64,000 nucleotides of DNA from Nocardioides acrostichi (lineage in GTDB: Bacteria > Actinomycetota > Actinomycetes > Propionibacteriales > Nocardioidaceae), in assembly GCF_015319165.1 (NCBI RefSeq), contig NZ_JADIVZ010000001.1, positions 806,001 through 870,000 of the forward strand, in the 5' to 3' direction. The position numbers and the translations under genes are program-made. Shown here piece after piece: positions 1-64,000 of the stretch. Under the pieces are notes generated by a model that saw nothing but the letters and a program-made list of their open reading frames with translations, was not told where the DNA came from and made no database searches. Numbering within the stretch: position 1 is the first letter of the stretch; each line of letters begins with the position of its first letter.

Positions 1-1088
1 TCCAGCAGTCCCAGGTGCTCGACGGCGTCACATCCTTCGAGCAGGAGCACCTCAGCTCGTCGTGGTACCTCTCGACCCCAGGGCTGCTGGGCGTGCTGCT
101 GATCCTGGTGCTCTTCTTGATGCCGCAAGGCATCACCGGCACTCTCGCCAAGCTGTGGAGCCATCGCGCGGGTCAGACCACGAGTGTCGAGACCGAGCCC
201 GGCATCGCCGGCGGGGGCGACGAGCGACGCGTGGTTCGCCTCCTCGAGCAGCCCGATCAGATGCGCGACGGGGCGCAGGCCCTGCTGCTCACCGACGTCA
301 CCAAGCGCTTCGGCGGCCTGGTCGCGGTCGATGCTCTCGACCTGAGCGTGGACTACGGATCGGTCCACGCGATCATCGGCCCCAACGGAGCCGGCAAGAG
401 CACCGTGGCGAACCTCGTCACCGGCGTCTATCGCCCCGGGAGCGGCTCGGTCGCCTTCGAGGGCACCGAGCTCTCCACGAGGCGGCCTCACGACATCGCC
501 AGGCTGGGGGTGGCGCGGACCTTCCAGACCCCGCAGCTGTTCAGCTCCGAGACCGTCTTGGAGAACGTGAAGGCCGGCTTCGCCGACACGGCCTCGCTGC
601 CCTGGTGGAAGGCCTCGCTCAAGCCTCCCGGCCAATACCGGCGGGAGGCCGAGCTCGACCGGGATGCCCGGGCACTGCTGGCCCGGGTCGGGCTCGCGCA
701 CGACGAGCGGACGCTCGCAGGAGCCCTCGCGTACGGCAAGGCCCGTGCGCTGGAGATCGCCCGGGCGCTGGCGCGCCAACCGAGGCTGCTGATCCTCGAC
801 GAGCCGGCGGCCGGGCTGAACTCGACGGAGGTTGCGGTCCTCGGCGAGCTCCTCATGGAGCTGCGTCGAGACGGCATGGCCCTCGTCGTCGTCGAGCACC
901 ACATGGATCTCGTCGCCAGCGTGGCAGACGTGGTGACGTGCATGGCCGAGGGCCGCGTCCTCGCCAGGGGCACCGCCGCAGAGGTTCTGGCCGACCAGGA
1001 GGTCGTCGCCGCGTACCTGGGGCGTCCTGCCGAGGACGGCGGCGAGACCCTCACGGATCCGCGCCCGGCAGGGGGTGGTCAGGCATGA
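1..1088 (+). CDS. branched-chain amino acid-type ABC transporter, permease-ATPase fusion (LivM-LivG), 5' end missing
   Basis: The open frame enters from outside the window (first full codon at position 3) and ends with TGA at 1086-1088. The visible N-terminal part is the end of a LivM-type permease, with one hydrophobic segment (YLSTPGLLGVLLILVLFLMP) and a polar linker of about 60 residues. A complete LivG-type ATPase follows: Walker A GPNGAGKST, a LivG-style signature region LAYGKARALEIARAL, and Walker B LLILDEPAAGLN. A permease joined to its ATPase in one chain is seen in some actinobacterial HAAT transporters. It acts at the cytoplasmic membrane and would import a carboxylate or amino-acid-like substrate. 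The stop overlaps the livF-like start (ATGA), so the two are cotranslated. Next to acyl-CoA catabolic genes, the substrate may be an organic acid rather than an amino acid; this is inferred. Confidence 0.88.
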   Translation, partial: QQSQVLDGVTSFEQEHLSSSWYLSTPGLLGVLLILVLFLMPQGITGTLAKLWSHRAGQTTSVETEPGIAGGGDERRVVRLLEQPDQMRDGAQALLLTDVTKRFGGLVAVDALDLSVDYGSVHAIIGPNGAGKSTVANLVTGVYRPGSGSVAFEGTELSTRRPHDIARLGVARTFQTPQLFSSETVLENVKAGFADTASLPWWKASLKPPGQYRREAELDRDARALLARVGLAHDERTLAGALAYGKARALEIARALARQPRLLILDEPAAGLNSTEVAVLGELLMELRRDGMALVVVEHHMDLVASVADVVTCMAEGRVLARGTAAEVLADQEVVAAYLGRPAEDGGETLTDPRPAGGGQA

Positions 1089-1801
1089 CGCTCCAGGCGC
1101 GTGGTCTCGAGGCCGGCTACGGTCGGGCCGCGATCCTGTCGTCCATCGACCTCACCCTCGAGCCCGGCGGCATCGTGGCCGTGATCGGGTCCAACGGCGC
1201 CGGGAAGTCGACCTTGGCGCGCACGCTCGCGGGCCTGCTGCGGCTCAAGCAGGGTGAGATCGAGGCCGACGGGGTACTGGTCCAGGACCACTCGGCCGAG
1301 CGGCGCGCGCGCAGCGGACTCATCCTGGTGCCCGAGGGACGTCGGCTCTTCGGGCGTCAGACCGTCGCCGAGAACATCCGGATCGGCGGCAGAGCCGCGA
1401 GTCGTCGTTCGCCCGAGCGAGCCAGGCAGAACGTCGAGATGCTCCTCGACAGCTTCCCGGTTCTGCGAGAGCGCTGGAACCAGAAGGCCGGTCTCCTCTC
1501 GGGCGGCGAGCAGCAGATGGTAGCGCTGACGCGGGCCGTGGCCTCCGAGCCTCGCTACCTCCTGCTCGACGAGCCGTCGCTCGGGCTTAGTCCGAGGCTG
1601 ACCCAGGAGGTCTTCAGGCTGGTGACCCTGATCGCCCGGGAGACCGGCGCCGGCATCCTCCTCATCGAGCAGATGGCCGAGCAGGCCCTGCAGATCGCCG
1701 ACTTCGCCTACGTGCTCGAACAGGGCCGCATCACGGCCGAGGGGCCCTCATCCGAGGTGGGGAGCTCCGAGGCTGTGCGCACGGCCTACCTAGGCAAGTA
1801 G
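1085..1801 (+). CDS. branched-chain amino acid-type ABC transporter ATP-binding protein (LivF-like)
   Basis: A 238-residue ATPase of LivF length. Walker A is GSNGAGKST, the signature is LSGGEQQMVALTRAV, and Walker B is YLLLDEPSLGLSP followed by a switch region ILLIEQMAEQAL. The ATG at 1085 overlaps the previous stop by four bases, which fixes the start. It is the second ATPase of the importer whose permease/ATPase fusion precedes it, and it would energise uptake at the inner face of the membrane. Substrate specificity cannot be read from the ATPase. The catabolic genes that follow suggest uptake of the compound they degrade. Confidence 0.9.
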   Translation: MTLQARGLEAGYGRAAILSSIDLTLEPGGIVAVIGSNGAGKSTLARTLAGLLRLKQGEIEADGVLVQDHSAERRARSGLILVPEGRRLFGRQTVAENIRIGGRAASRRSPERARQNVEMLLDSFPVLRERWNQKAGLLSGGEQQMVALTRAVASEPRYLLLDEPSLGLSPRLTQEVFRLVTLIARETGAGILLIEQMAEQALQIADFAYVLEQGRITAEGPSSEVGSSEAVRTAYLGK

Positions 1802-1863
1802 CCCCCTGGAGGAACCTCCAAGGCGCTGCGGTCGGCGTGGCGCGACGGGTGCCGGCGCCGCAC

Positions 1864-1869
1864 TACCTT
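1864..1869 (+). promoter_or_regulatory. possible -10 element of a leaderless promoter
   Basis: TACCTT lies seven bases before the ATG at 1877, with no clear ribosome-binding site between. This TAnnnT-to-start spacing recurs at several genes in the window and fits leaderless transcription, which is common in actinobacteria. No convincing -35 was identified. Confidence 0.4.
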
Positions 1870-1876
1870 CTCCGAC

Positions 1877-3013
1877 ATGGTCCTCACCGACGAACAGAAG
1901 AGCTTCATCTCCGCAGTCCGCGCCTTCTGCGCGAAGGAGGCCGGAACGATCGAGCAGCGCGACGCGCTGTCGGACGACCGGCGTGCCAAGGACAACGTCG
2001 AGCTGACGAAGAAGCTCGCGGGGATGGGATGGCTGGGCATCTCCCTCCCCGAGGAGTACGGCGGCTCCGGGCGCGGGCTCGTCGACGAGCTGCTCTTTCT
2101 CGAGGAGACCGAGCGGGCCCTGCTGCCGATCCACGGCTACTCGACCGCCATGACGATGGGCGGCTACTACCTGTCGTTCGGCACGGAGGAGCAGAAGCAG
2201 CAGATCCTGCCGGGCATACCTCGGGGCATGTACGGCTCCATCGCCCTCAGCGAGCCCGAGGCCGGCTCCGACCTGGCTGCGTCGGGTTGCAAGGCGGTCC
2301 GCGACGGCGAGCACTACGTCCTCAACGGCCAGAAGACCTGGATCTCGGAGGCGCATCTCGCCGAATACATGCTCGTCCTGGTGCGAACCGACTCCAGCGG
2401 TGACAAGCACCGAGGTCTGTCGATGATCACGGTGCCGACCGACCTCCCGGGCATCGAGGTGCGCCCGATCAACACCATGGGCGCCCACATCGTCAACGAC
2501 GTGTTCTTCTCAGACTGCCGAGTTCCGGCTTCGGGCGTCGTCGGCGGTGAGGGCAACGCCTGGTCGCTCCTCACCCAGGGTCTCGCGGTCGAGCGGCTCT
2601 ACATCGGGGCGATGTCGCTGGGACTCGCCCAGCGCTGCTTCGAAGATGCGATCTCCTACCTCAAGCAGCGTCAGCAGTTCGGCCGACCCATCGGCAGCTT
2701 CCAGGTTCTCAAGCACCGCGCGGCCGACATGGCCACGGAACTGGAAGCGATGCGGGCCCTGCTGTACGACGTCGCCCAGATGATCGACCTTGGCCTGGTT
2801 AAGGACGCCAACCGTCAGGCGTCGATGGTCAAGCTGAAGGCCACGACCCTGGGGCGCGACATCGCCATCGAGTGCATGCACATGATGGGAGGCGCCGGTT
2901 ACACCCGGGACTTCGAGATGGAGTTCCACCTCCGGACGGCTCTGGCGCCGCCGGTCTACGGCGGCAGCAGCGAGATCCAGCGGGGCATCATCAGCAAGTC
3001 GCTCGGGCTGTGA
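1877..3013 (+). CDS. acyl-CoA dehydrogenase
   Basis: A 378-residue flavoprotein that would introduce an alpha,beta double bond into an acyl-CoA. The family segments ALSEPEAGSDLA (FAD/substrate loop, about residues 123-135), WISEAHLAEY and the C-terminal YGGSSEIQRGIIS are present. At the MCAD catalytic position (Tyr-Glu-Gly-Thr) this protein has Tyr-Gly-Gly-Ser, so it lacks that glutamate. It does have Glu239 in AVERLYIG, where isovaleryl-CoA and long-chain dehydrogenases carry their base. That suggests an IVD-like active site and perhaps a branched substrate (inference). The gene ends in GTGA overlap with the acyl-CoA ligase start, so the two are coupled. Confidence 0.92.
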   Translation: MVLTDEQKSFISAVRAFCAKEAGTIEQRDALSDDRRAKDNVELTKKLAGMGWLGISLPEEYGGSGRGLVDELLFLEETERALLPIHGYSTAMTMGGYYLSFGTEEQKQQILPGIPRGMYGSIALSEPEAGSDLAASGCKAVRDGEHYVLNGQKTWISEAHLAEYMLVLVRTDSSGDKHRGLSMITVPTDLPGIEVRPINTMGAHIVNDVFFSDCRVPASGVVGGEGNAWSLLTQGLAVERLYIGAMSLGLAQRCFEDAISYLKQRQQFGRPIGSFQVLKHRAADMATELEAMRALLYDVAQMIDLGLVKDANRQASMVKLKATTLGRDIAIECMHMMGGAGYTRDFEMEFHLRTALAPPVYGGSSEIQRGIISKSLGL

Positions 3014-4689
3014 CCGTGACGGCCTCCGTGTCGGCACCCGTCCGGCCGCACCAGAACCTGGGCTGGCTCGTCGAGCGGCACGCGCGCGGTCCGGGTGGGT
3101 CCCGCGTCGCCTTCGAGTTCGAGGGGGAGCCGCGCACGTTCGCCGCTCTCCACGACCGCAGTCTGCGTCTCGCCGCCGGGCTCGCCGACCGCGGCGTCCG
3201 TCGTGGCGATCGCGTGGGAGTCCTGCTGGGCAACGGGCACGCCTGGGTCGAGGTCCTCTTCGGGCTCGCAGCCCTGGGAGCCGTCACGGTCCCGGTCAAC
3301 GTGCTGCTCAGGTCCAGCGAGGTCGAGCACATCATGGAGGACGCGCAGGTGACTTGCCTCGTCGCCGACGCGTCGGCATCGGGATGCATCGCCAAGATGA
3401 GCGGCCTCCCACCCCTTGTCGTGGCAGTCGGCCCCCTCGAGGTCCCGGCAGGCACTCGCGTCCCCCTTGTCGTGGCAGTCGGCCCCCTCGAGGTCCCGGC
3501 AGGCACTCGCGTCGTGCGCTACGACGACCTCTTCGAGCGGCGCCCTGCGTCCGGTGCGCGGGCGTTCGCGGGAACCGATGCGGGGACCGAGTCCGACCTG
3601 GCGATGCTCTACTACAGCTCCGGGACGACCGGCCGCCCGAAGGCCGCGGCGCACACGCACGAAGGCGTCTTGTGGAACACGTTCGGCCAGGTGGCCGGAC
3701 TCGATCTCACGCCGGACGACGTCAACCTCATCGTCCCGTCGATGTCGTGGGCGGCGGGCTTCCACACCGCAGCGCTGGCGCTGGCCTGGCTGGGGGGTCG
3801 CAACGTCGTCCTGCCGACCGGCAGCAACTCCATCGGACAGATCGCCTCCGTCGTCGAACGCAGCCACGTGACGCACACGTTCTTGGCGCCGACCCTCCTG
3901 CGCCGCCTCCTGGCCTCGGCGAGCGACATCGAGCGACTGCGTAAGTCCTCCCTGCGCTGGATCATCACCGGTTCGGAGCCCGTGCCCCTCTCCGTGGTCG
4001 ACGCCCTGGCGACCGAGCTCCCCGGATGTGCGCTCATCCAGGGCTACGGGCTCTCCGAGTTCCCCAACATCGCCACCTCCCTCCGGGCCGACGAGGCCCG
4101 GACCCACGCGGGGAGCGCGGGTCGGGTGCTGCCGCATACCGAGATGGCGGTACGCACGGACAGCGATGAGATCGTGGCCGCCGGCGAGGGGGAGATCCTG
4201 CTCCGGTCCCCGGCCACCATGCGGGGCTACTTCAACAAGCCGGCGGAGTCCGAGGCCGCGTTCCGCGACGGGTGGCTCAACACAGGTGACCGCGGGTCGG
4301 TCGACGACGAGGGCTACCTGACGCTGACCGGCCGGGTGAAGGACATGATCATCTCCGGTGGCCTCAACGTCTACCCGGCCGAGATCGAGGAGACCCTGCA
4401 CCTTGTGTCGAGGCGTGCCGGATTCGTGCTGAGCGAGGTCACGGTGGTGGGCGTGGCCGACGACACGTGGGGTGAGATCCCGGTCGCGGTCTGTGGTGAG
4501 GATCTGGCGCGCGACAAGGTCGACGCGCTGCTGTCGGGGTGTCGCGAGCACCTGGCCTCCTACAAGGTCCCGAAGGCCCTCCTGCACTACGAGCAGCCCC
4601 TGCCACGCACCGCCACCGGCAAGATCCTCAAGCGGGAGCTGCGCCCGTGGGCCCAGGCGAACATCCGACACCGAGAGGACGCACGATGA
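3010..4689 (+). CDS. AMP-forming acyl-CoA synthetase / ligase
   Basis: About 559 residues from the GTG at 3010, which overlaps the previous TGA; a second GTG at 3016 is also possible. It would activate a carboxylic acid to its CoA thioester through an acyl-adenylate. ANL-family motifs appear in order: YYSSGTTGRPKAAAHTH (P-loop), GYGLSEFP, LNTGDRG, GRVKDMIISGGLNVYPAEIE (hinge), and TATGKILKRELR with the catalytic lysine near the C-terminus. It is odd in carrying an exact 17-residue tandem repeat (PLVVAVGPLEVPAGTRV twice) before the P-loop, from a 51-bp duplication at 3412-3513. The duplication is in frame, so the product may still fold. The stop overlaps the next start (ATGA). Confidence 0.92.
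   Translation: MTVTASVSAPVRPHQNLGWLVERHARGPGGSRVAFEFEGEPRTFAALHDRSLRLAAGLADRGVRRGDRVGVLLGNGHAWVEVLFGLAALGAVTVPVNVLLRSSEVEHIMEDAQVTCLVADASASGCIAKMSGLPPLVVAVGPLEVPAGTRVPLVVAVGPLEVPAGTRVVRYDDLFERRPASGARAFAGTDAGTESDLAMLYYSSGTTGRPKAAAHTHEGVLWNTFGQVAGLDLTPDDVNLIVPSMSWAAGFHTAALALAWLGGRNVVLPTGSNSIGQIASVVERSHVTHTFLAPTLLRRLLASASDIERLRKSSLRWIITGSEPVPLSVVDALATELPGCALIQGYGLSEFPNIATSLRADEARTHAGSAGRVLPHTEMAVRTDSDEIVAAGEGEILLRSPATMRGYFNKPAESEAAFRDGWLNTGDRGSVDDEGYLTLTGRVKDMIISGGLNVYPAEIEETLHLVSRRAGFVLSEVTVVGVADDTWGEIPVAVCGEDLARDKVDALLSGCREHLASYKVPKALLHYEQPLPRTATGKILKRELRPWAQANIRHREDAR
3412..3513 (+). repeat. exact 51-bp tandem duplication inside the acyl-CoA ligase gene
   Basis: Bases 3412-3462 and 3463-3513 are identical and adjacent. 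The period is 51 bp, so the reading frame is kept and 17 residues are repeated. Perfect identity of both copies, including third codon positions, points to a recent event or to an assembly artefact. Confidence 0.95.
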
Positions 4690-5693
4690 TGCAGGCCCTG
4701 GAGCTGATCGCCCTGCGCGGCCCGGATGGCCTGCGCCTCGGCGAACGCCCTGTTCCCAGCCACGAGGGGATGGTGGTGATCGAGACGCACGCAGCCGGGG
4801 TCTGCTTCCCCGACCTCCTGATGAGTCGGGGCAAGTACCAGGTCAGTCCGCAGCTCCCGGCCGTCATGGGCCAGGAGGTCGCAGGCAGGGTTCTCGAAGC
4901 CCCACGGGGCTCGCGCTTCTCACCCGGTGACCGGGTCTGGGCGCTCCTCGAGAGCGGTGGCCACGCGGAGGTGGTGGCAGCGCCGCCGGAGCGTACGTTC
5001 GCGCTCCCTGACGACGTCGACTACGTCGATGGGGCCGCGCTGGGCGTGAACTACCTGACCTCCGCTTTCGCGCTCCACCGGCGAGGCGACCTGAGGGCCG
5101 GGGAGAGCATCCTGGTCCTGGGCGCTGCCGGAGGACTGGGTACCGCCATGGTCGGGATGGCCCGGGCGATGGGAGCGGTGGTGCACGCGGTCGTCTCGAC
5201 GGACGACAAGGTCGCCACGGCTCGCGAGGCGGGCGCCCACCAGGTGTACGTCGGCGACGGATTTCGGGACGCCGTGATGGCCACGACCGGTGGGCGCGGC
5301 GTCGACTGCGTCGCTGACATCGTCGGCGGGGATCTGACGGTCCAGGCCGTCCGCTCGACCAGGCCGGAGGGGCGCGTCCTCGTCCTGGGGTTCACGAACG
5401 GTATCGGGGCCGTCCCCAGCAATCGACTGCTGTTGCGCAACGTGTCGCTCGTCGGGGCCGGCATGGGACCGCTGATGGCTCACGTGCCCGACCTGCTGAC
5501 CGGGCTCTCGGTGACGGTCGTTGAAGCCCTCGCCGCAGGGCTGCGGCCGCTGATCGACTCGACCTTCCCCCTGGCTCGAGGCGCAGAGGCCCTGCGCCGC
5601 ATGGAGGATCGAGAGGCCCGTGGGAAGCTCGTCCTCCAGGTGCGCTCCGATACGCGTGAGACGGCGGAGCCCGCACTGACCGGCGGGCAGTGA
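4686..5693 (+). CDS. NADPH:quinone oxidoreductase-like MDR (zinc-independent alcohol dehydrogenase superfamily)
   Basis: A 335-residue medium-chain dehydrogenase/reductase. The N-terminal GroES-like half contains GVCFPDLLMSRGKYQ and PAVMGQEVAGRV; the Rossmann half has VLGAAGGLGTAMVGMARAMGA for NADPH. The cysteine cluster of structural-zinc alcohol dehydrogenases is not visible, so it belongs with quinone oxidoreductases and enoyl reductases. The ATG at 4686 overlaps the ligase stop. In this operon it probably reduces an unsaturated ketone, quinone or enoyl intermediate; the exact substrate is unknown. Confidence 0.85.
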   Translation: MMQALELIALRGPDGLRLGERPVPSHEGMVVIETHAAGVCFPDLLMSRGKYQVSPQLPAVMGQEVAGRVLEAPRGSRFSPGDRVWALLESGGHAEVVAAPPERTFALPDDVDYVDGAALGVNYLTSAFALHRRGDLRAGESILVLGAAGGLGTAMVGMARAMGAVVHAVVSTDDKVATAREAGAHQVYVGDGFRDAVMATTGGRGVDCVADIVGGDLTVQAVRSTRPEGRVLVLGFTNGIGAVPSNRLLLRNVSLVGAGMGPLMAHVPDLLTGLSVTVVEALAAGLRPLIDSTFPLARGAEALRRMEDREARGKLVLQVRSDTRETAEPALTGGQ

Positions 5694-5743
5694 ATCCGCA
5701 CGGCTGCTTTGTGGGTTCGTCCAACCGGCCGTGTGCGGCGCTC

Positions 5744-5772
5744 TTCACGTTCTCCTAGGCCTGGCCTACTGT
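5744..5772 (+). promoter_or_regulatory. candidate promoter of the PucR-type regulator
   Basis: TTCACG at 5744-5749 and TACTGT at 5767-5772 are separated by 17 bases, a good housekeeping-sigma arrangement. It lies about 45 bases before the regulator ATG. Confidence 0.45.
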
Positions 5773-5785
5773 GACGTTGGTTACA
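5770..5785. promoter_or_regulatory. candidate operator, imperfect palindrome
   Basis: TGTGAC, a four-base spacer, then GTTACA form a near-perfect inverted repeat overlapping the end of the putative -10. The position would suit repression, possibly autoregulation by the downstream PucR-type protein (inference). Confidence 0.35.
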
Positions 5786-5818
5786 GCTAGAGGACGGTAG
5801 TGGAGGGCGGAGTTCCAC

Positions 5819-7792
5819 ATGAGTGCTGGTCAAGCCCCTTCACGTCGCGACAACTATCGCCCGTGCCCCCCGGGTGCTCGCCTCGACCACCACACTCGGG
5901 TTCTCGGCGCTTTCGAGGAGGTCGCCGCGCTCGCCGCCGGTGAGGGCGTCTCCCTCGACGAGATCCTCAGACTCGTCGGGCGTCACCTATGCGAACTGTT
6001 GGGTGTCAGCCGGTGCTCGGTGTATCTGCGCATCACCAACGGCCTCTTCCAAGGGCGCGCCGGCTACTGCGCGCGCGAGGGCTGCATCGACAAAAAAGTC
6101 AGTCGCCTCGTGTCGGGAGTCCAGGGCGACCAGTTCACCTCGGAGATCGTCCAGGGTGCGACGCCCGTCTTGGTGCAGAACGCCGCGACGGATCCCCGGA
6201 CCATCCAGAAGACGATGAGGCGCTGGGGGGTGTGCGACATGCTCGGCGTCCCCTTGGTGGTGGGCGAAGAGGTCATCGGCATCATCTACGCCGACTCCCC
6301 GGGCCAGCACCACCGCTACCAGGACGCCGACGTCAGTCTGGCGCAGGCCTTCGCCGGCCTCGCGACCTTGGTCGTCGTCCAGAGCTGGAGACGCGAACAG
6401 GCCGAGGCTCAGCGCGAGAAGCTGGAACGACGCACCGAGGATCTCGGTCTGCTGCTGACCGTGGGTGATCTGGCGACTCGACTGATCTCAGAACGACGCC
6501 CGCTTGCGGACCTGCTGAGGCCGCTGGTCACCATCATTGACAAGCCGGTCGCCGTGCACGATGCCAGCGGAGCGACCGTTGCCTGGGCGGCGCCCCAGCG
6601 CGACTCGCTGAAGGCCGCACCCGGCCTGACGCCCGAGGAGTTCGAGTTGCCTTGGGTGGCTCAAGCACTCAGCGAGTGCCCCGAAGACGCCAGTGTCGTC
6701 CTCAAGGCGCAGCCGCGGCTTCGGTATCGCCGACTGGTCGTTCCGGTGGTCGTCTCGGACGCCGTGAGCGGCTACCTCGAAGTCTGTGAGCTGGGGCGCC
6801 GGCTCACCGCTCGAGACGCCGCCGTGCTGGAACGAGTCGCGCGCACGTACCGGCTCGCCCGCCACGCGGAGCCAGGGGACGGGCAGGCTACCTGCGACAG
6901 CTCCGCGTTCCTGTCGGGCCTGCTGTCGCGGCGCGGCGAGCCAGAGTCCCTGCCTGACCGGGCCGAGGCCGTGGGCATCGACCTGACCCATGCCCACGTT
7001 TTGCTGCACGTGAGCCAGGTCGTTCCCGACGACCCCAATCTCGGTGGCCGTCGGGAGAGCGTCGCCGACGTGATCGGTCGCGCCGGGGGGAGTTGTGTAG
7101 CGCACACGTCCCGGCACGGAGCCGACCTCTTCCTGATCGAGTCCAGCCGACGTGGCGCCGCGGACATCTCGGACGAGGTCGCCGGGGCGGTCGATTCCGC
7201 CCTCCGGGCGGTAGAGGCTCGAGGTGAGCAAGTCGGATTCGTCATCGCCTCTCACCCGCTTCGGTCGTTGCAAGAGGTGCCGTCCGCCGCCAGCCGTCTA
7301 GAGCAGATCGCCGAGATCCTGGAGAAGGTGCCCAGCGCCGTCAACGCATGGGCTCCTCAGATCGTCCACGAGCGCGACTTGCAACTGGTGCGACTCATCG
7401 CCAACCGCGAGGGCCTGCAGGGAGCGGTCCAGGACTCACGAGGCCTGCTGGCCCCGCTCCTGGAGCACGATCGCGTGCACGACTCCCAGCTGGTCACGAC
7501 CCTGCGGGCCTACCTGGCTGCCCAAGGTCGGATCCGCCCTACCGCGCTGGGGCTGGCCGTGCACGAGAACACCGTGCGCTACCGTCTCGGACGGATCCGA
7601 GAGTTGTCGTCCGTCGAGCCGGAGCGGCTCGACTCCCTGCTGGGCGCAGCCGCCGCCTTCCAGATTCTGGATCTGCTGGAGTCGCGCGAGGCCGTGAGCA
7701 GTGCGACCGCGTTGCCGCTCTTAGATGATCCTTGTGCAATCGGCCAACAGCCGCCCATGAGCGACGCGCCGACGGTCACGCGCCGGGCCTAG
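5819..7792 (+). CDS. GAF-domain PucR/CdaR-type transcriptional regulator
   Basis: A 657-residue protein with a sensory GAF domain at about residues 40-190 and a PucR-type C-terminal helix-turn-helix at about 560-622 (PTALGLAVHENTVRYRLGRI). The middle resembles a degenerate second sensor or GGDEF-like CdaR region. Regulators of this layout usually bind a small catabolic molecule and control adjacent genes. It sits between the importer/ligase genes and the thiolase, all on the same strand, and is the obvious local regulator of the catabolic region (inference). The ligand is unknown. Confidence 0.85.
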   Translation: MSAGQAPSRRDNYRPCPPGARLDHHTRVLGAFEEVAALAAGEGVSLDEILRLVGRHLCELLGVSRCSVYLRITNGLFQGRAGYCAREGCIDKKVSRLVSGVQGDQFTSEIVQGATPVLVQNAATDPRTIQKTMRRWGVCDMLGVPLVVGEEVIGIIYADSPGQHHRYQDADVSLAQAFAGLATLVVVQSWRREQAEAQREKLERRTEDLGLLLTVGDLATRLISERRPLADLLRPLVTIIDKPVAVHDASGATVAWAAPQRDSLKAAPGLTPEEFELPWVAQALSECPEDASVVLKAQPRLRYRRLVVPVVVSDAVSGYLEVCELGRRLTARDAAVLERVARTYRLARHAEPGDGQATCDSSAFLSGLLSRRGEPESLPDRAEAVGIDLTHAHVLLHVSQVVPDDPNLGGRRESVADVIGRAGGSCVAHTSRHGADLFLIESSRRGAADISDEVAGAVDSALRAVEARGEQVGFVIASHPLRSLQEVPSAASRLEQIAEILEKVPSAVNAWAPQIVHERDLQLVRLIANREGLQGAVQDSRGLLAPLLEHDRVHDSQLVTTLRAYLAAQGRIRPTALGLAVHENTVRYRLGRIRELSSVEPERLDSLLGAAAAFQILDLLESREAVSSATALPLLDDPCAIGQQPPMSDAPTVTRRA

Positions 7793-7800
7793 CCTGCCGT

Positions 7801-7837
7801 CACCGGATCTCTTCCGGTGCGGTCTGAGATGCAGACC
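7801..7837 (+). terminator. two tandem hairpins between regulator and thiolase
   Basis: Stem 1 pairs CACCGGA (7801-7807) with TCCGGTG (7813-7819). Stem 2 pairs GGTCTG (7821-7826) with CAGACC (7832-7837). No T-run follows. They could terminate the regulator transcript or form part of the thiolase leader. Confidence 0.5.
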
Positions 7838-7862
7838 GTTGGGCGACCGGAGGTGGTAGCAA

Positions 7863-9032
7863 GTGTCGGTATCTGGACGTGACGCCGTGATCGTGGGTGC
7901 CCTTCGGACTCCCGTGGGGGTAGGCAAGCCTGGCAAAGGTGTGCTGGACCATTGGCATCCGGTCGACTTGTCGGGTGAGCTTCTGGCCGCCCTCGTGGCG
8001 CGTGCCGCCATCGATCCGGCCCTGATAGACGACGTCATCTGGGGTTGTGTCACGCAGGTCGGTGAGCAGAGCTCGAACGTCGGCCGCCTCGCGGCTCTGG
8101 CGGCGGGCTTTCCCGAGTCAGTGGTGGGCACGACGATCGATCGTCAGTGCGGTTCTTCCCAACAGGCTGTGCATTTCGCCGCCGCCGGCGTCGTGGCAGG
8201 TCACTACGACCTGGTCGTCGCCGGAGGCGTTGAGTCGATGTCTCGCGCCCCGATGTTCTCCAACGTGCACGGGGGCGACGGCCCCGTGGGACCGCGGGTC
8301 AACCAACGGTTCGACCTGGTGGGCCAGGGGACGAGCGCCGAGCTGATCGCGTCCTCGTGGGGCATCTCGCGCGGAGGGGCCGACGAGTTGGCGGTCCGCT
8401 CGCACGAGCGTGCTGCGGCGGCCACCGCAGACGGACTCTTCGAGGCCGAGCTGGTGCCCGTCCCGGGCAAGGACGGACAGCAGGTCCAAGCCGACCAGGG
8501 CATCCGTCCCAGCACCTCCCTCGAGACGCTGGCCGCGCTTCGTCCTGCCTTCCGCAGTGACGGCGTCGTGACGGCCGGCAACTCTTCCCAGATCTCCGAC
8601 GGCGCGGCGGCGCTCCTCATCACCACCAGCGACATCGCGGCTGAACTCGGACTCACGCCCCTCGCCCGCATCCACACGGTCGCGATGGCCGGGGTGGACC
8701 CCGTCATGATGCTCACCGGACCGATCCCCGCCACCGCTCGCGTCCTGAGTCGTTCCGGCCTGACGATCGACGACATCGCGGCGTTCGAGGTGAGTGAGGC
8801 CTTCGCCCCGGTGGTCGGGGCGTGGCTGCACGAGACCGGAGCAGACCCGCGACTCACGAACCCCATGGGAGGTGCCATGGCGATCGGGCACCCGCTCGGC
8901 GCCAGCGGCGCCCGCCTCATGACCACCTTGGTGCATCACCTGGCCCGGACCGGTGGACGCTACGGCCTTCAGACGATGTGCGAGGGCGGCGGAATGGCCA
9001 ACGCCACCATCATCGAGAACCTGCAGTTGTGA
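7863..9032 (+). CDS. acetyl-CoA acyltransferase (thiolase)
   Basis: A 389-residue degradative thiolase with all catalytic residues. The nucleophile is Cys96 in DRQCGSSQQA, His343 is in AIGHPLGASG, and Cys373 is in CEGGGMAN; the family segment GGVESMSRAPM is also present. It would release acetyl-CoA or another acyl-CoA from a 3-ketoacyl-CoA at the end of beta-oxidation. The GTG start at 7863 is supported by GGAGG at 7849-7853. It follows the PucR-type regulator and faces a convergent enoyl-CoA hydratase gene. Confidence 0.93.
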   Translation: MSVSGRDAVIVGALRTPVGVGKPGKGVLDHWHPVDLSGELLAALVARAAIDPALIDDVIWGCVTQVGEQSSNVGRLAALAAGFPESVVGTTIDRQCGSSQQAVHFAAAGVVAGHYDLVVAGGVESMSRAPMFSNVHGGDGPVGPRVNQRFDLVGQGTSAELIASSWGISRGGADELAVRSHERAAAATADGLFEAELVPVPGKDGQQVQADQGIRPSTSLETLAALRPAFRSDGVVTAGNSSQISDGAAALLITTSDIAAELGLTPLARIHTVAMAGVDPVMMLTGPIPATARVLSRSGLTIDDIAAFEVSEAFAPVVGAWLHETGADPRLTNPMGGAMAIGHPLGASGARLMTTLVHHLARTGGRYGLQTMCEGGGMANATIIENLQL

Positions 9033-9162
9033 GCGTCGGCCCGGCTCGCCCTGGCCGGAAAGGCGCGGCGGTGCGCGCTCGGTCGACGACCGTCCGGCCG
9101 GGGCGCGTACTCGGTGACGGACCAGGAGCTCGACGCGGGTTGCGCCTGTGTTCGACGTGGGC

Positions 9163-9930
9163 CTAGCGGCCCGTCCAGACCGGCTCGCGCTTCTCCATGA
9201 AGGCGCGCGGCCCCTCAGCGAAGTCGGCGGTCAGTTCGATCGCCCGGGAGGCAGCGTCACTGAGCTCCCACAGACGCTCGTGATCCACGGTAGAGGCCTC
9301 GACGACGAGTCGGCGGCTGGCCCGGACCGCCAGGGGTGCGTTACGGCAGATCTCCTCGGCCAGGCGGACTGCTCCTGCCTCGGCGTCACCGTCCCCGACG
9401 AGACGGTTGACCAGACCTAGGTCGTACGCGCGGCGCGCGTCGATTGGAGAACCCGTCAGCGCCAGCTCCATGGCGATACGCTGAGGAAGCAGACTGGGAA
9501 GGCGGATGAGTCCGCCGCCACCTGCGATGAGTGATCGCTTGACCTCGGGTATGCCGAAGGAGGCCTGCTCGCTGGCGACGATGAGATCGCAGGCCAAGGC
9601 CAGCTCGCAGCCTCCGGCCAGCGCCGGACCGTCGACGGCAGCGACGAGGGGTGTCTCCCTGGCCAGTCTGGTGATGCCGCCGAAGCCCCCGGCGGCAGTG
9701 GACAGACTGTCGAGTCGTCCGGCCGAGATCTCCTTCAGGTCGGCGCCTGCGCAGAACACCGGGCCGGACGCCGACAGAACGCCCATCCAGATCTCGGGGT
9801 CGGCGTCGAGGCCACGGACCCAGGACTCCAACGCGGCGGCGGTCTCACCGTCTATCGCGTTGCGCGCCCGGGGCCTGTCCAAGCGGAATACGGACACTCG
9901 ACCGGCCGCTCGGGCCTCGACATGGACCAT
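9163..9930 (-). CDS. enoyl-CoA hydratase/isomerase family protein
   Basis: A 255-residue crotonase from the ATG at 9930; an upstream in-frame start at 9969 would add 13 residues that do not look conserved. The oxyanion-hole segment FCAGADLKEI and the active-site stretch GGCELALACDLIVAS are present. Glutamates occupy the two hydratase positions (GGCEL and FGIPEVKRS). It would hydrate or isomerise an enoyl-CoA. It is the only reverse-strand gene in the first 19 kb, diverging from the acyl-CoA dehydrogenase at 10104 across a 173-base gap. Confidence 0.88.
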   Translation of the reverse strand: MVHVEARAAGRVSVFRLDRPRARNAIDGETAAALESWVRGLDADPEIWMGVLSASGPVFCAGADLKEISAGRLDSLSTAAGGFGGITRLARETPLVAAVDGPALAGGCELALACDLIVASEQASFGIPEVKRSLIAGGGGLIRLPSLLPQRIAMELALTGSPIDARRAYDLGLVNRLVGDGDAEAGAVRLAEEICRNAPLAVRASRRLVVEASTVDHERLWELSDAASRAIELTADFAEGPRAFMEKREPVWTGR

Positions 9931-10047
9931 GCGCCGAGCATCCTGCCCGGGCCACGGTGAAGGCCACATCGCGCATCGGGCGTCCTGGTGATTCCTCCAA
10001 AGCGGACATCGTCCTGTGCTGGACGTTGGCCGCAGACACGCCGCAGG

Positions 10048-10091
10048 CTCGGGTCGAACGACGGCTCTCAGAAGCCGTTCCCCGACCTGAG
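10048..10091 (+). promoter_or_regulatory. nested hairpin in the leader of the acyl-CoA dehydrogenase gene
   Basis: The outer arms 10048-10056 and 10083-10091 pair with one mismatch (CTCGGGTCG with CGACCTGAG). The inner arms ACGGCT (10061-10066) and AGCCGT (10073-10078) pair perfectly. The structure ends one base before the AGGAGG site at 10093, so it could act as an operator or affect translation. Confidence 0.4.
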
Positions 10092-10092
10092 C

Positions 10093-10098
10093 AGGAGG
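10093..10098 (+). promoter_or_regulatory. ribosome-binding site fixing the acyl-CoA dehydrogenase start
   Basis: A canonical AGGAGG five bases before GTG 10104. It favours this start over the longer open frame from 9957, whose extra 49 residues lack family character. Confidence 0.7.
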
Positions 10099-10103
10099 AA
10101 CCG

Positions 10104-11396
10104 GTGACCTGGGACTTCTCGACCGATCCCGCCTTCGAGTCCAAGCTGCAGTGGATGCGCGAGTTCGTGCGGGAGGAGATCTACCCGCTCGAGACGCTCC
10201 CGCTGACGTGGCACTCGTTCCGGCGGATGATCGAGCCGCTGAAGGAGCAGGTGAAGGCGCAGGGGCTCTGGGCCGCTCATCTCGGACCCGAGCTCGGGGG
10301 CCAGGGCTACGGGCAGGTGAAGCTCGGCCTCATGCACGAGATCCTGGGTGGCAGCGAGCTCGCGCCCCCGGCCTTCGGGAACCAGGCGCCCGACTCGGGC
10401 AACTCGGAGCTGGTGGCCTTGGCCGGTACCGAGGAGCAGAAGCAGCGCTGGCTGACACCCCTGCTCGCCGGTGACATCTACAGCGCCATCTCGATGACGG
10501 AGTCCGGCACCGGCTCGGACCCGCGACAGTTCACGACGCGTGCGGTGCGCGACGGCTCGGATTGGATCCTCCACGGGACGAAGTTCATGGTCGGCAACGC
10601 CAACCGCAGCGACGTCCACTTCGTGATGGCCAGGACCGACCTCGACCCGGAGGCGAATCCGTACTCGGCGATGTCGATGTTCATCGTGCCCACCGACCTG
10701 CCCGGTGTCTCCTCTCGCTTCCTGGGCACGATGTCGGACCCCGAGGCCCGGGGTGTGGTGCACACCCACGGTGAGGTGACCTACGCCGACGTCCGCCTGC
10801 CGGCGGAGTCCCTGCTCGGCGCGGAGGGCGCGGCGTTCACCCTGGCCCAGCAGCGGCTCGGGCCCGGGCGGATCCACCACTGCATGAGGTGGCTCGGTGT
10901 CTGCCGACGCGCCTTCGATGCCATGTGCGAGCGCGCCGTGAGCAAGTCGCTGCGTGGCGGGCTGCTCAGCGAGAAGCAGACGATCCAGAACTGGGTGGCC
11001 GACTCTGCGGCAGCCATGGAGGCCGCGCGGCTCCTGACATTGAAGACGGCATGGAAGGTCGACACCGAGGGGGTCGCGGCGGCGCGCACCGAGATCGCGA
11101 TGATCAAGTACTTCGGGGCCACGGTGATGCACGACGTGCTCGACCGGGCCATCCAGATCCACGGCGCTCTGGGCTTCTCCACCGACCTGCCCCTGGAGGA
11201 GATGTATCGCTGGTCGCGAGCCGCGCGTATCTACGACGGACCCGACGAGGTCCACCGCATGGTCGTGGCGCGCAATGTCTTGCGTGGCTACACGCCTCGC
11301 CCGGTACCGACGGAGCACGTACCCACGCGTCGCGTGAAAGCGATGGAGCGGTTCGCATCCCGACTTGCCGAGCTGCCGCCTGATGCGGGGCGCTGA
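10104..11396 (+). CDS. acyl-CoA dehydrogenase
   Basis: A 430-residue dehydrogenase from the GTG at 10104, preceded by AGGAGG. Family segments include [42 protein letters not shown] and [15 protein letters not shown]. The [11 protein letters not shown] and DGPDEVH segments resemble the ACAD10/11-like branch also seen at 14834. It probably oxidises, or eliminates from, an acyl-CoA in the same pathway. It heads a run of same-strand genes reaching to 19243, with a 54-base gap before the lactonase gene. Confidence 0.9.
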   Translation: MTWDFSTDPAFESKLQWMREFVREEIYPLETLPLTWHSFRRMIEPLKEQVKAQGLWAAHLGPELGGQGYGQVKLGLMHEILGGSELAPPAFGNQAPDSGNSELVALAGTEEQKQRWLTPLLAGDIYSAISMTESGTGSDPRQFTTRAVRDGSDWILHGTKFMVGNANRSDVHFVMARTDLDPEANPYSAMSMFIVPTDLPGVSSRFLGTMSDPEARGVVHTHGEVTYADVRLPAESLLGAEGAAFTLAQQRLGPGRIHHCMRWLGVCRRAFDAMCERAVSKSLRGGLLSEKQTIQNWVADSAAAMEAARLLTLKTAWKVDTEGVAAARTEIAMIKYFGATVMHDVLDRAIQIHGALGFSTDLPLEEMYRWSRAARIYDGPDEVHRMVVARNVLRGYTPRPVPTEHVPTRRVKAMERFASRLAELPPDAGR

Positions 11397-11450
11397 CGTG
11401 CGACCGCCCACCTCCCACAACACCCCACCACTGGCGATCGGAGCACCCAG

Positions 11451-12359
11451 ATGACCACCACGCCGAACCGACGTGCAGACGAGTTGACCCTGCTCCACCA
11501 CGGAGGCAAGGGGCTCATCGAGGGGCCTCGCTACGACAGTCGACTCGGACTCGTGTTCTCCGACGCTCGGCGAGGTGGCGTGTACGCGCTGGACGACCAC
11601 GGTGACGTCTCGGTCCTCTGGCCCCACCGCCGAGGCATCGGGGGTATCGCCCTCCACGCAGCGGGCGGCATGGTGGTCTCGGGACGCAACCTGGCCTATC
11701 GAGACGCTGGCGGCGGCGACACGGTCGTGCTGGTGGAGCAGAGCCCGGAACAGGGCCTGGCGGGTTTCAACGACCTCACGGTGGACAGTCGGGGGCGCGT
11801 CTACGTCGGCTCGGTGGCCGAGGTCGCCGTCGACGGCCGCGCGGACGACCCCGACCGCAAGGCCGGCTGTCTCTACCTCATCGGTACCGATGGGACGGCC
11901 GAGGTCGTCGCCGACGACATCCAGCTCTCGAATGGTGTCGGCCTGTCTCCAGACGGCGGAACCCTATACATGTCGGACTCCGCACGAGGACACGTGCTGT
12001 GCTGGGACGTCGACGCCGACTCCGGGAGGCTCTCTGCTCGCCGCGTCTTCCACTCCCTCACGGCCGGACTCCCCGACGGTCTGGCGGTCGACGAGCACGG
12101 GCACGTGTGGGTCACCGCGGCTCGCGCCGGCCAGGTTCTCGAACTGACACCCGACGGGGTTCTGGTCTCCACCATCGAAGTTCCGTCGCCGATGGTCACC
12201 AGCGTCGTGTTCGGCGGAGAGGATCTCACTCGGCTTTTCATCGTCACCGGAGCGGAGAGCCCTGAGGATCCGCACGACGCACTGATCCTCAGTCTTGAGC
12301 TGTCGGTCCGCGGGATGCAGGTGCCGCGGGCCGAGACCCCGACCCGGGTCGGGCCGTGA
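11451..12359 (+). CDS. SMP-30/gluconolactonase/LRE family lactonase
   Basis: A 302-residue six-bladed propeller protein. The SMP-30 metal ligands are matched by Glu24 (LIEGPRYD), Asn107 (GFNDLTVD), Asn161 (LSNGVGLSPDG) and Asp209 (LPDGLAVDE). Members of the family hydrolyse lactones to hydroxy acids with a divalent metal. It is cytoplasmic, since no signal peptide is visible. It sits among acyl-CoA genes and overlaps the next gene by four bases (GTGA). A lactone-opening step is therefore likely in this pathway, supplying a hydroxy acid to the CoA ligase (inference). Confidence 0.85.
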   Translation: MTTTPNRRADELTLLHHGGKGLIEGPRYDSRLGLVFSDARRGGVYALDDHGDVSVLWPHRRGIGGIALHAAGGMVVSGRNLAYRDAGGGDTVVLVEQSPEQGLAGFNDLTVDSRGRVYVGSVAEVAVDGRADDPDRKAGCLYLIGTDGTAEVVADDIQLSNGVGLSPDGGTLYMSDSARGHVLCWDVDADSGRLSARRVFHSLTAGLPDGLAVDEHGHVWVTAARAGQVLELTPDGVLVSTIEVPSPMVTSVVFGGEDLTRLFIVTGAESPEDPHDALILSLELSVRGMQVPRAETPTRVGP

Positions 12360-13189
12360 GCGACGACGGGGCCCGCGCCCCAGTCTCGCTCATCGTGACC
12401 GACGGCGTCGCCACGCTTTTGTTGGACCGACCGGAGAAGAGCCATGCCTGGCTGGGGTCGATGTACCGCACGGCTGCCACCGAGATCGAGGCGCTGGCCG
12501 GACGCGTTGACGTCGACGTGCTGATCGTCGACTCGACCGGCGACACCGTGTTCAGCGGCGGCGGAGACCTGGCCGAATTGGCAGCACTGCGTGACGCGGG
12601 GGACCGCCGGGCAGTGACGGCGCTGCTGCACGACTTCGAGCGACTCTTGAGGTCGATCCAGGATCTACCGCAGGTGACGATCGCCGCCATCACCGGCTCC
12701 GCTCTCGGCGCCGGACTCGAGATTGCCTGCGCGTGCGACCTGAGGGTGGCCTCACGGACAGCCACGCTCGGCATCCCGGCTGCCCGCATCGGCGTCGTCA
12801 TTGCACGCCCGGATGTCGCGCGACTCGTGAGGGTGGCCGGACCGGCGCTCGCGACCGAGATGCTGCTGTGCGCGCGGATCCTGACCGCTCAGGAGGCGCT
12901 CGAGCACGGATTGGTCTCGCGGGTCGTCGACCCGGGCAAGGTGAGGTCCGTCGTGGGTGCCATGGCCACCGAGGTCACCGGCTTCGCGAGCGACGCGGTG
13001 CGTGCGATGAAGCAGCACCTCGCTGCTGTGTGCACGCGCTGGGACGAGATGGGAGCCGAGCTCGAGCCCTCGGCCGACGCGCTGCTGTCCCAAGAGCTCG
13101 GCCAGCGGGTGGCGCGCCACCTGCGTGGTCTGTCCCGACGTGACGCCGCCGCAGAGGACACCACCCCCGACCCTGGAGTGCCCACATGA
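12356..13189 (+). CDS. enoyl-CoA hydratase/isomerase family protein
   Basis: A 277-residue crotonase. The segment GAGLEIACACDLRVAS keeps the first active-site glutamate. The second position, usually Pro-Glu, reads GIPAARIGV, so the second hydratase glutamate is missing. The reaction may thus be isomerisation, ring cleavage or another crotonase chemistry rather than plain hydration. The GTG start overlaps the lactonase stop and the end overlaps the next SDR start. Confidence 0.85.
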   Translation: MSDDGARAPVSLIVTDGVATLLLDRPEKSHAWLGSMYRTAATEIEALAGRVDVDVLIVDSTGDTVFSGGGDLAELAALRDAGDRRAVTALLHDFERLLRSIQDLPQVTIAAITGSALGAGLEIACACDLRVASRTATLGIPAARIGVVIARPDVARLVRVAGPALATEMLLCARILTAQEALEHGLVSRVVDPGKVRSVVGAMATEVTGFASDAVRAMKQHLAAVCTRWDEMGAELEPSADALLSQELGQRVARHLRGLSRRDAAAEDTTPDPGVPT

Positions 13190-13980
13190 ACACACGACCC
13201 GGACCGACCGACCCGACGTCGACGGGGCAACGTCCCCCTCGGACAGCTCTCGTCACCGGCGGTGGCCGTGGCATCGGAGTGGCGATCGTCGAACGACTCG
13301 CGACCAGCGGGATGAAGGTGGTCGTCGCCGACCTGAGGCACGACGAGGCCGTCGCGGTCGCCGAGTCGGTCAAGGCCGCGGGCGGCAGGGCGCTGGCCGT
13401 CGAGACAGACGTGACGGACTCCGCCAGCGTCGATGCGGCCGTGGCTCGCGCGGAGGAGGTGTACGGCCCGGTCGAGGTGCTGGTGAACTGCGCCGGTTGG
13501 GACGACCTGCAGCTGTTCGTCGACACCGACGAGGACTACTGGGACCGCGTGATCGACATCAACTACAAGGGAGTCCTCCGCACGGTGCGTCGCACCCTGC
13601 CTGCGATGAACCGGGCCGGGTGGGGCCGCATCGTCAACGTCGGCTCCGACGCGGGTCGTGTCGGCTCCTCGTTCGAGGCCGTGTACTCAGGCGCCAAGGG
13701 TGGCGTCGCGAGCTTCACCAAGACCATCGCCCGCGAGTCGGCTCGCCACGGGGTCACGGCCAACACGGTCTGCCCCGGTCCCACAGACACGCCGCTGGTG
13801 CAGGAGAGCATCGCCAGGCGGGGCGACAAGGTCGTCAACGCCATGGTCCGCGCCGTCCCGATGCGGCGTCTGGCAACAACGGCCGAGGTTGCCGAGGCCG
13901 TGGGGTTCTTCGCCTCCGAGGGGGCCGGTTTCGTCACGGGGCAGACGCTGTCGGTCAGCGGCGGCCTGGTGATGAGCTGA
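13186..13980 (+). CDS. short-chain dehydrogenase/reductase (SDR)
   Basis: A 264-residue classical SDR. The cofactor motif is TGGGRGIGVAI, the active-site motif is YSGAKGG, and the C-terminus ends GQTLSVSGGLVMS. The sequence resembles FabG and 3-hydroxyacyl-CoA dehydrogenases. It would oxidise a hydroxyacyl-CoA or a ring alcohol. The ATG overlaps the previous stop, and an 11-base gap separates it from the next SDR. Confidence 0.88.
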   Translation: MNTRPGPTDPTSTGQRPPRTALVTGGGRGIGVAIVERLATSGMKVVVADLRHDEAVAVAESVKAAGGRALAVETDVTDSASVDAAVARAEEVYGPVEVLVNCAGWDDLQLFVDTDEDYWDRVIDINYKGVLRTVRRTLPAMNRAGWGRIVNVGSDAGRVGSSFEAVYSGAKGGVASFTKTIARESARHGVTANTVCPGPTDTPLVQESIARRGDKVVNAMVRAVPMRRLATTAEVAEAVGFFASEGAGFVTGQTLSVSGGLVMS

Positions 13981-13991
13981 GTGAACGGGAG

Positions 13992-14849
13992 ATGAGACTT
14001 CTCGACCGGGTGGCGGTGGTGACGGGCGCCGCTGCGGGCATCGGCGCGGCCGTGGGACGCGAGCTGCACCGTGAGGGGGCCCGGGTGGTCTTCGCTGACG
14101 TGGAGGAGCAGGGTGTCCGTGAGGCGGCGGCGGACCTGTCGGCGGACGGAGGACGCGCCGTCCCGTTCGTCGGTGACGTGTCTCGCGAGGACGACCTGCG
14201 GCGGCTGATCGCGTTCGCCGAGTCCACTTTCGGGCCCGTGGACCTCTTTCACGCCAATGCCGCGATCAGCGGTCTGGGTGGGCTGGAGCTAGCCGACAGC
14301 GACTGGGAGGCCGCGTGGCAGGTGAACGTCATGGCGCACGTTCGCGCCGCTCGACTGCTCGTGGACGGGTGGGTCGAGCGCGGGTCCGGCTACTTCGTGT
14401 CCACGGCCTCGGCCGCCGGCCTGCTCACGCAGCTCGGCGCCGGCCCCTACACCCTCTCCAAGCACGCCGCGGTCGCGTTCGCGGAGTGGCTGTCGGTTAC
14501 CTACGGCGAGAGCGGCGTGCGCGTCAGCTGTCTGTGTCCACAGGCAGTGGACACGCAGATGTTGGCGACCGCCCACGAGCACACCTCCGCGGGAGCCCTC
14601 GGTGCGCGGGCCATCGAGGCATCCGGCGTGGTGGTGACACCCGAGTACGTGGCGGGGTGCGTTGTCGAGGCCATCACGTCTGAGCGCTTCTTGGTTCTCC
14701 CGCACCCCGAGGTAGCCGAGTACGCGCTGCGCCGGGCGCAGGACCACGACCGCTGGCTGGCCGGGATGCGTCGCCTCGGGGCACGCCACCGCAGCGACGC
14801 GACCACCGACGAAACACACCACCGAGGAGAACGATGGACTTCCAGCTGA
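13992..14849 (+). CDS. short-chain dehydrogenase/reductase (SDR)
   Basis: A 285-residue SDR starting at the ATG at 13992. The cofactor motif is [11 protein letters not shown] and the catalytic motif is YTLSKHA. It has an extended C-terminal tail. It is clearly different from the two neighbouring SDRs, so several distinct alcohol or ketone steps are expected in the pathway. Its 3' end overlaps the start of the next acyl-CoA dehydrogenase by 16 bases. Confidence 0.87.
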
Positions 14850-16078
14850 GCGCACGAACCCTCGAGCTGCAGGGGAGGCTCTGGTCCTTCATGCTCGACT
14901 CTGTCGCCCCCGCCGAGAAGGTATACGCCGAGCAGATGCGGGCCTCCGGCGACCCCCATCACTACCCGGCGGTCATCGACGAGCTCAAGAGCAAGGCTCG
15001 TGCCCTCGGGTTGTGGAACCTGTTCCACCCGGACGAGCGCTACGGAGCCGGGCTCACCAACCTGGAGTACGCGACCCTGTGCGAGATCCTCGGGCGTAGC
15101 CCGATCGCCCAGGAAGCGACGAACTGCTCGGCTCCGGACACCGGCAATATGGAGGTGCTGTCCATGTTCGGTACCGAGGAGCAGAAGCGCACCTACCTTC
15201 AGCCGCTGCTCGAGGGCACGATCCGCTCGGCCTTCGCCATGACCGAGCCGGCCGTCGCCAGCTCCGATGCCACCAACATCAGCACCCGCATCGAGCGAGA
15301 CGGCGACGAGTACGTCATCAACGGCCGCAAGTGGTGGACCTCTAGCGCGATGCACCCGCACTGCAAGGTCTTGATCCTCATGGGCAAGACCGATCCCACG
15401 GCCGACCGGCACCGACAGCAGAGCCAGATTCTGGTGCCGCTCGATACGCCCGGAGTCACCGTCCTGCGCAGCCTGCCCGTCTTCGGGTACCACGACCGTG
15501 AGGGGCACGGCGAGGTTGACTTCGACGACGTCCGCGTGCCGGTGGGCAACCTCATCGCCCAGGAGGGTGACGGCTTCGCCATCAGCCAGGCCCGCCTCGG
15601 ACCGGGGCGCATCCACCACTGCATGAGGGCGATCGGTGCTGCGGAACGAGCACTGGAGCTCATGGTTGCCCGGATGAAGTCCCGCACTACCTTCGGCCAG
15701 CCGCTTTCCGCCCGGTCCAACCTGCGTGACTGGGTGGCCGAGTCGCGGGTCGAGATCGAGATGGCGCGCCTGCTGACGCTCAAGGCGGCCTGGATGATGG
15801 ACACCGTCGGGAATCGCGAGGCGCGGATGGAAATCTCGGCCATCAAGGTGGTCGCTCCGCAGGTGGCCCTTAAGGTCATCGACCGTGCGATTCAGGTGCA
15901 CGGTGGGGGCGGGCTCAGCGACGACTTCCCCCTGGCCGAGATGTACGCCTACAACCGAACCCTGCGGCTCGCCGACGGTCCTGACGAGGTGCACCGCGAG
16001 TCCCTGGCGCGCCAGGAGCTGTCCGCCGACCGAGCCGCCCAGCACGAGGCACTCGCAGTGGCTGGCAGAGAACAGTGA
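14834..16078 (+). CDS. acyl-CoA dehydrogenase, ACAD10/11-like
   Basis: A 414-residue protein with the sequence style of the dehydrogenase part of ACAD10/ACAD11 and of bacterial Lva[63 protein letters not shown] and [13 protein letters not shown]. In that branch the enzyme acts on 4-phosphoryloxy-acyl-CoAs made by an APH-type kinase, eliminating phosphate. A matching APH-like kinase is encoded at 16869, two genes away. Its assignment to 4-hydroxyacyl-CoA chemistry is inferred from similarity and context. Confidence 0.87.
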
Positions 16079-16872
16079 GTAGCCCACAGGCGTCCGTGGC
16101 TCGGGCCGGTGGCTCACTCGTCGGGAAGACCGCCGTCGTCACCGGCGCTTCGCGGGGGATCGGGTTGGCCATAGCCGCGCGCCTCGCCAGCCAGGGGGCC
16201 AGGGTAGTGCTGACGGCGCGCACGCGGTCAGCCGCTGTCGAGGCCGCGGCATCGATCGAGGGGCAGACTATGGGCTGGGCGGCCCACAGCGCCGACGAGG
16301 CGCAGGCACGTGCCTGTCTCGACGCAACCGTGGATCGCTTCGGCTCCATCGACATCCTGGTCAACAACGCCGGCACCAACCCTGCCTACGGGCCGTTGGT
16401 GGAGGTCGACCGCGAACGGTTCGCCAAGACGCTCGACGTGAACGTCTGGGCCCCCGTCCTGTGGACGGGCCAGGCGTGGCGTGCCTGGATGCGAGCCCAC
16501 GGAGGGTGCGTCATCAACACCGCTTCGCTGGGGGCCTACGTCGTGGGCGCCAACCTGGGCGCCTACAACGTGTCCAAGGCCGCTCTGGTTCACGTGACTC
16601 GCCAGCTCGCGCTCGAGCTCGCGCCTGGTGTGCGGGTCAACGCCCTCGCGCCCGGAGTGTGCCGGACCAAGCTGGCGTCGACACTGTGGCAGGACCGTGA
16701 GGACGACGTCCGGCGCGTCACCCCCCTCGGACGCATCGGCGAGCCGGAGGACGTCGCCGAGGCGGCTCTCTTCCTGACCGAGGCGTCGTGGGTCACGGGA
16801 CAGACCATCACCGTCGACGGGGGCCAGGTGCTGGTCGCCGCGGTCGGCGGGGACCAGCCGGGGTCTCGGTGA
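16075..16872 (+). CDS. short-chain dehydrogenase/reductase (SDR)
   Basis: A 265-residue SDR with [22 protein letters not shown] and the catalytic YNVSKAA. The end [10 protein letters not shown] is typical of FabG-like enzymes. The GTG start overlaps the previous stop, and the stop overlaps the kinase start, so it lies between the ACAD10/11-like enzyme and its likely kinase. It may oxidise a hydroxyacyl intermediate in that route. Confidence 0.88.
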
Positions 16873-17897
16873 CGACGGGGCGCACCGGTCTCGACCCCGG
16901 TGCCTTCGCAGACTGGTGGCGCTCCCACGATGCCCGGGTCGAGGCCCCCGTGGCGGTGACGGGGCTCGGCCGCGGCATGTCCAACGTCACGGCGCGCGCC
17001 GTCGATGCCCGGGGGCGGGTGGTGGTTCTGCGACGGGCTCCCTTGGGTGCCGTCCTGAAGTCGGCACACGACACGGCCCGCGAGTTCCGCATCCTGCAGG
17101 CCCTCGCCGCCACCGAGGTGCCTGCCCCTCGCGCGCTCTTCCTGATCGAGGATCCGCGGGTCGCCGACGTACCCGTGATGGGTATGGAGATGGTCGAGGG
17201 CCTCACCATCGACGACGTCGCCACAGCGCGACGACTGGAGGAGGCGCAGCGGGCGCGAGTCGGGGCCAGCGTCGTGGACGCACTGGCACGGCTGCACGAC
17301 CTCGACCTGAAGGGAGTGGGGTTGGCCGACCTGGCGTCGCACGAGCCCTACGCGCCGCGTCAGCTCAGGCGTTGGCGGCGTCAGATCGCGGACGGTCCGA
17401 TGCCCGCACCTCCGGGTCTGGTCGAGCTGTCGGAGCGCCTCGGCCGTGCAGTGCCGCCGCAGCACGAGGTGACGCTGGTGCATGCCGACTGCCACCTGGC
17501 CAACGTCGCTGTCGACGCGCAGGGACGCGTCGCGGCTCTCTTCGACTGGGAGCTCTGCACGCTGGGCGAACCCCTGGCGGACGTCGGAACCACCTTGGCC
17601 TACTGGCCCGAGGCCGGCGACGCGGATCCACCTGGGCCGTACCCCCAGACCACGTTGCCCGGCTTCTCGACACGAGCCGAGCTGGCGCAGCGCTACGAGA
17701 CGGCCACCGGACGGGACACGGGGGCACTCGCCTTCTGGGAGTGCTTCGGCGCCTGGCGCATCGCAGCGATCTACAAGGGCGTCCTGGAGCGACGCGTCTC
17801 GCGCGGAGAGCTTTCCCGAGACCAGGCCCTGGCGGATCCGTTGATCCCCGACATGTTGGCCCGAGCCGCCCGCCCCGCCGCCGAGGCCGGCCTCTGA
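16869..17897 (+). CDS. APH-family phosphotransferase, ACAD10/11 or LvaA-like
   Basis: A 342-residue kinase-fold protein from the GTG at 16869, which overlaps the previous stop. The catalytic loop is H205-A-D207-C-H-L-A-N212 and the metal-binding motif is D226-W-E. Aminoglycoside resistance is unlikely. In ACAD10/11 and in bacterial levulinate catabolism, related kinases phosphorylate 4-hydroxyacyl-CoA so that an acyl-CoA-dehydrogenase-like partner can remove the phosphate. The partner here would be the product of 14834 (inference from family and position). Confidence 0.85.
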   Translation: MTTGRTGLDPGAFADWWRSHDARVEAPVAVTGLGRGMSNVTARAVDARGRVVVLRRAPLGAVLKSAHDTAREFRILQALAATEVPAPRALFLIEDPRVADVPVMGMEMVEGLTIDDVATARRLEEAQRARVGASVVDALARLHDLDLKGVGLADLASHEPYAPRQLRRWRRQIADGPMPAPPGLVELSERLGRAVPPQHEVTLVHADCHLANVAVDAQGRVAALFDWELCTLGEPLADVGTTLAYWPEAGDADPPGPYPQTTLPGFSTRAELAQRYETATGRDTGALAFWECFGAWRIAAIYKGVLERRVSRGELSRDQALADPLIPDMLARAARPAAEAGL

Positions 17898-17936
17898 GTC
17901 GCGACCGCCGCCACCACCACGAGCAAGGAGACAAGC

Positions 17937-18398
17937 ATGGGTTCGTTCGTCGTCTCGACCAAGGAGATGGCCGATCTCGCCGAGCAGGATCTCGGCGTCA
18001 GTGAATGGCTGGAGGTCTCACGCGACCAGGTCCAGCGATTCGCGGACGCGACCCTCGACCACCAGTGGATCCACCTGGACGAGGAACGTGCCAGGAACGG
18101 CCCCTTCGGCACGACCATCGCCCACGGCTACCTGACCCTGGCGCTGGTGCCACGGCTGCTGGACTCCGTCTTGTCGATCAGCGACGAGGTCAGGGGCGTC
18201 AACTACGGGTTGGAGCGGGTCCGGTTCACCGCGCCCGTGCCGGTGGGCTCCGCCATCCGGTTGGCGGTGCGCTTCGTCATGGCCGAGACGCGACCCGACG
18301 GTGCCATCAGGTACCGCCTCAAACTCGAGGTGCAGCTCGAGGGAGGCGACCGGCCCGTCATGGTGGCCGAGGCTTTGTACCTGTCCTACTCCTCTTGA
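17937..18398 (+). CDS. MaoC family dehydratase
   Basis: A 153-residue hot-dog-fold hydratase. The catalytic pair of R-specific enoyl-CoA hydratases is visible as Asp41 and His46 in DHQWIHLD, followed by IAHGYLTL. It would hydrate an enoyl-CoA to the R-3-hydroxyacyl-CoA, which a FabG-like SDR such as the next gene could oxidise. Its length and single domain fit the bacterial MaoC group. AAGGAG lies just before the start. Confidence 0.9.
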   Translation: MGSFVVSTKEMADLAEQDLGVSEWLEVSRDQVQRFADATLDHQWIHLDEERARNGPFGTTIAHGYLTLALVPRLLDSVLSISDEVRGVNYGLERVRFTAPVPVGSAIRLAVRFVMAETRPDGAIRYRLKLEVQLEGGDRPVMVAEALYLSYSS

Positions 18399-18469
18399 TC
18401 CGCGCCGGCCTCGACCCGCCTCGGGGCCTGCGCCCATGCAGACCCAACGAACAACGTCGAAGGAGCATC

Positions 18470-19243
18470 ATGTCTGGTCGATACGACGGTCGCGTCGCCC
18501 TGGTCACCGGCGCCGCGCGCGGCATAGGTCGAGCCATCGCGTCCCGCTTCGCAGCGGAGGGGGCCTCCGTGGCCATCGTGGATCTCGATCCTGCCGAAGC
18601 CGAGGCGACCGCGGAGACTCTTCCCCTGAGCTCGGGAGCCACGGCCGTGGGCATCTCCGCGGACGTCAGCGACCCCGCCTCCGTCGAGCGCGCCGTAGCC
18701 GCGACGGTAGGGAACCTCGGCGCCCTCCACATCGTGGTCAACAACGCCGGGGTGACGCGGGACAACCTGCTGTTCAAGATGAGCGACGACGACTGGGACA
18801 CGGTCATGGCCGTCCACCTGCGCGGGGCGTTCCTGGTCAGCCGAGCGGCGCAGAGCCACTTCGTCTCCCAGCGCTATGGCAAGATCCTGTGCCTCTCCTC
18901 GACCTCGGCCCTGGGGAACCGGGGCCAGGCGAACTACTCCGCGGCCAAGCTGGGCGTGCAGGGCTTCGTGAAGACCCTGGCCATCGAGCTCGGACCCTAC
19001 GGGGTCAACGTCAACGCGGTGGCCCCCGGGTTCATCGCGACGGAGATGACGGACGCGACGGCCCACAGGCTGAACCTCGACGTCGAGGAGTTTCGGCGCC
19101 TCTCGGCGGAGGCCAACCCGGTCCGACGGGTGGGTGCTCCCGAGGACATCGCGTCCGCGGCGGCGTTCTTGTGCAGCGACGAGGCGTCCTACATCTCGGG
19201 GCAGACGCTGTACGTCGACGGGGGCCTCAGCACGGGAGTGTGA
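18470..19243 (+). CDS. FabG-like short-chain dehydrogenase/reductase
   Basis: A 257-residue SDR from the ATG at 18470, preceded by AAGGAGC. Motifs are TGAARGIGRAI, NNAGVTRDNLLFKM (a strong FabG signature) and YSAAKLG. It probably converts 3-hydroxyacyl and 3-ketoacyl thioesters. With the MaoC gene 71 bases upstream it makes an R-hydratase plus ketoreductase pair. It is the last gene of the catabolic run before a convergent gap with 16-bp repeats. Confidence 0.9.
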   Translation: MSGRYDGRVALVTGAARGIGRAIASRFAAEGASVAIVDLDPAEAEATAETLPLSSGATAVGISADVSDPASVERAVAATVGNLGALHIVVNNAGVTRDNLLFKMSDDDWDTVMAVHLRGAFLVSRAAQSHFVSQRYGKILCLSSTSALGNRGQANYSAAKLGVQGFVKTLAIELGPYGVNVNAVAPGFIATEMTDATAHRLNLDVEEFRRLSAEANPVRRVGAPEDIASAAAFLCSDEASYISGQTLYVDGGLSTGV

Positions 19244-19248
19244 GGCCT

Positions 19249-19320
19249 GTGTCTTTCGTGCCCTGCGTCTTTCGTGCCCTGCGTCTTTCGTGCCCTGCGC
19301 CTTTCGTGCCCTGCGCCCCT
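19249..19320. repeat. 16-bp tandem repeats in a convergent gap
   Basis: Four full units (19249, 19265, 19281, 19297) and a half unit of the pattern GCGTCTTTCGTGCCCT, with one substitution each in the first and fourth. They lie between the FabG-like gene and the Excalibur protein gene, where a bidirectional terminator would be expected. Confidence 0.9.
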
Positions 19321-19340
19321 CCCGCAGAGGGACGTCGTGA

Positions 19341-20525
19341 TCAGCGGACGAGGCGACCCATGGGCTCGGTTGGGGCCACAGGGGTGGCCGACACCTCGGG
19401 CGTCCTGGTCGACACGTTGCCGTGCACGTCGACACTGTCGACCGTGAACCAGTACACGGTGTCGTTCTCGAGGCCCTCGGCGAGGAACGAGGTCGATGTC
19501 GTCTCGGTGAGGAGCGCCCAGTCGGTCGTGTCGGTGCGCATCCAGACCTCGTGGTGGGAGAAATCGGCGGGCGTCGAGCGCGACCAACTGAGAGCGACCG
19601 TCCCGTCGCCGGGGCTGGCGACCAGATCGGTCGGCGCTGGGGGAGGGGTGACGTCGACCGCGGTCAGATCCCGTGACCGAGACTTCGCCGAGACGGCACC
19701 GTGGTAGCGCGCGGCGACCGCACGGTAGGCGTACCGGCCGAGGGCTGGGCGTACGGAGATCTTCGCCCGGCCGCGACGGTCGACGGCGGTGCGCTCGACT
19801 GTGCGCCAGCCGTTGCCCGACCGGACCTGAAGCGTGACCGTGCGGCCCTTGCGGACCGGCGAGGCCTCGATGGTGGCCCGGGTCCGGCGACCCTGAGGCA
19901 CCTGCGTCTTGGCGAAGTCGAGGGTGACCTTCTGCTGCTGCACCCTCAAGGGCCGTGCCGGGCTGGAAGCGCCGGTGTACTTCGTGGAGCCCTTCGTGAC
20001 CGTCGTGAGGACTGCGCGCAGCGCCAGGTCGCGTCGAGGGGCCCGGAAGCCCTTCGTCACGGTGCCTGACGGGCTCGTCGTAGCCTTCGCGAAGGCCTTC
20101 CAACGGCCGCTGACCCTCTTCTGGATCGTGACGGGACGGCTGATGGCCGGGCTCACCGACACCTTGATCTGGTACCTCTCGCCCGCGATGCGACGGTTCG
20201 GGGCGACGCGGAGGGCCACCGCGGAGGACACGACCGTGACCTGGGGCTGCGACGGGGTGCCACCCCCGCCGCCCCCGCCAGGCAGCGTGGTGCCGTAGTA
20301 GTAGGGCGCCGGGTTCGACTCGCACGCGATCCCGTCGCCGTCGGCGTCGAGGCCGTTCGGGTCTGAGCTCGGGCCACCGGCCTTGATGAAGAAGATCTGC
20401 GCGGCCTTCTGGCTGGGGAAGTCGCTGCAGTTCTTGTCCGCGGCGGAGGCGGTCGGTGCCGCGACGGCGCCGACCGTCGAGGCGAGGGCGGTGGCGAGGA
20501 GGAGGGTGGCCAGTTGGCGACGCAC
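19341..20525 (-). CDS. secreted protein with Excalibur and fibronectin type III domains
   Basis: A 394-residue protein read from GTG 20525. An N-terminal signal peptide (RRQLATLLLATALASTVGA, cleaved near PTASA) precedes an Excalibur calcium-binding domain: NCSDFPSQ, then DADGDGIACE. A glycine linker follows, then two Ig-like repeats seen in cell-surface adhesive proteins, and a C-terminal fibronectin type III domain (PPAPTDLVASPGDGTVALSWSRS). It is exported and probably binds a surface or matrix. The reading frame stays open upstream to 21353, but the signal peptide supports this start. Confidence 0.85.
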   Translation of the reverse strand: MRRQLATLLLATALASTVGAVAAPTASAADKNCSDFPSQKAAQIFFIKAGGPSSDPNGLDADGDGIACESNPAPYYYGTTLPGGGGGGGTPSQPQVTVVSSAVALRVAPNRRIAGERYQIKVSVSPAISRPVTIQKRVSGRWKAFAKATTSPSGTVTKGFRAPRRDLALRAVLTTVTKGSTKYTGASSPARPLRVQQQKVTLDFAKTQVPQGRRTRATIEASPVRKGRTVTLQVRSGNGWRTVERTAVDRRGRAKISVRPALGRYAYRAVAARYHGAVSAKSRSRDLTAVDVTPPPAPTDLVASPGDGTVALSWSRSTPADFSHHEVWMRTDTTDWALLTETTSTSFLAEGLENDTVYWFTVDSVDVHGNVSTRTPEVSATPVAPTEPMGRLVR

Positions 20526-20648
20526 AGAGGGCTCCAGAAGAGGTCGATCGGGGTGGGGCGCGAACAAGGTAAAGCCTGGTGACCCACCTCGTCCTCGCTT
20601 TGCGGACTCGCCGATCCCGAGTGGCGCTGGTCGCGAGAGGATGCGGGG

Positions 20649-21902
20649 GTGAGCGAGCAGACATCGATGCCCAGCAGCCAGGCCCCGGACGTCGCGGCCC
20701 GGCTGCGTCCGAAGGTGCCGGCCCTGGCCGGTGGGACCGCGTTCTTCGACGGCCCCGGCGGCACGCAGACCCCGGCGCCGGTGGCCGACGCGATCCGCAA
20801 CGCCCTGACGGCGCCGCTGTCGAACCGCGGCAGCCTGACCACGGCCGCGCGCAACGCCGGCGACATCGTCGACGGGTGTCGGAGCGCCTTGGGTGACCTC
20901 CTGGGCGTCGACCTCGACACGGTGGCCTTCGGTCGCAGCATGACGGCGCTGACCTTCGACCTCGCTCGCGCGCTGTCGCGCTCGTGGGGGCCGGGCGACG
21001 AGGTCGTCGTCACGCGGCTCGATCACGACGCGAACGTCCGGCCGTGGCTCACAGCCGCTGAGCGTGCCGGGGCGACCGTCCGGTGGGTCGACTTCGACCC
21101 CGAGACCGCCGAGCTGGACGCCGCGGAGGTCGCCGCGGTGGTGGGGAAGCGCACGCGACTGGTCGCGGTGACCGCTGCCTCGAACCTCCTCGGCACGATG
21201 CCCGACATCCCCGCCATCGCTGAGATCGCCCACGACGTCGGCGCCCTGCTCTACGTCGACGGCGTGCATTACGCGCCACACGCCGTCGTCGACGTGCCGG
21301 CGATGGGCGCCGACCTGTTCGCCTGCTCGCCGTACAAGTTCCTGGGGCCGCATTGCGGAGCGGTGACGGGGCGGCCGGAGCTGCTCGCGGCGCTGGAGCC
21401 GGACAAGCTCGACGCGTCACCCGCGAGCGTGCCCGAGCGCTTCGAGCTCGGCACCCTGCCCTACGAGCTGATGGCCGGGGTGACCGCGGCCGTCGACGTC
21501 ATCGCCGGGCTGGGCGCCGGGTCCGACAGCGCCGCGAGCGCGTCACGGCGGAGCCGCCTCGTTGCCGGGATCGAGGCGGTCGAGCGTCACGAGACGGAGC
21601 TGCGCACCCACATCGAGGAAGGTCTGCGCGCGATAGACGGCGTCGTCCTGCACGCTCGGGCGGAGCGCCGCACGCCCACGCTGCTCGTCTCCCTCGCCCA
21701 GGGGTCGGTGGCTGAGCTCTCCACGTTCTTGGCCGAGCGCGACGTCAATGCCCCCGCCGGCCACTTCTACGCCTTCCGCGCTGCCGAGCGGCTCGGGCTC
21801 GGGCGCACGGGCGGGCTGCGGGTCGGGCTGGCCCCCTACAACGACGAGCAGGACGTCGAGCGGCTGCTCGACGGTGTCCGGGCATTCTGCGGAACTCGGT
21901 AG
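20649..21902 (+). CDS. cysteine desulfurase-like PLP enzyme (class V aminotransferase)
   Basis: A 417-residue enzyme of the cysteine-desulfurase-like subgroup that begins with AFFDGPGGTQTP. The PLP lysine is in SPYKFLGPHCG, and the phosphate-binding region includes LYVDGVHYAPH. No adjacent suf or isc genes are present. The subgroup is not necessarily a housekeeping desulfurase, so the substrate is uncertain. The GTG start at 20649 gives the conserved beginning. The gap of 123 bases to the divergent secreted protein gene shows no clear operator. Confidence 0.85.
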   Translation: MSEQTSMPSSQAPDVAARLRPKVPALAGGTAFFDGPGGTQTPAPVADAIRNALTAPLSNRGSLTTAARNAGDIVDGCRSALGDLLGVDLDTVAFGRSMTALTFDLARALSRSWGPGDEVVVTRLDHDANVRPWLTAAERAGATVRWVDFDPETAELDAAEVAAVVGKRTRLVAVTAASNLLGTMPDIPAIAEIAHDVGALLYVDGVHYAPHAVVDVPAMGADLFACSPYKFLGPHCGAVTGRPELLAALEPDKLDASPASVPERFELGTLPYELMAGVTAAVDVIAGLGAGSDSAASASRRSRLVAGIEAVERHETELRTHIEEGLRAIDGVVLHARAERRTPTLLVSLAQGSVAELSTFLAERDVNAPAGHFYAFRAAERLGLGRTGGLRVGLAPYNDEQDVERLLDGVRAFCGTR

Positions 21903-21905
21903 CGT
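21900..21905 (+). promoter_or_regulatory. possible -10 element of a leaderless promoter
   Basis: TAGCGT lies seven bases before ATG 21913; its TAG is also the stop codon of the previous gene, so the match may be fortuitous. Confidence 0.3.
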
Positions 21906-21912
21906 GGCCGGG

Positions 21913-22286
<374 letters not shown>

Positions 22287-22305
<19 letters not shown>

Positions 22306-23579
22306 GGGCGCTCGGACGCAGCGACCGGGCGAGCGGGGCCGCATGCGGCATGCCACTCCCGGGCCACGAGGGTGAGGCCGTACCCGACCAGGATCGTTCC
22401 CGCGGCGGCGACGGCCGCGGACGCTCCGATGCGGTCGGCCAGCAGGCCGGCGGCAACCGGGCCGACCCCTTGGCCGGTCATGGTCCCGGTGCTCAGCAGC
22501 CCGAAGGCCTGCCCCTGCTGGCCGTCGGGAACGGCGTCTAGGAAGTCGCGTTGTCGTCCGAGTTGGTAGGCGAGGCCGGCGCTGCCCAGCGTGAACAGTG
22601 CCACCGAGACCAGGCCGGGCGGCTGCAGCAGGGCGGTCGCGAGCCCGACCCCCATCAGGCACACCAGCGGCGCGACCAGGCGCCGTTGCGCTCCCTCCCG
22701 GCACCAGCGCCCCACCACGACGTCGCCGATCAGGGCTCCGGCGGGGAAGGCCGCCAGAAGCAGCCCGAGCTGGTGGGGCGCGCGGAGCTGGTCGGCGTAG
22801 GGGACCATGAGCGACTCGCCGGCGACGAACAAGGTGGGCGGTACCCAGAACAGGAAGAGGAGCGATCGCACCTGCGGCCGGGCCAAAAGCCGACGATTGG
22901 TCCGCCACGAGTCGGACCAGCGCCACCGCGCCACGGGTGAGCTCGCCTCGTGGTCGGCGCCTGGCTCGCGGTCGAGCTGATCGCGCAGGGTCGTCGGGAC
23001 CAGCAGTACGACGAGGCAGAAGGCGCCCGCACACACCAGCAGCGCGGGCCGGGCACCGCACAGCGATACGAGTGCTCCGCCCACGGCGAGGCCGCCCAGC
23101 TGGGCCCCGGAGGCCGCCATGGTGAGCATGGAGCGACCCAGCACGTAGCTCTCGGGGGGCAGGATCCTCGCGGCGGTGGCCGACTGCACGCCCGTGAACA
23201 GGGGGCTGGTCGTCGCCACGAGCGCCACGACCGCGATCACGGCTGCGGTCGGCAACGGGGCCGCAGCCAAGATGAACGCAGCCGCCGCGCGCAGTGCGGC
23301 CCCGCCGGCGAGGAGCACTCGGGGTGACCATCGGTCGGCCAGCGAGGTGAGTGTGAAGCCGCCGACGACCTGGGGCAGGAAGCCCGCGGCGAAGGTGGTG
23401 CTCGCCAGGGTGGCGGACCCGGTCGAGTCGTAGACCAGGACCGAGAGGGCCATCACCTGCAGCGAGGTCGCGGTGATGGTGAGCGTCCACATGGTCAGAA
23501 GCCCGGGGAACCCGCGGGCGCGCAGAACTCGGGTGTACGTCGGGCTCGCGGAGCCGGTGTCCGCAGCTGTGTCTGTCAC
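22287..23579 (-). CDS. MFS transporter
   Basis: About 430 residues from GTG 23579, with twelve predicted membrane segments. The first is near LTMWTLTITATSLQVMALSVLVY, and loops carry basic residues such as LADRWSPR. It resembles actinobacterial drug or macrolide exporters of the major facilitator superfamily. A divergent ArsR-like regulator begins 67 bases away, so it is probably the pump controlled by that protein. Substrate is unknown. Confidence 0.82.
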
Positions 23580-23645
23580 TCGGAGAGCCTCGCGTCGGGG
23601 AAGAACGGGCACAATGGATTCGCGCCAGAACGAAAGGAGCGAGCC

Positions 23646-24695
23646 GTGTTCCGGTTCAAGGTCGAGAGTCACGACCTCGCGGCCAGTCGTTTCGCGCTCT
23701 CTCCGTTGATGGAGCTCGACGCCGTGCTGCGACTGCTCGGCGGGCTGAGCGACGCGAGGGGCCGACTGCCACCTGCCGTCCATGAGCGTTTCGAGCGCCG
23801 CTACGCGCCACTGCGCGGCGACCCGCTCGTGCAGGCTCTGGAGTTGCTGCGCACCCCTCGGCACGGCGTCACGTTCCTCACGCCGCCGCCGGGCAGCCTC
23901 GGCCAGACCGTGGACGACGACGTCGCCCAGGTCCGGGCCACCCCGCCCGAGGTGGCCATCGCGGAGATCGCCGAGGCGCTTGCGCGCAGAGCACGTGGCC
24001 GGCACGTGGCCGGTCCCGCGGACGCGGTCGCCCGGTGGGTGGAGTCGCTGCCGGGGGAGAGCCTCGTCGGGCAGCTCGCCGACACCCTGGAGGAGCTGTG
24101 GCGATGCGTCGTGGGTCCGGACTGGCCACTGCTGCGGGCCGTCGCGGAACGAGACGTGCTGCACCGCGCCCAGCGGCTGACCAGCGAGGGGTGGGCCGGC
24201 GCGCTCGACGACATCCACCCGCGAGTGCGCTGGCGGGCGCCCTACGTCGAGGTGCTGGGGCACCCGGCGGGCACCGTGGATCTCGATGGGCGCGGTCTGC
24301 TGCTCGTTCCCTCGGTCTTCGTCACGTCCGGGGTGGCGGTCTACGCCGACCGGCAGTGGCGCGCCGCGCTGGTGTACCCGGCGCGCGGTCACGCGGCCCT
24401 CTGGTCGAGTCGTCGGCCACCCGGTGCGGCGGTGGAGCGCCTCCTCGGCCGCGGGAGGGCACGCATCCTCTTGGCCGTCGACACGGGAGCCTCGACCACC
24501 CAACTCGCCAGGGAGCTCGAGCTCTCGCCCGCCGGCGTGAGCGCGCACCTCGGCGTGCTCCTCGAGGCCGGACTTCTCACGCGCTCACGGATGGGCCGCA
24601 CCGTGGTCTACCGACGCAGTCCGCTGGGGGATGCCCTCGCCGCGGCGGGCGACGACGATCCCGTCCCGGGCACGGCCGGCCCCGCGACTGGCTAG
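23646..24695 (+). CDS. DUF5937/ArsR-like winged-helix transcriptional regulator
   Basis: A 349-residue regulator. The C-terminal winged helix is visible in TTQLARELELSPAGVSAHLGVLLEAGLLTRS... up to VVYRRSPLG, as in ArsR-type proteins. The long N-terminal part resembles DUF5937 and carries no obvious metal-binding cysteines. GAAAGGAG precedes the GTG start. It diverges from the MFS exporter gene, so repression of that pump is likely. Confidence 0.8.
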   Translation: MFRFKVESHDLAASRFALSPLMELDAVLRLLGGLSDARGRLPPAVHERFERRYAPLRGDPLVQALELLRTPRHGVTFLTPPPGSLGQTVDDDVAQVRATPPEVAIAEIAEALARRARGRHVAGPADAVARWVESLPGESLVGQLADTLEELWRCVVGPDWPLLRAVAERDVLHRAQRLTSEGWAGALDDIHPRVRWRAPYVEVLGHPAGTVDLDGRGLLLVPSVFVTSGVAVYADRQWRAALVYPARGHAALWSSRRPPGAAVERLLGRGRARILLAVDTGASTTQLARELELSPAGVSAHLGVLLEAGLLTRSRMGRTVVYRRSPLGDALAAAGDDDPVPGTAGPATG

Positions 24696-24748
24696 GTGGT
24701 GGTGGTCAGGGTGGCCCGTGGTGCGCTGAGCTGCCACGAGTTTCCGGG

Positions 24749-24790
24749 TGACCCGTCACCAGTTTTCAGCTGACCTGCCACGAGTTTCGG
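24749..24790. repeat. 22-bp repeat family A, two degenerate units
   Basis: Unit 1 (24749-24770) begins TGACCCGTCACC and ends AGTTTTCAGC; unit 2 is diverged (TGACCTGCCACGAGTTTCGG). A further degenerate copy may precede at about 24731. The same pattern occurs at 45723 and, inverted, at 53202. Confidence 0.75.
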
Positions 24791-24896
24791 CGCCGGCGTG
24801 GAGCGAGGTCACGGTTGGGTCACGGTCTTCGGTGGGGCCGCCGGATGGGCGGTTTTCGGGGGTTGGTTGTCGGTGGTCGCGGCTTGACTGGACCAC

Positions 24897-26177
24897 ATGA
24901 GTTCTCTGGTGGCCGAGCCCCTGATCGCGGGCATGTGGCACCCGCTGGGGCGGGTCGTCGAGCAACTCGACGCTGCCTTGGACGACGCCGAGGGCTTGTC
25001 TCTGTGGGGGCTGGACCAGGCCTCGACGGCCGGCGCCTTGTCGGTGTTGACGGCGTTGGAGTCACGCCTGGTCGAGCTGGAGCACCGGGTGCTCGCGCAT
25101 GCGGGCGAGGTCGTCGTCGCGGACACCACCGGCGCCGTTCAGACCTCGGCGTGGCTCGCCGGCACCGCCCGGTTGACGCGTGCCGAGGCGCGGCGGCGGG
25201 TGTGGCTGGCCCACGCCCTCGAACGTTATGGGGCGCTGCGGGCTGCCTTCGCCGACGGGTCTGTGAACCGGGAGCAGGCACCCGTGATCGCCGGCGCCCT
25301 GGACGACTTGCCTGACGACCTCGATGCCGATGTGGTGGAGAAGGCCGAGCGGTTCCTGGTCGAGCAGGCAGCGCTGCACGATGCTAGGGATCTGCGGGTG
25401 ATGGGTCGGCATCTGTTGGAGGTCGTCGACCCCGAACGCGGCGAGCGCGAGGCTGCGAAGAGGCTCGAGGCCGAGGAAGAACAAGCTGCCCAGCGCGCAC
25501 GGTTGACGATGAGCGACGACGGCCACGGGACCGTGTTCGGACGCTTCCAGCTACCCGCCCTGCACGGTGCGATGTTCAAGAAGGCGTTGGATGCGATCCT
25601 CGCACCCGGCCACTGGAACAGCGAAGGGCACGCACCGAAGGCGAACCTGACCACGCCGCAGCAGAACGGTGAAGCACTCTGCGAGCTCCTCGAAACGCTC
25701 ACCGAGCGGGATCTGCCCACCACCGGCGGCCTCGGCGCGACCGTGGTGGTGACGATGACGCTCGATGCGTTGCGCGGTGGCTTGACCGAGGCCGTGCTTG
25801 ACACCGGCGACCGGCTCTCCGCGGCCACCGCGCGCAGGTTGGCGTGTGGAGCGAATCTGGTCCCGGTGGTCCTGGATGGTGACGGGGTGCCGCTCGATCT
25901 CGGTCGTGGGCAGCGGCTGTACTCCAAGGGCCAACGCCTCGTCCTAGCCGTGCGCGACCGGCACTGCACCGCCGAGGGGTGCGAGACGCCTGCGCACCGG
26001 TGCCAGGCGCACCACGACCACCCCTGGTCACAAGGAGGGCCCACCGACCTCGCCGACGGCCGGTTGTTGTGCTGGCGGCACCACCGCATGGTCCACGACC
26101 CCGGCTGGGCCTACGAGATACACCGCACCGGCCCACCCGGCACCCGATCCACCATCAGGTTCAGACTCCGCAACTGA
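24897..26177 (+). CDS. DUF222 and HNH endonuclease domain protein
   Basis: A 426-residue protein with an N-terminal DUF222 helical region (residues about 30-330) and a C-terminal HNH nuclease: RDRHCTAEGCETPAHRCQAHH, then LLCWRHHRMVHDPGW. This is the architecture of the actinobacterial 13E12 repeat family. Such genes are usually multicopy and are thought to be mobile or selfish, but their role is not settled. It lies just after repeat family A units, which may be connected (inference). Confidence 0.85.
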   Translation: MSSLVAEPLIAGMWHPLGRVVEQLDAALDDAEGLSLWGLDQASTAGALSVLTALESRLVELEHRVLAHAGEVVVADTTGAVQTSAWLAGTARLTRAEARRRVWLAHALERYGALRAAFADGSVNREQAPVIAGALDDLPDDLDADVVEKAERFLVEQAALHDARDLRVMGRHLLEVVDPERGEREAAKRLEAEEEQAAQRARLTMSDDGHGTVFGRFQLPALHGAMFKKALDAILAPGHWNSEGHAPKANLTTPQQNGEALCELLETLTERDLPTTGGLGATVVVTMTLDALRGGLTEAVLDTGDRLSAATARRLACGANLVPVVLDGDGVPLDLGRGQRLYSKGQRLVLAVRDRHCTAEGCETPAHRCQAHHDHPWSQGGPTDLADGRLLCWRHHRMVHDPGWAYEIHRTGPPGTRSTIRFRLRN

Positions 26178-26505
26178 GCCGAAGGTGTGGGCGCCGTTCC
26201 GTCTGGCCGGGTCGCGACGACGTCCGCTGACGCTCACTGCTCGAGCGCCGTCGTGCCAGGAATGGTGCACTCGACCTCGGCGCCGAGACCGAACCCGCGA
26301 TGGACCAGATCGTGCTCGCACGGGCGCGCGCGACGGCAGCGCCGAGAGCAGCAGAGCATCGTGGAGCGAGCGCCGTGTCGAACGAGTACGCCGACCGGCC
26401 GACACCGTGCTGGCAGGGTGATCACTGCACACGCAGCCGACCGATGTGCTTGCGTCCTCTGGCCGACGGTGGACTGGCGTGCGCAGGAGAAGGGGAACCG
26501 GGGAC
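26178..26505. other. gene-free stretch of 328 bases
   Basis: No open frame here has a plausible start, conserved motif or codon pattern; those present are antisense or shifted shadows. No tRNA-like fold, strong hairpin or tandem repeat was seen. It presumably holds the end of the HNH transcript and the promoter of the ADP-ribosylglycohydrolase gene. Confidence 0.6.
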
Positions 26506-27486
26506 ATGGAGCTGACGACGGCACAGTTGGACCGCGCGTGCGGAGTGCTGCTGGCCTCCGCGGTGGGCGACGCGCTGGGCGCGGGGTACGAGTTCGAGAG
26601 CGCGCCCTACCCGGGGTGGCCGGCGATGATCGGCGGCGGACTCGGTGGCTTCGCGCCGGGGGAGTGGACCGACGACACGGCTCAGGCGATGGCCATCGCG
26701 CACGTCGCCGCCACCGGTGCCGACCTGCGCAGCGTCGAGGCACTCGACTCGATCGCCGAAGGCTTTGCCGCGTGGTTCGCGCCCGGTCCGGCCGATGTCG
26801 GGATGCAGACCGCGGCGGTGCTGCGCCACGCCGGCCGCGACGCGACCGCGGCGCAGATGGCGGCGGCCGCGCGCGCCGTCCACGAGAGCAGCGGTCGCTC
26901 GGCGGGCAACGGATCGCTCATGCGCACCGCCCCGGTGGCGCTCGCGTACCTCGGCGACCCCGCGGCGCTGGTCGAGGCCGCGACGGCGATCAGCGCTCTG
27001 ACGCACTTCGACCCGATGGCCGGCGAGGGTGCCGCGCTGTGGAGCCTGATGATCCGGCATGCGGTGGTGCACGCAGAGTTCCCGACCGCGGACGACGTGC
27101 TGCCCTCGCTCGGAGACACCACACACGACTGGTCGGCCGTGCTGGCCGAGGCCGAGACCTCGCCGCCGTCGAGGTTCACCCAGAACGCCTGGGTCGTCGG
27201 CGCTCTCCAGGCTGCCTGGTCGGCTATCGTGCACACTCCGGTGCCCGGCGATCTGCCCTGCCGTCATCTGCAAGACGCGCTCGCCACGGCGATCGGCATC
27301 GGGCACGACACCGACACCGTGGCGGCCATCGCGGGCGCGCTGCTCGGCGCCCGCTGGGGTGCCAGTAGCGTGCCCCAGGAGTGGCAGCAGCCGCTGCACG
27401 GCTGGGCGCCGCACTCGCCCGCCACGGTGCGGGCCGACGCGGCCGGGCTCCAGGCGCTGGCCACGCTCACCGTGCGCGGCGGTTGA
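26506..27486 (+). CDS. ADP-ribosylglycohydrolase family protein
   Basis: A 326-residue protein of the ADP-ribosylglycohydrolase/DraG superfamily. Metal-binding segments are SAVGDALGAGYEF, GEWTDDTAQAM, GNGSLMRTAP and GHDTDTVAAIAGALLGARWG. Members remove ADP-ribose from proteins or small molecules using magnesium. Start 26506 gives the conserved N-terminus; the frame is open further upstream to 26446. No ADP-ribosyltransferase is adjacent, so the target is unknown. Confidence 0.88.
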   Translation: MELTTAQLDRACGVLLASAVGDALGAGYEFESAPYPGWPAMIGGGLGGFAPGEWTDDTAQAMAIAHVAATGADLRSVEALDSIAEGFAAWFAPGPADVGMQTAAVLRHAGRDATAAQMAAAARAVHESSGRSAGNGSLMRTAPVALAYLGDPAALVEAATAISALTHFDPMAGEGAALWSLMIRHAVVHAEFPTADDVLPSLGDTTHDWSAVLAEAETSPPSRFTQNAWVVGALQAAWSAIVHTPVPGDLPCRHLQDALATAIGIGHDTDTVAAIAGALLGARWGASSVPQEWQQPLHGWAPHSPATVRADAAGLQALATLTVRGG

Positions 27487-27617
27487 GTCGGCGCGAGTCC
27501 TCGGCCAACCGCTCCTGGGGCCGGGCATCGGGCCGCACGCTCGGGACAGCGATCAGGGCTCGGTTCACGTCGGCACCGGTGAGGACGCCGACCCGAGCGG
27601 CCACGATGGGGGTGCGG

Positions 27618-27646
27618 CTCTGCCCCGCGACCCCAGCGGGGCAGAG
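27618..27646. terminator. bidirectional hairpin terminator
   Basis: Perfect 11-bp stem: CTCTGCCCCGC (27618-27628) and GCGGGGCAGAG (27636-27646) around a seven-base loop. It sits between convergent genes, 10 bases from the ohr stop. Confidence 0.75.
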
Positions 27647-27656
27647 GAAGTGGCGC

Positions 27657-28079
27657 TCAGTCGTCGGTGACGGAGAGGGTGACCTCGATGTTGCCGCGAG
27701 TCGCGTTGGAGTAGGGGCACACCTGGTGCGCCTTCTCGGTCACGGCGACGGCAGCATCGTGGTCGACGTGGGGGAGGGTGACCTCGAGCTCGACGGCCAG
27801 TCCGAAACCACCCTCGTCGTTCGGGCCGATCGAGACCCGCGCCCCGACGGTGGAGTCGGTGGTGTCGACGCCGGCGTCCTTCGCCACGAGGCGCAGGGCG
27901 CCGTGGAAGCAGGCGGCGTAGCCGACGGCGAAGAGCTGCTCGGGGTTGGTGCCCTCGCCCGATCCGCCCATCTCCTTCGGGGTCGCCAGGTCGACATCGA
28001 CCTTGGCGTCGGTGGTGGCGCCGTGGCCGTTGCGGCCGTCTCCGGTGGCGAGGGCCTCGGCAGTGTAGAGCGTCTTCAT
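27657..28079 (-). CDS. ohr: organic hydroperoxide resistance protein Ohr
   Basis: A 140-residue Ohr, the usual family length, read from ATG 28079. It reduces organic and fatty-acid hydroperoxides with two redox cysteines, seen in GYAACFHGAL and in HQVCPYSNATRGN. The opening MKTLYTAEALATGDGRNGH is typical. It lies 29 bases behind the MarR-type ohrR-like gene, in the same direction, so they form an operon. Confidence 0.93.
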   Translation of the reverse strand: MKTLYTAEALATGDGRNGHGATTDAKVDVDLATPKEMGGSGEGTNPEQLFAVGYAACFHGALRLVAKDAGVDTTDSTVGARVSIGPNDEGGFGLAVELEVTLPHVDHDAAVAVTEKAHQVCPYSNATRGNIEVTLSVTDD

Positions 28080-28108
28080 GGGATGTTCCTTTCGTCGTGG
28101 TCGGATGA

Positions 28109-28573
28109 TCAGGCAGTGGAACCGTCGGCGGCGTGCAACGCCTCGGTGACGGCCAGGATGGAGTCGCGCAGCTGCTCGACGTCGAGGCCGTCGACCGAGA
28201 AGCGCTCTGCGAGCCGGGTCGGCACGCACTCGGCCTCGGCCCGCAGTGCCGCCCCGGCCGGCGTGAGCGAGACGAGCACCGAGCGCTCGTCGTCCGTCGA
28301 GCGACGACGGTCGACGAGGCCCGCGAGCGTGAGCCGCTTGAGCAGCGGCGACAGCGTGCCCGAGTCGAGGTGCAGCCGGCTCGAGAGGTGCCCCACGCTC
28401 ACGGTCGATCGTTCGCCGTGCTCGGCGGCGTCCTCCCACAGCGCGAGCATCACCAGGTACTGCGGGTAGGTGAGCCCGAGCTCGGCGAGGAGCGGTCGAT
28501 AGGCAGCCGTCATGGCCCGCGACGCGGCGTACAACGCGAAGCAGAGCTGTCGGTCGAGCCGTAGTGCATCCAC
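28109..28573 (-). CDS. ohrR: MarR family regulator, OhrR-like
   Basis: A 154-residue MarR protein. The sensing cysteine of OhrR is present as Cys11 in DRQLCFALYAASRAMT, and the winged helix includes SSRLHLDSGTLSPLLKRL and DERSVLVSLT. It represses ohr until its cysteine is oxidised by an organic peroxide. It is the first gene of the ohrR-ohr operon, with a candidate operator just upstream. It diverges from the nitrogen-starvation cluster across 176 bases. Confidence 0.9.
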   Translation of the reverse strand: MDALRLDRQLCFALYAASRAMTAAYRPLLAELGLTYPQYLVMLALWEDAAEHGERSTVSVGHLSSRLHLDSGTLSPLLKRLTLAGLVDRRRSTDDERSVLVSLTPAGAALRAEAECVPTRLAERFSVDGLDVEQLRDSILAVTEALHAADGSTA

Positions 28574-28580
28574 GTCTCTT

Positions 28581-28596
28581 TTGTATTGCGCACAAT
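28581..28596. promoter_or_regulatory. candidate OhrR operator
   Basis: TTGTATTGCGCACAAT, an AT-rich island with inverted ends (TTGT...ACAA and ATTG...CAAT), eight bases upstream of the ohrR start on the reverse strand. Autoregulation of ohrR-ohr would fit. Confidence 0.45.
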
Positions 28597-28711
28597 CAAA
28601 AAGGGCAAGAGATAGTTACTCAGGTCACGCGGCAGCGGCGCCGTGGGGTTACACAACGACGCCGCGCGCAACGCAGACGTGACGAGCCGGAGCGCACAAC
28701 GTCTTCCATCG

Positions 28712-28727
28712 GAAACCAATCTGAAAC
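28712..28727 (+). promoter_or_regulatory. candidate GlnR-like site upstream of the nitrogen cluster
   Basis: Two GAAAC elements (28712-28716 and 28723-28727) are separated by six bases, the half-site spacing of actinobacterial GlnR boxes. GTTAC elements lie further upstream at 28615 and 28648. The first half-site deviates from the usual GTnAC, so the match is partial. Confidence 0.3.
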
Positions 28728-28749
28728 GTCGGGGCCGGAGCGTTGAGAC

Positions 28750-29574
28750 ATGCCCGCACCGGTCTACGACGCCCACCGCCACATCGGTGTGCTGCCGGCC
28801 TTCGGCTTCTACGGAGGCCCGCCGGTCAGCCCCGACACGACGGCGCGCGCCACCGTGGCCGAGTTCGTCGCAGCACTCGACGCCGAGGGCATCGACCGCA
28901 CCCTGGTGCTCCCGAACTACGGCGTGCCGATCCCCGATGCGGCCTTCGACCTCAACCCCCTGGCCATCGAGGCCGCACAGGCCGACGACCGGGTCCGCTG
29001 CGGCCTCTGGGTCAGCCCCAAGGCCAGCGACCGCGAGCGCAACGATGCCGCGCTCGCGCTGGCCGGCGAGGACGGCGTCCGTGCGCTCAAGACCAGCTTC
29101 CTGCTCGGCGGCAGCCCGACCGACCCCGACTGTGCCGAGGAGCTGCACCGCATCTTCACCACCGCGGCCGAGCGCGACCTCGTGGTGCACGTGCACACCA
29201 GCCCGGGCGCGGCCAGCGACGTCGACCAGATCGGCACCCTGGTGGAGAGGTACGGCGACGACACGAAGATCCACCTGGTGCACCTCGGCGGCGGCATGAG
29301 CGGCCACCTCAAGCTCATCGGCGGCCGACTCTTCGACTGGATCGAGGCCGGCAAGCAGGTCTACACCGACACCTCGTGGTCGATCGGCTTCGCGCCCTCC
29401 TGGCTCATCGCCGAGATCGAGCGCCGCGGTGTCGGTCACGACCGCATCCTCTTCGCCACCGACATGCCCTGGGGCGACGTCGAGGGCGAGTACCACCGCC
29501 TCAGAGCGGCCACCGGCGACGGCGCCCTCGCCGACGCCTTCTTCCACCAGAACTTCGCGGCCCTCTACGACTGA
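28750..29574 (+). CDS. amidohydrolase family TIM-barrel protein
   Basis: A 274-residue metal-dependent hydrolase of the amidohydrolase-2 type. Likely metal ligands are His9 and His11 (DAHRHIG), HVHTS, HLGGGMSGH and the C-terminal aspartate in FATDMPWGD. It may hydrolyse an amide, lactone or decarboxylate a ring acid, all known in this family. It is the first gene of the nitrogen-starvation cluster, 86 bases before the Sll0783-like gene, and diverges from ohrR. Whether it is a regular part of this cluster elsewhere is not certain. Confidence 0.8.
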   Translation: MPAPVYDAHRHIGVLPAFGFYGGPPVSPDTTARATVAEFVAALDAEGIDRTLVLPNYGVPIPDAAFDLNPLAIEAAQADDRVRCGLWVSPKASDRERNDAALALAGEDGVRALKTSFLLGGSPTDPDCAEELHRIFTTAAERDLVVHVHTSPGAASDVDQIGTLVERYGDDTKIHLVHLGGGMSGHLKLIGGRLFDWIEAGKQVYTDTSWSIGFAPSWLIAEIERRGVGHDRILFATDMPWGDVEGEYHRLRAATGDGALADAFFHQNFAALYD

Positions 29575-29660
29575 GGCCGCCGAAGAGCAACACCCACCGA
29601 GCAAGACCAGCACCACCCGACAGCACCGTCCCCTCCCACCCAGCTCAAGGAGCAGCAGCG

Positions 29661-30185
29661 ATGCCGACGTTCGACGACGAGATCATGGCCAACATCGAGA
29701 AGTCGGTGGCCGAGATCCCCCACCCCTCGCAGGCCCCGGGCACCAACCTCTACGGCAGCACCAAGATCTTCCCCGACTACCAGGCCGAAGGCGGCGAGTC
29801 CTACTTCACGCTCGTGCACGGCATCCCGCACGAGTCCTCGGTGAGCTTCGTGGCGGTGCTCCAGGCCACGCGCGCCCTGCGCAAGGGGTACGAGTCGGCC
29901 ATCTACTTCTACGGCCCGGGCGCCCTGGCGTGCATGGACACCCGCGGCTTCCCGACCACCGGCGACGTCGCGTTCCCGGGCAACCAGAACATGAACGACT
30001 CGATCAAGACCTTCATCGGCGAGGGTGGCACCGTGTTCTGCTGCCGCTTCGGCATGGCGCTGCACGGCTGCCGCGAGGAGGATCTCATCGAGGGCGTCAT
30101 CCCGGCGCACCCGCTCGACGTACAGGACGCCGTCATCCACTACGCCCGCAAGGGCGCCATCATCAACAGCACCTACAACCTCTGA
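29661..30185 (+). CDS. MSMEG_0572/Sll0783 family nitrogen starvation response protein (NitB-like)
   Basis: A 174-residue protein matching the Sll0783/MSMEG_0572 family: MPTFDDEIMANIEKSVAEIP, STKIFPDYQAEGGESYFTLVHGIPH..., FYGPGALACMDTRGFP, RFGMALHGCREEDLI. The Synechocystis member is needed for normal polyhydroxybutyrate accumulation during nitrogen starvation. Biochemical function is unknown. AAGGAG lies before the start. It is followed after 16 bases by the radical SAM gene. Confidence 0.88.
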   Translation: MPTFDDEIMANIEKSVAEIPHPSQAPGTNLYGSTKIFPDYQAEGGESYFTLVHGIPHESSVSFVAVLQATRALRKGYESAIYFYGPGALACMDTRGFPTTGDVAFPGNQNMNDSIKTFIGEGGTVFCCRFGMALHGCREEDLIEGVIPAHPLDVQDAVIHYARKGAIINSTYNL

Positions 30186-30201
30186 GCGGGCGGCCGCGAC
30201 C

Positions 30202-31344
30202 ATGACTGCCCCGACCCCCTCCGCGCCCCGAAGAGGAGCGGACGCCCGCCGCGTCGCCTCGACCCGCGTCGACGTCGCGATCCAGGGCATCCGGCTGCTC
30301 GACGCCCCCGTGGCTCGCCGCGCCGGCGCCGGCCCGAGCGACGACGGCCACGTGCTGCTCGAGGGGGTCGGCGCGGCCGTCCCGCTGAACCCCCGCAGTC
30401 CCTACTCGGTGCGCTCGGGTCGGCTGCTCCTCGACGGTGCCGACACCGGCCTCGGGGTCGAGGCCGTCGCCCGACCTCGTTTCTACGACCTCGCCACCGA
30501 CGACGGCGTGCCCTACGAGAAGATCGCGCGCCTGCACTCCGAGAGGGTGCTGGCCACCACCGTCGTACAGACCTGTGTGCGCTACGAGGAGGCGCAGCGC
30601 TGCCGCTTCTGCGCGATCGAGGAGTCGCTGCGCAACGACGCCACCGTGGCGGTCAAGAGTCCGGCGCAGCTCGCCGAGGTCGCGAAGGCCGCCGTGGAGC
30701 TCGACGGCGTCACGCAGATGGTGATGACCACGGGCACCAGCAACGGCCGCGACCGCGGGGCCACCCACCTGGCCCGGTGTGTGCGCGCGGTGCGCGAGGC
30801 CGTGCCCGACCTGCCGATCCAGGTGCAATGCGAGCCTCCGGGGGATCTGCGCACCATCACCGACCTCTACGAGGCGGGGGCCCGCTCCCTCGGCATCCAC
30901 GTCGAGTCTCTGGACGACGACGTGCGCCGCCGGGTGATGCCCGGCAAGGGCAGCGTGCCGATGGCGGAATATCGCGCTGCCTGGGCCGAGGCGGTGCGCG
31001 TCTTCGGCTGGAACCAGGTCTCGACCTACCTCATCGTCGGCCTCGGCGAGGATCCCGACGAGCTCGTCGCCGGTGCCGAGGAACTGATCGAGATGGGGGT
31101 CTACCCCTTCGTGGTGCCGTTCCGCCCCATCGCGGGCACCCTGGCCGTCGAGGTCGACGGCACCACGCCACCTCCGCACGAGGTCACCTACGACGTCACC
31201 CGGCGCGTGGCGGCCGCCCTGCGCCGAGCCGGCATGACCGGCGCCGACCAGGCCGCCGGGTGTGCCGCGTGCGGCGCGTGCTCCGCCCTGGGCTCGGCCG
31301 AAGAGGAACTGGGTACCACCCGCGCGTGCGAGGTGTCGGCATGA
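30202..31344 (+). CDS. MSMEG_0568 family radical SAM protein (NitD-like)
   Basis: A 380-residue radical SAM protein. The cluster-binding cysteines are Cys125, Cys134 and Cys137, spaced CX8CX2C instead of the usual CX3CX2C; this unusual spacing goes with the family. The C-terminus has a further Cys354-X2-Cys357-X2-Cys360 and Cys376, which may hold a second iron-sulfur cluster. Segments QVQCEPPGDL and GLGEDPDEL belong to the barrel. It presumably modifies a substrate in the Nit1C-type pathway; the reaction is unknown. ATGA overlap couples it to the next gene. Confidence 0.88.
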   Translation: MTAPTPSAPRRGADARRVASTRVDVAIQGIRLLDAPVARRAGAGPSDDGHVLLEGVGAAVPLNPRSPYSVRSGRLLLDGADTGLGVEAVARPRFYDLATDDGVPYEKIARLHSERVLATTVVQTCVRYEEAQRCRFCAIEESLRNDATVAVKSPAQLAEVAKAAVELDGVTQMVMTTGTSNGRDRGATHLARCVRAVREAVPDLPIQVQCEPPGDLRTITDLYEAGARSLGIHVESLDDDVRRRVMPGKGSVPMAEYRAAWAEAVRVFGWNQVSTYLIVGLGEDPDELVAGAEELIEMGVYPFVVPFRPIAGTLAVEVDGTTPPPHEVTYDVTRRVAAALRRAGMTGADQAAGCAACGACSALGSAEEELGTTRACEVSA

Positions 31345-32792
31345 GCGAGCTGTTGGCCCACGAAGTGGTGCTCACCGGAGCACCCCGCTTCACCGCCCAC
31401 GTCGATGCCGAGGCCTACGTCGTCGTCCCGGCCGAGTCGCTCGGCGATCTCACCGCCTATCGCCGGCTGCGGCGCGAGGTGTTCGTGCACGAGCAGGGTC
31501 TCTTCGCAGCAGACGACGCCGACGACGTGGACGACGACCCGCGCACCCGCGTGCTCGTCGCTCGCGCCCCGGGCGGCGAGGTGCTCGGCGGCGTGCGGCT
31601 GCACCCGACCACGCATCCCGCGGCCGGGGGGCGTGACCTCGGCTGGTGGACCGGCTCGCGGCTGGTCGTCGCCCGCGAGGCGCGGCTGCACCTCGGCGTC
31701 GGCGCCGCGCTGGTGCGCGCGGCCTGCGCCACCGCCGAGAGCCTGGGCGCGCTGCGCTTCGACGCGTGCGTGCAGGAGCCGAACGCCGTGTTGTTCCGCC
31801 GCCTGGGCTGGGTCGTGGGTGAGACCCTCGATCTGCACGGGCAGCCCCACGTGCGGGCCGAGTGGCCCGTGCGCCGCGTGCAGCGACTCGTCGAGAGCAC
31901 CAAGACCGCCCTGGGTGGGCTGCTCGGAGAGCTGACCTCGGCCCCCATGGGCGGTGGTGGGCCGGGCTTCGTCGGCGACGACGGCGCGCCGGTGCCCGGC
32001 ACCGACCTGGTCGCCGCGTGCGACGCGATCCTGCCCGCGATGGTCGAGCGCGACCCTGAGTGGGCCGGCTGGTGCTCGGTGCTGGTCAACCTCAACGACC
32101 TTGCCGCGATGGGTGCCGTGCCGGTCGGGCTCCTCGACGCCGTCGGCGCCCGCGACGCCTCCTTCGCTCGGCGCGTCCTGCGCGGGCTCGCCGACGCCGC
32201 GGCCGCCTGGGGCGTGCCCGTGCTCGGCGGCCACACCCAGCTCGGTGTGCCCGGTGCCCTCTCGGTGACCGCGCTCGGCCGTACCCACGCCGGCCTGCCC
32301 GCCCCGGTGCCGGGCGGCGGTGGTCGCGTCGGGCACCGGCTGCGGGTCACGGCCGACCTCGGCGGCTCCTGGCGGCCCGGTTACACCGGCCGGCAGTGGG
32401 ACTCCTCCTCGCACCGCACGCCTGCCGAGCTGCGCGCGCTGCTCGACGTCGTCCCGACCCTGGCGCCGACGGCGGCCAAGGACGTCTCGATGAGCGGACT
32501 GGTGGGCACCACCGGCATGCTCGCCGAGGCCAGCGGCTGCCGCGCCGTGCTCGACGTCGCGGCGATCCCACAGCCGCACGACGCCAGCACCGGCGACTGG
32601 CTCACCTGCTTCCCGGGGTTCGCGATGATCACCGCCGAGGACACGCCGCGCGACACCGCGGCGCTCCCCGACACCGTGACCTCGCGCGTCTGCGGCGAGC
32701 TCGCCGCCGGCTCTGGCGTGGGTCTGCGCTGGCCCGACGGCGTGGTCACGGAGTCGGTCGCGGCCGGCGTCACCGGGATGGGAGCGGCATGA
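31341..32792 (+). CDS. GNAT / AIR-synthase-like fusion (MSMEG_0567, Sll0786-Sll0787; NitE-NitF-like)
   Basis: A 483-residue protein joining two parts. Residues about 25-178 are a GNAT acyltransferase (YRRLRREVFVHEQGLF, LHLGVGAALVRAACATAESLG). Residues about 185-483 resemble PurM/AIR synthase (WCSVLVNLNDLAAMGAVPVGLLDAV, LGGHTQLGVPGALSVTALG). In other Nit1C clusters the two are separate genes. The fold suggests ATP-dependent activation of a substrate alongside acyl transfer. Start and stop both overlap neighbours by four bases. Confidence 0.88.
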   Translation: MSELLAHEVVLTGAPRFTAHVDAEAYVVVPAESLGDLTAYRRLRREVFVHEQGLFAADDADDVDDDPRTRVLVARAPGGEVLGGVRLHPTTHPAAGGRDLGWWTGSRLVVAREARLHLGVGAALVRAACATAESLGALRFDACVQEPNAVLFRRLGWVVGETLDLHGQPHVRAEWPVRRVQRLVESTKTALGGLLGELTSAPMGGGGPGFVGDDGAPVPGTDLVAACDAILPAMVERDPEWAGWCSVLVNLNDLAAMGAVPVGLLDAVGARDASFARRVLRGLADAAAAWGVPVLGGHTQLGVPGALSVTALGRTHAGLPAPVPGGGGRVGHRLRVTADLGGSWRPGYTGRQWDSSSHRTPAELRALLDVVPTLAPTAAKDVSMSGLVGTTGMLAEASGCRAVLDVAAIPQPHDASTGDWLTCFPGFAMITAEDTPRDTAALPDTVTSRVCGELAAGSGVGLRWPDGVVTESVAAGVTGMGAA

Positions 32793-33667
32793 GCAAGCAC
32801 ACCGCGGGGGTCGCCGCCGTCGCCGAGAGCTTCGGCCGCGACGTCGAGGCCAACCTGGCCCGCATCGCCGAGATCGTGGACGACGCCCGGGCGCGCGGCG
32901 TCCGGCTGCTCGCCCTGCCGGAGGCGGCACTCGGCGGGTACCTCTCGGTGCTCGGCGCCGGCCGCGACGGCGCCCACGACGAGCGGCCGGACTCCGTGCC
33001 GCCGGTCATGGACGTCGACGGCCCCGAGCTGCGCCGGGTCGCCGAGATCGCCCGAGAGATGACGGTCGTGGTCGGGTTCTGTGAGGGCGATCTGGGGGAG
33101 CGGTACAACTCCGCGGCCGTCGTCTCCGGCGATGGGGTGCACGGGGTCTACCGCAAGATCCACCAGCCGCTGGGCGAGAGCCTCTACTACGCGCCCGGCG
33201 AGACTCTGCGGGCCTTCGACACTCCGGCCGGCCGGCTCGGCATGCTGATCTGCTACGACAAGGCCTTTCCCGAAGCGGCCCGCGCGCTCGCGCTCGACGG
33301 GGCCGAGACGATCGCGTGCATCTCGGCCTGGCCCGCGTCGCGCACCGCCACCGCCGGCGACCTCGCCGAGGACCGTTGGACCAAGCGGTTCGACATCTTC
33401 GACGCCGCCCGTGCGCTGGAGAACCAGGTCGTGTGGCTGGCCTCGAACCAGTCGGGCACCTTCGGCTCGCTGCGGTTCGTTGCGTCGGCGAAGGTCGTCG
33501 GCCCGGGCGGCGACGTGCTCGCCTCCACCGGTCCACGGTCGGGTGTGGCCGTGGCACAGCTCGACGTGTCGGCGGCGCTCGAGACGGCGCGACGCTCGAT
33601 GTTCCACCTGGGCGACCGCCGTCCGGACCTCTACCCGACGCATGTGAGCGAGGGCAGCTATGCCTGA
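32789..33667 (+). CDS. nitrilase (NitC/Nit6803-like)
   Basis: A 292-residue nitrilase with the full triad: Glu45 in LPEAALGGY, Lys123 in YRKIHQPLGE and Cys155 in MLICYDKAFPE; Glu130 in QPLGE is the usual structural glutamate. It would hydrolyse a nitrile to acid and ammonia, or act on cyanide-derived compounds in related clusters. It lies in overlap with the GNAT/AIR fusion and with the small MSMEG_0570 gene. A second nitrilase-fold protein at 35300 has the same layout but lacks the cysteine. Confidence 0.92.
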   Translation: MSKHTAGVAAVAESFGRDVEANLARIAEIVDDARARGVRLLALPEAALGGYLSVLGAGRDGAHDERPDSVPPVMDVDGPELRRVAEIAREMTVVVGFCEGDLGERYNSAAVVSGDGVHGVYRKIHQPLGESLYYAPGETLRAFDTPAGRLGMLICYDKAFPEAARALALDGAETIACISAWPASRTATAGDLAEDRWTKRFDIFDAARALENQVVWLASNQSGTFGSLRFVASAKVVGPGGDVLASTGPRSGVAVAQLDVSAALETARRSMFHLGDRRPDLYPTHVSEGSYA

Positions 33668-33962
33668 GATGACCGTGACCGTGCGCTGGCCCGACGGCCG
33701 GATCGAGGAGTGCTACTCGCCCTCGCTGGTGATGCACGACCACCTCGAGGTCGGCGCCCGGTACTCCGTCGTCGACTTCACGGTCCGGTCGACCCACGCG
33801 CTCGATCTCGCGAGTGAGCGGGTGCGCGCGAGGTTCGGGTTCGCGTGCACCTCGGCCACCGCCAGCGCCGAGCAGATCCGCCGCTCGGCCTCCTCACATC
33901 GACCCGACGACCTCGTCGAGGTCGTACGCATGTGGCCCCCTCTCCCGCAGGAGCAGTCATGA
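33660..33962 (+). CDS. MSMEG_0570 family nitrogen starvation response protein (NitG-like)
   Basis: A 100-residue protein of the MSMEG_0570 type (MTVTVRWPDGRIEECYSPS, SERVRARFGFACTSATASAEQI). Function is unknown. It overlaps the nitrilase by eight bases and the flavin oxidoreductase by four, so it is translationally coupled. Its constant presence with the nitrilase suggests a partner or carrier role (inference). Confidence 0.88.
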   Translation: MPEMTVTVRWPDGRIEECYSPSLVMHDHLEVGARYSVVDFTVRSTHALDLASERVRARFGFACTSATASAEQIRRSASSHRPDDLVEVVRMWPPLPQEQS

Positions 33963-35290
33963 CCCAGATCTCCCCGGAATCACGCCCGAAGCACGTCGAT
34001 GTCGCGATCGTCGGTGGCGGCCAGGCCGGACTGGCGACCAGTTGGTATCTCACCCGCGACGGCGTCGACCACGTCGTCATCGAGGCGAGCACGGCAGCGC
34101 ACGAGTGGGCCGACACCCGCTGGGACGCCTTCACGCTGGTGACGCCCAACTGGCATTGCCGGCTGCCCGGGTACGCCTACGACGGCCCCGACCCCGACGG
34201 CTTCATGACGCGCGACGAGGTGGTGGCCTGGCTGGCCGGGTACGCGCCGTCCTTCGGACCGCCCCTGCTCGAGCACACCCGCGTCACCGCGCTGACCCAG
34301 ACCGAGGACGGCGGGTTCACCCTCACGACCCAAGGCCCGGACGGCGACCTCACCTGGCACGCGGGACAGGTGGTCGTGGCGACCGGCGGCTACCACGTGC
34401 CGATCGTGCCGCCGTGGGCTCCGGGGCTCGACCCGTCGATCGCCCAGATCCACTCCGCCGACTACAAGAACCCGCACAGCCTGCCCGAAGGCGAGGTGCT
34501 CGTGGTAGGTACCGGCCAGTCCGGCGCGCAGATCGCCGAGGATCTCCACCTCGCCGGCCGACGCGTGCACCTCGCACTCGGTGACGCGCCCCGGGTGGCG
34601 CGCACCTACCGTGGCCGCGACGCCATGACCTGGCTGGCCGACATGGGTCTCTACGACACCGCCGTCGCGCAGTACCCGGGCGGCCTCGCGGCGCGGGAGA
34701 AGACCAACCACTACGTCACCGGCCGCGACGGTGGTCGCGACATCGACCTGCGCGCCTTCGCGGCCGAGGGCATGCGCCTCTACGGCCTGCTCGACTCCCT
34801 CGAGTCGCCCGGTGGCTCGCTGGTGCGGTTCCAGCCCACGATGCGCGAGGCGCTGGAACGCGCCGACTCGGTCTACAACTCCATCTGCGGCGACATCGAC
34901 CGCTACATCGAGTCCCGCGGCATCGACGCACCGCCCGCCTCGCGCTACGAGCCCGTGTGGGAACCCGAGACCGAGCCCGCCTCCCTCGACCTGCGCGCTG
35001 CTGGCGTCACCAGCGTCGTGTGGGCGATCGGCTACCGGCCCGACTACCGCTGGGTGCAGGTCGGCGTCTTCGACGGCACCGGCCGCCCGACCCACACCCG
35101 CGGCGTCACCGAGGTTCCCGGTCTCTACTTCCTCGGTCTGCCCTGGCTGCACACGTGGGGCTCCGGGCGGTTCCTCGGCATCGCCACCGACGCCGAGCAC
35201 GTGGCGGGGCGCGCCGTGGCCCGGGTGCGGCCGCGTCGGTCGTCCGCGCGGGCCGGCATGTCGGTGATGGACGTCGCGGTGGCGGGCTAG
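33959..35290 (+). CDS. MSMEG_0569 family flavin-dependent oxidoreductase (NitH-like)
   Basis: A 443-residue flavoprotein similar in layout to flavin-containing monooxygenases. FAD motif: VGGGQAGLATSWYL near residue 17. NAD(P)H motif: VGTGQSGAQIAEDL near residue 182. ATGGYHVP and WAIGYRPDY are also present. It would oxidise a nitrogen- or sulfur-containing substrate in the Nit1C-type pathway. The start ATG overlaps the previous stop. The degenerate nitrilase gene begins nine bases after its stop. Confidence 0.9.
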   Translation: MTQISPESRPKHVDVAIVGGGQAGLATSWYLTRDGVDHVVIEASTAAHEWADTRWDAFTLVTPNWHCRLPGYAYDGPDPDGFMTRDEVVAWLAGYAPSFGPPLLEHTRVTALTQTEDGGFTLTTQGPDGDLTWHAGQVVVATGGYHVPIVPPWAPGLDPSIAQIHSADYKNPHSLPEGEVLVVGTGQSGAQIAEDLHLAGRRVHLALGDAPRVARTYRGRDAMTWLADMGLYDTAVAQYPGGLAAREKTNHYVTGRDGGRDIDLRAFAAEGMRLYGLLDSLESPGGSLVRFQPTMREALERADSVYNSICGDIDRYIESRGIDAPPASRYEPVWEPETEPASLDLRAAGVTSVVWAIGYRPDYRWVQVGVFDGTGRPTHTRGVTEVPGLYFLGLPWLHTWGSGRFLGIATDAEHVAGRAVARVRPRRSSARAGMSVMDVAVAG

Positions 35291-35293
35291 GGT
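35288..35293 (+). promoter_or_regulatory. possible -10 element of a leaderless promoter
   Basis: TAGGGT lies six bases before GTG 35300; it includes the TAG stop of the previous gene and may be chance. Confidence 0.25.
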
Positions 35294-35299
35294 CCGCGC

Positions 35300-36193
35300 G
35301 TGGGGCAACTGCGCATCGGGGCCGTCGCGGCGCACTTCGGTCGCGACCTCAGCCGGGCGATCGACAAGCTCGAGGGCATCATCGGCGACGCCCGCCGGGC
35401 CGGCGTCGGGCTGCTGGTGCTGCCGGATGCCACGCTCGGCGGCTACCTCTCCGACCTGGCACGCCCCGACCCGATGGCGCTACCGCCGGGGCTGACCGAG
35501 AACTCCTTCGAGATCCGCCGGGTCTCGGCGATGGCCGGCCCGATGGTGGTATGTCTCGGCTACGCCGAGGAGGTCGTCGAGGCCGGCCAGGCGCTGCTCT
35601 ACAACTCCGCGGTGTGCGTGAGCGGCGACGGCGTGCTCGGCCGGCACCGCAAGGTGCACCAGCCCGCGGGGGAGTCGTTGGCCTACGCCGCCGGCACCCG
35701 CTTCACCGCGTTCGACACCCCGGTGGGGCGGCTGGGCATGCTCATCGACTACGACAAGACCTTCCCCGAGGCCGCCCGCAGCCTCGCTCTGGACGGCGCC
35801 ACGACGCTCGCCTGTCTCTCCGCCTGGCCCGCGTCGATCACCGACCGCGCCTCCCGGCTGCCCCAGGACCGGCAGTCGCGACTCTTCGACCTCTACGACC
35901 AGTCCCGCGCCGCGGAGAACCAGGTGGTGTGGGTCTCGTCGAACCAGACGGGCGTGATGGGCGGCCTGCGGTTCCTCGGCCAGGCGAAGGTGGTCGGGCC
36001 GGGCGGAGAGATCCTGGCGCGCACCACGTCGAAGGGCGGACTGGCCGTGGCCGAGCTCGACGTCGAGGCCGAGGTCGCGCGCTCGCGACGGATCCTGCAC
36101 CACCTCGCCGAGCTCGCGCCCAGCGCCTACAGCCAGTGCGGCGACCGGGATCTCGGCCGGGGCATCGACCAGTCCGCACGCTCCGGCGGCTGA
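35300..36193 (+). CDS. nitrilase-fold protein with lost catalytic cysteine (probable pseudoenzyme)
   Basis: A 297-residue homologue of the nitrilase encoded at 32789; the alignment is close (LPDATLGGY versus LPEAALGGY, HRKVHQPAGE versus YRKIHQPLGE, MLIDYDKTFPE versus MLICYDKAFPE). Lys118 is kept, but the nucleophile is Asp150 instead of cysteine (codon GAC, 35747-35749) and the general base is Asp43 (codon GAT, 35426-35428) instead of glutamate. Nitrilase catalysis by covalent thioimidate is therefore not possible. The frame is intact and the fold residues are conserved, so it is not a decaying gene. It may bind the product, form mixed filaments with the active nitrilase, or have new chemistry (all inference). 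Confidence 0.88.
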   Translation: MGQLRIGAVAAHFGRDLSRAIDKLEGIIGDARRAGVGLLVLPDATLGGYLSDLARPDPMALPPGLTENSFEIRRVSAMAGPMVVCLGYAEEVVEAGQALLYNSAVCVSGDGVLGRHRKVHQPAGESLAYAAGTRFTAFDTPVGRLGMLIDYDKTFPEAARSLALDGATTLACLSAWPASITDRASRLPQDRQSRLFDLYDQSRAAENQVVWVSSNQTGVMGGLRFLGQAKVVGPGGEILARTTSKGGLAVAELDVEAEVARSRRILHHLAELAPSAYSQCGDRDLGRGIDQSARSGG

Positions 36194-36194
36194 C

Positions 36195-37289
36195 GTGCGG
36201 ATCGCGCTGCTCACCTACTCCACCCGACCTCGTGGCGGGGTCGTGCACACCCTCCACCTCGCCGAGGCGCTGGCCGACCTCGGCGAGGAGGTGCACGTGT
36301 GGACCCTGGGCCGCGGTGGCGACACCACGTTCTTCCGGTCCGTCGACCCCCGGGTGCACGTGCACGCGGTTGCGTTCGAGGATCCCGACGACGACGTGGG
36401 TGCGCGCATCCTGCGCTCCATCGACCTGCTGCGCGGGGCCCTGGCGCCGCACGTGGAGGGCTACGACGTGGTGCACGCCCAGGACTGCATCTCGGCCAAC
36501 GCGGTGCTCGAGCTCGCTCCGTTCGTGCGCACCGTGCACCACCTCGACACCTTTACCACGCCGGAGTTGGTCGCGTGCCACGAGCGCGCCGTCCGGCGGC
36601 CCGATGCGCTGGTGTGCGTCTCTGCCGCGGTGGCTGCGGAGGTGCAGGCGGAGTACGGGCGGCCCGCCACGGTGATCCCGAACGGCGTGGCCGCCGAGCG
36701 GTTCGCGGCCGGGGCAACCGACGACGACGGCCGCGCGCTGTGGCGGGCGCAACTGGGTCGCTACGTGCTGGCCCTGGGGGGCATCGAGCCCCGCAAGGGC
36801 AGCCTCGACCTGCTCGAGGCGATGGCGCTCGTGCGCCGCTCGCGCCCCACCCTGGCCGACGTCCGACTGGTGTTCGGTGGGGGAGAGACCCTCTTCGACT
36901 ACCGCGACTACCGCGCCGAGTTCGAGCGGCGTGCGGTCGAGCTCGGCGTCGAGCCGCTGGTGCTCGGGCCGGTGCCGGACGACGACTTGCCGTCGCTGCT
37001 GGCGCAGGCCGCCGCGCTGCCGTTCCTCTCCACCAAGGAGGGCTTCGGGCTCGCCGCACTCGAGGCATTGGCCGCGGGCACCCCGGTGGTCGCGCGCGAT
37101 CTGCCGGTGCTGCGGGAGGTGTTGGGCGAGGCGGTCGCCTACGGCGACGGGCCGTCGTCCTTCGCCGAGGCACTCGCGCGGGTGATCGAGGCACCGCCGC
37201 CCGTCGATACCGGGCAGGCGCTGGCGCAGCGCTACACGTGGCCGGCGGCCGCGGCCTCGCACCTGCGGTTCTACGCTGGCGAGCAATAG
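36195..37289 (+). CDS. MSMEG_0565 family glycosyltransferase
   Basis: A 364-residue GT-B enzyme of family 4. The opening MRIALLTYSTRPRGGVVHTLHLAEAL and the donor-binding stretch FVSTKEGFGLAALEALAAGTPVVARDLPVLREVLG are conserved. It begins one base after the previous stop at GTG 36195. The MSMEG_0565 branch is found next to this nitrogen-starvation cluster in mycobacteria, suggesting that the pathway yields or uses a glycosylated molecule. The sugar and acceptor are unknown. Confidence 0.88.
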   Translation: MRIALLTYSTRPRGGVVHTLHLAEALADLGEEVHVWTLGRGGDTTFFRSVDPRVHVHAVAFEDPDDDVGARILRSIDLLRGALAPHVEGYDVVHAQDCISANAVLELAPFVRTVHHLDTFTTPELVACHERAVRRPDALVCVSAAVAAEVQAEYGRPATVIPNGVAAERFAAGATDDDGRALWRAQLGRYVLALGGIEPRKGSLDLLEAMALVRRSRPTLADVRLVFGGGETLFDYRDYRAEFERRAVELGVEPLVLGPVPDDDLPSLLAQAAALPFLSTKEGFGLAALEALAAGTPVVARDLPVLREVLGEAVAYGDGPSSFAEALARVIEAPPPVDTGQALAQRYTWPAAAASHLRFYAGEQ

Positions 37290-37318
37290 GACATCCCCTC
37301 TCTCGGCAGGAGCCTCAC

Positions 37319-38290
37319 GTGGAGTACACGACCCTCGGGAACACCGGACTGACCGTGTCGCGGCTCGTGATCGGCGCCATGAGCTGGGGCGACCCGGCTC
37401 GCGGCGGCCACCCGTGGGTGAAGGACGAGGCGTTCGCCGAGGAGGTGGTGCGCACCGCACTCGAGGCGGGCATCACCTTCTTCGACACCGCCAACGTGTA
37501 CTCCGGCGGGTCGAGCGAGGAGTTCACCGGCCGCTCGCTGTGGAAGCACGCCGCCCGCGAGGACGTCGTCGTGGCGACCAAGGTGCACGGCCGGATGCGC
37601 CCGGGGCCCTATGGGGCCGGTCTCTCGCGCAAGGCGATCCTGCACGAGGTCGAGCAGTCGCTGCGGCGGCTCGGCACCGACTACATCGACCTCTACCAGA
37701 TCCACCGCTTCGATCCGTCCGTGCCGGTCGAGGAGACGATGGAGGCGCTGCACGACCTCGTGCGTGCCGGCAAGGTGCGCTACCTCGGCGCGTCGTCGAT
37801 GTGGGCGTGGCAGTTCGCCATGATGCAGCACGCCGCCGAGTTGGGCGGTTGGACGCCTTTCGTGTCGATGCAGGACCACTACAACCTCCTCTACCGCGAG
37901 GAGGAGCGCGAGATGCTGCCCCTCTGCGCGCACACCGGCGTCGGCGTCATCCCGTGGAGCCCGCTCGCGCGCGGCCGGCTGACCCGGCCGTGGGGCGCCG
38001 AGACCAGCCGCACGGAGACCGACGAGTTCGGCAAGACGCTCTATCGCGACGAGGACGCCGACATCGTGGGCGCCGTGCACGAGATCGCTGGGCAATTCGA
38101 TGTCCCCGCCGCGCAGGTGGCGCTCGCGTGGGTGCTGCGTCAGCCGGTCGTGACCGCCCCCATCGTGGGCGTCACGAAGATCGCCCAGCTGCACGACGCC
38201 GTCGCCGCGCTCGACGTCGAGCTGAGCGACGAGCAGTGCGCCCGGCTCGAGGCGCCCTACCGTCCGCACGACGTGGCGGGTCATCGATGA
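37319..38290 (+). CDS. aldo/keto reductase
   Basis: A 323-residue (alpha/beta)8 NADPH-dependent reductase. The tetrad is visible: Asp and Tyr in FFDTANVYSGG, Lys in VATKVHG, His in LYQIHRF. It reduces aldehydes or ketones, or oxidises alcohols. The GTG start follows a 29-base gap after the glycosyltransferase, and its stop overlaps the DUF305 gene, so it may still belong to the cluster transcript. Direct functional linkage is uncertain. Confidence 0.88.
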   Translation: MEYTTLGNTGLTVSRLVIGAMSWGDPARGGHPWVKDEAFAEEVVRTALEAGITFFDTANVYSGGSSEEFTGRSLWKHAAREDVVVATKVHGRMRPGPYGAGLSRKAILHEVEQSLRRLGTDYIDLYQIHRFDPSVPVEETMEALHDLVRAGKVRYLGASSMWAWQFAMMQHAAELGGWTPFVSMQDHYNLLYREEEREMLPLCAHTGVGVIPWSPLARGRLTRPWGAETSRTETDEFGKTLYRDEDADIVGAVHEIAGQFDVPAAQVALAWVLRQPVVTAPIVGVTKIAQLHDAVAALDVELSDEQCARLEAPYRPHDVAGHR

Positions 38291-38922
38291 GGCGGCGACG
38301 TCGCGGGGCGGTCGCCACTGCTCTCGTCGTGGCGCTCGGGGCCGGGTTGGTCGGCTGCGGCAACGACGCGTCGTCCGACCCCGCCGCCGTCTCGACGGCC
38401 ACCGACGGGTCGGTCTACGACCAGGCCGACGTCGACTTCCTCACCGGGATGATCCCGCACCACGCCCAGGCCGTGCAGATGGTCACGATGGCTCAGGGGC
38501 GGCAGGTCTCGCCGAAGGTGCGCGCGCTGATGGACTCGATCCGCGACGCCCAGGTGCCCGAGGTCGAGCAGATGAGCGACTGGCTCGAGGGCTGGGGCAA
38601 GGCGGTGCCCGCCACCTCCCTCGACCACGCCCACGGCGCCTCCGGCATGGACGACATGGAGGGCATGGAGGGGATGGACGGAGACCAGATGGCCGGCATG
38701 ATGAGCGGCGACCAGATGAGCGAGCTGGAGCAGTCCTCCGACGCCGACTTCGAGCGCCTCTGGCTGCAGATGATGATCGAGCACCACACCGGTGCCGTCG
38801 ACAGCGCCGAGACCGAGATCGACGACGGCAAGAACCCCGAGGTGCTCGAGCTCGCTCAGAGCATCGTCACCAGTCAGACCGCCGAGATCGAGCAGATGAA
38901 GGCGATGCTCGGCGAGCAGTGA
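38287..38922 (+). CDS. DUF305 family lipoprotein
   Basis: A 211-residue lipoprotein. The signal peptide has an arginine-rich start and a lipobox LVGC with Cys24. Two ferritin-like DUF305 repeats carry the histidine pairs MIPHHAQAVQM and MIEHHTGAV. Between them is a Met/Asp-rich segment (MDDMEGMEGMDGDQM), which may bind copper or another metal. It is attached to the outer face of the membrane. The start overlaps the aldo/keto reductase stop. Confidence 0.88.
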   Translation: MRRRRRGAVATALVVALGAGLVGCGNDASSDPAAVSTATDGSVYDQADVDFLTGMIPHHAQAVQMVTMAQGRQVSPKVRALMDSIRDAQVPEVEQMSDWLEGWGKAVPATSLDHAHGASGMDDMEGMEGMDGDQMAGMMSGDQMSELEQSSDADFERLWLQMMIEHHTGAVDSAETEIDDGKNPEVLELAQSIVTSQTAEIEQMKAMLGEQ

Positions 38923-38936
38923 GCAGGGGCAGCACT

Positions 38937-39365
38937 ATGAGCGAGCTGACGATCCGGACGGCGAGCGCGGACGACGTACCCGAACTGATGGCGTTGTGGG
39001 AGGTGGCCGGGGAGAACGCTGCACGCCCTGATGACCGCCGCGAGCTCGTGGAGCAGTTGATGGCGCGCGATCCCGACGCCGTCATCGTGGCTGAACTCGG
39101 AGGGACAGTCGTCGGCTCGGTCATTGCCGGATGGGACGGCTGGCGGGCGAACCTCTACCGGCTCGCGGTGCATCCCTCCGCACGGCGACGCGGCGTGGCC
39201 CGACGGTTGTTGGGGGAAGCCGAGCGGCGGCTGGCGCGCCTCGGTGCCGAGCGCGGCTGCGCGATGGTGCTGGAGGGTAACGACGAGGGCGCGGCATTGT
39301 GGCGCGCTGCGGGGTACGCGCCCCAGCAGGAGTGGCGCCGATGGGTACGGCAGCTCGACGCGTGA
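38937..39365 (+). CDS. GNAT family N-acetyltransferase
   Basis: A 142-residue GNAT protein with the acetyl-CoA loop RLAVHPSARRRGVARRLL. The start chosen is ATG 38937 (SELTIRTASADDVPEL is typical of the family). GTG 38919, overlapping the DUF305 stop, would add six residues and cannot be excluded. The acceptor is unknown. A strong inverted repeat follows the stop. Confidence 0.8.
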   Translation: MSELTIRTASADDVPELMALWEVAGENAARPDDRRELVEQLMARDPDAVIVAELGGTVVGSVIAGWDGWRANLYRLAVHPSARRRGVARRLLGEAERRLARLGAERGCAMVLEGNDEGAALWRAAGYAPQQEWRRWVRQLDA

Positions 39366-39379
39366 TGTCGTCTCCGGTG

Positions 39380-39422
39380 GTCGAGCAGCGAGACAGCGCG
39401 AAGCGCTGAGTCGCTGCTCGAC
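39380..39422. terminator. large hairpin in a convergent gap
   Basis: A perfect 12-bp outer stem (GTCGAGCAGCGA with TCGCTGCTCGAC, 39380-39391 and 39411-39422) encloses a 5-bp inner stem AGCGC-GCGCT (39395-39407). It resembles GC-rich intergenic palindromes common in actinobacteria and can terminate transcription from both sides. Confidence 0.75.
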
Positions 39423-39439
39423 GGCTGCGTGGTTCGTTG

Positions 39440-39763
39440 TCACTTGGCTCGTCGGCGGACCAGGCTGCCCGTCAGCAGCAGGACGCCGATCACCGCGCAC
39501 CCGCCAGCCAGTCCGACACGCACGTGGGCATCGATGGCACACGCACTGCGCAGTGCCGCGGTGTACGCCTCCCGGTGCTCACCGCCGGGAAAGCTGCTCT
39601 GCCCGTTGAACACAGTGTCGTACGGCGCCAGGCACTGGCCCGCATGGACCCCTCCGAAGTCGCGCGCGGCGACCTCGACCGTGGGGTTGTGCACCGCGAG
39701 CCACAGGCCTAGCACCAGTACGGCAGCCCCGAGCAACACGAAGGTCGCCGTGCGTCTCGACAT
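39440..39763 (-). CDS. small membrane protein, function unknown
   Basis: A 107-residue protein read from ATG 39763. It has two hydrophobic segments, near residues 7-25 (TFVLLGAAVLVLGLWLAV) and near 85-101 (GLAGGCAVIGVLLLTG). The loop between contains two cysteines (GGVHAGQCLAPY and LRSACAIDA). The long upstream open frame in the same frame has no family character. The second membrane segment lies near the C-terminus and ends in basic residues. I do not recognise the family. Confidence 0.6.
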   Translation of the reverse strand: MSRRTATFVLLGAAVLVLGLWLAVHNPTVEVAARDFGGVHAGQCLAPYDTVFNGQSSFPGGEHREAYTAALRSACAIDAHVRVGLAGGCAVIGVLLLTGSLVRRRAK

Positions 39764-39812
39764 GGGGTGAGGGTAGGGCCGGAGGCTCCGTGGGGCGTGG
39801 AATGCTCGTGCC

Positions 39813-40595
39813 GTGAGCGAGACCGACCTGCTGAGCGTGTACGACGACGAGGTGCGCGGATCGTTCGCCCACAGGCTGCCACCCGGATGGACCGGTGAAC
39901 AGGACGGTCCGCTGACGCGGGCGCTGACCCAGCGGTCAGGCTTCGCCATACTCACCGGCTCGGCCTCGCAGCTGGACGAGGCCGAGCTCGCCGCCCTGGT
40001 CGATCGCACCGTGGCCTTCTTCGCGGCGCACGAGCGCTGGTTCGAGTGGAAGACGTTCGACCACGACCCGGCCGCGTTGCGACCGCTGCTGCTCGAGGCG
40101 GGCGCGGTGCCCGAGGAGCCGGAGGCGATCGTGATGGGGGCGTCCGCCGCGATCGCGCGTGAGCCGGCGCTGCCCCCGGGCTACACGCTGCGCGAGGTGA
40201 GCGCGCGGGCCGACCTCGACGCGATCGCCGCGATGGAGGGCGAGGTGTGGGGCGAGGACTGGGGTTGGCTGGCCGACGACCTGGAGTCGCGGCTCGGCGC
40301 GGTCGACCCGGTGCGTGTGTTCGTCGTCGAGCACGCCGGGCGAGTGGTGAGTGCTGCGTGGCTGGCGCCGCTGTCCGGCACGAGCGTGGCCGGACTGTGG
40401 GGCGGTAGCACGCTGGCCGGGCATCGGGGCCGAGGCGTCTACCGGGCGCTGGTCGCCGAGCGCGCGCGGCTCGCCGTCCGGCTGGGGTACGACTACCTGC
40501 AGGTCGACGCGTCACCCGACTCGCGGCCCATCCTGGAGCGCCTCGGGCTGCACACCGTGGGCGGCACGACGCCCTTCGTCATCGGCCGCTCGTGA
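39813..40595 (+). CDS. GNAT family N-acetyltransferase
   Basis: A 260-residue protein, longer than a simple GNAT. The C-terminal half has the acetyl-CoA loop (STLAGHRGRGVYRALVAERARLAV) and ends VDASPDSRPILERLGLHTVGGTTPFVIG. The N-terminal part looks like a degenerate second GNAT-like domain. The GTG start is 50 bases from the divergent membrane protein gene. It overlaps the MFS gene that follows (GTGA). Acceptor is unknown. Confidence 0.82.
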   Translation: MSETDLLSVYDDEVRGSFAHRLPPGWTGEQDGPLTRALTQRSGFAILTGSASQLDEAELAALVDRTVAFFAAHERWFEWKTFDHDPAALRPLLLEAGAVPEEPEAIVMGASAAIAREPALPPGYTLREVSARADLDAIAAMEGEVWGEDWGWLADDLESRLGAVDPVRVFVVEHAGRVVSAAWLAPLSGTSVAGLWGGSTLAGHRGRGVYRALVAERARLAVRLGYDYLQVDASPDSRPILERLGLHTVGGTTPFVIGRS

Positions 40596-41806
40596 GCTCA
40601 CCGGGCGCGGCCGGCACCTGGACGCCGTGGCGCACCGTCGTCGCGTTCGGCGTGGTGTCGCTGGCGGCCGACATGGTCTACGAGGGCATGCGCTCGGTGA
40701 CCGGCCCGTTCCTGGTCTCGCTGGGGGCCAGCGCGCTGGTGGTCGGGTTGGTGACCGGTGCCGGTGAGGGCGTCGCGCTGCTCCTGCGGCTCGCCGTCGG
40801 GCCGGCTGCAGATCGCAGCGGTCGGCACTGGCGCTATGCCACAGCGGGCTACGGACTCACCGCGGTGAGCGTGCCGCTCCTGGCCCTCACCCCCTTCCTG
40901 GGCGCGGCCGGGCTCGCGGTCGCGTGCGCCCTGGTGCTGGCCGAGCGCACCGGCAAGGCGGTGCGCTCGCCGTCGAAGTCGGCGCTGCTGGCCGGCATCG
41001 CGAAGGACGTCGGCCGCGGGCGTGGCTTCGCGGTGCACAAGGCGCTGGACCAGGTGGGCGCCTTCGCCGGACCGCTCCTTGTGGCCGGTGTCGCGCTCGT
41101 GGCCGGGCACCGCTTGTGGGCCGGACTCGCGTTGCTCGCGGTGCCGGGTGCGGTGTCGATGGCCCTGCTGACGAGGTTGCGACGGCGTGCGCCGATCGAG
41201 GGGCGACCGCCCTCTCGCCGAGCGGATCGCTCCCCGACGGCCCGGTTGCCGCGGCGGTTCTGGGTGCTCGCCGCGGGCGCCGCCCTGAGCACGGTGGGCC
41301 TCATGACGTTCGGCGTGCTCTCGGTGGTCGTGGTGCGTGGCGGCGTGCTCTCCGCGGCGGTCGTACCCGTGGCGTACGCCGGGGCGATGGTGGTCGAGGC
41401 GGTGGCGGCGCTCGGCGCCGGGTGGGCCTACGACCGGGTGGGCGCCGCGGTGCTGCTGGGGGTGCCCGTCATCGTGGCCGGGGTGCCGGTGCTGCTGCTC
41501 GGTGCCGCGCTCCCGTTGACGCTCGCCACGGTGGGGGTCGGATTGGCGTCGTGGGGCGCGGCGACCGGGCTGCAGGACTCGGTCGTCAAGGCCTTCGTGG
41601 CCGACGTCGCCCCGAGCGACCGGCTCGGCGCCGCCTACGGCTGGTTCGCGGCCGTCCAGGGCACGGCCGCCTTCGTCGGCGGGGGTGTGGCCGGCGCGCT
41701 GCTCGGTCACCGCGGCGTGCTGGTCGTCGTCCTCGTCACGGCGCAGGTGGCGGCGCTGGTGGTGTTCGCGGTGGCAGTTCTCGACCCCTCGAGGCGCGAT
41801 TCCTGA
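40592..41806 (+). CDS. MFS transporter
   Basis: A 404-residue membrane protein of the major facilitator superfamily with about twelve hydrophobic segments and the loop VGPAADRSGRHWRYATAGYGL. It overlaps the GNAT gene and is probably cotranslated. Its last residues (DPSRRDS) and the stop TGA at 41804 are encoded by 22-bp repeat units, so the 3' end has been remodelled by the repeat array. Substrate unknown. Confidence 0.85.
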   Translation: MSSPGAAGTWTPWRTVVAFGVVSLAADMVYEGMRSVTGPFLVSLGASALVVGLVTGAGEGVALLLRLAVGPAADRSGRHWRYATAGYGLTAVSVPLLALTPFLGAAGLAVACALVLAERTGKAVRSPSKSALLAGIAKDVGRGRGFAVHKALDQVGAFAGPLLVAGVALVAGHRLWAGLALLAVPGAVSMALLTRLRRRAPIEGRPPSRRADRSPTARLPRRFWVLAAGAALSTVGLMTFGVLSVVVVRGGVLSAAVVPVAYAGAMVVEAVAALGAGWAYDRVGAAVLLGVPVIVAGVPVLLLGAALPLTLATVGVGLASWGAATGLQDSVVKAFVADVAPSDRLGAAYGWFAAVQGTAAFVGGGVAGALLGHRGVLVVVLVTAQVAALVVFAVAVLDPSRRDS

Positions 41807-41844
41807 CCCCTCGGGGGACGATGCGCGACCCCTCGCGGATTCAG
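41782..41844. repeat. 22-bp repeat family B, three units
   Basis: Units start at 41782, 41804 and 41826 with YGACCCCTCG, followed by AGG, GGG or CGG. They span the end of the MFS gene and reach the stop codon of the convergent uppP gene, and carry stop codons for both. Confidence 0.85.
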
Positions 41845-42674
41845 GGGCTGACGCTGTGGGTGACCAGGAGGCCGGTCACGACGACGGCGAGCGCCAGGCG
41901 GTAGAGGATGAAGCTGGTGAAGTCGTGGCGGCTGACGAAGCGCAGCAGCCAGGCGATCGCCACGTAGGCCACGACGAACGACACCGCCGTGCCGACCAGC
42001 ACCGGGGCGACCCCGATGCTGCCACCCACGGCGTCCTTGAGCTCGTAGAGCCCGGCACCGGTCAGCGCCGGGATCGAGAGGAAGAACGACAGCCGGGTCG
42101 CGGCGACGCGGTCGAGCCCGCGCAGGAGTCCGGTGGAGATGCTGGCGCCGGAGCGGGAGAAGCCCGGGAACAGCAGCGCCAGGATCTGGCTGACGCCGAC
42201 GACGAAGGAGTCCGCGAAGGTGACCTCGCCCTCGGGGCGCGTGTGCGACCCGCGACGCTCGGCCCACCACATGAAGCCGCTGCCCACCACCAGGGAGGCC
42301 ACCACGACCCACAGACCCGCGAGCGGACCCTCGATCAGCGGCTTGGCCGCCAGTCCGACGATCACGATGGGGATGGTGGCGATGATGACCCACCACGCGA
42401 AGCGGTAGTCGTGGTCGGTGCGGGCCTCGGCATTGGTCAGACCCCGGAACCAGGCGCCGACGATGCGCACGATGTCGCCGAAGAAGTACACGAGCACGGC
42501 CGCGATCGCCCCGACCTGGATCACAGCCGTGAACGCCACCACGGAGGTGTCGTCGGTCTGGAGTCCGAGCAGGGACTCGGTGATCTTGAGGTGGGCGGTC
42601 GACGAGACGGGGAGGAACTCGGTGATCCCCTCCACCACGCCGAGTAGGGCCGCTGCGCCGATTCCGATGCTCAC
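41841..42674 (-). CDS. uppP: undecaprenyl-diphosphatase UppP (BacA)
   Basis: A 277-residue integral membrane phosphatase. The two signature stretches are present: GVVEGITEFLPVSSTAHL near the N-terminus and PGFSRSGASISTGLLRG in the middle. It recycles undecaprenyl pyrophosphate to the monophosphate carrier for cell-wall synthesis and gives some bacitracin resistance. Its stop lies within the last unit of a repeat array. It diverges from a flippase-like/glycosyltransferase operon, with a large inverted repeat between them. Confidence 0.93.
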   Translation of the reverse strand: MSIGIGAAALLGVVEGITEFLPVSSTAHLKITESLLGLQTDDTSVVAFTAVIQVGAIAAVLVYFFGDIVRIVGAWFRGLTNAEARTDHDYRFAWWVIIATIPIVIVGLAAKPLIEGPLAGLWVVVASLVVGSGFMWWAERRGSHTRPEGEVTFADSFVVGVSQILALLFPGFSRSGASISTGLLRGLDRVAATRLSFFLSIPALTGAGLYELKDAVGGSIGVAPVLVGTAVSFVVAYVAIAWLLRFVSRHDFTSFILYRLALAVVVTGLLVTHSVSP

Positions 42675-42697
42675 GGTGCGTCATCCTCCCGTACGGA

Positions 42698-42755
42698 CCT
42701 GCAGCCCACCTGACCGACACCCTTCCGTCCCTCGCACGGTCAGGTGGGCGGCAGG
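42698..42755. promoter_or_regulatory. 19-bp inverted repeat in a divergent promoter region
   Basis: Arms 42698-42716 and 42737-42755 are complementary except at one position; the inner 13 bases (GCCCACCTGACCG with CGGTCAGGTGGGC) pair perfectly around a 20-base loop. It lies between the uppP start and the flippase-like gene, 22 bases before the latter's ATG. It could be an operator or a leader RNA structure for the operon. Confidence 0.6.
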
Positions 42756-42777
42756 ATCGAAGGAGCACCGTCGAGTC

Positions 42778-43803
42778 ATGAATCGGATCCCCCCGTCGGT
42801 CCTCCGCCGTCTGCTGCTGGTCGGGGCCACGACCACTGCTGTCGCCCTGGCGGTGCCCCGGCTCGTCGGCGTGCCGTGGGGGAACGTCGCGACCGTGCTC
42901 ACCGCGGTGCCCGCGCCCTGGATCGTCGGACTGGTGCTGCTGTGGGCGGCCGGGCTGGCCACGCACACCGTCACGCTCACCGCGGCCATGCCGGGGCTCA
43001 GCCACCGACGGGCGGCCACGCTCAGCCTCACCGGCAGCTTCGTGGCCAACGTGCTGCCTCTCGGTGGCGCCGCCGGCATCGCCCTCAACACCCGGATGGC
43101 CCGCACCTGGGGCTTCGGCCCTCGCGAGGTCGCCTCGTACACCTTGGTGACCAACGTCTGGGACGTCCTGGCCAAGCTCGCCGTGGCCAGTGCCGCGGCC
43201 GCCCTGGTCACCCGAGCCGGCCTGGTGCTGCCGGGCATCGGGCTCGTGGCCGGTGTCGCGGGAGCGCTGTTCGTGGTGAGCGCCCTGCTGCTGCTCTCCG
43301 ACCGCTGCGCACGCGTGGTCGCGACCTGGCTCGACGTCTTGAGTGAGCGTCTCTTCCGACGTTGGCCGCGCGTGCCGGCCGGCTGGGGAGGCGCCGTCCT
43401 CGCGACCCGGCGGACGGCGGCAGCCACCGCCCGCGAGCAGTGGGCCGGCCTGAGCGGGGGCATGGCCGGTTACACCACGCTGCTGCTGCTGCTGCTCGCG
43501 GGCTGCCTGCACGTCACCGGTGCGGGGGTGCCGCTGCTGGGACTGGCTGCCGGGTTCGCGGTCGAACGGGTGCTGACCCTGGCTGCGCTCACGCCCGGTG
43601 GAGCCGGCCCGGTCGAGGTCGGGCTCACGGCGGTGCTGGTGGCCTCGGGCGGCGACCCGGTCGGCGTCGTGGCGGGCGTGCTCTGCTACCGCCTGCTGAC
43701 CTTCGCCCTCGAGATTCCGGTCGGCGGACTGTGGTGGGCGGGCTGGGTGCTCGCCCGGCGCCGGAGCGTCCCGACGAGGCGATCGGTGGTGGCGGCCCGA
43801 TGA
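42778..43803 (+). CDS. YbhN/UPF0104-type flippase-like integral membrane protein
   Basis: A 341-residue membrane protein of the lysylphosphatidylglycerol-synthase transmembrane/UPF0104 family, with about eight hydrophobic segments. The conserved stretches GSFVANVLPLGGAAGI and LTLAALTPGGAGPVEVGLTAVL are seen. Related proteins translocate or support synthesis of lipid-linked molecules. AAGGAGCACC precedes the start. Its stop overlaps the glycosyltransferase start. Confidence 0.82.
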   Translation: MNRIPPSVLRRLLLVGATTTAVALAVPRLVGVPWGNVATVLTAVPAPWIVGLVLLWAAGLATHTVTLTAAMPGLSHRRAATLSLTGSFVANVLPLGGAAGIALNTRMARTWGFGPREVASYTLVTNVWDVLAKLAVASAAAALVTRAGLVLPGIGLVAGVAGALFVVSALLLLSDRCARVVATWLDVLSERLFRRWPRVPAGWGGAVLATRRTAAATAREQWAGLSGGMAGYTTLLLLLLAGCLHVTGAGVPLLGLAAGFAVERVLTLAALTPGGAGPVEVGLTAVLVASGGDPVGVVAGVLCYRLLTFALEIPVGGLWWAGWVLARRRSVPTRRSVVAAR

Positions 43804-44945
43804 GGGTCTGGCACGTCACCGACACCTACGCGCCGACCCTCGGCGGGATCGAGATCCATGTGGCCGAGCTGGCCCGGCGCCAGCAGGCGGCGGGTGACCA
43901 GGTGCGCGTCGTCACCCTGACCCCGGACGACGGCAGCATCCCGCCGGGCGCGACCGGAGGCGTCGACGTGCACCGCCTCGGTGCGCCCGAGCACGCCGGG
44001 CTGCCGGTGCTCGGGCACGAGCGACTGCGCGGTCTCACCAGCGAGCTGCGCCGGCTGCTGGCCGAGGGGCGCCCCGACGTGCTGCACGTCCATGCCTCGG
44101 TGGTCTCGCCGTTGGCCGCGGCCGCGGTGCGCGTGGCCAGCGCCGACGGCGTGCCGGCGCTCGTCACCGTGCACTCGATGTGGGAGGGCTGCGGCCCGCT
44201 GCCGTGGCTGGCCCGGCACGGTCTCGGCCTGCCTCACGCGCGAGTGGTGTGGAGTGCGGTGAGCCGGGTGGCCGCCGACGCGTTGGCGCCCGTGGTCGCG
44301 CCCAGCCCGGTGCACGTGCTGCCGAACGCGGTCGACCCGGCCGCGTGGGCGGGCGTGGCCGGGGCCGTGCACGTCGCCCCGCTGCACCTCGTGGCGGTCA
44401 TGCGGCTGACCCGGGTCAAGCGGGCGGTGCCGCTGGCCGAGGTGCTGGCCGAGGTGCGCGAGATCGTGCCCGACGACGTGCCGCTGCGCGCGACGGTCGC
44501 CGGCGACGGTCCCGCTCGGGGGCGGATGGAGCAGCGGCTGGGTCGGCTCGGTGCGGACTGGGTGTCGCTGCCGGGCGCGGCCGACCGCGCCGGCATCCGC
44601 AGACTGCTGGCCGGCGCCGACGTGTTCGTGGCGCCGGCGCACCGTGAGTCCTTCGGCATCGCGGCCCTGGAGGCGCGTGCCTCGGGAGTGCCCGTGGTCG
44701 CGCCGGCCTGCTCGGGTGTCACCGAGTTCGTCTCCCACGGGGTCGACGGGCTGCTCGGCGACGGCGACCACGACCTGGCCCGGCAGATCGCGCGACTGTG
44801 CGTCGACGACGCCCTGCGCGCGCGGATCCGCTGGCACAACCTGGTCACCCCGATCGCGCACGACTGGGAGCGTGCGCGTCGGGGTGCCGAGGATCTCTAC
44901 GCCGTGGCGCGTCAGCGGGACGCCGCGCTCGAGAGGTCGCGATGA
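43800..44945 (+). CDS. glycosyltransferase family 4
   Basis: A 381-residue GT-B enzyme. The start MRVWHVTDTYAPTLGGIEIHVAELA and the C-terminal donor site FVAPAHRESFGIAALEARASGVPVVAP are typical. It overlaps both the flippase-like gene and the PIG-L deacetylase gene. A GT4 followed by a PIG-L deacetylase recalls the MshA-MshB pair in mycothiol synthesis, but the added flippase suggests a lipid-linked glycoconjugate instead. The product is unknown. Confidence 0.88.
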   Translation: MRVWHVTDTYAPTLGGIEIHVAELARRQQAAGDQVRVVTLTPDDGSIPPGATGGVDVHRLGAPEHAGLPVLGHERLRGLTSELRRLLAEGRPDVLHVHASVVSPLAAAAVRVASADGVPALVTVHSMWEGCGPLPWLARHGLGLPHARVVWSAVSRVAADALAPVVAPSPVHVLPNAVDPAAWAGVAGAVHVAPLHLVAVMRLTRVKRAVPLAEVLAEVREIVPDDVPLRATVAGDGPARGRMEQRLGRLGADWVSLPGAADRAGIRRLLAGADVFVAPAHRESFGIAALEARASGVPVVAPACSGVTEFVSHGVDGLLGDGDHDLARQIARLCVDDALRARIRWHNLVTPIAHDWERARRGAEDLYAVARQRDAALERSR

Positions 44946-45769
44946 GCCGCCGCGTCGCGCCGGCGTCGCTGCTTCCGGGATCGCCGGGCACCGTCGTCGC
45001 CGTGCACGCCCACCCCGACGACGAGGCGCTGTGGACCGGTGGCACCCTGGCCGGCCTGGCCGCCGCGGGGCACCGGGTCGTGCTGGTGATGGCCACCGAC
45101 GGCGCGCTCGGTCTCGCCGACGACGGGCTGCGTGCTGATCTCGGTCGTCGCCGCTTGGCCGAGCTGCAACGCTCGGCGACCGTCCTGGGGGTCGACCGGG
45201 TGCACCGGCTCGGTTACGCCGACAGCGGGTCCGGCACACCGTGCGACGGGGGATTCGCCACCGAGCCCACCGATCAGGTCGGCGCGAGGCTGGCCGCCCT
45301 GCTGGCCCGGGAGGACGCCGACGTGGTGCTCTCCTACGACGCGGCGGGCGGCTACGGACACCCCGACCACGTGGCGGTCCATCGGGCGGTGCGGGCGGCC
45401 CTGAGTCTCCTCGATTCGCCGCCGCGGCTGCTCGAGGCCACGGTCGACCGGTCGCTGGTGCTGCCGGTCTCGCGCGTGCTGCGCTCGGCGGGGCGGCTCC
45501 TGTCCGTGCCCGAGATGCCCGACCTCAGCCACTGCTTCACCCCGCGCGGCCAGATCACCGCACGGGTCGACGTCCGGCCGCACCTCGGGGCCAAGATCGC
45601 AGCGATCGAGGCGCACGCCTCTCAGGCCACCGGCGGACCGCGCACGGCGTCCCTGCTCACCTCGCTGCCGTGCCCCCTGCGCTCCCTCGTGCTGGGTACC
45701 GAGTGGTTCCACGAGCCCGTGCTGACCCGTCACGAAGTTTCAGCTGACCCGTCACGAAGTTTCAGTTGA
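44942..45769 (+). CDS. PIG-L family deacetylase (LmbE-like)
   Basis: A 275-residue zinc-dependent N-deacetylase. Metal ligands are in HAHPDDEALWTGG near residue 22 and in GGYGHPDHVAVHRAV. Members remove acetyl from GlcNAc on lipids or inositol. The ATG overlaps the glycosyltransferase stop. The last residues and the stop TGA (45767) come from 22-bp repeat units, so the natural C-terminus probably ended earlier. Confidence 0.88.
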   Translation: MSRRVAPASLLPGSPGTVVAVHAHPDDEALWTGGTLAGLAAAGHRVVLVMATDGALGLADDGLRADLGRRRLAELQRSATVLGVDRVHRLGYADSGSGTPCDGGFATEPTDQVGARLAALLAREDADVVLSYDAAGGYGHPDHVAVHRAVRAALSLLDSPPRLLEATVDRSLVLPVSRVLRSAGRLLSVPEMPDLSHCFTPRGQITARVDVRPHLGAKIAAIEAHASQATGGPRTASLLTSLPCPLRSLVLGTEWFHEPVLTRHEVSADPSRSFS

Positions 45770-45830
45770 CCCGTCACGAGTGGCGCAGGCACTGACCCCT
45801 CGAGGCGCGATGTGCGACCCCTCGCGGTCT
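45723..45830. repeat. 22-bp repeat array, families A then B
   Basis: Family A units start at 45723, 45745 and 45767 (TGACCCGTCACGA and a partly different third end). Family B units start at 45793 and 45815 (YGACCCCTCG). The array lies between the PIG-L deacetylase and the convergent aldehyde dehydrogenase, and supplies the deacetylase stop. Confidence 0.85.
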
Positions 45831-47316
45831 ACACCCCGCGGCGCCTGGCGTAGCGCATCTTCACCATGCGCCGCACCTGCTCGAAGTACTCGGGCTTGCG
45901 CGGGAAGGACTGCATGTCGGGGCCGAGCTGGAACCGCTTGGCCAGCGTCGCCTTGGGCGAGGTGAACTCGCGCAGGCCGTCCTCGCCGTGGAAGCGGCCG
46001 AAGCCGGAGTGGCCGACGCCGCCGAAGGGCACCGAGGGCATGCCGACGAAGGTGAGGCAGGCGTTGATGACCGTGCCGCCGGCCCTGATCTGGGCGGCGA
46101 TCTCGCGGCCGCGATCGGCGGAGAACACCGAGGAGCCGAGGCCGAACGGCGTCGAGTTCGCACGCCGCACGGCCTCGTCGGTGTCGGGCACCGAGTTGAT
46201 CACGACCAGTGGACCGAAGGTCTCCTCGGTGAGGGTCACGCAGTCCTCGGGCACGTCGACCAGCACGATCGGGTCGACGAAGGGCTCGCGCACCGACGCC
46301 GGACCGCCCACGAGCGCGGTGGCTCCCGCCGCCAGGGCGGCGTCGACGTGCTTGCGCACCGTCTCGATCTGCGACGGCACGATCATCGGGCCGTAGGAGT
46401 CGGTGTCGCCGAGTCCGACGGTGATCTGGGCGGCCTTGGCCTTGACCTTCGCCAGCAGCGCCTCGCGCACCGACTCCACGACGTAGACGCGCTCGATGCC
46501 GACGCACGCCTGGCCGCCGTTGAAGACCCCGCCCCAGACGATGGCGTCGGCCGCGGCCTCGATGTCGGCGTCCTCGGCGACGATGAGGACGTCGTTGCCG
46601 CCGAGTTCGAGCAGCACGGGGGTGAGGTTCTCGGCGCACGCCTGCATGACCTTGCGACCGGTCGGCACCGAGCCGGTGAACGCGAGCTTGTCGACGCCGG
46701 AGCGGCACAGCGCGTTGCCGGTGTCGCCGAACCCGGTGATCCACGAGACCAGGCCCGCGGGGGCGTCGGGGTTGGCGCGGTAGAACGCCTCGATCACGAG
46801 CACCGTGCCGCCGGGTGCGATCTCGCTGGCCTTGACGACGGCCGCGTTGCCGGCGGCGAGTGCGTAGGCCAGGCCGCACAGGGCGGTGTAGACGGGCACG
46901 TTCCACGGCACGATCACGCCCACGACGCCCAGCGGCGGATAGGAGACGTGGGCGTCGAAGTTGAACAGCGCCAGGCCGGGCGGCACTCGCTTGCCGCCGA
47001 GCACCTTCTCGGCGTGCGCGGCGGCCCACCGCACGTCCTCGAGACCGGCGATGAGCTCGAACTGGCCGTCGCCGCGAGGTCGGCCCACCTCGCGGAAGGC
47101 CAGCTCACAGATCTCGTCGCTGCGCTGCCCGAGGTCGGCGATCCAGCGATTGAGTCGGCGCTTGCGCTCGACCCAGCCGAGGTCGGCCCACCAGCCCTGG
47201 GCGAGGCGCGCCTGCTCCACCCGCTCTTCGACGTCGGCTGCGGTGTGCACCGGGTACGTACCGACCTGCTCGCCGGTGGCCGGGTTGGTCACGGTGAACG
47301 TCTCCGGTGTGCTCAC
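45829..47316 (-). CDS. aldehyde dehydrogenase family protein
   Basis: About 495 residues from GTG 47316; a TTG at 47331 would add five. The catalytic cysteine is in NGGQACVGIERVY and the general base in LELGGNDVLI. The NAD-binding stretch VPWNVPVYTALCGLAYALAAGNAAVVK is clear. It oxidises an aldehyde to a carboxylate. The gene stands alone, facing the repeat array at its 3' end, so the substrate cannot be judged from neighbours. Confidence 0.92.
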   Translation of the reverse strand: MSTPETFTVTNPATGEQVGTYPVHTAADVEERVEQARLAQGWWADLGWVERKRRLNRWIADLGQRSDEICELAFREVGRPRGDGQFELIAGLEDVRWAAAHAEKVLGGKRVPPGLALFNFDAHVSYPPLGVVGVIVPWNVPVYTALCGLAYALAAGNAAVVKASEIAPGGTVLVIEAFYRANPDAPAGLVSWITGFGDTGNALCRSGVDKLAFTGSVPTGRKVMQACAENLTPVLLELGGNDVLIVAEDADIEAAADAIVWGGVFNGGQACVGIERVYVVESVREALLAKVKAKAAQITVGLGDTDSYGPMIVPSQIETVRKHVDAALAAGATALVGGPASVREPFVDPIVLVDVPEDCVTLTEETFGPLVVINSVPDTDEAVRRANSTPFGLGSSVFSADRGREIAAQIRAGGTVINACLTFVGMPSVPFGGVGHSGFGRFHGEDGLREFTSPKATLAKRFQLGPDMQSFPRKPEYFEQVRRMVKMRYARRRGV

Positions 47317-47368
47317 GCGCCGACCATACAACGAGTGTCCAGGCGGATGGCGTGTCAGGCTCGCGCAC

Positions 47369-47374
47369 TACCGT
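47369..47374 (+). promoter_or_regulatory. possible -10 element of a leaderless promoter
   Basis: TACCGT lies six bases before GTG 47381 with no ribosome-binding site between. Confidence 0.4.
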
Positions 47375-47380
47375 TGCCCC

Positions 47381-48103
47381 GTGCCTGCCTGGATCGAGCC
47401 CACTCTGCTCGCCCTCGCTGTAGTGGCTCTGCTCGGTCTCGTGGCCGCGGTCGTGCTCGGCACCGTGCCCCTGCGCGGACGGCGCCACGCGCGCGCCGCG
47501 ATCGCGTGCGGCGTGGTGGGGCTCGTCGTGCTCGCGGGGCTCGAGACCGTGCCGCGGGTCGCGGCGGGCCACGGGGTGGGCGACCCATGCCTGGGTGGCG
47601 CGATCGACGTGTCGTTCGCGGGCCGGTCGGTGACCCAGCAGCTGCTCACCGGGGGGCTCGAGTTCGACGTGCACGTGACGCCGCAGCAGCTCCAGACGAT
47701 GGTCGGGGAGCGACTTGCGGGCTCCCAGGTCTCGGATCCGACCGTGCGCCTCGCGGCCGGGGCCCTCGAGATCGACGCGACGGTCGACTCGCCGCTCGGG
47801 TCGCTCCCCGTCGTGGTGCGCGTGGCGCCCGAGAGCAGCGGCGGCGGCACCCGGCTGGCACTCGACTCGGTGTCGGTCGGCGGCCAGGAGATCCCGAAGG
47901 CCGCCCTCGGCATGGCCTCGCAGCTCGGTGGTGCCGGCGACCTCCTCAGCGGACTCGACGAGGGACTCGCCGGTGCCGTGGGCACCGACAACGAGCTCGC
48001 CAGCTGTCTCGACGACCTCGACCTGACTCGCTACCTCGACTCCGCCGTCCTCGAGCGGGCCCGCATCGACCAGCGGGGTCTCGACCTCCGACTGCGGCTC
48101 TGA
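47381..48103 (+). CDS. membrane-anchored protein, possibly DUF2993/LmeA-like
   Basis: A 240-residue protein with two N-terminal hydrophobic segments (about residues 4-27 and 37-57) followed by an extracellular beta-rich domain. The stretch VDPCLGGAIDVSFAGRSV does not occur, but QQLLTGGLEFDVHVTPQQLQT and LEIDATVDSPLGSLPVVVRV look like the DUF2993 type of lipid-binding domain, which includes LmeA. The match is only by eye. GTG 47381 is the start that gives the first membrane segment. Confidence 0.6.
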   Translation: MPAWIEPTLLALAVVALLGLVAAVVLGTVPLRGRRHARAAIACGVVGLVVLAGLETVPRVAAGHGVGDPCLGGAIDVSFAGRSVTQQLLTGGLEFDVHVTPQQLQTMVGERLAGSQVSDPTVRLAAGALEIDATVDSPLGSLPVVVRVAPESSGGGTRLALDSVSVGGQEIPKAALGMASQLGGAGDLLSGLDEGLAGAVGTDNELASCLDDLDLTRYLDSAVLERARIDQRGLDLRLRL

Positions 48104-48107
48104 CCAT

Positions 48108-48195
48108 CGACCCTCGAGCGACGATGTGCGACCCCTCGCGGGACGATGTGCGACCCCTCGCGGGACGATGTCCGACCCCTCGCGGGTGACGGGTG
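48108..48195. repeat. 22-bp repeat family B, four units
   Basis: Units start at 48108 (one base short), 48129, 48151 and 48173 with CGACCCCTCG; the middle ones continue CGGGACGATGT. The last ends GGGTGACGGGTG, a piece seen inverted in family A. The array fills the convergent gap between a membrane protein and a hydrolase. Confidence 0.9.
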
Positions 48196-48202
48196 GGCAG
48201 CC

Positions 48203-49105
48203 TCAGGCGAGGTGGCGGCGGACCAGGGCGAGGGTCTCCTCCGGGCGCTCCTCGGCCAGGAAGTGCCCGGCGTCCAGCGCCCGGCCTGTGGCTTGCGGGA
48301 ACACGCGTCGCCACTCCTCGACCGGGTCGACCTGCGCGCCCACGACGCCGCGCGAGCCCCAGAGCACCAGGGTCGGCATCTCCAGGGTGCGTCCCTGGTC
48401 GAGGCGGTCGTGCTCGAGGTCGACATCGCCCGCGGCCGCGTAGTCGGCGCACCATGCCTGCGCCACGCCCGGCGAAGCAGCCGCCCGCTCGTACTCGGCG
48501 AGCGCGCGGGCGTCGAGCCAGTCCCCGACGCCGAGTGTGCGGAGCCCGGTGCGCAGCCAGGTCACGGGGTCCGGGCACACCACCGCGGGGCCGACGACGG
48601 GGTGCGCCAGCAGCGGCCAGTGCCAGTAGCGCCGGGCCAGCCACCCGTCGTCCGCCCCCATGAGCCGCCACACCGCCAGGGTCGGAAGGATGTCGAGCAG
48701 CGCGAGACTGCGAACCCGCCCGGGATGGTCGAGCGCCAGTCGGTGCGCCGCGCGGGCGCCGCGGTCGTGGGCGACGACGTGCGCCGCTTCGATGCCGCGC
48801 TCGTCGAGCAGGGCGGCGACGTCGGCAGCCATGGCTCGGAAGGAGAGGTTCCCGTCGATAGCCGAGGAGCGGCCGTACCCCCGCAGGTCGGGCACCAGCA
48901 CTGGGCGCTCGGTCGCCAGCCCCGAGGCGACCTCGTGCCACATGGCACCGGTCTGCGGATAGCCGTGCAGCAGCACGACCGGTGGGCGGACGGGCGAGCC
49001 GGCTCGCTGCGGCCCGGGATGCGAGCGCAGGTGGATCCGGGCACCCGGCACGTCGACGTCGTCCTCGGAGAACCCGGCGAACCAGGTCGGGTCGGCAGCG
49101 GTCAT
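48203..49105 (-). CDS. alpha/beta hydrolase, haloalkane or fluoroacetate dehalogenase-like
   Basis: A 300-residue alpha/beta hydrolase. The oxyanion motif HGYPQ, a nucleophilic aspartate in VVAHDRGARAAHRLA and the base histidine in ALDAGHFLAEE place it with dehalogenases and epoxide hydrolases, where aspartate replaces serine. It would cleave a carbon-halogen bond or open an epoxide. The natural substrate is unknown. It faces repeat arrays at both ends. Confidence 0.85.
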   Translation of the reverse strand: MTAADPTWFAGFSEDDVDVPGARIHLRSHPGPQRAGSPVRPPVVLLHGYPQTGAMWHEVASGLATERPVLVPDLRGYGRSSAIDGNLSFRAMAADVAALLDERGIEAAHVVAHDRGARAAHRLALDHPGRVRSLALLDILPTLAVWRLMGADDGWLARRYWHWPLLAHPVVGPAVVCPDPVTWLRTGLRTLGVGDWLDARALAEYERAAASPGVAQAWCADYAAAGDVDLEHDRLDQGRTLEMPTLVLWGSRGVVGAQVDPVEEWRRVFPQATGRALDAGHFLAEERPEETLALVRRHLA

Positions 49106-49148
49106 CTGCCCATGGTGCGCCCCGTTCCCTGAACCCGGTGACCGCGAT

Positions 49149-49215
49149 CGACCCCTCGAGGGACAATTCGCGACCCCTCGAGGGACGATTCGCGACCCCT
49201 CGCGGGTGATGGGTG
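49149..49215. repeat. 22-bp repeat family B, three units
   Basis: Units start at 49149, 49171 and 49193 with CGACCCCTCG; the first two continue AGGG and end ATTCG, the third ends GGGTGATGGGTG as in the array at 48173. This array lies in a divergent gap, unlike most of the others. Confidence 0.88.
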
Positions 49216-49229
49216 GGGGACTGAACGGC

Positions 49230-49235
49230 TATACA
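49230..49235 (+). promoter_or_regulatory. possible -10 element of a leaderless promoter
   Basis: TATACA lies six bases before ATG 49242, with no ribosome-binding site between. The same hexamer occurs before the CDF gene at 51699. Confidence 0.5.
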
Positions 49236-49241
49236 TACGCC

Positions 49242-51683
49242 ATGGCTGTGTCTACCCACCGCACCGCGCACCCCGCTGACGTCTCGGTGACGATCGACGA
49301 GCTCGATCCGGCGACCCCTGTGCTGGTGGGCGTGGGGGAGGCGTCCGAGCGCATCGACGACCCCGGCTACGCGGCGCGTTCGGAGTGCGACCTCGCGGCG
49401 ATGGCGCTGCGCGAGGCCGTCGCCGACATCTGTGTGGACGACGCCGCGGTGCTCGCCGCGCTCGACCTCGCGGCCATGACCCGCTCGTTCGACCAGATGA
49501 GCGTCGGGTCGCCGTTCGGACAACCCACCAACTTCCCGTGGGCGGTGTTGCGCCGAGTGGGGGCAGAGCCGGCGCTGGCCATCTACGAGCGCCTCGGCGG
49601 CGAGACCCCGCAGAGCCTGGTCAACGAGTTGGCGGCGCGCATCGCGGCGGGCGAGTCCGAGGTGGCGGCGGTGTTCGGTGCCGACATCACCTCGACGACC
49701 CGACACATCACCCGGGGCAAGCCGCGGGAGAAGTGGCCCGACTTCTCCGAGCAGGTGGACGCCGGCCCCACCGACGACCACGGCCGCGGCACGCACCGCG
49801 TCAACTCCCGGCACGGCGTGCTGCACGGCATGACCAGCGCCCCGGCTCAGTTCGCGGTCATGGAGAACGCGCGCCGGCATCGGCTGGGGCTCGACCGCGC
49901 CACCTACCGGCGTCAGATGGCCGAGCTGTTCGCCCCGCTGAGCGAGGTGGCGGCGTCCAACCCGCACAGCGCTTCGCCCGAGGTGCGCAGTGTCGAGGAG
50001 GTCGGCACCGTCACCGACGACAACCGACTCCTCTTCGATCCCTACCTGCGACTGATGGTCGCGCGCGACCAGGTCAACCAGGGCGCGGCAGTGGTGCTGA
50101 TGTCGGTCGGTAGGGCGCAGAGCCTGGGCGTGGATCCCTCGCGCTGGGTCTTCTTGCACGGGCATGCGTCGCTGGCCGAGAAGCACGTGCTCGCGCGCCC
50201 GGACCTCTCCCGCAACCCCGCCGCGGGCGCCGCCTTCGAGCACGCCATGGACCTCGCCGGACCGGGCCTGGCGGGTGTCGGTGACCTGGTGGTCAAGGAC
50301 ATCTACAGCTGTTTCCCGGTGGCCGTCACCTCGGTCACCGAGCCCACCGGCATCGACACCAGCGACCCACGCACGCTCACCGTCACCGGTGGCCTGCCCT
50401 ACTTCGGCGGCGCCGGCAGCAACTACTCCCTGCACGGCATCGCCGGCGTGGTACGGCACCTGCGCGCCGACGGCGCCGGCGGCTTCGGGGTGGTCAGCTC
50501 CAACGGCGGCATGATGAGCAAGTGCGCCGTCGGCGTCTACTCCACGACTCCGGCGCCGTGGGTCAACGACGACTCGAAGGTGATCCAAGCCGCCCTCGAC
50601 GCCGCGCCGGACACGCCGTCCACCGAGGTGGGCGAGGGCCCCGCCACGGTCGAAGCATGGGCGGTGCAGTACCTGCGTGGTGGCGGGCGCAGTGCCATCG
50701 TGGTCGCCCGCGACCTGCAGGGACGCCGGTTCCTCGCGTTGGGGGTCGACGGTGACGAGGCCCTGCTCGACCGCCTCGACGGCACCGACGGCACCGACGA
50801 TCCGGTGGGCACCCGCATCCATGCCCGTCGGGTCGGTACGACCAATCGGGTGGCGCTGACCCGACGGACCCTCGACGCCGCCCACCCGGTGCGCCGCCCG
50901 CGCTGGGATCGCGACTTCGAGCGCCTCGTGGTCAGCCGCGACGACCACGTGCTGCACATCGCGCTCGACCGGCCCGACGACGGCAACGCCCTCGACCAGA
51001 CGATGAACACCGAGCTCGAGGAGGTCGTGGCCGCCTACCTGGCCGACCCCGAGCTCTGGGTTGCGGTGCTCGAGGGTCGGGGCAGCGACTTCTGCGTCGG
51101 GCACGAGCCCGCCGAGATCGGCTGGGGCAACACCCTGGTGCGTGGCGACAACGGCGTCGGTGGCATCACCCGCCGCACGGACCTGGAGAAGCCGCTGGTC
51201 GCGGCGGTGCACGGCCGAGTGCTCGACGAGGGCCTGGAGCTGATGATGGCCTGCCACCTCGTGGTCGCGGCCGACGACGTGCGGCTCGCGCTCACCCAGG
51301 CCCGTCGCGGCCTGATCGCCGAGGAGGGCGGCCTGGTGCGGCTGCCCCGTCAGGTGGGCTCGCGACTGGCCTTCGAGATGGTGCTCACCGGACGCCGCCT
51401 CGACGCCGGCCAGGCGCTCGCCGCCGGACTGCTGACTCGGTGCGTGCCGGCGTCCGAACTCGGATCCGCCGTCGACGGGCTCGTCGGCGAGCTGTTGTCG
51501 ATGTCGCCGACGAGCCTGCGCGCCTCGCTGCGGCTGGCTCGTGCGGGTGCGGCCGAGGGCGACCCCGTGGCCGCCCTGAGGGTCGAGAGCGACGCTGCCG
51601 ACCACATCACCTTCTCCCAGGATCTGCTCATCGGCCTCGACGCCGCGCGATCCGGCGGAGACCCGGAGTGGGGTGGCGTCTGA
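49242..51683 (+). CDS. thiolase-like / enoyl-CoA hydratase fusion protein
   Basis: An 813-residue protein. Residues about 15-530 are a thiolase-like domain (PVLVGVGEASERIDDP, DIYSCFPVAVTSVTEP, GGAGSNYSLHGIAGVV, SSNGGMMSKCAVGVYST). The canonical acyl-accepting cysteine region reads GGETPQSLVNELAARI, without cysteine. Residues about 555-813 are a crotonase domain (IALDRPDDGNALDQTMN, FCVGHEPAEIG, DEGLELMMACHLVVA, AEEGGLVRLPRQ) with both glutamate positions. The fusion may hydrate and cleave acyl-CoAs or may have lost thiolysis. The start at 49242 follows a TATACA box directly. Confidence 0.8.
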   Translation: MAVSTHRTAHPADVSVTIDELDPATPVLVGVGEASERIDDPGYAARSECDLAAMALREAVADICVDDAAVLAALDLAAMTRSFDQMSVGSPFGQPTNFPWAVLRRVGAEPALAIYERLGGETPQSLVNELAARIAAGESEVAAVFGADITSTTRHITRGKPREKWPDFSEQVDAGPTDDHGRGTHRVNSRHGVLHGMTSAPAQFAVMENARRHRLGLDRATYRRQMAELFAPLSEVAASNPHSASPEVRSVEEVGTVTDDNRLLFDPYLRLMVARDQVNQGAAVVLMSVGRAQSLGVDPSRWVFLHGHASLAEKHVLARPDLSRNPAAGAAFEHAMDLAGPGLAGVGDLVVKDIYSCFPVAVTSVTEPTGIDTSDPRTLTVTGGLPYFGGAGSNYSLHGIAGVVRHLRADGAGGFGVVSSNGGMMSKCAVGVYSTTPAPWVNDDSKVIQAALDAAPDTPSTEVGEGPATVEAWAVQYLRGGGRSAIVVARDLQGRRFLALGVDGDEALLDRLDGTDGTDDPVGTRIHARRVGTTNRVALTRRTLDAAHPVRRPRWDRDFERLVVSRDDHVLHIALDRPDDGNALDQTMNTELEEVVAAYLADPELWVAVLEGRGSDFCVGHEPAEIGWGNTLVRGDNGVGGITRRTDLEKPLVAAVHGRVLDEGLELMMACHLVVAADDVRLALTQARRGLIAEEGGLVRLPRQVGSRLAFEMVLTGRRLDAGQALAAGLLTRCVPASELGSAVDGLVGELLSMSPTSLRASLRLARAGAAEGDPVAALRVESDAADHITFSQDLLIGLDAARSGGDPEWGGV

Positions 51684-51698
51684 CCCCGGCGGCACCGC

Positions 51699-51704
51699 TA
51701 TACA
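51699..51704 (+). promoter_or_regulatory. possible -10 element of a leaderless promoter
   Basis: TATACA lies seven bases before ATG 51712; the same hexamer precedes the thiolase-hydratase fusion at 49230. Confidence 0.5.
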
Positions 51705-51711
51705 TGGGGGC

Positions 51712-52620
51712 ATGTCGCACGGTCACGGGCACGGCCCCCCAGCCGACCAGCGTGGTCGGCTGGGGCTCGTGCTCGCACTCTCGCTCGTGGTGCTCGTCGT
51801 CGAGCTCGTGGGTGCGGTGGTCACCGGCTCTCTCGCCCTGCTCGCCGACGCCGGTCACATGCTCTCGGACGTCGCGGGGCTGGGCATGGCGTTCACCGCC
51901 GCGACGCTGGTGCGGCGCCCCGCGACCGACCGCCGCACCTGGGGGTTCCGGCGCGCGGAGATCCTGGCCGCGGCCGCTCAGGCGGCTCTGCTGCTGGTGG
52001 TCGGGCTGTGGGTGTTGGTGCAGGGCGTCGAGCGGCTCCTCGACCCGCCGAGCGTCGGCTCGGGCGGCATGCTGCTCTTCGGCGTCGTGGGCCTCGTCGC
52101 GAACCTGGTCGCGATCGGCGTCCTGCTGAGAGGTCGCGGAGCCTCGCTCAACACCCGGGCCGCGTTCCTCGAGGTCGTGAACGACGCCTTGGGTTCGATC
52201 GCGGTGGTGATCGCCGCGCTCGTGATCGCCCGCTGGGGCTGGGACCGCGCCGACGCCGTGGCCTCGCTGCTCATCGCCGGACTGATCCTGCCGCGCACGC
52301 TGCTCCTTCTGCGCGAGAGCGTCGAGGTCCTGATGGAGTCCACGCCGGCCGGCCTCGACCTGGCCGACGTGCGCGCCCGGGTGCTGGCGCTCGACCACGT
52401 GGTGGAGGTGCACGATCTGCACGCCAGCCAGGTCGCCACCGGGCTGCCCACGCTCACCGCCCACGTCGTGCTCGACGAGCGCTGCTTCCACAGTGGGCAC
52501 TCCGCCGAGCTGCTCGACCAGGTGCAGGCCTGCCTCGTCGACGACTTCGACATCGCCCACTCCACCATCCAGTTCGAGGCGCCGCACCACGTTGAGCACG
52601 AGCAGCGCGGGCATCCCTGA
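51712..52620 (+). CDS. cation diffusion facilitator (CzcD-like) metal exporter
   Basis: A 302-residue CDF with six hydrophobic segments and a His-rich start (SHGHGHG). The first metal site DAGHMLSDVAG is complete. The second, usually HxxxD, reads EVVND, with glutamate for histidine; this may alter metal preference. The C-terminal cytoplasmic domain (VVEVHDLHASQVATGLPTLTAHVVL) is present. It exports zinc, cobalt or a similar ion in exchange for protons. ATG 51712 is chosen for the His-rich start. Confidence 0.9.
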   Translation: MSHGHGHGPPADQRGRLGLVLALSLVVLVVELVGAVVTGSLALLADAGHMLSDVAGLGMAFTAATLVRRPATDRRTWGFRRAEILAAAAQAALLLVVGLWVLVQGVERLLDPPSVGSGGMLLFGVVGLVANLVAIGVLLRGRGASLNTRAAFLEVVNDALGSIAVVIAALVIARWGWDRADAVASLLIAGLILPRTLLLLRESVEVLMESTPAGLDLADVRARVLALDHVVEVHDLHASQVATGLPTLTAHVVLDERCFHSGHSAELLDQVQACLVDDFDIAHSTIQFEAPHHVEHEQRGHP

Positions 52621-52643
52621 CAGCGGATTCCGAGCTCCGGCGA

Positions 52644-52649
52644 TACCCT
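52644..52649 (+). promoter_or_regulatory. possible -10 element of a leaderless promoter
   Basis: TACCCT lies seven bases before ATG 52657, with no ribosome-binding site between. Confidence 0.4.
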
Positions 52650-52656
52650 GGCGGCC

Positions 52657-53181
52657 ATGGCCTCCCTGGTGCTCACCGTCGTCGGACCCGACCGTGCCGG
52701 ACTCGTCTCCGAGGTCTCCCGCGTGGTCGAGGCCGCCGGCGGCAGCTGGCAGCGCAGCGCCCTGGCCCGACTGGCCGGCACCTTCGCCGGAGTCGTGCTC
52801 GTCGATGTCCCCGACCGCCAGCGCGGGGCTCTCGAGGCGACCCTCGCCGAGCTCGGCGCCCAGGGGCTCACGGTCACGGTCGCGGACGACGAGGGGTCGC
52901 CCTCGGATGCCCACGGCACGACCTGGCGGTTGCACCTACTCGGCCAGGACCGCCCCGGCATCGTCGCCGAGATCTCCGGTGCCCTCGCCGTGCACGGCGT
53001 CGGCATCGACGAGATCGCCACCCAGGTGCGCGAGGCTCCCATGGCCGGTGGCCTGCTCTTCGAGGTCGAAGCGGTGCTCAGCGTGCCGGCCGACCTCGAC
53101 GAGTCCGTGGTGCGTTCCGACCTCGAGCGGGTCGCCGACGAGCTGCTGGTCGATCTCGAACTCGACGTCTCCACCGACTAG
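52657..53181 (+). CDS. two-ACT-domain protein, GcvR-like
   Basis: A 174-residue protein of two ACT domains, residues about 1-80 and 90-172, each opening with a ligand-binding loop: TVVGPDRAGLVSEVSRVVE and LLGQDRPGIVAEISGALAV. GcvR-type proteins sense glycine and control the glycine cleavage system by binding another regulator. No gcv genes are adjacent. The role here is therefore uncertain, but amino-acid sensing is likely. Confidence 0.8.
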   Translation: MASLVLTVVGPDRAGLVSEVSRVVEAAGGSWQRSALARLAGTFAGVVLVDVPDRQRGALEATLAELGAQGLTVTVADDEGSPSDAHGTTWRLHLLGQDRPGIVAEISGALAVHGVGIDEIATQVREAPMAGGLLFEVEAVLSVPADLDESVVRSDLERVADELLVDLELDVSTD

Positions 53182-53201
53182 CACCGTCGTGGCATGTCGA
53201 C

Positions 53202-53333
53202 TGAAAACTAGTGACGGGTCACGTGAAAACTAGCGACGGGTCACGTGAAAACTAGCGACGGGTCACGTGAAAACTGGCGACGGGTCACGTGAAAACTGGC
53301 GACGGGTCACGTGAAAACTGGCGACGGGTCAGC
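53202..53333. repeat. 22-bp repeat family A, six tandem units
   Basis: Units start at 53202, 53224, 53246, 53268, 53290 and 53312. Each begins TGAAAACT, continues AG or GG, then YGACGGGTCA, mostly followed by CG. This is family A in the opposite orientation to 24749 and 45723. The overlap TCACGTGA between units is a perfect palindrome. The last unit carries the stop codon of the CBS gene. Confidence 0.95.
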
Positions 53334-53745
53334 GGGAGGCCGCGCGTTCGTCGCGTCGTGATCTGATGCCGGCATCCGAGCAGTAGCCGTGGCCCGACCG
53401 CTTGCGGCACACCAGGCCGAGCAGGCGGCCGGTGTCGTCGACGACGGCCAGCCGGCGACTGGCACCGCCGACGAAGGCGGCGGCCAGGTCGGGTTCGGGC
53501 AGGTCGGCCCGGACGGTGCGACCCGCGAGGTCGGCGGCCTCGCTCGCGGGCGCGGCGTCGTCGAGCCCGTGGAGGTCGTCGCGCTGGACGGCGGCCACGA
53601 GGTGGCCGGCATCGTCGACGAGCAACGCGAGATGCACGTGCTCGCCGGCGAGGAAGGTCCGGACGTCGCCGACGGTCGCGTCGGCGGGGTGTGTGGTGGG
53701 GGAGCGGACGGCCACGTCGAGGGCCGTCGTGCCGTGCGTGGTCAC
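53329..53745 (-). CDS. CBS-domain protein
   Basis: A 138-residue protein from GTG 53745, which overlaps the stop of the TetR gene. It contains two CBS motifs (DVAVRSPTTHPADATVGDVRTFLAG and RLAVVDDTGRLLGLVCRKR). CBS pairs bind adenine nucleotides and report energy state. The C-terminus has a cysteine-histidine tail (CRKRSGHGYCSDAG) that might bind metal. Its stop codon lies in the last unit of the family A array. It is cotranscribed with the TetR regulator. Confidence 0.75.
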   Translation of the reverse strand: MTTHGTTALDVAVRSPTTHPADATVGDVRTFLAGEHVHLALLVDDAGHLVAAVQRDDLHGLDDAAPASEAADLAGRTVRADLPEPDLAAAFVGGASRRLAVVDDTGRLLGLVCRKRSGHGYCSDAGIRSRRDERAASR

Positions 53746-54353
53746 GCGCGGCCCCCGGGTGTCTCGAGGAGTGCGCGGAGGTGGCGGAGCAGGTCGTCGA
53801 CGAGGACGTCGGGAGAGCGGTCGCGTCCGCTCGCCACCCAGTCGGCGAGCCACACCTGGAGCGCCGAGACCACCATGCCGCCCGCGATGCGCGGACGAAT
53901 GTCGGTGAGCTGACCGGCGGCGGCGACGGACTCCAGACCCGACACGATCATGTCGATGCCGGCGTCCCACACCGTGCCCTGCACCCCCTCGCCCGTGCTG
54001 GGAGCGAGCCAGCCTCCACCCGCGCCCAGGCTGAGGTCGAGGTAGGCGTCGTGCCGCATGAGGAACCGGCAGACCGCCCCGACGCCGCCGAGCATCCGGT
54101 CGAGCGATGACCCCAGGTCGGGTAGGTGGGAGATCTCGGCGAGGAGGCTCTCCATCCGCTCGCTGTGCAGAGCGTCCCAGATGCCGCTCTTGCCGTCGAA
54201 GGACTTGTAGACCGTCGCGAGCGACACGTCGGCGGTGGCCGCGATCGCGGTGACCTTGGTGGCGGCGAAGCCGAGCCGGCCGAACTCGGTCTCGGCGGCG
54301 GCGAGGATGCGCTCGCGGTAGAGGTCGCGCCGGGCCTCGGCGGTCGCCGTCAT
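53742..54353 (-). CDS. TetR family transcriptional regulator
   Basis: A 203-residue TetR protein with an N-terminal helix-turn-helix (EFGRLGFAATKVTAIAATADVSLATVYKSFDGK). It diverges from the Rieske oxygenase gene, and two similar inverted repeats lie between them. It therefore likely represses the oxygenase/DapB-like pair and itself. The ligand-binding domain gives no clue to the inducer. The CBS gene follows in overlap. Confidence 0.88.
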   Translation of the reverse strand: MTATAEARRDLYRERILAAAETEFGRLGFAATKVTAIAATADVSLATVYKSFDGKSGIWDALHSERMESLLAEISHLPDLGSSLDRMLGGVGAVCRFLMRHDAYLDLSLGAGGGWLAPSTGEGVQGTVWDAGIDMIVSGLESVAAAGQLTDIRPRIAGGMVVSALQVWLADWVASGRDRSPDVLVDDLLRHLRALLETPGGRA

Positions 54354-54406
54354 CGTGCCTCCTCGGGGACGTCGATCGGGGTCGGCGAGTCTCTTGACGC
54401 CGTGCG

Positions 54407-54443
54407 CAGAATCGTGGTTCTGTGCTGCAGAACGGTCATTCTA
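54407..54443. promoter_or_regulatory. candidate TetR operator pair
   Basis: Two matching sites, CAGAA-N6-TTCTG (54407-54422) and CAGAA-N6-TTCTA (54428-54443), are 21 bp apart, two helical turns. They lie between the TetR gene and the Rieske gene. Confidence 0.5.
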
Positions 54444-54468
54444 TCGCGTGCGAAGGAGCGTCGTCGTC

Positions 54469-55593
54469 GTGAAACCGACCCTACCGATGAACCCCACCGG
54501 CTGGTTCCAGGTGGCGTGGTCCGACCAGGTCGACGTGGGCCAGGTCGTGCGAATGCGCTACTTCGACCGCGACCTGGTCGCCTGGCGCGCCGAGTCCGGC
54601 AAGGTCACCGTGATGGACGCCTACTGCGAGCACCTCGGTGCGCATCTCGGATACGGCGGCAAGGTCGTCGGCGAGAACATCCAGTGCCCCTTCCACGGCT
54701 GGCAGTGGAACGACCGCGGCCGCAACGTCTGCATCCCCTACGAGGACCGCCCCAACCTCGGCCGCCGCATCGACACGCTGCCCACCGAGGAGGTCAACGA
54801 GGCGATCTTCGTGTGGCACGACGTCGACCGCGGCCAACCGACCTTCGACGTCCCCGACATGTGGGCCGACTTCGAGGAGCACCCGCTCGGCGGCGGTACC
54901 ACGCGCGAGGCCTACTACCCGCTGAACGAGACGTCGAAGCTGCACCACGCGGCTCTGGAGATGCACCCGCAGTACGTGCTCGAGAACGGCGTCGACTTCG
55001 CCCACTTCAAGTACGTGCACGAGACCCCCATCGTCCCGGAGTTCACTCGCCAGGACTTCGACGGCGCCGTCTCCTACGTCGACTTCACCATCACCTTCGA
55101 CGCCCGTGACGAGGGCGGCACCATCGAGGACATCAACTCCGGCGTCCACGCCATCAACGGCGGCCTGGGGGTGGCCATCACTCGCAGTTGGGGCATGATC
55201 GACAACCGCACCATGACGGCCATCACGCCGGTCGACGACTCCACCAGCGCGGTCTTCTTCACCGTGTGGATCGGGCGCAAGCCCGGTGACAACCGCGACC
55301 GGTCCGACGGCGCCGACCGCCACGCCCAGGGTGTGATCGAGCAGTTCCAGAACGATGTCGACATCTGGAGCCACCAGAAGTACGCCAGTCCGGCGGCCCT
55401 GGCACGAGGCGAGTACGAGGGTTTCACCGCTCTGCGCGCGTGGGCCGAGCAGTTCTATCCCGGCGACACCCCGGCGACACCCCGGCGACACCCCGGTGAC
55501 ATCTCAGTGACGCCGCCCGACACCTCCCTCGCCGACCGGCCTTCCGGCTCTCGCGCGGCACCCCGTCCAGGATCACCAAGGAGCCCCGCATGA
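54469..55593 (+). CDS. Rieske non-heme iron oxygenase, KshA-like
   Basis: A 374-residue terminal oxygenase. The Rieske cluster ligands are in CEHLGAHLG and CPFHGWQWND; the mononuclear iron site is in NGVDFAHFKYVHETP. This layout matches 3-ketosteroid 9-alpha-hydroxylase and related enzymes, but the substrate is not proven. GTG 54469 is preceded by AAGGAG ten bases upstream. The C-terminus carries a Pro/Ser/Arg-rich tail encoded partly by 11-bp tandem repeats, likely not part of the catalytic fold. It overlaps the next gene by four bases. Confidence 0.85.
   Translation: MKPTLPMNPTGWFQVAWSDQVDVGQVVRMRYFDRDLVAWRAESGKVTVMDAYCEHLGAHLGYGGKVVGENIQCPFHGWQWNDRGRNVCIPYEDRPNLGRRIDTLPTEEVNEAIFVWHDVDRGQPTFDVPDMWADFEEHPLGGGTTREAYYPLNETSKLHHAALEMHPQYVLENGVDFAHFKYVHETPIVPEFTRQDFDGAVSYVDFTITFDARDEGGTIEDINSGVHAINGGLGVAITRSWGMIDNRTMTAITPVDDSTSAVFFTVWIGRKPGDNRDRSDGADRHAQGVIEQFQNDVDIWSHQKYASPAALARGEYEGFTALRAWAEQFYPGDTPATPRRHPGDISVTPPDTSLADRPSGSRAAPRPGSPRSPA
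55459..55502. repeat. four 11-bp tandem repeats at the 3' end of the Rieske gene
   Basis: Units CCCGGCGACAC at 55459, 55470 and 55481, and CCCGGTGACAT at 55492. An 11-bp period shifts the reading frame with each unit, so copy number changes would alter the tail of the protein. Confidence 0.92.
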
Positions 55594-56681
55594 CCAGCAC
55601 CAACGACCAACCGATCCGCGTCTTCCAGGTCGCCACCGGCAACGTCGGCTCGGAGATGATCAAGCGTCTGGGCTCCCAGCCCGATCTCGAGCTCGTGGGC
55701 GTGCACTGCTACTCACCCGAGAAGGTCGGCACGGACGTCGGCGAGCTCGCCGGGGTCGGGCCGGTCGGCATCACCGCCACCGGCACGGTGGAGGAGATCC
55801 TCGCCGCTCGGCCCGACGTGCTGACCTTCCACGGCGTGTTCCCCGACGAGGATCTCTACGTGCAGGTGCTCGAGGCCGGTATCGACATCGTCACCACCGC
55901 CGATTGGATCACCGGCTTCCATCGCGACACCAATCACCCGCACCACTCCGGCCGCAAGGTCAGCGAGGTCATCGAGTCGGCGTGTCAGCGAGGCGGCTCC
56001 ACCTTCTACGGCACCGGCATGAACCCAGGCCACAACCAGATCATCGGCGTGGCCGTGAGTGCCAACGTGGCCGACATCGAGAACGTCACCACCATCGAGT
56101 CGGTCGACGTCTCGTGTCACCACTCAGCCGACACCTGGCGCGAGGTCGGCTACGGCCTGCCGGTCGACGATCCGGCCCTGCCCGACATGCTGCGCAAGTA
56201 CACCGAGGTCTTCGCCGACTCGGTCTACCTCAAGGCCGACTGCTTCGGCCTGGAGCTCGACGAGGTCAGGTTCTCCTACGAGCTCGGCGCCTGCACCAAG
56301 GACGTCGACCTCGGCTGGTACCAGCTGCCGAAGGGTTCGCTCGGCGGGAACTACATCAAGTACCAGGGCATGATCGACGGCGTGCCGCGCGTCGAGACGC
56401 ACCTGGAGTGGCAGATGACGCCGGACACCGACCCGAGCTGGGACATCAAGGGCTGCTACATCACCCAGATCAAGGGCGACCCGCAGATCTACAACAAGCA
56501 CATGATCTTTCCGGCGCCCGGCGTGGACCTCTCCGACCCCTCGGACTTCGCCTCGATCGGCATGACGGTGACCGGCATGCCGGCGTTGAACTCGATCAAG
56601 GCCGTGCACGCTGCCCGCCCGGGGATCATCACCAGTGCCGACCTGCCGCTGCGCGGCTTCGCGGGGCGCTTCAAGCTCTGA
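55590..56681 (+). CDS. DapB-like NAD(P)H-dependent dehydrogenase family protein
   Basis: A 363-residue protein with a Rossmann N-terminus (VFQVATGNVGSEMIKRL) and the layout of dihydrodipicolinate-reductase-like or 2,4-diaminopentanoate dehydrogenase-like proteins. The stretches ADWITGFHRDTNHPHHSG and GTGMNPGHNQIIGVAVSANV are conserved among actinobacterial members. It is in overlap with the Rieske gene, so it probably acts on the oxygenase product or supports it. The start AAGGAGCCCCGC is a good ribosome-binding site. Confidence 0.8.
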   Translation: MTSTNDQPIRVFQVATGNVGSEMIKRLGSQPDLELVGVHCYSPEKVGTDVGELAGVGPVGITATGTVEEILAARPDVLTFHGVFPDEDLYVQVLEAGIDIVTTADWITGFHRDTNHPHHSGRKVSEVIESACQRGGSTFYGTGMNPGHNQIIGVAVSANVADIENVTTIESVDVSCHHSADTWREVGYGLPVDDPALPDMLRKYTEVFADSVYLKADCFGLELDEVRFSYELGACTKDVDLGWYQLPKGSLGGNYIKYQGMIDGVPRVETHLEWQMTPDTDPSWDIKGCYITQIKGDPQIYNKHMIFPAPGVDLSDPSDFASIGMTVTGMPALNSIKAVHAARPGIITSADLPLRGFAGRFKL

Positions 56682-56741
56682 ACCGGAACCGGAACCGGGG
56701 CACGGAGACGCGTCGACGACGACGCCTGGCAGGGTGGGCTC

Positions 56742-57065
56742 ATGGTCTACCTCCTGCTGGGCGTCGCGATCGTCCTCGAGGTGATCGGCACCTCGCTGCT
56801 CCGGGCGACCGACGGGTTCACGCGGCTGCTGCCCTCGCTCGGGGTCGTGATCGGCTACGGCGGTGCCGCCCTCCTGCTCAGCCACGTGGTCAAGCACCTG
56901 CCGGTGGGCGTGACCTATGCCATCTGGAGCGCGGTCGGCACCGCGCTCGTGGTCACGATCGGGGTCACCGTGCTGGGCGACCGCTTCACTCCGGCCGTCG
57001 GCCTCGGCCTGGTCATGGTCGTCGCCGGCGTCGTCGTCCTCAATCTGTCGGGCTCGACGCACTGA
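56742..57065 (+). CDS. small multidrug resistance (SMR) family transporter
   Basis: A 107-residue protein with four membrane segments, the exact size of EmrE-type pumps. The essential glutamate is Glu13 in VAIVLEVIGTSLLRATDGFTR, and VTYAIWSAVGTALV is the conserved third segment. It exports cationic drugs or metabolites by proton exchange as a dimer. It stands alone between the DapB-like gene and the convergent katG gene. Confidence 0.92.
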   Translation: MVYLLLGVAIVLEVIGTSLLRATDGFTRLLPSLGVVIGYGGAALLLSHVVKHLPVGVTYAIWSAVGTALVVTIGVTVLGDRFTPAVGLGLVMVVAGVVVLNLSGSTH

Positions 57066-57174
57066 CGCAGGGGGTCATGGGTCGTCAGGTGTCGAGCAGT
57101 CGGTCCGAGGCCTGGCGTTCGAGGGGTGGCCTGGGCCCGACCGAGATCGTTGCGACCAGCCCAACAGACGGCGA

Positions 57175-57212
57175 GAGGCCGCCCGCCCGGACGGATCCGG
57201 TCGAGCGGCCTC
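57175..57212. terminator. hairpin between the SMR and katG genes
   Basis: Perfect 8-bp stem GAGGCCGC (57175-57182) and GCGGCCTC (57205-57212); the loop contains a further palindrome CGGATCCG (57192-57199). It can terminate both convergent transcripts. Confidence 0.6.
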
Positions 57213-57243
57213 GCGTGTCACGCCGCGACTCCCACGCGGGAGA

Positions 57244-59481
<2,238 letters not shown>

Positions 59482-59943
59482 TCAGACGGTGGGTGCCGGT
59501 GTCGACGGGCCGGCGTCGACTCGGCAGGTGGGGCATCGGCCCCAGTACACGACCTCGGCCTCGTCGATCGTGAAGCCATGGTCGTCGGACGCCGTGAGGC
59601 ACGGCGTGTAGGCCACCGCGCAGTCGACGTCGGCGATGGCGCCGCAACCACGGCACACCACGTGGTGGTGGTTGTCGCCGATGCGGGTCTCGTACCTCGC
59701 CACCGAGCCCTGGGGCTGGATGCGACGGACCAGGCCGGCCTCGGTCAGCACCCGCAGGCAGTCGTAGACGGCTTGATGGGAGACCTCGGGCAGCGTGGCG
59801 CGGGCGGATCGGATGACGGTCTCGGTGTCGAGGTGCGGGTGGCCGTGCACCGCGGCGAGCACCGCGGTGCGCGGCTTGGTCACGCGAAGGCCCGCGGCAC
59901 GCAGGTGGGCCTCGAGTTCGGCGGTGGTCGGTGCGAGTGACAT
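59482..59943 (-). CDS. furA: Fur family regulator FurA
   Basis: A 153-residue Fur protein read from ATG 59943. The structural zinc cysteines are in VVCRGCGAI and GRCPTCRVD; histidine-rich DNHHHVV contributes to the metal site. In actinobacteria FurA represses katG and itself until oxidised. It precedes katG with a 45-base gap and has a near-perfect palindromic operator at its promoter. Confidence 0.92.
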   Translation of the reverse strand: MSLAPTTAELEAHLRAAGLRVTKPRTAVLAAVHGHPHLDTETVIRSARATLPEVSHQAVYDCLRVLTEAGLVRRIQPQGSVARYETRIGDNHHHVVCRGCGAIADVDCAVAYTPCLTASDDHGFTIDEAEVVYWGRCPTCRVDAGPSTPAPTV

Positions 59944-59964
59944 CGGCACGACCTTGCCATGAGA

Positions 59965-59981
59965 TCTTGAACGATTCAAGA
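59965..59981. promoter_or_regulatory. FurA-type operator
   Basis: TCTTGAA-CGA-TTCAAGA, seven perfect base pairs on each side, 22 bases upstream of the furA start. It matches the known TCTTGA...TCAAGA style of actinobacterial furA-katG sites. Confidence 0.75.
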
Positions 59982-60085
59982 GTAGCCGTCGGTCGGCGTG
60001 GCGGAACCGTCGCGCCGGGTCACGAACGGCACCCGCGTCCGGGCCTTCGTTGCAGAGGAGACGCATCCGCAACGCTCCCAGCCGC

Positions 60086-60091
60086 TACCGT
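60086..60091 (+). promoter_or_regulatory. possible -10 element of a leaderless promoter
   Basis: TACCGT lies six bases before GTG 60098; the same hexamer and spacing are found at 47369. Confidence 0.4.
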
Positions 60092-60097
60092 GCGCAG

Positions 60098-60997
60098 GTG
60101 AGTCGTGGTGAGGCGCCGGGTCGCGGGCGGTCCCTGGCCCGGGTGACGGCGGTCTACGCGGTGGCGGTGCTGGCCGGCGCACTGTGGTTGCTGCTCGGCC
60201 CGCAGACGCCGTGGCGGTGGTTCGACACGCTGGTCGCCGACCTGTTGGCGACGCTGGTGGTGTTCTCGGGCAGCAGGGCGCTGGGCAACTCCTCGGTCTA
60301 CGACGCCTACTGGAGCCTCGCGCCGCCGCTGCTCGTGTTGGCGTGGTGGCTCGATCGCGACCCCGGCTCGGACCCGGTGCGCGCGGTGCTGTTCGCCGGC
60401 GTCCTGCTCGCATGGGCGGTGCGGCTCACCGCCCACTGGGTGCGCGGCTGGTCCGGACTCGACCACGAGGACTGGCGGTACCCGCTGCTGCGTGACGGTG
60501 CCGGGCGGTTCGGGGTGGTGGTCGATCTGGTGGCGATCCACGTGATCCCGACCGTGCAGGTGTTCGTCGCGCTGCTGCCCGCCTACCTGCTCACCACGGG
60601 GGCACCGTCGTCGCACCCGCTGGCGATCCTCGTGCTCGCGGTGGGCCTGCTGGTGGGCCTCGTGGCCGTGACCCTCGAGACGGTCGCCGACGAGCAGATG
60701 CGGCGGTTCGTCGCCGCACGCACGCCCGGAGCCGTCATGGACGCCGGCCTCTGGGCCTGGTCGCGGCACCCGAACTACCTCGGAGAGTGGCTGTGGTGGC
60801 TCTCGGTGGCCCTGGTCGGCCTCGGCGCGGCCCCCGGTCAGTGGTGGTGGGCGCTGCCCGGGCCGGCAGTCATGCTGGCGATGTTCGCCTTCGCGAGCAT
60901 CCCGATGATGGACCGGCGCTCTCTCGAGCGGCGGCCCGCCTACGCCGAGGTCGTCGCCCGGGTGCCGGCGTTCTTCCCGCGGCGGCCACGCGCGTGA
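60098..60997 (+). CDS. DUF1295 family membrane protein (steroid 5-alpha-reductase-like)
   Basis: A 299-residue membrane protein with about seven hydrophobic segments. The NADPH-binding C-terminal stretch typical of steroid-reductase-like methyltransferases is seen in WAWSRHPNYLGEWLWW and ending EVVARVPAFFPRRPRA; the loop LDHEDWRYPLLRD is characteristic of DUF1295. Whether it reduces a lipid or steroid is not known. Its stop overlaps the flavoprotein start. Confidence 0.85.
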   Translation: MSRGEAPGRGRSLARVTAVYAVAVLAGALWLLLGPQTPWRWFDTLVADLLATLVVFSGSRALGNSSVYDAYWSLAPPLLVLAWWLDRDPGSDPVRAVLFAGVLLAWAVRLTAHWVRGWSGLDHEDWRYPLLRDGAGRFGVVVDLVAIHVIPTVQVFVALLPAYLLTTGAPSSHPLAILVLAVGLLVGLVAVTLETVADEQMRRFVAARTPGAVMDAGLWAWSRHPNYLGEWLWWLSVALVGLGAAPGQWWWALPGPAVMLAMFAFASIPMMDRRSLERRPAYAEVVARVPAFFPRRPRA

Positions 60998-62127
60998 CCC
61001 GCATCGTCGTCGCCGGGCTCGGCGACACCGGGGTCCTCACCGCCGTCGGGTTGCGCCGCCGTCTGCCGCGGGCCGAGATCGTGGGGGTCTCACCCACCAC
61101 GGAGCTGGTGAGCGGCCAGGAACTCGGGATGCGCCTCGCGGACCCCACCCGCTGGCAGCGCGACTACCGGTTCGGCTACGACCGCATCCGCGGCCTCGAC
61201 GGCGTCCGTGCACTGCACGGCACGCTGACCGACCTCGACGTCGAGGGCCGGGTCGCGCATGCGCGGCGCCTCGACGGCACGACCGAGCAGCTGCCCTACG
61301 ACGTGCTGGTCGTCGCCACCGGCGTGGCGAACGGCTTCTGGCGCGACGCCACCGCGCGCACCGGGTCCGATACCGACGCCGCGCTGAGGTCGGGCCACGA
61401 GCGCGTCGCGGCGGTGGCGGACGGCGGCACGCTGGCCGTCGTGGGCGGCGGAGCGGCCGCGGTGAGCGCGGCCGCAAACCTCGCAGCGCGGTGGCCGCGG
61501 CTGCGGGTGCACCTCTACCACCCCGGCGCCCTGCCACTGCCCTCGCACCACGCGCGCACCGCGCGTCGGGTGCGCGAGGTGCTGGCCCGACGTGGCGTCG
61601 TCCTGCACCCGGAGCACCGGGCCGAGCTACCGACGAACGCCGACACGCTGAGGTCGTGGGGCTCGGGACCGCTCGCCTTCACTACCGGCCAGCCCCCGGC
61701 GCCCGCAGACCTGGTGCTGTGGGCGGTCGGGCGGGTCTCGCCGCACACCGGCTGGCTACCCGCCGATCTGCTCGACGGCGACGGCTTCGTGCGTGCTCGG
61801 CTCGACCTCACCGTGCCCGGGGCGCCGGGTGTGTTCGCCATCGGTGACGTGGCGGCCACCGACCCGCTGCGCAGCTCGGCACGCAACTTCGGCCACCGCA
61901 CGCTGGTGCGCAACGTGGCCGCGCACCTGCGTGGCGCACCCCTGCGCGAGTTCAGACCGCCGAGGTCGCGCTGGGGATCGGTTCTGGGCCCCCAGCCCGA
62001 GGGGCTCGACCTCTTCGGACCCACCGGACGACGCACCCGCGTGCCCGCGGCGGTCAACGACCACGTGCTCCAGGGGTTCGTCGTGCGACGAGTGCTCTAC
62101 CGCGGCGTCGACCCGGACCGCTCGTGA
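60994..62127 (+). CDS. NDH-2-like FAD-dependent oxidoreductase
   Basis: A 377-residue pyridine-nucleotide-disulfide-type flavoprotein. The FAD motif (VVAGLGDTGVLTAVGL), second dinucleotide motif (VVGGGAAAVSAAANLA) and AIGDVAATD are present. It resembles type II NADH dehydrogenases and related quinone reductases. It has no disulfide redox pair. It overlaps the DUF1295 gene and may supply or use electrons with it. A convergent amidohydrolase gene begins four bases after its stop. Confidence 0.82.
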   Translation: MTRIVVAGLGDTGVLTAVGLRRRLPRAEIVGVSPTTELVSGQELGMRLADPTRWQRDYRFGYDRIRGLDGVRALHGTLTDLDVEGRVAHARRLDGTTEQLPYDVLVVATGVANGFWRDATARTGSDTDAALRSGHERVAAVADGGTLAVVGGGAAAVSAAANLAARWPRLRVHLYHPGALPLPSHHARTARRVREVLARRGVVLHPEHRAELPTNADTLRSWGSGPLAFTTGQPPAPADLVLWAVGRVSPHTGWLPADLLDGDGFVRARLDLTVPGAPGVFAIGDVAATDPLRSSARNFGHRTLVRNVAAHLRGAPLREFRPPRSRWGSVLGPQPEGLDLFGPTGRRTRVPAAVNDHVLQGFVVRRVLYRGVDPDRS

Positions 62128-62131
62128 AGCC

Positions 62132-63805
62132 TCAGCGTTCGTACACGCATCGCCCGCCGGCCCAGGTCGAGGCGACCTCGCACGCGCCGATCTCGGAGGA
62201 GGGCAGGGTGAAGGGATCGCGGTCGAGGACGACGAGGTCCGCGCGGGCGCCGACGTGCACGAACCCGGCGTCGACGCGGTGGTCGGCCCACGCGGAGCCG
62301 CGGGTGTAGGCCGAGAGGGCCTGCTCCAGGCCGATCGTCTGGTCGAGCACGAGGGGCTCGGTGAGCTGGGCGGGGTCGGAGGCCCAGGCGCGCCGGTTGA
62401 CCAGCACGTGCACCGCTCCGAGCGGTTCGGGTGGATTGACCGGCCAGTCGCTGCCCCCCGAGAAGCGCGCCCGCCCCTCCAAGACGTCTCGGAAGGGGTA
62501 GTGCCAGCCGAAGCGCTCGGCGTCGAGATGCGGTGCGAGCAGGGTCACGGCCGGGGTCTCCCGACGTGCCCACATGCCCTGGAGGTTCGCGACCACCTGG
62601 AGGTCGCCGAATCGGTGCCGATCGCTCGGCCGGACGAGCTGGAGGTGCGCGATCTGGTGGCGTAGGTCGCGCAGACCGTGCTCGCGCTGCGCCTGCTCCA
62701 CCGCGTCGAGTGCCGTGTGGACGGCGGCGTCGCCGATGGCGTGGAAGTGACATTGCAGGCCGGCCGCGTGCAGCGCCGAGACCGAGGCACGGGCAGCCGA
62801 CTCGGAGAGGAACGGGAGGCCGTGGTCGCCGCACGGGCATCCGTGCAGATCGTCGTAGCCGTCGGTGAGCGTGGCGGTGAAGGTCTCCGAGATGCCGTCC
62901 ATCATCACCTTGACCGAACCGGCGTCCAGGCCCCGGGCAGCGAGCTCGTCGCGGCGCTGGACCAGCTCGCCCACCTGCGCGGCGATGGCGTCGTCGTCGC
63001 CACAGCGAGCCCGGTCCCACCACTGCGAGCAGCGCACCGTGGCGCTGAGCTGGTCGGCCTCGAGGAGGTCGAGGTAGGCCTGGGTGGGGTCGTCGAGCCC
63101 GGCATACCCTCCGATGAGAGCGTCGTGCCACCCGGTGACCCCCCACCCGTGCAAGCACCGCTGCGCCTCGCGCAAGGCGTCGGCGTCCTCCTCGCGGCTA
63201 CGGGTCACATGGTCGTGCACCAGCGCCATGGCGGCCTCGCGCAGGGTCCCCGTGGGATGACCGTGCTCGTCGCGCTCGATCCACCCGTCGGCAGGGTCGG
63301 GCGTGTCCCGGTTGACCCCGGCCACCTCCAGGGCGCGGGTGTTCACCCACGCGTCGTGGTGGTCGGTGCTGGGCAGGAACGCCGGGCGGTCGGGCACGAC
63401 GCGGTCGAGCAACTCCGCGGTGGGGCCGCGCTGGTCGAAGGCGTCGACCGACCATCCGCCGCCGCGCACCCACTGGTCCCCGTGACGACGACGCGCCGCG
63501 TCGCCGATCGCGGTGAGGTACTCCTCGGGCCGGGAGAGACCCGACATCTCGCAGCGCAACCGCTCCAGACCCCCGACCAGCGGGTGACAGTGCGCATCGT
63601 GGAAGCCAGGCATGATCAATCCGCCACGCAGGTCGACGCGTTCCACGGGGCCATCGAGGTCGGCCACCCGCTCGAGTACACGGTCGGCGGGGCCGGTGTC
63701 GACGATCCGGAGCCCCTGCACCAGCACGGCGTGCCCCGGCCGCCGACGATGTCCGTCGAAGACGTGACCACCCACGAAGAGGGTGCGCCGAGGTGCATCG
63801 CTCAC
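62132..63805 (-). CDS. amidohydrolase family protein, YtcJ-like
   Basis: A 557-residue metal-dependent amidohydrolase from GTG 63805. The first metal-binding motif is GFHDAHCHPLVG; others are HFHAIGDAAVHTALD and FSGGSDWPVNPPEPL. YtcJ-like enzymes deacylate N-acyl compounds. The start overlaps the stop of the upstream reductase gene, so they are coupled. The open frame extends to 63901 but the conserved N-terminus begins at 63805. Confidence 0.87.
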   Translation of the reverse strand: MSDAPRRTLFVGGHVFDGHRRRPGHAVLVQGLRIVDTGPADRVLERVADLDGPVERVDLRGGLIMPGFHDAHCHPLVGGLERLRCEMSGLSRPEEYLTAIGDAARRRHGDQWVRGGGWSVDAFDQRGPTAELLDRVVPDRPAFLPSTDHHDAWVNTRALEVAGVNRDTPDPADGWIERDEHGHPTGTLREAAMALVHDHVTRSREEDADALREAQRCLHGWGVTGWHDALIGGYAGLDDPTQAYLDLLEADQLSATVRCSQWWDRARCGDDDAIAAQVGELVQRRDELAARGLDAGSVKVMMDGISETFTATLTDGYDDLHGCPCGDHGLPFLSESAARASVSALHAAGLQCHFHAIGDAAVHTALDAVEQAQREHGLRDLRHQIAHLQLVRPSDRHRFGDLQVVANLQGMWARRETPAVTLLAPHLDAERFGWHYPFRDVLEGRARFSGGSDWPVNPPEPLGAVHVLVNRRAWASDPAQLTEPLVLDQTIGLEQALSAYTRGSAWADHRVDAGFVHVGARADLVVLDRDPFTLPSSEIGACEVASTWAGGRCVYER

Positions 63806-64000
63806 TGCGTGATCCGCCCGGCCAGGTCTGCGGCGTCGGCAGGTCGCGCCTTCTCGGCCAGCAGACTGCGCGCCTGCTCGAGGTCGGCGAAGAGGTTCCA
63901 CATGAGCACCCCGCGCACCGCGTCGTCGTCGAGGTAGTACACGACCGCCGCATCCTGTTCGCCGTCGACGACGTCGACGAAGGTCTCCATCGACGGGTCG
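63802..64000 (-). CDS. ferredoxin reductase-like protein, C-terminal end only
   Basis: The visible 66 residues (63802 to the window edge) match the C-terminal domain of rubredoxin/ferredoxin reductases: DAAVVYYLDDDAVRGVLMWNLFADLEQA. The rest of the gene lies beyond the window. The stop overlaps the YtcJ-like gene start. Its partner ferredoxin is not visible here. Confidence 0.65.
   Translation of the reverse strand, partial: DPSMETFVDVVDGEQDAAVVYYLDDDAVRGVLMWNLFADLEQARSLLAEKARPADAADLAGRITQ

Follow-up and report, generated by a model that had tools for sequence, protein, structure and literature searches.

A probable lineage-private, in-frame 51-base tandem duplication in an acyl-CoA ligase gene

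An acyl-CoA ligase gene in the 64-kb stretch of Nocardioides acrostichi DNA analyzed here (the window) carries an exact 51-base tandem duplication that most likely is private to its lineage, inserted in frame into an otherwise ordinary gene, with the origin and tolerance proposed below; we put the probability of this reading at about 0.8. The main features are listed in Table 1.

The repeat and its host gene

The two copies adjoin head-to-tail and are 100% identical, and Tandem Repeats Finder reports period 51, 2.0 copies, 100% matches, and 0 indels. The start of the repeat coincides with a codon boundary of the ligase frame (3013-4686), which stays open through both copies, and the coordinates and full identity given in the original prediction are thus borne out. 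Matches at a spacing of 51 continue for exactly 51 bases, corresponding to two full copies, with no partial third copy in that run. Chance does not explain the repeat; in 64 kb of bases drawn independently at the window's composition, some 9e-23 exact tandem units of 51 to 600 bases are expected. Among exact tandem arrays with units of 30 to 600 bases, this one (3412-3513) is the only one in the window, and the 102-base repeat matches a single place in the genome.

Judged from its domains, the repeat-bearing protein is a member of the AMP-binding (ANL) acyl-CoA ligase family. Both Pfam domains score above their cut-offs (AMP-binding, PF00501, E 1.4e-73 and 248.4 bits versus 29.9; AMP-binding_C, PF13193, E 5.8e-8 and 34 bits versus 24.5), in keeping with the label first given to the gene, and NCBIfam, in which none of the 25 best models (of 107 matched) attains its cut-off for the ligase, does not fix the substrate. 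The GTG start codon is our choice, and the frame extends open further upstream. The translation retains the stretches YYSSGTTGRPK, GYGLSE, TGDRG, GRVKDMIISGG, and TGKILKREL, presumably the usual adenylation motifs, the first being what we take to be the phosphate-binding loop (P-loop) of the adenylation domain. The SSGTTG loop begins at residue 202, 34 residues past the repeat, and the 17 added residues are thus in frame and upstream of the ATP-binding loop, as had been claimed. The best sequence match among solved structures is FadD13 of M. tuberculosis (PDB 3r44, E 2.8e-70); the window enzyme shares both domains, the P-loop, and the other adenylation motifs with FadD13 and the ANL acyl-CoA ligases, but has 17 extra residues before the P-loop.

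Table 1. The repeat, its host gene, and the neighboring genes, in window coordinates
Feature	Position	Strand	Details
Repeat copy 1	3412..3462	+	51 bases, residues 134-150, encodes PLVVAVGPLEVPAGTRV
Repeat copy 2	3463..3513	+	Residues 151-167, same as copy 1, also PLVVAVGPLEVPAGTRV
Acyl-CoA ligase family gene	3013..4689	+	558 aa; open frame, PF00501 and PF13193 above cut-offs
Phosphate-binding loop YYSSGTTGRPK (presumed)	3610..3642	+	From translation; aligned across relatives
ABC ATPase with branched-chain amino acid transporter C-terminal domain	from 15	ligase strand	
Second ABC ATPase	from about 1085	ligase strand	
Acyl-CoA dehydrogenase	1877-3013	ligase strand	
Zinc-binding dehydrogenase	about 4686-5693	ligase strand	
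GAF plus PucR-type regulator	5819-7792	ligase strand	
Thiolase	7863-9032	ligase strand	

Copy number in relatives and the possibility of an assembly artefact

A single unit is present in all 17 relatives aligned across the repeat (L002, L007-L020, L042, and L043), and the two copies are thus the derived state. These relatives are 40 to 48% identical to the window protein by blastp, and three distant ones (L003, L004, and L005; 23 to 26% identical) were left out of the count. The PVN-to-SGTTG spacing is 83 to 89 residues in the 17 relatives and 109 in the window protein, or 92 once one unit is subtracted. Alignment of orthologues, suggested with the original prediction as a guide to the normal copy number, therefore gives one copy as the usual state, with a shared two-copy state not seen among the 17. 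We note that L019 and L020, and also L007 and L016, are closely alike, and the independent witnesses therefore number fewer than 17. The frame of L002, a ligase homologue from Nocardia brevicatena, is interrupted yet spans the repeat stretch; there is a stop codon within its matched stretch (about 4001-4935), which may reflect a disrupted gene or an error in sequencing.

The closest relative is ~48% identical over the full ligase protein (blastp), and the duplication could thus have arisen anywhere along the long branch leading to this species; genome searching gives at most 55% identity, for alignments that cover part of the protein. Ligase searches matched 10/147 genomes in the genus at 1e-80, 10/294 in the family at 1e-100, and, at 1e-120, 5/394 in the class, 7/195 in the relatives group, and 2/396 in the phylum; these counts include the genome itself, come from overlapping groups with differing E limits, and are lower bounds because 3 to 9 first-look candidates were scored per genome. 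Literature searches found nothing on this gene or repeat among the papers listed.

The single copy in relatives and the exactness of the copies would also fit an artefact, in which the organism has one copy and a 51-base contig or k-mer-path overlap was written twice on joining, and the assembly is in draft form, with 32 contigs. PMC12817950, in the available text, compares a pair of assemblies made from a single M. tuberculosis strain and attributes about half of their 28 structural differences to probable mistakes in the earlier assembly. However, the ligase locus sits within a 1.04-Mb contig, and no further exact period-51 array turned up in the rest of the window or among the 13 exact array rows with units of 30 to 600 bases in 800 kb of contig 1 (864 kb of the 4.33-Mb genome scanned in all). 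With no such array recurring, a systematic contig-stitching error is unlikely, leaving an error at this single locus, and we regard an artefact of either kind as rather improbable.

In this genome, tandem duplication is not in itself remarkable, since the 800 kb of contig 1 hold near-exact arrays (≥90% over one period) with units such as 69, 90, 108, and 139 bases. Exact arrays there with units of ≥44 bases are built up from repeated 22- or 16-base units, some of them longer than the ligase unit (e.g., 66 bases, or 3 x 22), and the 51-base unit is the longest non-composite unit among the exact arrays sampled. In a relative, G103, 400 kb contain two exact arrays, one of 30-base and one of 32-base units.

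Age, origin, and consequences of the duplication

The copies differ at 0/51 positions, giving a 95% upper limit of 5.7% on their divergence, and the duplication is likely recent, its age bounded by copy identity. The earlier description of the event as recent agrees with the zero differences, but the limit leaves the age loose, and identity could alternatively have been preserved by conversion between the adjacent copies.

Copy 1 is preceded by A, whereas the unit ends in C, and copy 2 is followed by G, whereas the unit begins with C, such that the inferred ancestral breakpoints lack shared homology. Slippage between short direct repeats normally leaves some junction homology. It is plausible that the duplication arose without homology, either through a staggered break that was filled in and then joined by Ku/LigD, or through a template switch at the replication fork; both routes fit, and the sequence does not tell one from the other. 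The genome encodes Ku (matched in 1/14 control genomes), has three matches to the LigD-type primase-polymerase domain (LigD_Prim-Pol), one of them about 1 kb from Ku (2/14 control genomes), and encodes NucS (7/14 control genomes); it has no match to the MutS_V domain, which is matched in 11/14 control genomes. This predicted repair-gene set would suit end joining or a template switch. The repeat offers a clean case of a short duplication lacking breakpoint homology, caught before divergence, with both Ku and LigD encoded in the genome, and the adjacent copies might later be lost through slippage.

The stretch before the P-loop in which the repeat lies varies among relatives. An AlphaFold2 model (4-row alignment) has a mean pLDDT of 53.2 and a pTM of 0.54, with pLDDT values of ~35 to 36 over residues 131-160, 70 over residues 161-170, and <50 across residues 121-159, and is too weak in this region to position the extra residues. 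Because the reading frame is preserved and the adenylation motifs downstream remain in place, a tolerated, near-neutral insertion is the simplest reading. The repeat is probably a private, near-neutral duplication, an ordinary kind of small mutation, and the two copies would persist as 17 extra residues that are tolerated or cost little in this variable stretch; the analysis gave no sign of a special function.

Copy-number variation, raised in the original prediction, is possible but unsupported here, the repeat being known from one assembly of the species. As 51 bases are 17 codons inside the coding sequence and contain no stop, a copy change keeps the frame and is no on/off switch, unlike in phase-variable (contingency) repeats, whose copy changes switch frame or promoter. 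The repeat is comparable to the 57-base tandem repeat in the promoter of M. tuberculosis dop, which varies between strains and within cultures according to the available text of PMC12817950, in that both have units of similar length, arranged head to tail, in an actinobacterium; however, the dop repeat sits in a promoter and varies, whereas the ligase repeat is intragenic with no variation known. The tandem duplications of KPC beta-lactamase, as described in the accessible part of PMC12593533, are likewise small head-to-tail repeats in coding sequence, in contrast to which the ligase repeat has no known phenotype and is known from one assembly.

It is very improbable that the duplication is a selected module altering ligase activity or substrate range, perhaps reversibly by copy gain or loss, since the module would lack a selection signal, the AlphaFold2 model is weak over the repeat, the stretch is variable among relatives, and a 51-base step preserves the frame, even though the insertion is in the N-terminal domain ahead of the P-loop of an enzyme that otherwise looks intact, adjacent exact repeats are open to contraction, and promoter tandem repeats of M. 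tuberculosis change copy number within cultures (PMC12817950, available text). The chance is equally slim that a copy-number-variable module of this kind operates by single-step gain and loss in a bacterium without detectable MutS. The preferred, near-neutral duplication changes little by itself, and would matter if its copy number varied and altered the enzyme.

Neighboring genes and other tandem arrays

The gene content of the ligase neighborhood suggests a cluster for the uptake and degradation of carboxylic acids, with all of the listed genes on the ligase strand. A ligase homologue on a Rhodococcus erythropolis plasmid, 47.8% identical, likewise has acyl-CoA dehydrogenases and a zinc-binding dehydrogenase nearby.

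Tandem arrays with a 22-base period, about two DNA turns, are present in the window at 45714-45784, 48107-48192, 49144-49210, and 53193-53340, with weaker ones at 24725-24788 and 41782-41835. Period 22 is over-represented in positions 1-800000 of contig 1 (loci L022-L041 and L044-L063), with 33 rows (one with an 11-base unit) compared to 0 to 12 for each other period from 15 to 30. These arrays include a TGAAAACTNGNGNCNGGTCA-like class (21 rows), a CGAATCGTCCCTCGAGGGGTCG-like class (9 rows), and 2 unclassed look-alikes. The two-unit TGAAAACTNGNGNCNGGTCA-class pattern has 65 occurrences in the genome versus 0 in a reversed control, and with no mismatch allowed it is found in 0/117 other genomes of the genus. 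In 400 kb of G103 (L064-L083), period 22 again leads among periods of 15 to 30, with 12 rows, 11 of which by eye have another sequence, like CGCAACAACTGCAGGTTCGACG. It seems from these two genomes that the 22-base period is kept while the array sequence differs between species; a literature search on arrays of this period found nothing. The window additionally contains a 16-base-unit array at 19246-19315 (4.4 copies, 96% matches) and an 11-base-unit array at 55459-55501 (3.9 copies, 96% matches).

Follow-up and report, generated by a model that had tools for sequence, protein, structure and literature searches.

The MSMEG_0565-0572 genes of M. smegmatis form the gpr (GlnR-dependent peroxide resistance) cluster (PMC6039565). 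Under nitrogen starvation, GlnR strongly induces this cluster, and mutants without it survive peroxide less well and have a lower NADPH/NADP ratio; attempts at pinning the phenotype to single genes failed (PMC6039565). The mutant phenotype (peroxide survival and NADPH balance) is known, while the chemistry of the cluster is not. One of the genes, MSMEG_0566, is annotated as an "aliphatic amidase" and is induced by nitrogen starvation (PMC4222082, PMC4617892), and its product has been treated as an amidase able to supply nitrogen (PMC6039565). A second described system is the Nit1C cluster (BMC Evol Biol 2005; PMC1199592). It shares the Sll0783-type, radical SAM, GNAT, AIR-like, MSMEG_0570-type, and FAD families with the locus that we report here. 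However, Nit1C has one subfamily-1 nitrilase (TIGR04048), whereas our locus has two other CN hydrolases, one of which lacks the catalytic Cys.

Our window is a 64,000-nucleotide stretch of the Nocardioides acrostichi genome, and the features of its cluster are listed in Table 1. We use NIT for the intact CN hydrolase and PSN for its Cys-less paralogue. Genes matching TIGR04042 to TIGR04047 and TIGR04050 lie together between 29661 and 37289, and all of them score over the cut-off. On these profile matches, we classify the cluster as MSMEG_0565-0572 (gpr) type, with an active enzyme other than a Nit1C/Nit6803 nitrilase. The original prediction had called the cluster Nit1C-type. This was inexact: the accessory genes are those of the MSMEG_0565-0572 set, but the active enzyme is an AguB-like CN hydrolase. 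Against TIGR04048, the Nit6803 nitrilase profile, NIT scores 47 bits where the cut-off is 502.6, PSN gives no match at an E value of 0.001, and none of the 12 genomes checked has a match above the cut-off. These scores rule out canonical Nit1C membership.

Table 1. The cluster in the window and the altered nucleophile codon
Feature	Position	Strand	Details
Amidohydrolase-like protein, cluster head	28750..29574	+	No NCBIfam match
MSMEG_0572/Sll0783 family protein	29661..30185	+	TIGR04044, 238 bits, over cut-off
MSMEG_0568 family radical SAM protein	30202..31344	+	TIGR04043, 510 bits, over cut-off
MSMEG_0567 family protein, GNAT domain fused to AIR-synthase-like domain	31341..32792	+	TIGR04045 and TIGR04050, over cut-off
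NIT, intact CN hydrolase, AguB-like	32789..33667	+	E45-K123-C155; 292 aa
MSMEG_0570 family nitrogen starvation response protein	33660..33962	+	TIGR04042, 116 bits, over cut-off
MSMEG_0569 family flavin-dependent oxidoreductase (FAD)	33959..35290	+	TIGR04046, 631 bits, over cut-off
PSN, nitrilase-fold paralogue	35300..36193	+	GTG start, 297 aa, open frame
PSN nucleophile codon GAC	35747-35749	+	Asp150
MSMEG_0565 family glycosyltransferase (GT)	36195..37289	+	TIGR04047, 444 bits, over cut-off; directly downstream of PSN

The gene families are those of the gpr cluster, and the difference lies in an extra amidohydrolase and another gene order. The amidohydrolase-like gene stands outside the MSMEG_0565-0572 set and has a homologue at 63 of 123 PSN loci. 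The gpr order itself is found at loci such as L136: across L134-L136 the genes run Sll0783-type, NIT, (0570), FAD, radical SAM, GNAT-AIR, PSN, GT, which is MSMEG_0572 to MSMEG_0565. By position and synteny only, we infer that MSMEG_0566, which lies between the glycosyltransferase and MSMEG_0567, is PSN and that MSMEG_0571 is NIT. On this synteny, MSMEG_0566 should lack the catalytic Cys. For MSMEG_0571, a selenoprotein made by readthrough of its UGA stop into MSMEG_0569 has been proposed (PMC6039565); the conserved separate NIT, MSMEG_0570-type, and FAD genes make an ordinary stop more likely. A search for a GlnR-type box upstream of the cluster gave 17 rough-pattern matches against 11 expected, no clear excess over chance.

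PSN aligns with NIT along its length, as the original prediction had stated: BLASTP gives 53% identity across 281 columns (E value, 8e-96) and pairs Asp150 (GAC) with Cys155 (TGC), Asp43 with Glu45, and Lys118 with Lys123. In an alignment with the solved archaeal structure 1j31 (PH0642), D150, D43, and K118 take the places of the catalytic Cys, Glu, and Lys, respectively, and E125 matches the second active-site Glu, so PSN has D43-K118-E125-D150 instead of an E-K-E-C site. Both predicted replacements and the intact frame were therefore borne out. That the Lys is retained was correct but incomplete, since E125 is kept as well. PSN belongs to the nitrilase superfamily by its domain (PF00795, CN_hydrolase, 105 bits, over the cut-off; 125 bits for NIT) and lacks the Glu-Lys-Cys catalytic triad of that superfamily, with D43-K118-D150 in its place. 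Its predicted model is a confident alpha-beta-beta-alpha nitrilase fold (pLDDT 91.3), as is that of NIT (pLDDT 91.5). The best structural match of the PSN model is 6ypa, with a Z score of 36 and an rmsd of 1.5 over 254 residues. The Pyrococcus amidase/nitrilase PH0642 and its relatives (1j31, 6ypa, and 3ivz) share this fold (Z, 35-36; rmsd, 1.5-1.6), but they are only 26-27% identical, and their wild-type forms have the catalytic E-K-C.

Our scan of bacterial and archaeal genomes turned up 424 relatives, and we read the best 80 loci; the nucleophile was Asp in all of these best 80. Because one of the six search patterns held the nucleophile Asp, this set alone is biased. Whole-protein similarity searches yielded 32 further PSN, which, like that of the window, all have Asp. 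In total, Asp stands at the nucleophile in 113 of 113 PSN and Cys in 110 of 110 NIT. The Lys is invariant in both groups, and E125 is kept in 112 of the 113 PSN. The general-base position is less uniform in PSN (D in 99, G in 7, H in 3, Y in 2, and Q in 2; n = 113). In a tree of 89 representatives, PSN forms one clade (SH-aLRT 96) in which the 38 representatives come from many actinobacterial families and one from another class, so the clade reaches at least one further class. Several independent losses of the Cys are unsupported by this tree, which indicates that Cys changed to Asp once, long ago, in the single PSN clade.

We estimated selection as pairwise omega by the Nei-Gojobori method, with codon bias uncorrected and with loci picked by similarity to PSN. 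The median omega was 0.34 for PSN and 0.42 for NIT, and PSN was below NIT in 2,123 of 2,621 pairs. Columns conserved at 95% or above make up 39% of PSN and 26% of NIT. At six loci of a related lineage in which NIT is unlinked or duplicated, PSN omega was 0.03 to 0.09. Purifying selection on PSN is strong. The bare absence of a Cys could also reflect a nitrilase copy in decay or an error in sequencing, and such a local loss can be ruled out. The change from TGC to GAC requires two base substitutions, and all 81 PSN genes examined at codon level carry GAC (NIT has TGC or TGT), which excludes a sequencing error or a single recent mutation. With both changes fixed in all homologues, the frames intact, and omega far below 1, we give local loss practically no weight. 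The original prediction had suggested looking for a conserved Cys-to-Asp branch under purifying selection, which is what we found, and had named Cys in homologues or decay elsewhere as the signs of a local loss; instead, all PSN carry Asp and selection on them is strong.

A catalytic residue that is gone in a clade still under purifying selection marks PSN as a putative pseudoenzyme, and the reading that it is a real, conserved one is well supported by these sequences. Because the catalytic thiol is lost, PSN would be without the usual thioester mechanism, and Cys-thioester hydrolysis appears to be ruled out. Of the predicted "maintained non-catalytic paralogue," the first half stands, given Asp in every PSN and the omega values. 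We infer the second half, and the invariant D150 and K118 with the near-invariant E125 leave room for another activity. In databases, PSN is named "carbon-nitrogen hydrolase," as an ordinary hydrolase would be. If PSN is a pseudoenzyme, this annotation and that of its likely counterpart MSMEG_0566 as an "aliphatic amidase" are wrong, and so is the nitrogen-supply pathway model derived from them. A search of the open literature, covering few subscription papers, found no earlier account of a Cys-less nitrilase. The pair of PSN and NIT within a nitrogen-starvation cluster is common to many soil actinobacteria, and its PSN member appears undescribed in that literature. Here nature provides a clean example of a pseudoenzyme that has stayed next to the active enzyme it came from across a large part of a phylum.

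We then considered what PSN does. Our preferred reading, held tentatively and at a little under even confidence, is that PSN is an ancient non-hydrolyzing paralogue of NIT whose pocket is ligand-ready and which acts together with NIT, perhaps within a hetero-oligomer as one of its subunits. PSN would have arisen by an ancient duplication of the cluster's own CN hydrolase, and its Cys changed to Asp once while the Lys and the second Glu stayed. With the thiol gone, it would no longer hydrolyze through a Cys thioester, and its pocket would remain ready for a ligand. It would then work with NIT, in the simplest form as a non-catalytic subunit of a mixed nitrilase-fold oligomer joined through the A-surface helices, in which it might tune how stable, specific, or active NIT is in the nitrogen-starvation pathway.

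Enzymes of the nitrilase fold assemble into oligomers through the helices just after the nucleophile, and one helix in that position, a5, is part of the usual dimer surface of the fold. In this helix, the most frequent residue of PSN matches that of NIT in 12 of 13 columns. A mixed complex is known from sorghum, where NIT4A and NIT4B are heteromeric nitrilases active together (PMC5154151). They resemble our pair in being two nitrilase-fold paralogues, but these plant branch-1 nitrilases are only distantly related. Both sorghum isoforms reportedly keep the catalytic Cys. Given the oligomers of the fold and the sorghum complexes, the simplest use for a twin that lacks the Cys would be in a mixed oligomer, and a subunit function of PSN, regulatory or structural in the original prediction, is plausible.

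If PSN acts with NIT, the two genes should be retained together, and they largely are. In the class sample, 34 genomes have a full-length PSN and 33 of these also have NIT. Within the window's own genus, a full-length PSN is present in 35 of 197 genomes, all 35 with a second match, and in a second family, counted by number of matches, in 80 of 301, all 80 with at least two. Pooled with shared genomes removed, about 139 genomes have a full-length PSN and 138 have a NIT-like match. This co-occurrence is expected anyway because the genes share one operon. In genomes G964, G1057, and G753, NIT lies in a separate locus from PSN and both genes are intact; these unlinked cases may stem from one or two events. 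G1103 has a wrecked cluster with no NIT left, and its PSN is a broken fragment adjoining TnpB-like sequence. Along with these cases, the conservation of PSN, its single clade, its purifying selection, its nitrilase fold, and the shared a5 residues argue for PSN acting with NIT.

Other genomes argue against the pairing. In the class sample, 16 genomes have NIT and lack PSN, so NIT can do without it. Conversely, G028 (98% complete) lacks NIT but carries, away from any cluster, an orphan PSN (L133:8342-9205) that is intact and retains both D-K-D and the signature of helix a6. These genomes, one with an orphan PSN and 16 with NIT only, speak against an obligate pair. They are also natural controls that allow a direct test of what a nitrilase pseudoenzyme does. 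Rate covariation does not discriminate between possible partners, and NIT does not stand out in it: partial r with PSN is 0.22 for NIT, 0.31 for FAD, 0.31 for GAT, and 0.13 for GT. We rejected the NIT residues C98, W197, G240, and M271, at first sight specific to PSN-bearing genomes, as an interface signal; the PSN-less loci L130 and L132, which fall within paired groups, keep them, so the signal is mainly phylogenetic.

Gene order raises the question of whether PSN has a different partner. NIT directly precedes PSN at 23 of 76 loci, and at 21 of the 76 the two abut or overlap (spacing, -19 to +7 nucleotides), which is in favor of joint action. However, the constant neighbor of PSN is the MSMEG_0565 glycosyltransferase, not NIT: in all 119 loci where the gene after PSN was seen, that gene is GT, mostly with an overlap of 4 or 1 nucleotides, also where NIT has moved away. 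PSN might then be a partner or scaffold of GT rather than of NIT. We think this improbable, since NIT-only clusters keep GT without PSN and GT has the lowest covariation with PSN of the four genes compared. We know of no nitrilase-fold partner of GT4 enzymes.

The arrangement of the cluster also varies among loci. In three cases, it is split over two loci (L171/L172, L173/L174, and L176/L177), with NIT and FAD in one, radical SAM, GNAT-AIR, PSN, and GT in the other, and an own Sll0783-type gene in each; the L176/L177 cluster has two NIT genes. The family f19 clusters (L117-L129) have NIT and lack PSN, and those f19 loci that were examined also lack the MSMEG_0569 flavoprotein, with a different FAD-binding protein in its stead between NIT and GT. 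PSN is also carried on four large Rhodococcus plasmids. One of these, L137, is the annotated Rhodococcus qingshengii plasmid pN9T4-1, and because the whole cluster is present on it, the cluster can move between strains.

The main rival to joint action with NIT is that PSN has gained a separate, new function. It would then bind a ligand, or be an enzyme with a D150-K118-E125(-D43) site, and would act alone on a conserved metabolite of the cluster. By their titles, the structures 6ypa, 8hpc, and 5h8l are of Cys-mutant nitrilase-fold proteins that still bind ligands. The pocket can thus bind without the thiol. This, together with the genomes that speak against an obligate pair, makes a ligand-binding or new catalytic role the main rival. 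The near-invariance of D150, K118, and E125 points the same way, as does the orphan PSN of G028 with its retained signature. Q192, L195, A205, T154, D197, R183, R186, D52, and P56 are fixed in PSN and variable or different in NIT, and T217 is also among the residues invariant in PSN only. The PSN-fixed residues map to helix a6 and to two loops, the base loop and the one over the pocket, and in these segments PSN is the more conserved of the two proteins; their placement as pocket-side is based on predicted secondary structure and general knowledge of the fold.

Three points count against this rival. The general base is not fixed, which would be odd for a catalytic acid/base; retention of PSN tracks NIT in nearly all of the pooled genomes; and an Asp nucleophile acting on an amide or nitrile would give an anhydride, for which we know of no precedent in the nitrilase family. 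We consider a function of PSN's own possible but appreciably less probable than action with NIT. A narrower form, in which PSN is an enzyme with Asp for the Cys nucleophile and new Asp-Lys-Glu chemistry on an intermediate of the nitrogen-starvation pathway, seems unlikely to us.

Elsewhere in the window, a 22-bp unit (about ACGATnnnCGACCCCTCGnGG) is repeated in tandem, two to three copies per array, at 41774-41843, 45785-45830, 48121-48186, and 49141-49206. Across the whole genome, we counted its core pattern 174 times, against once for the reversed control; the matches often form runs spaced 22 bp apart, and the unit is possibly a repeat family.
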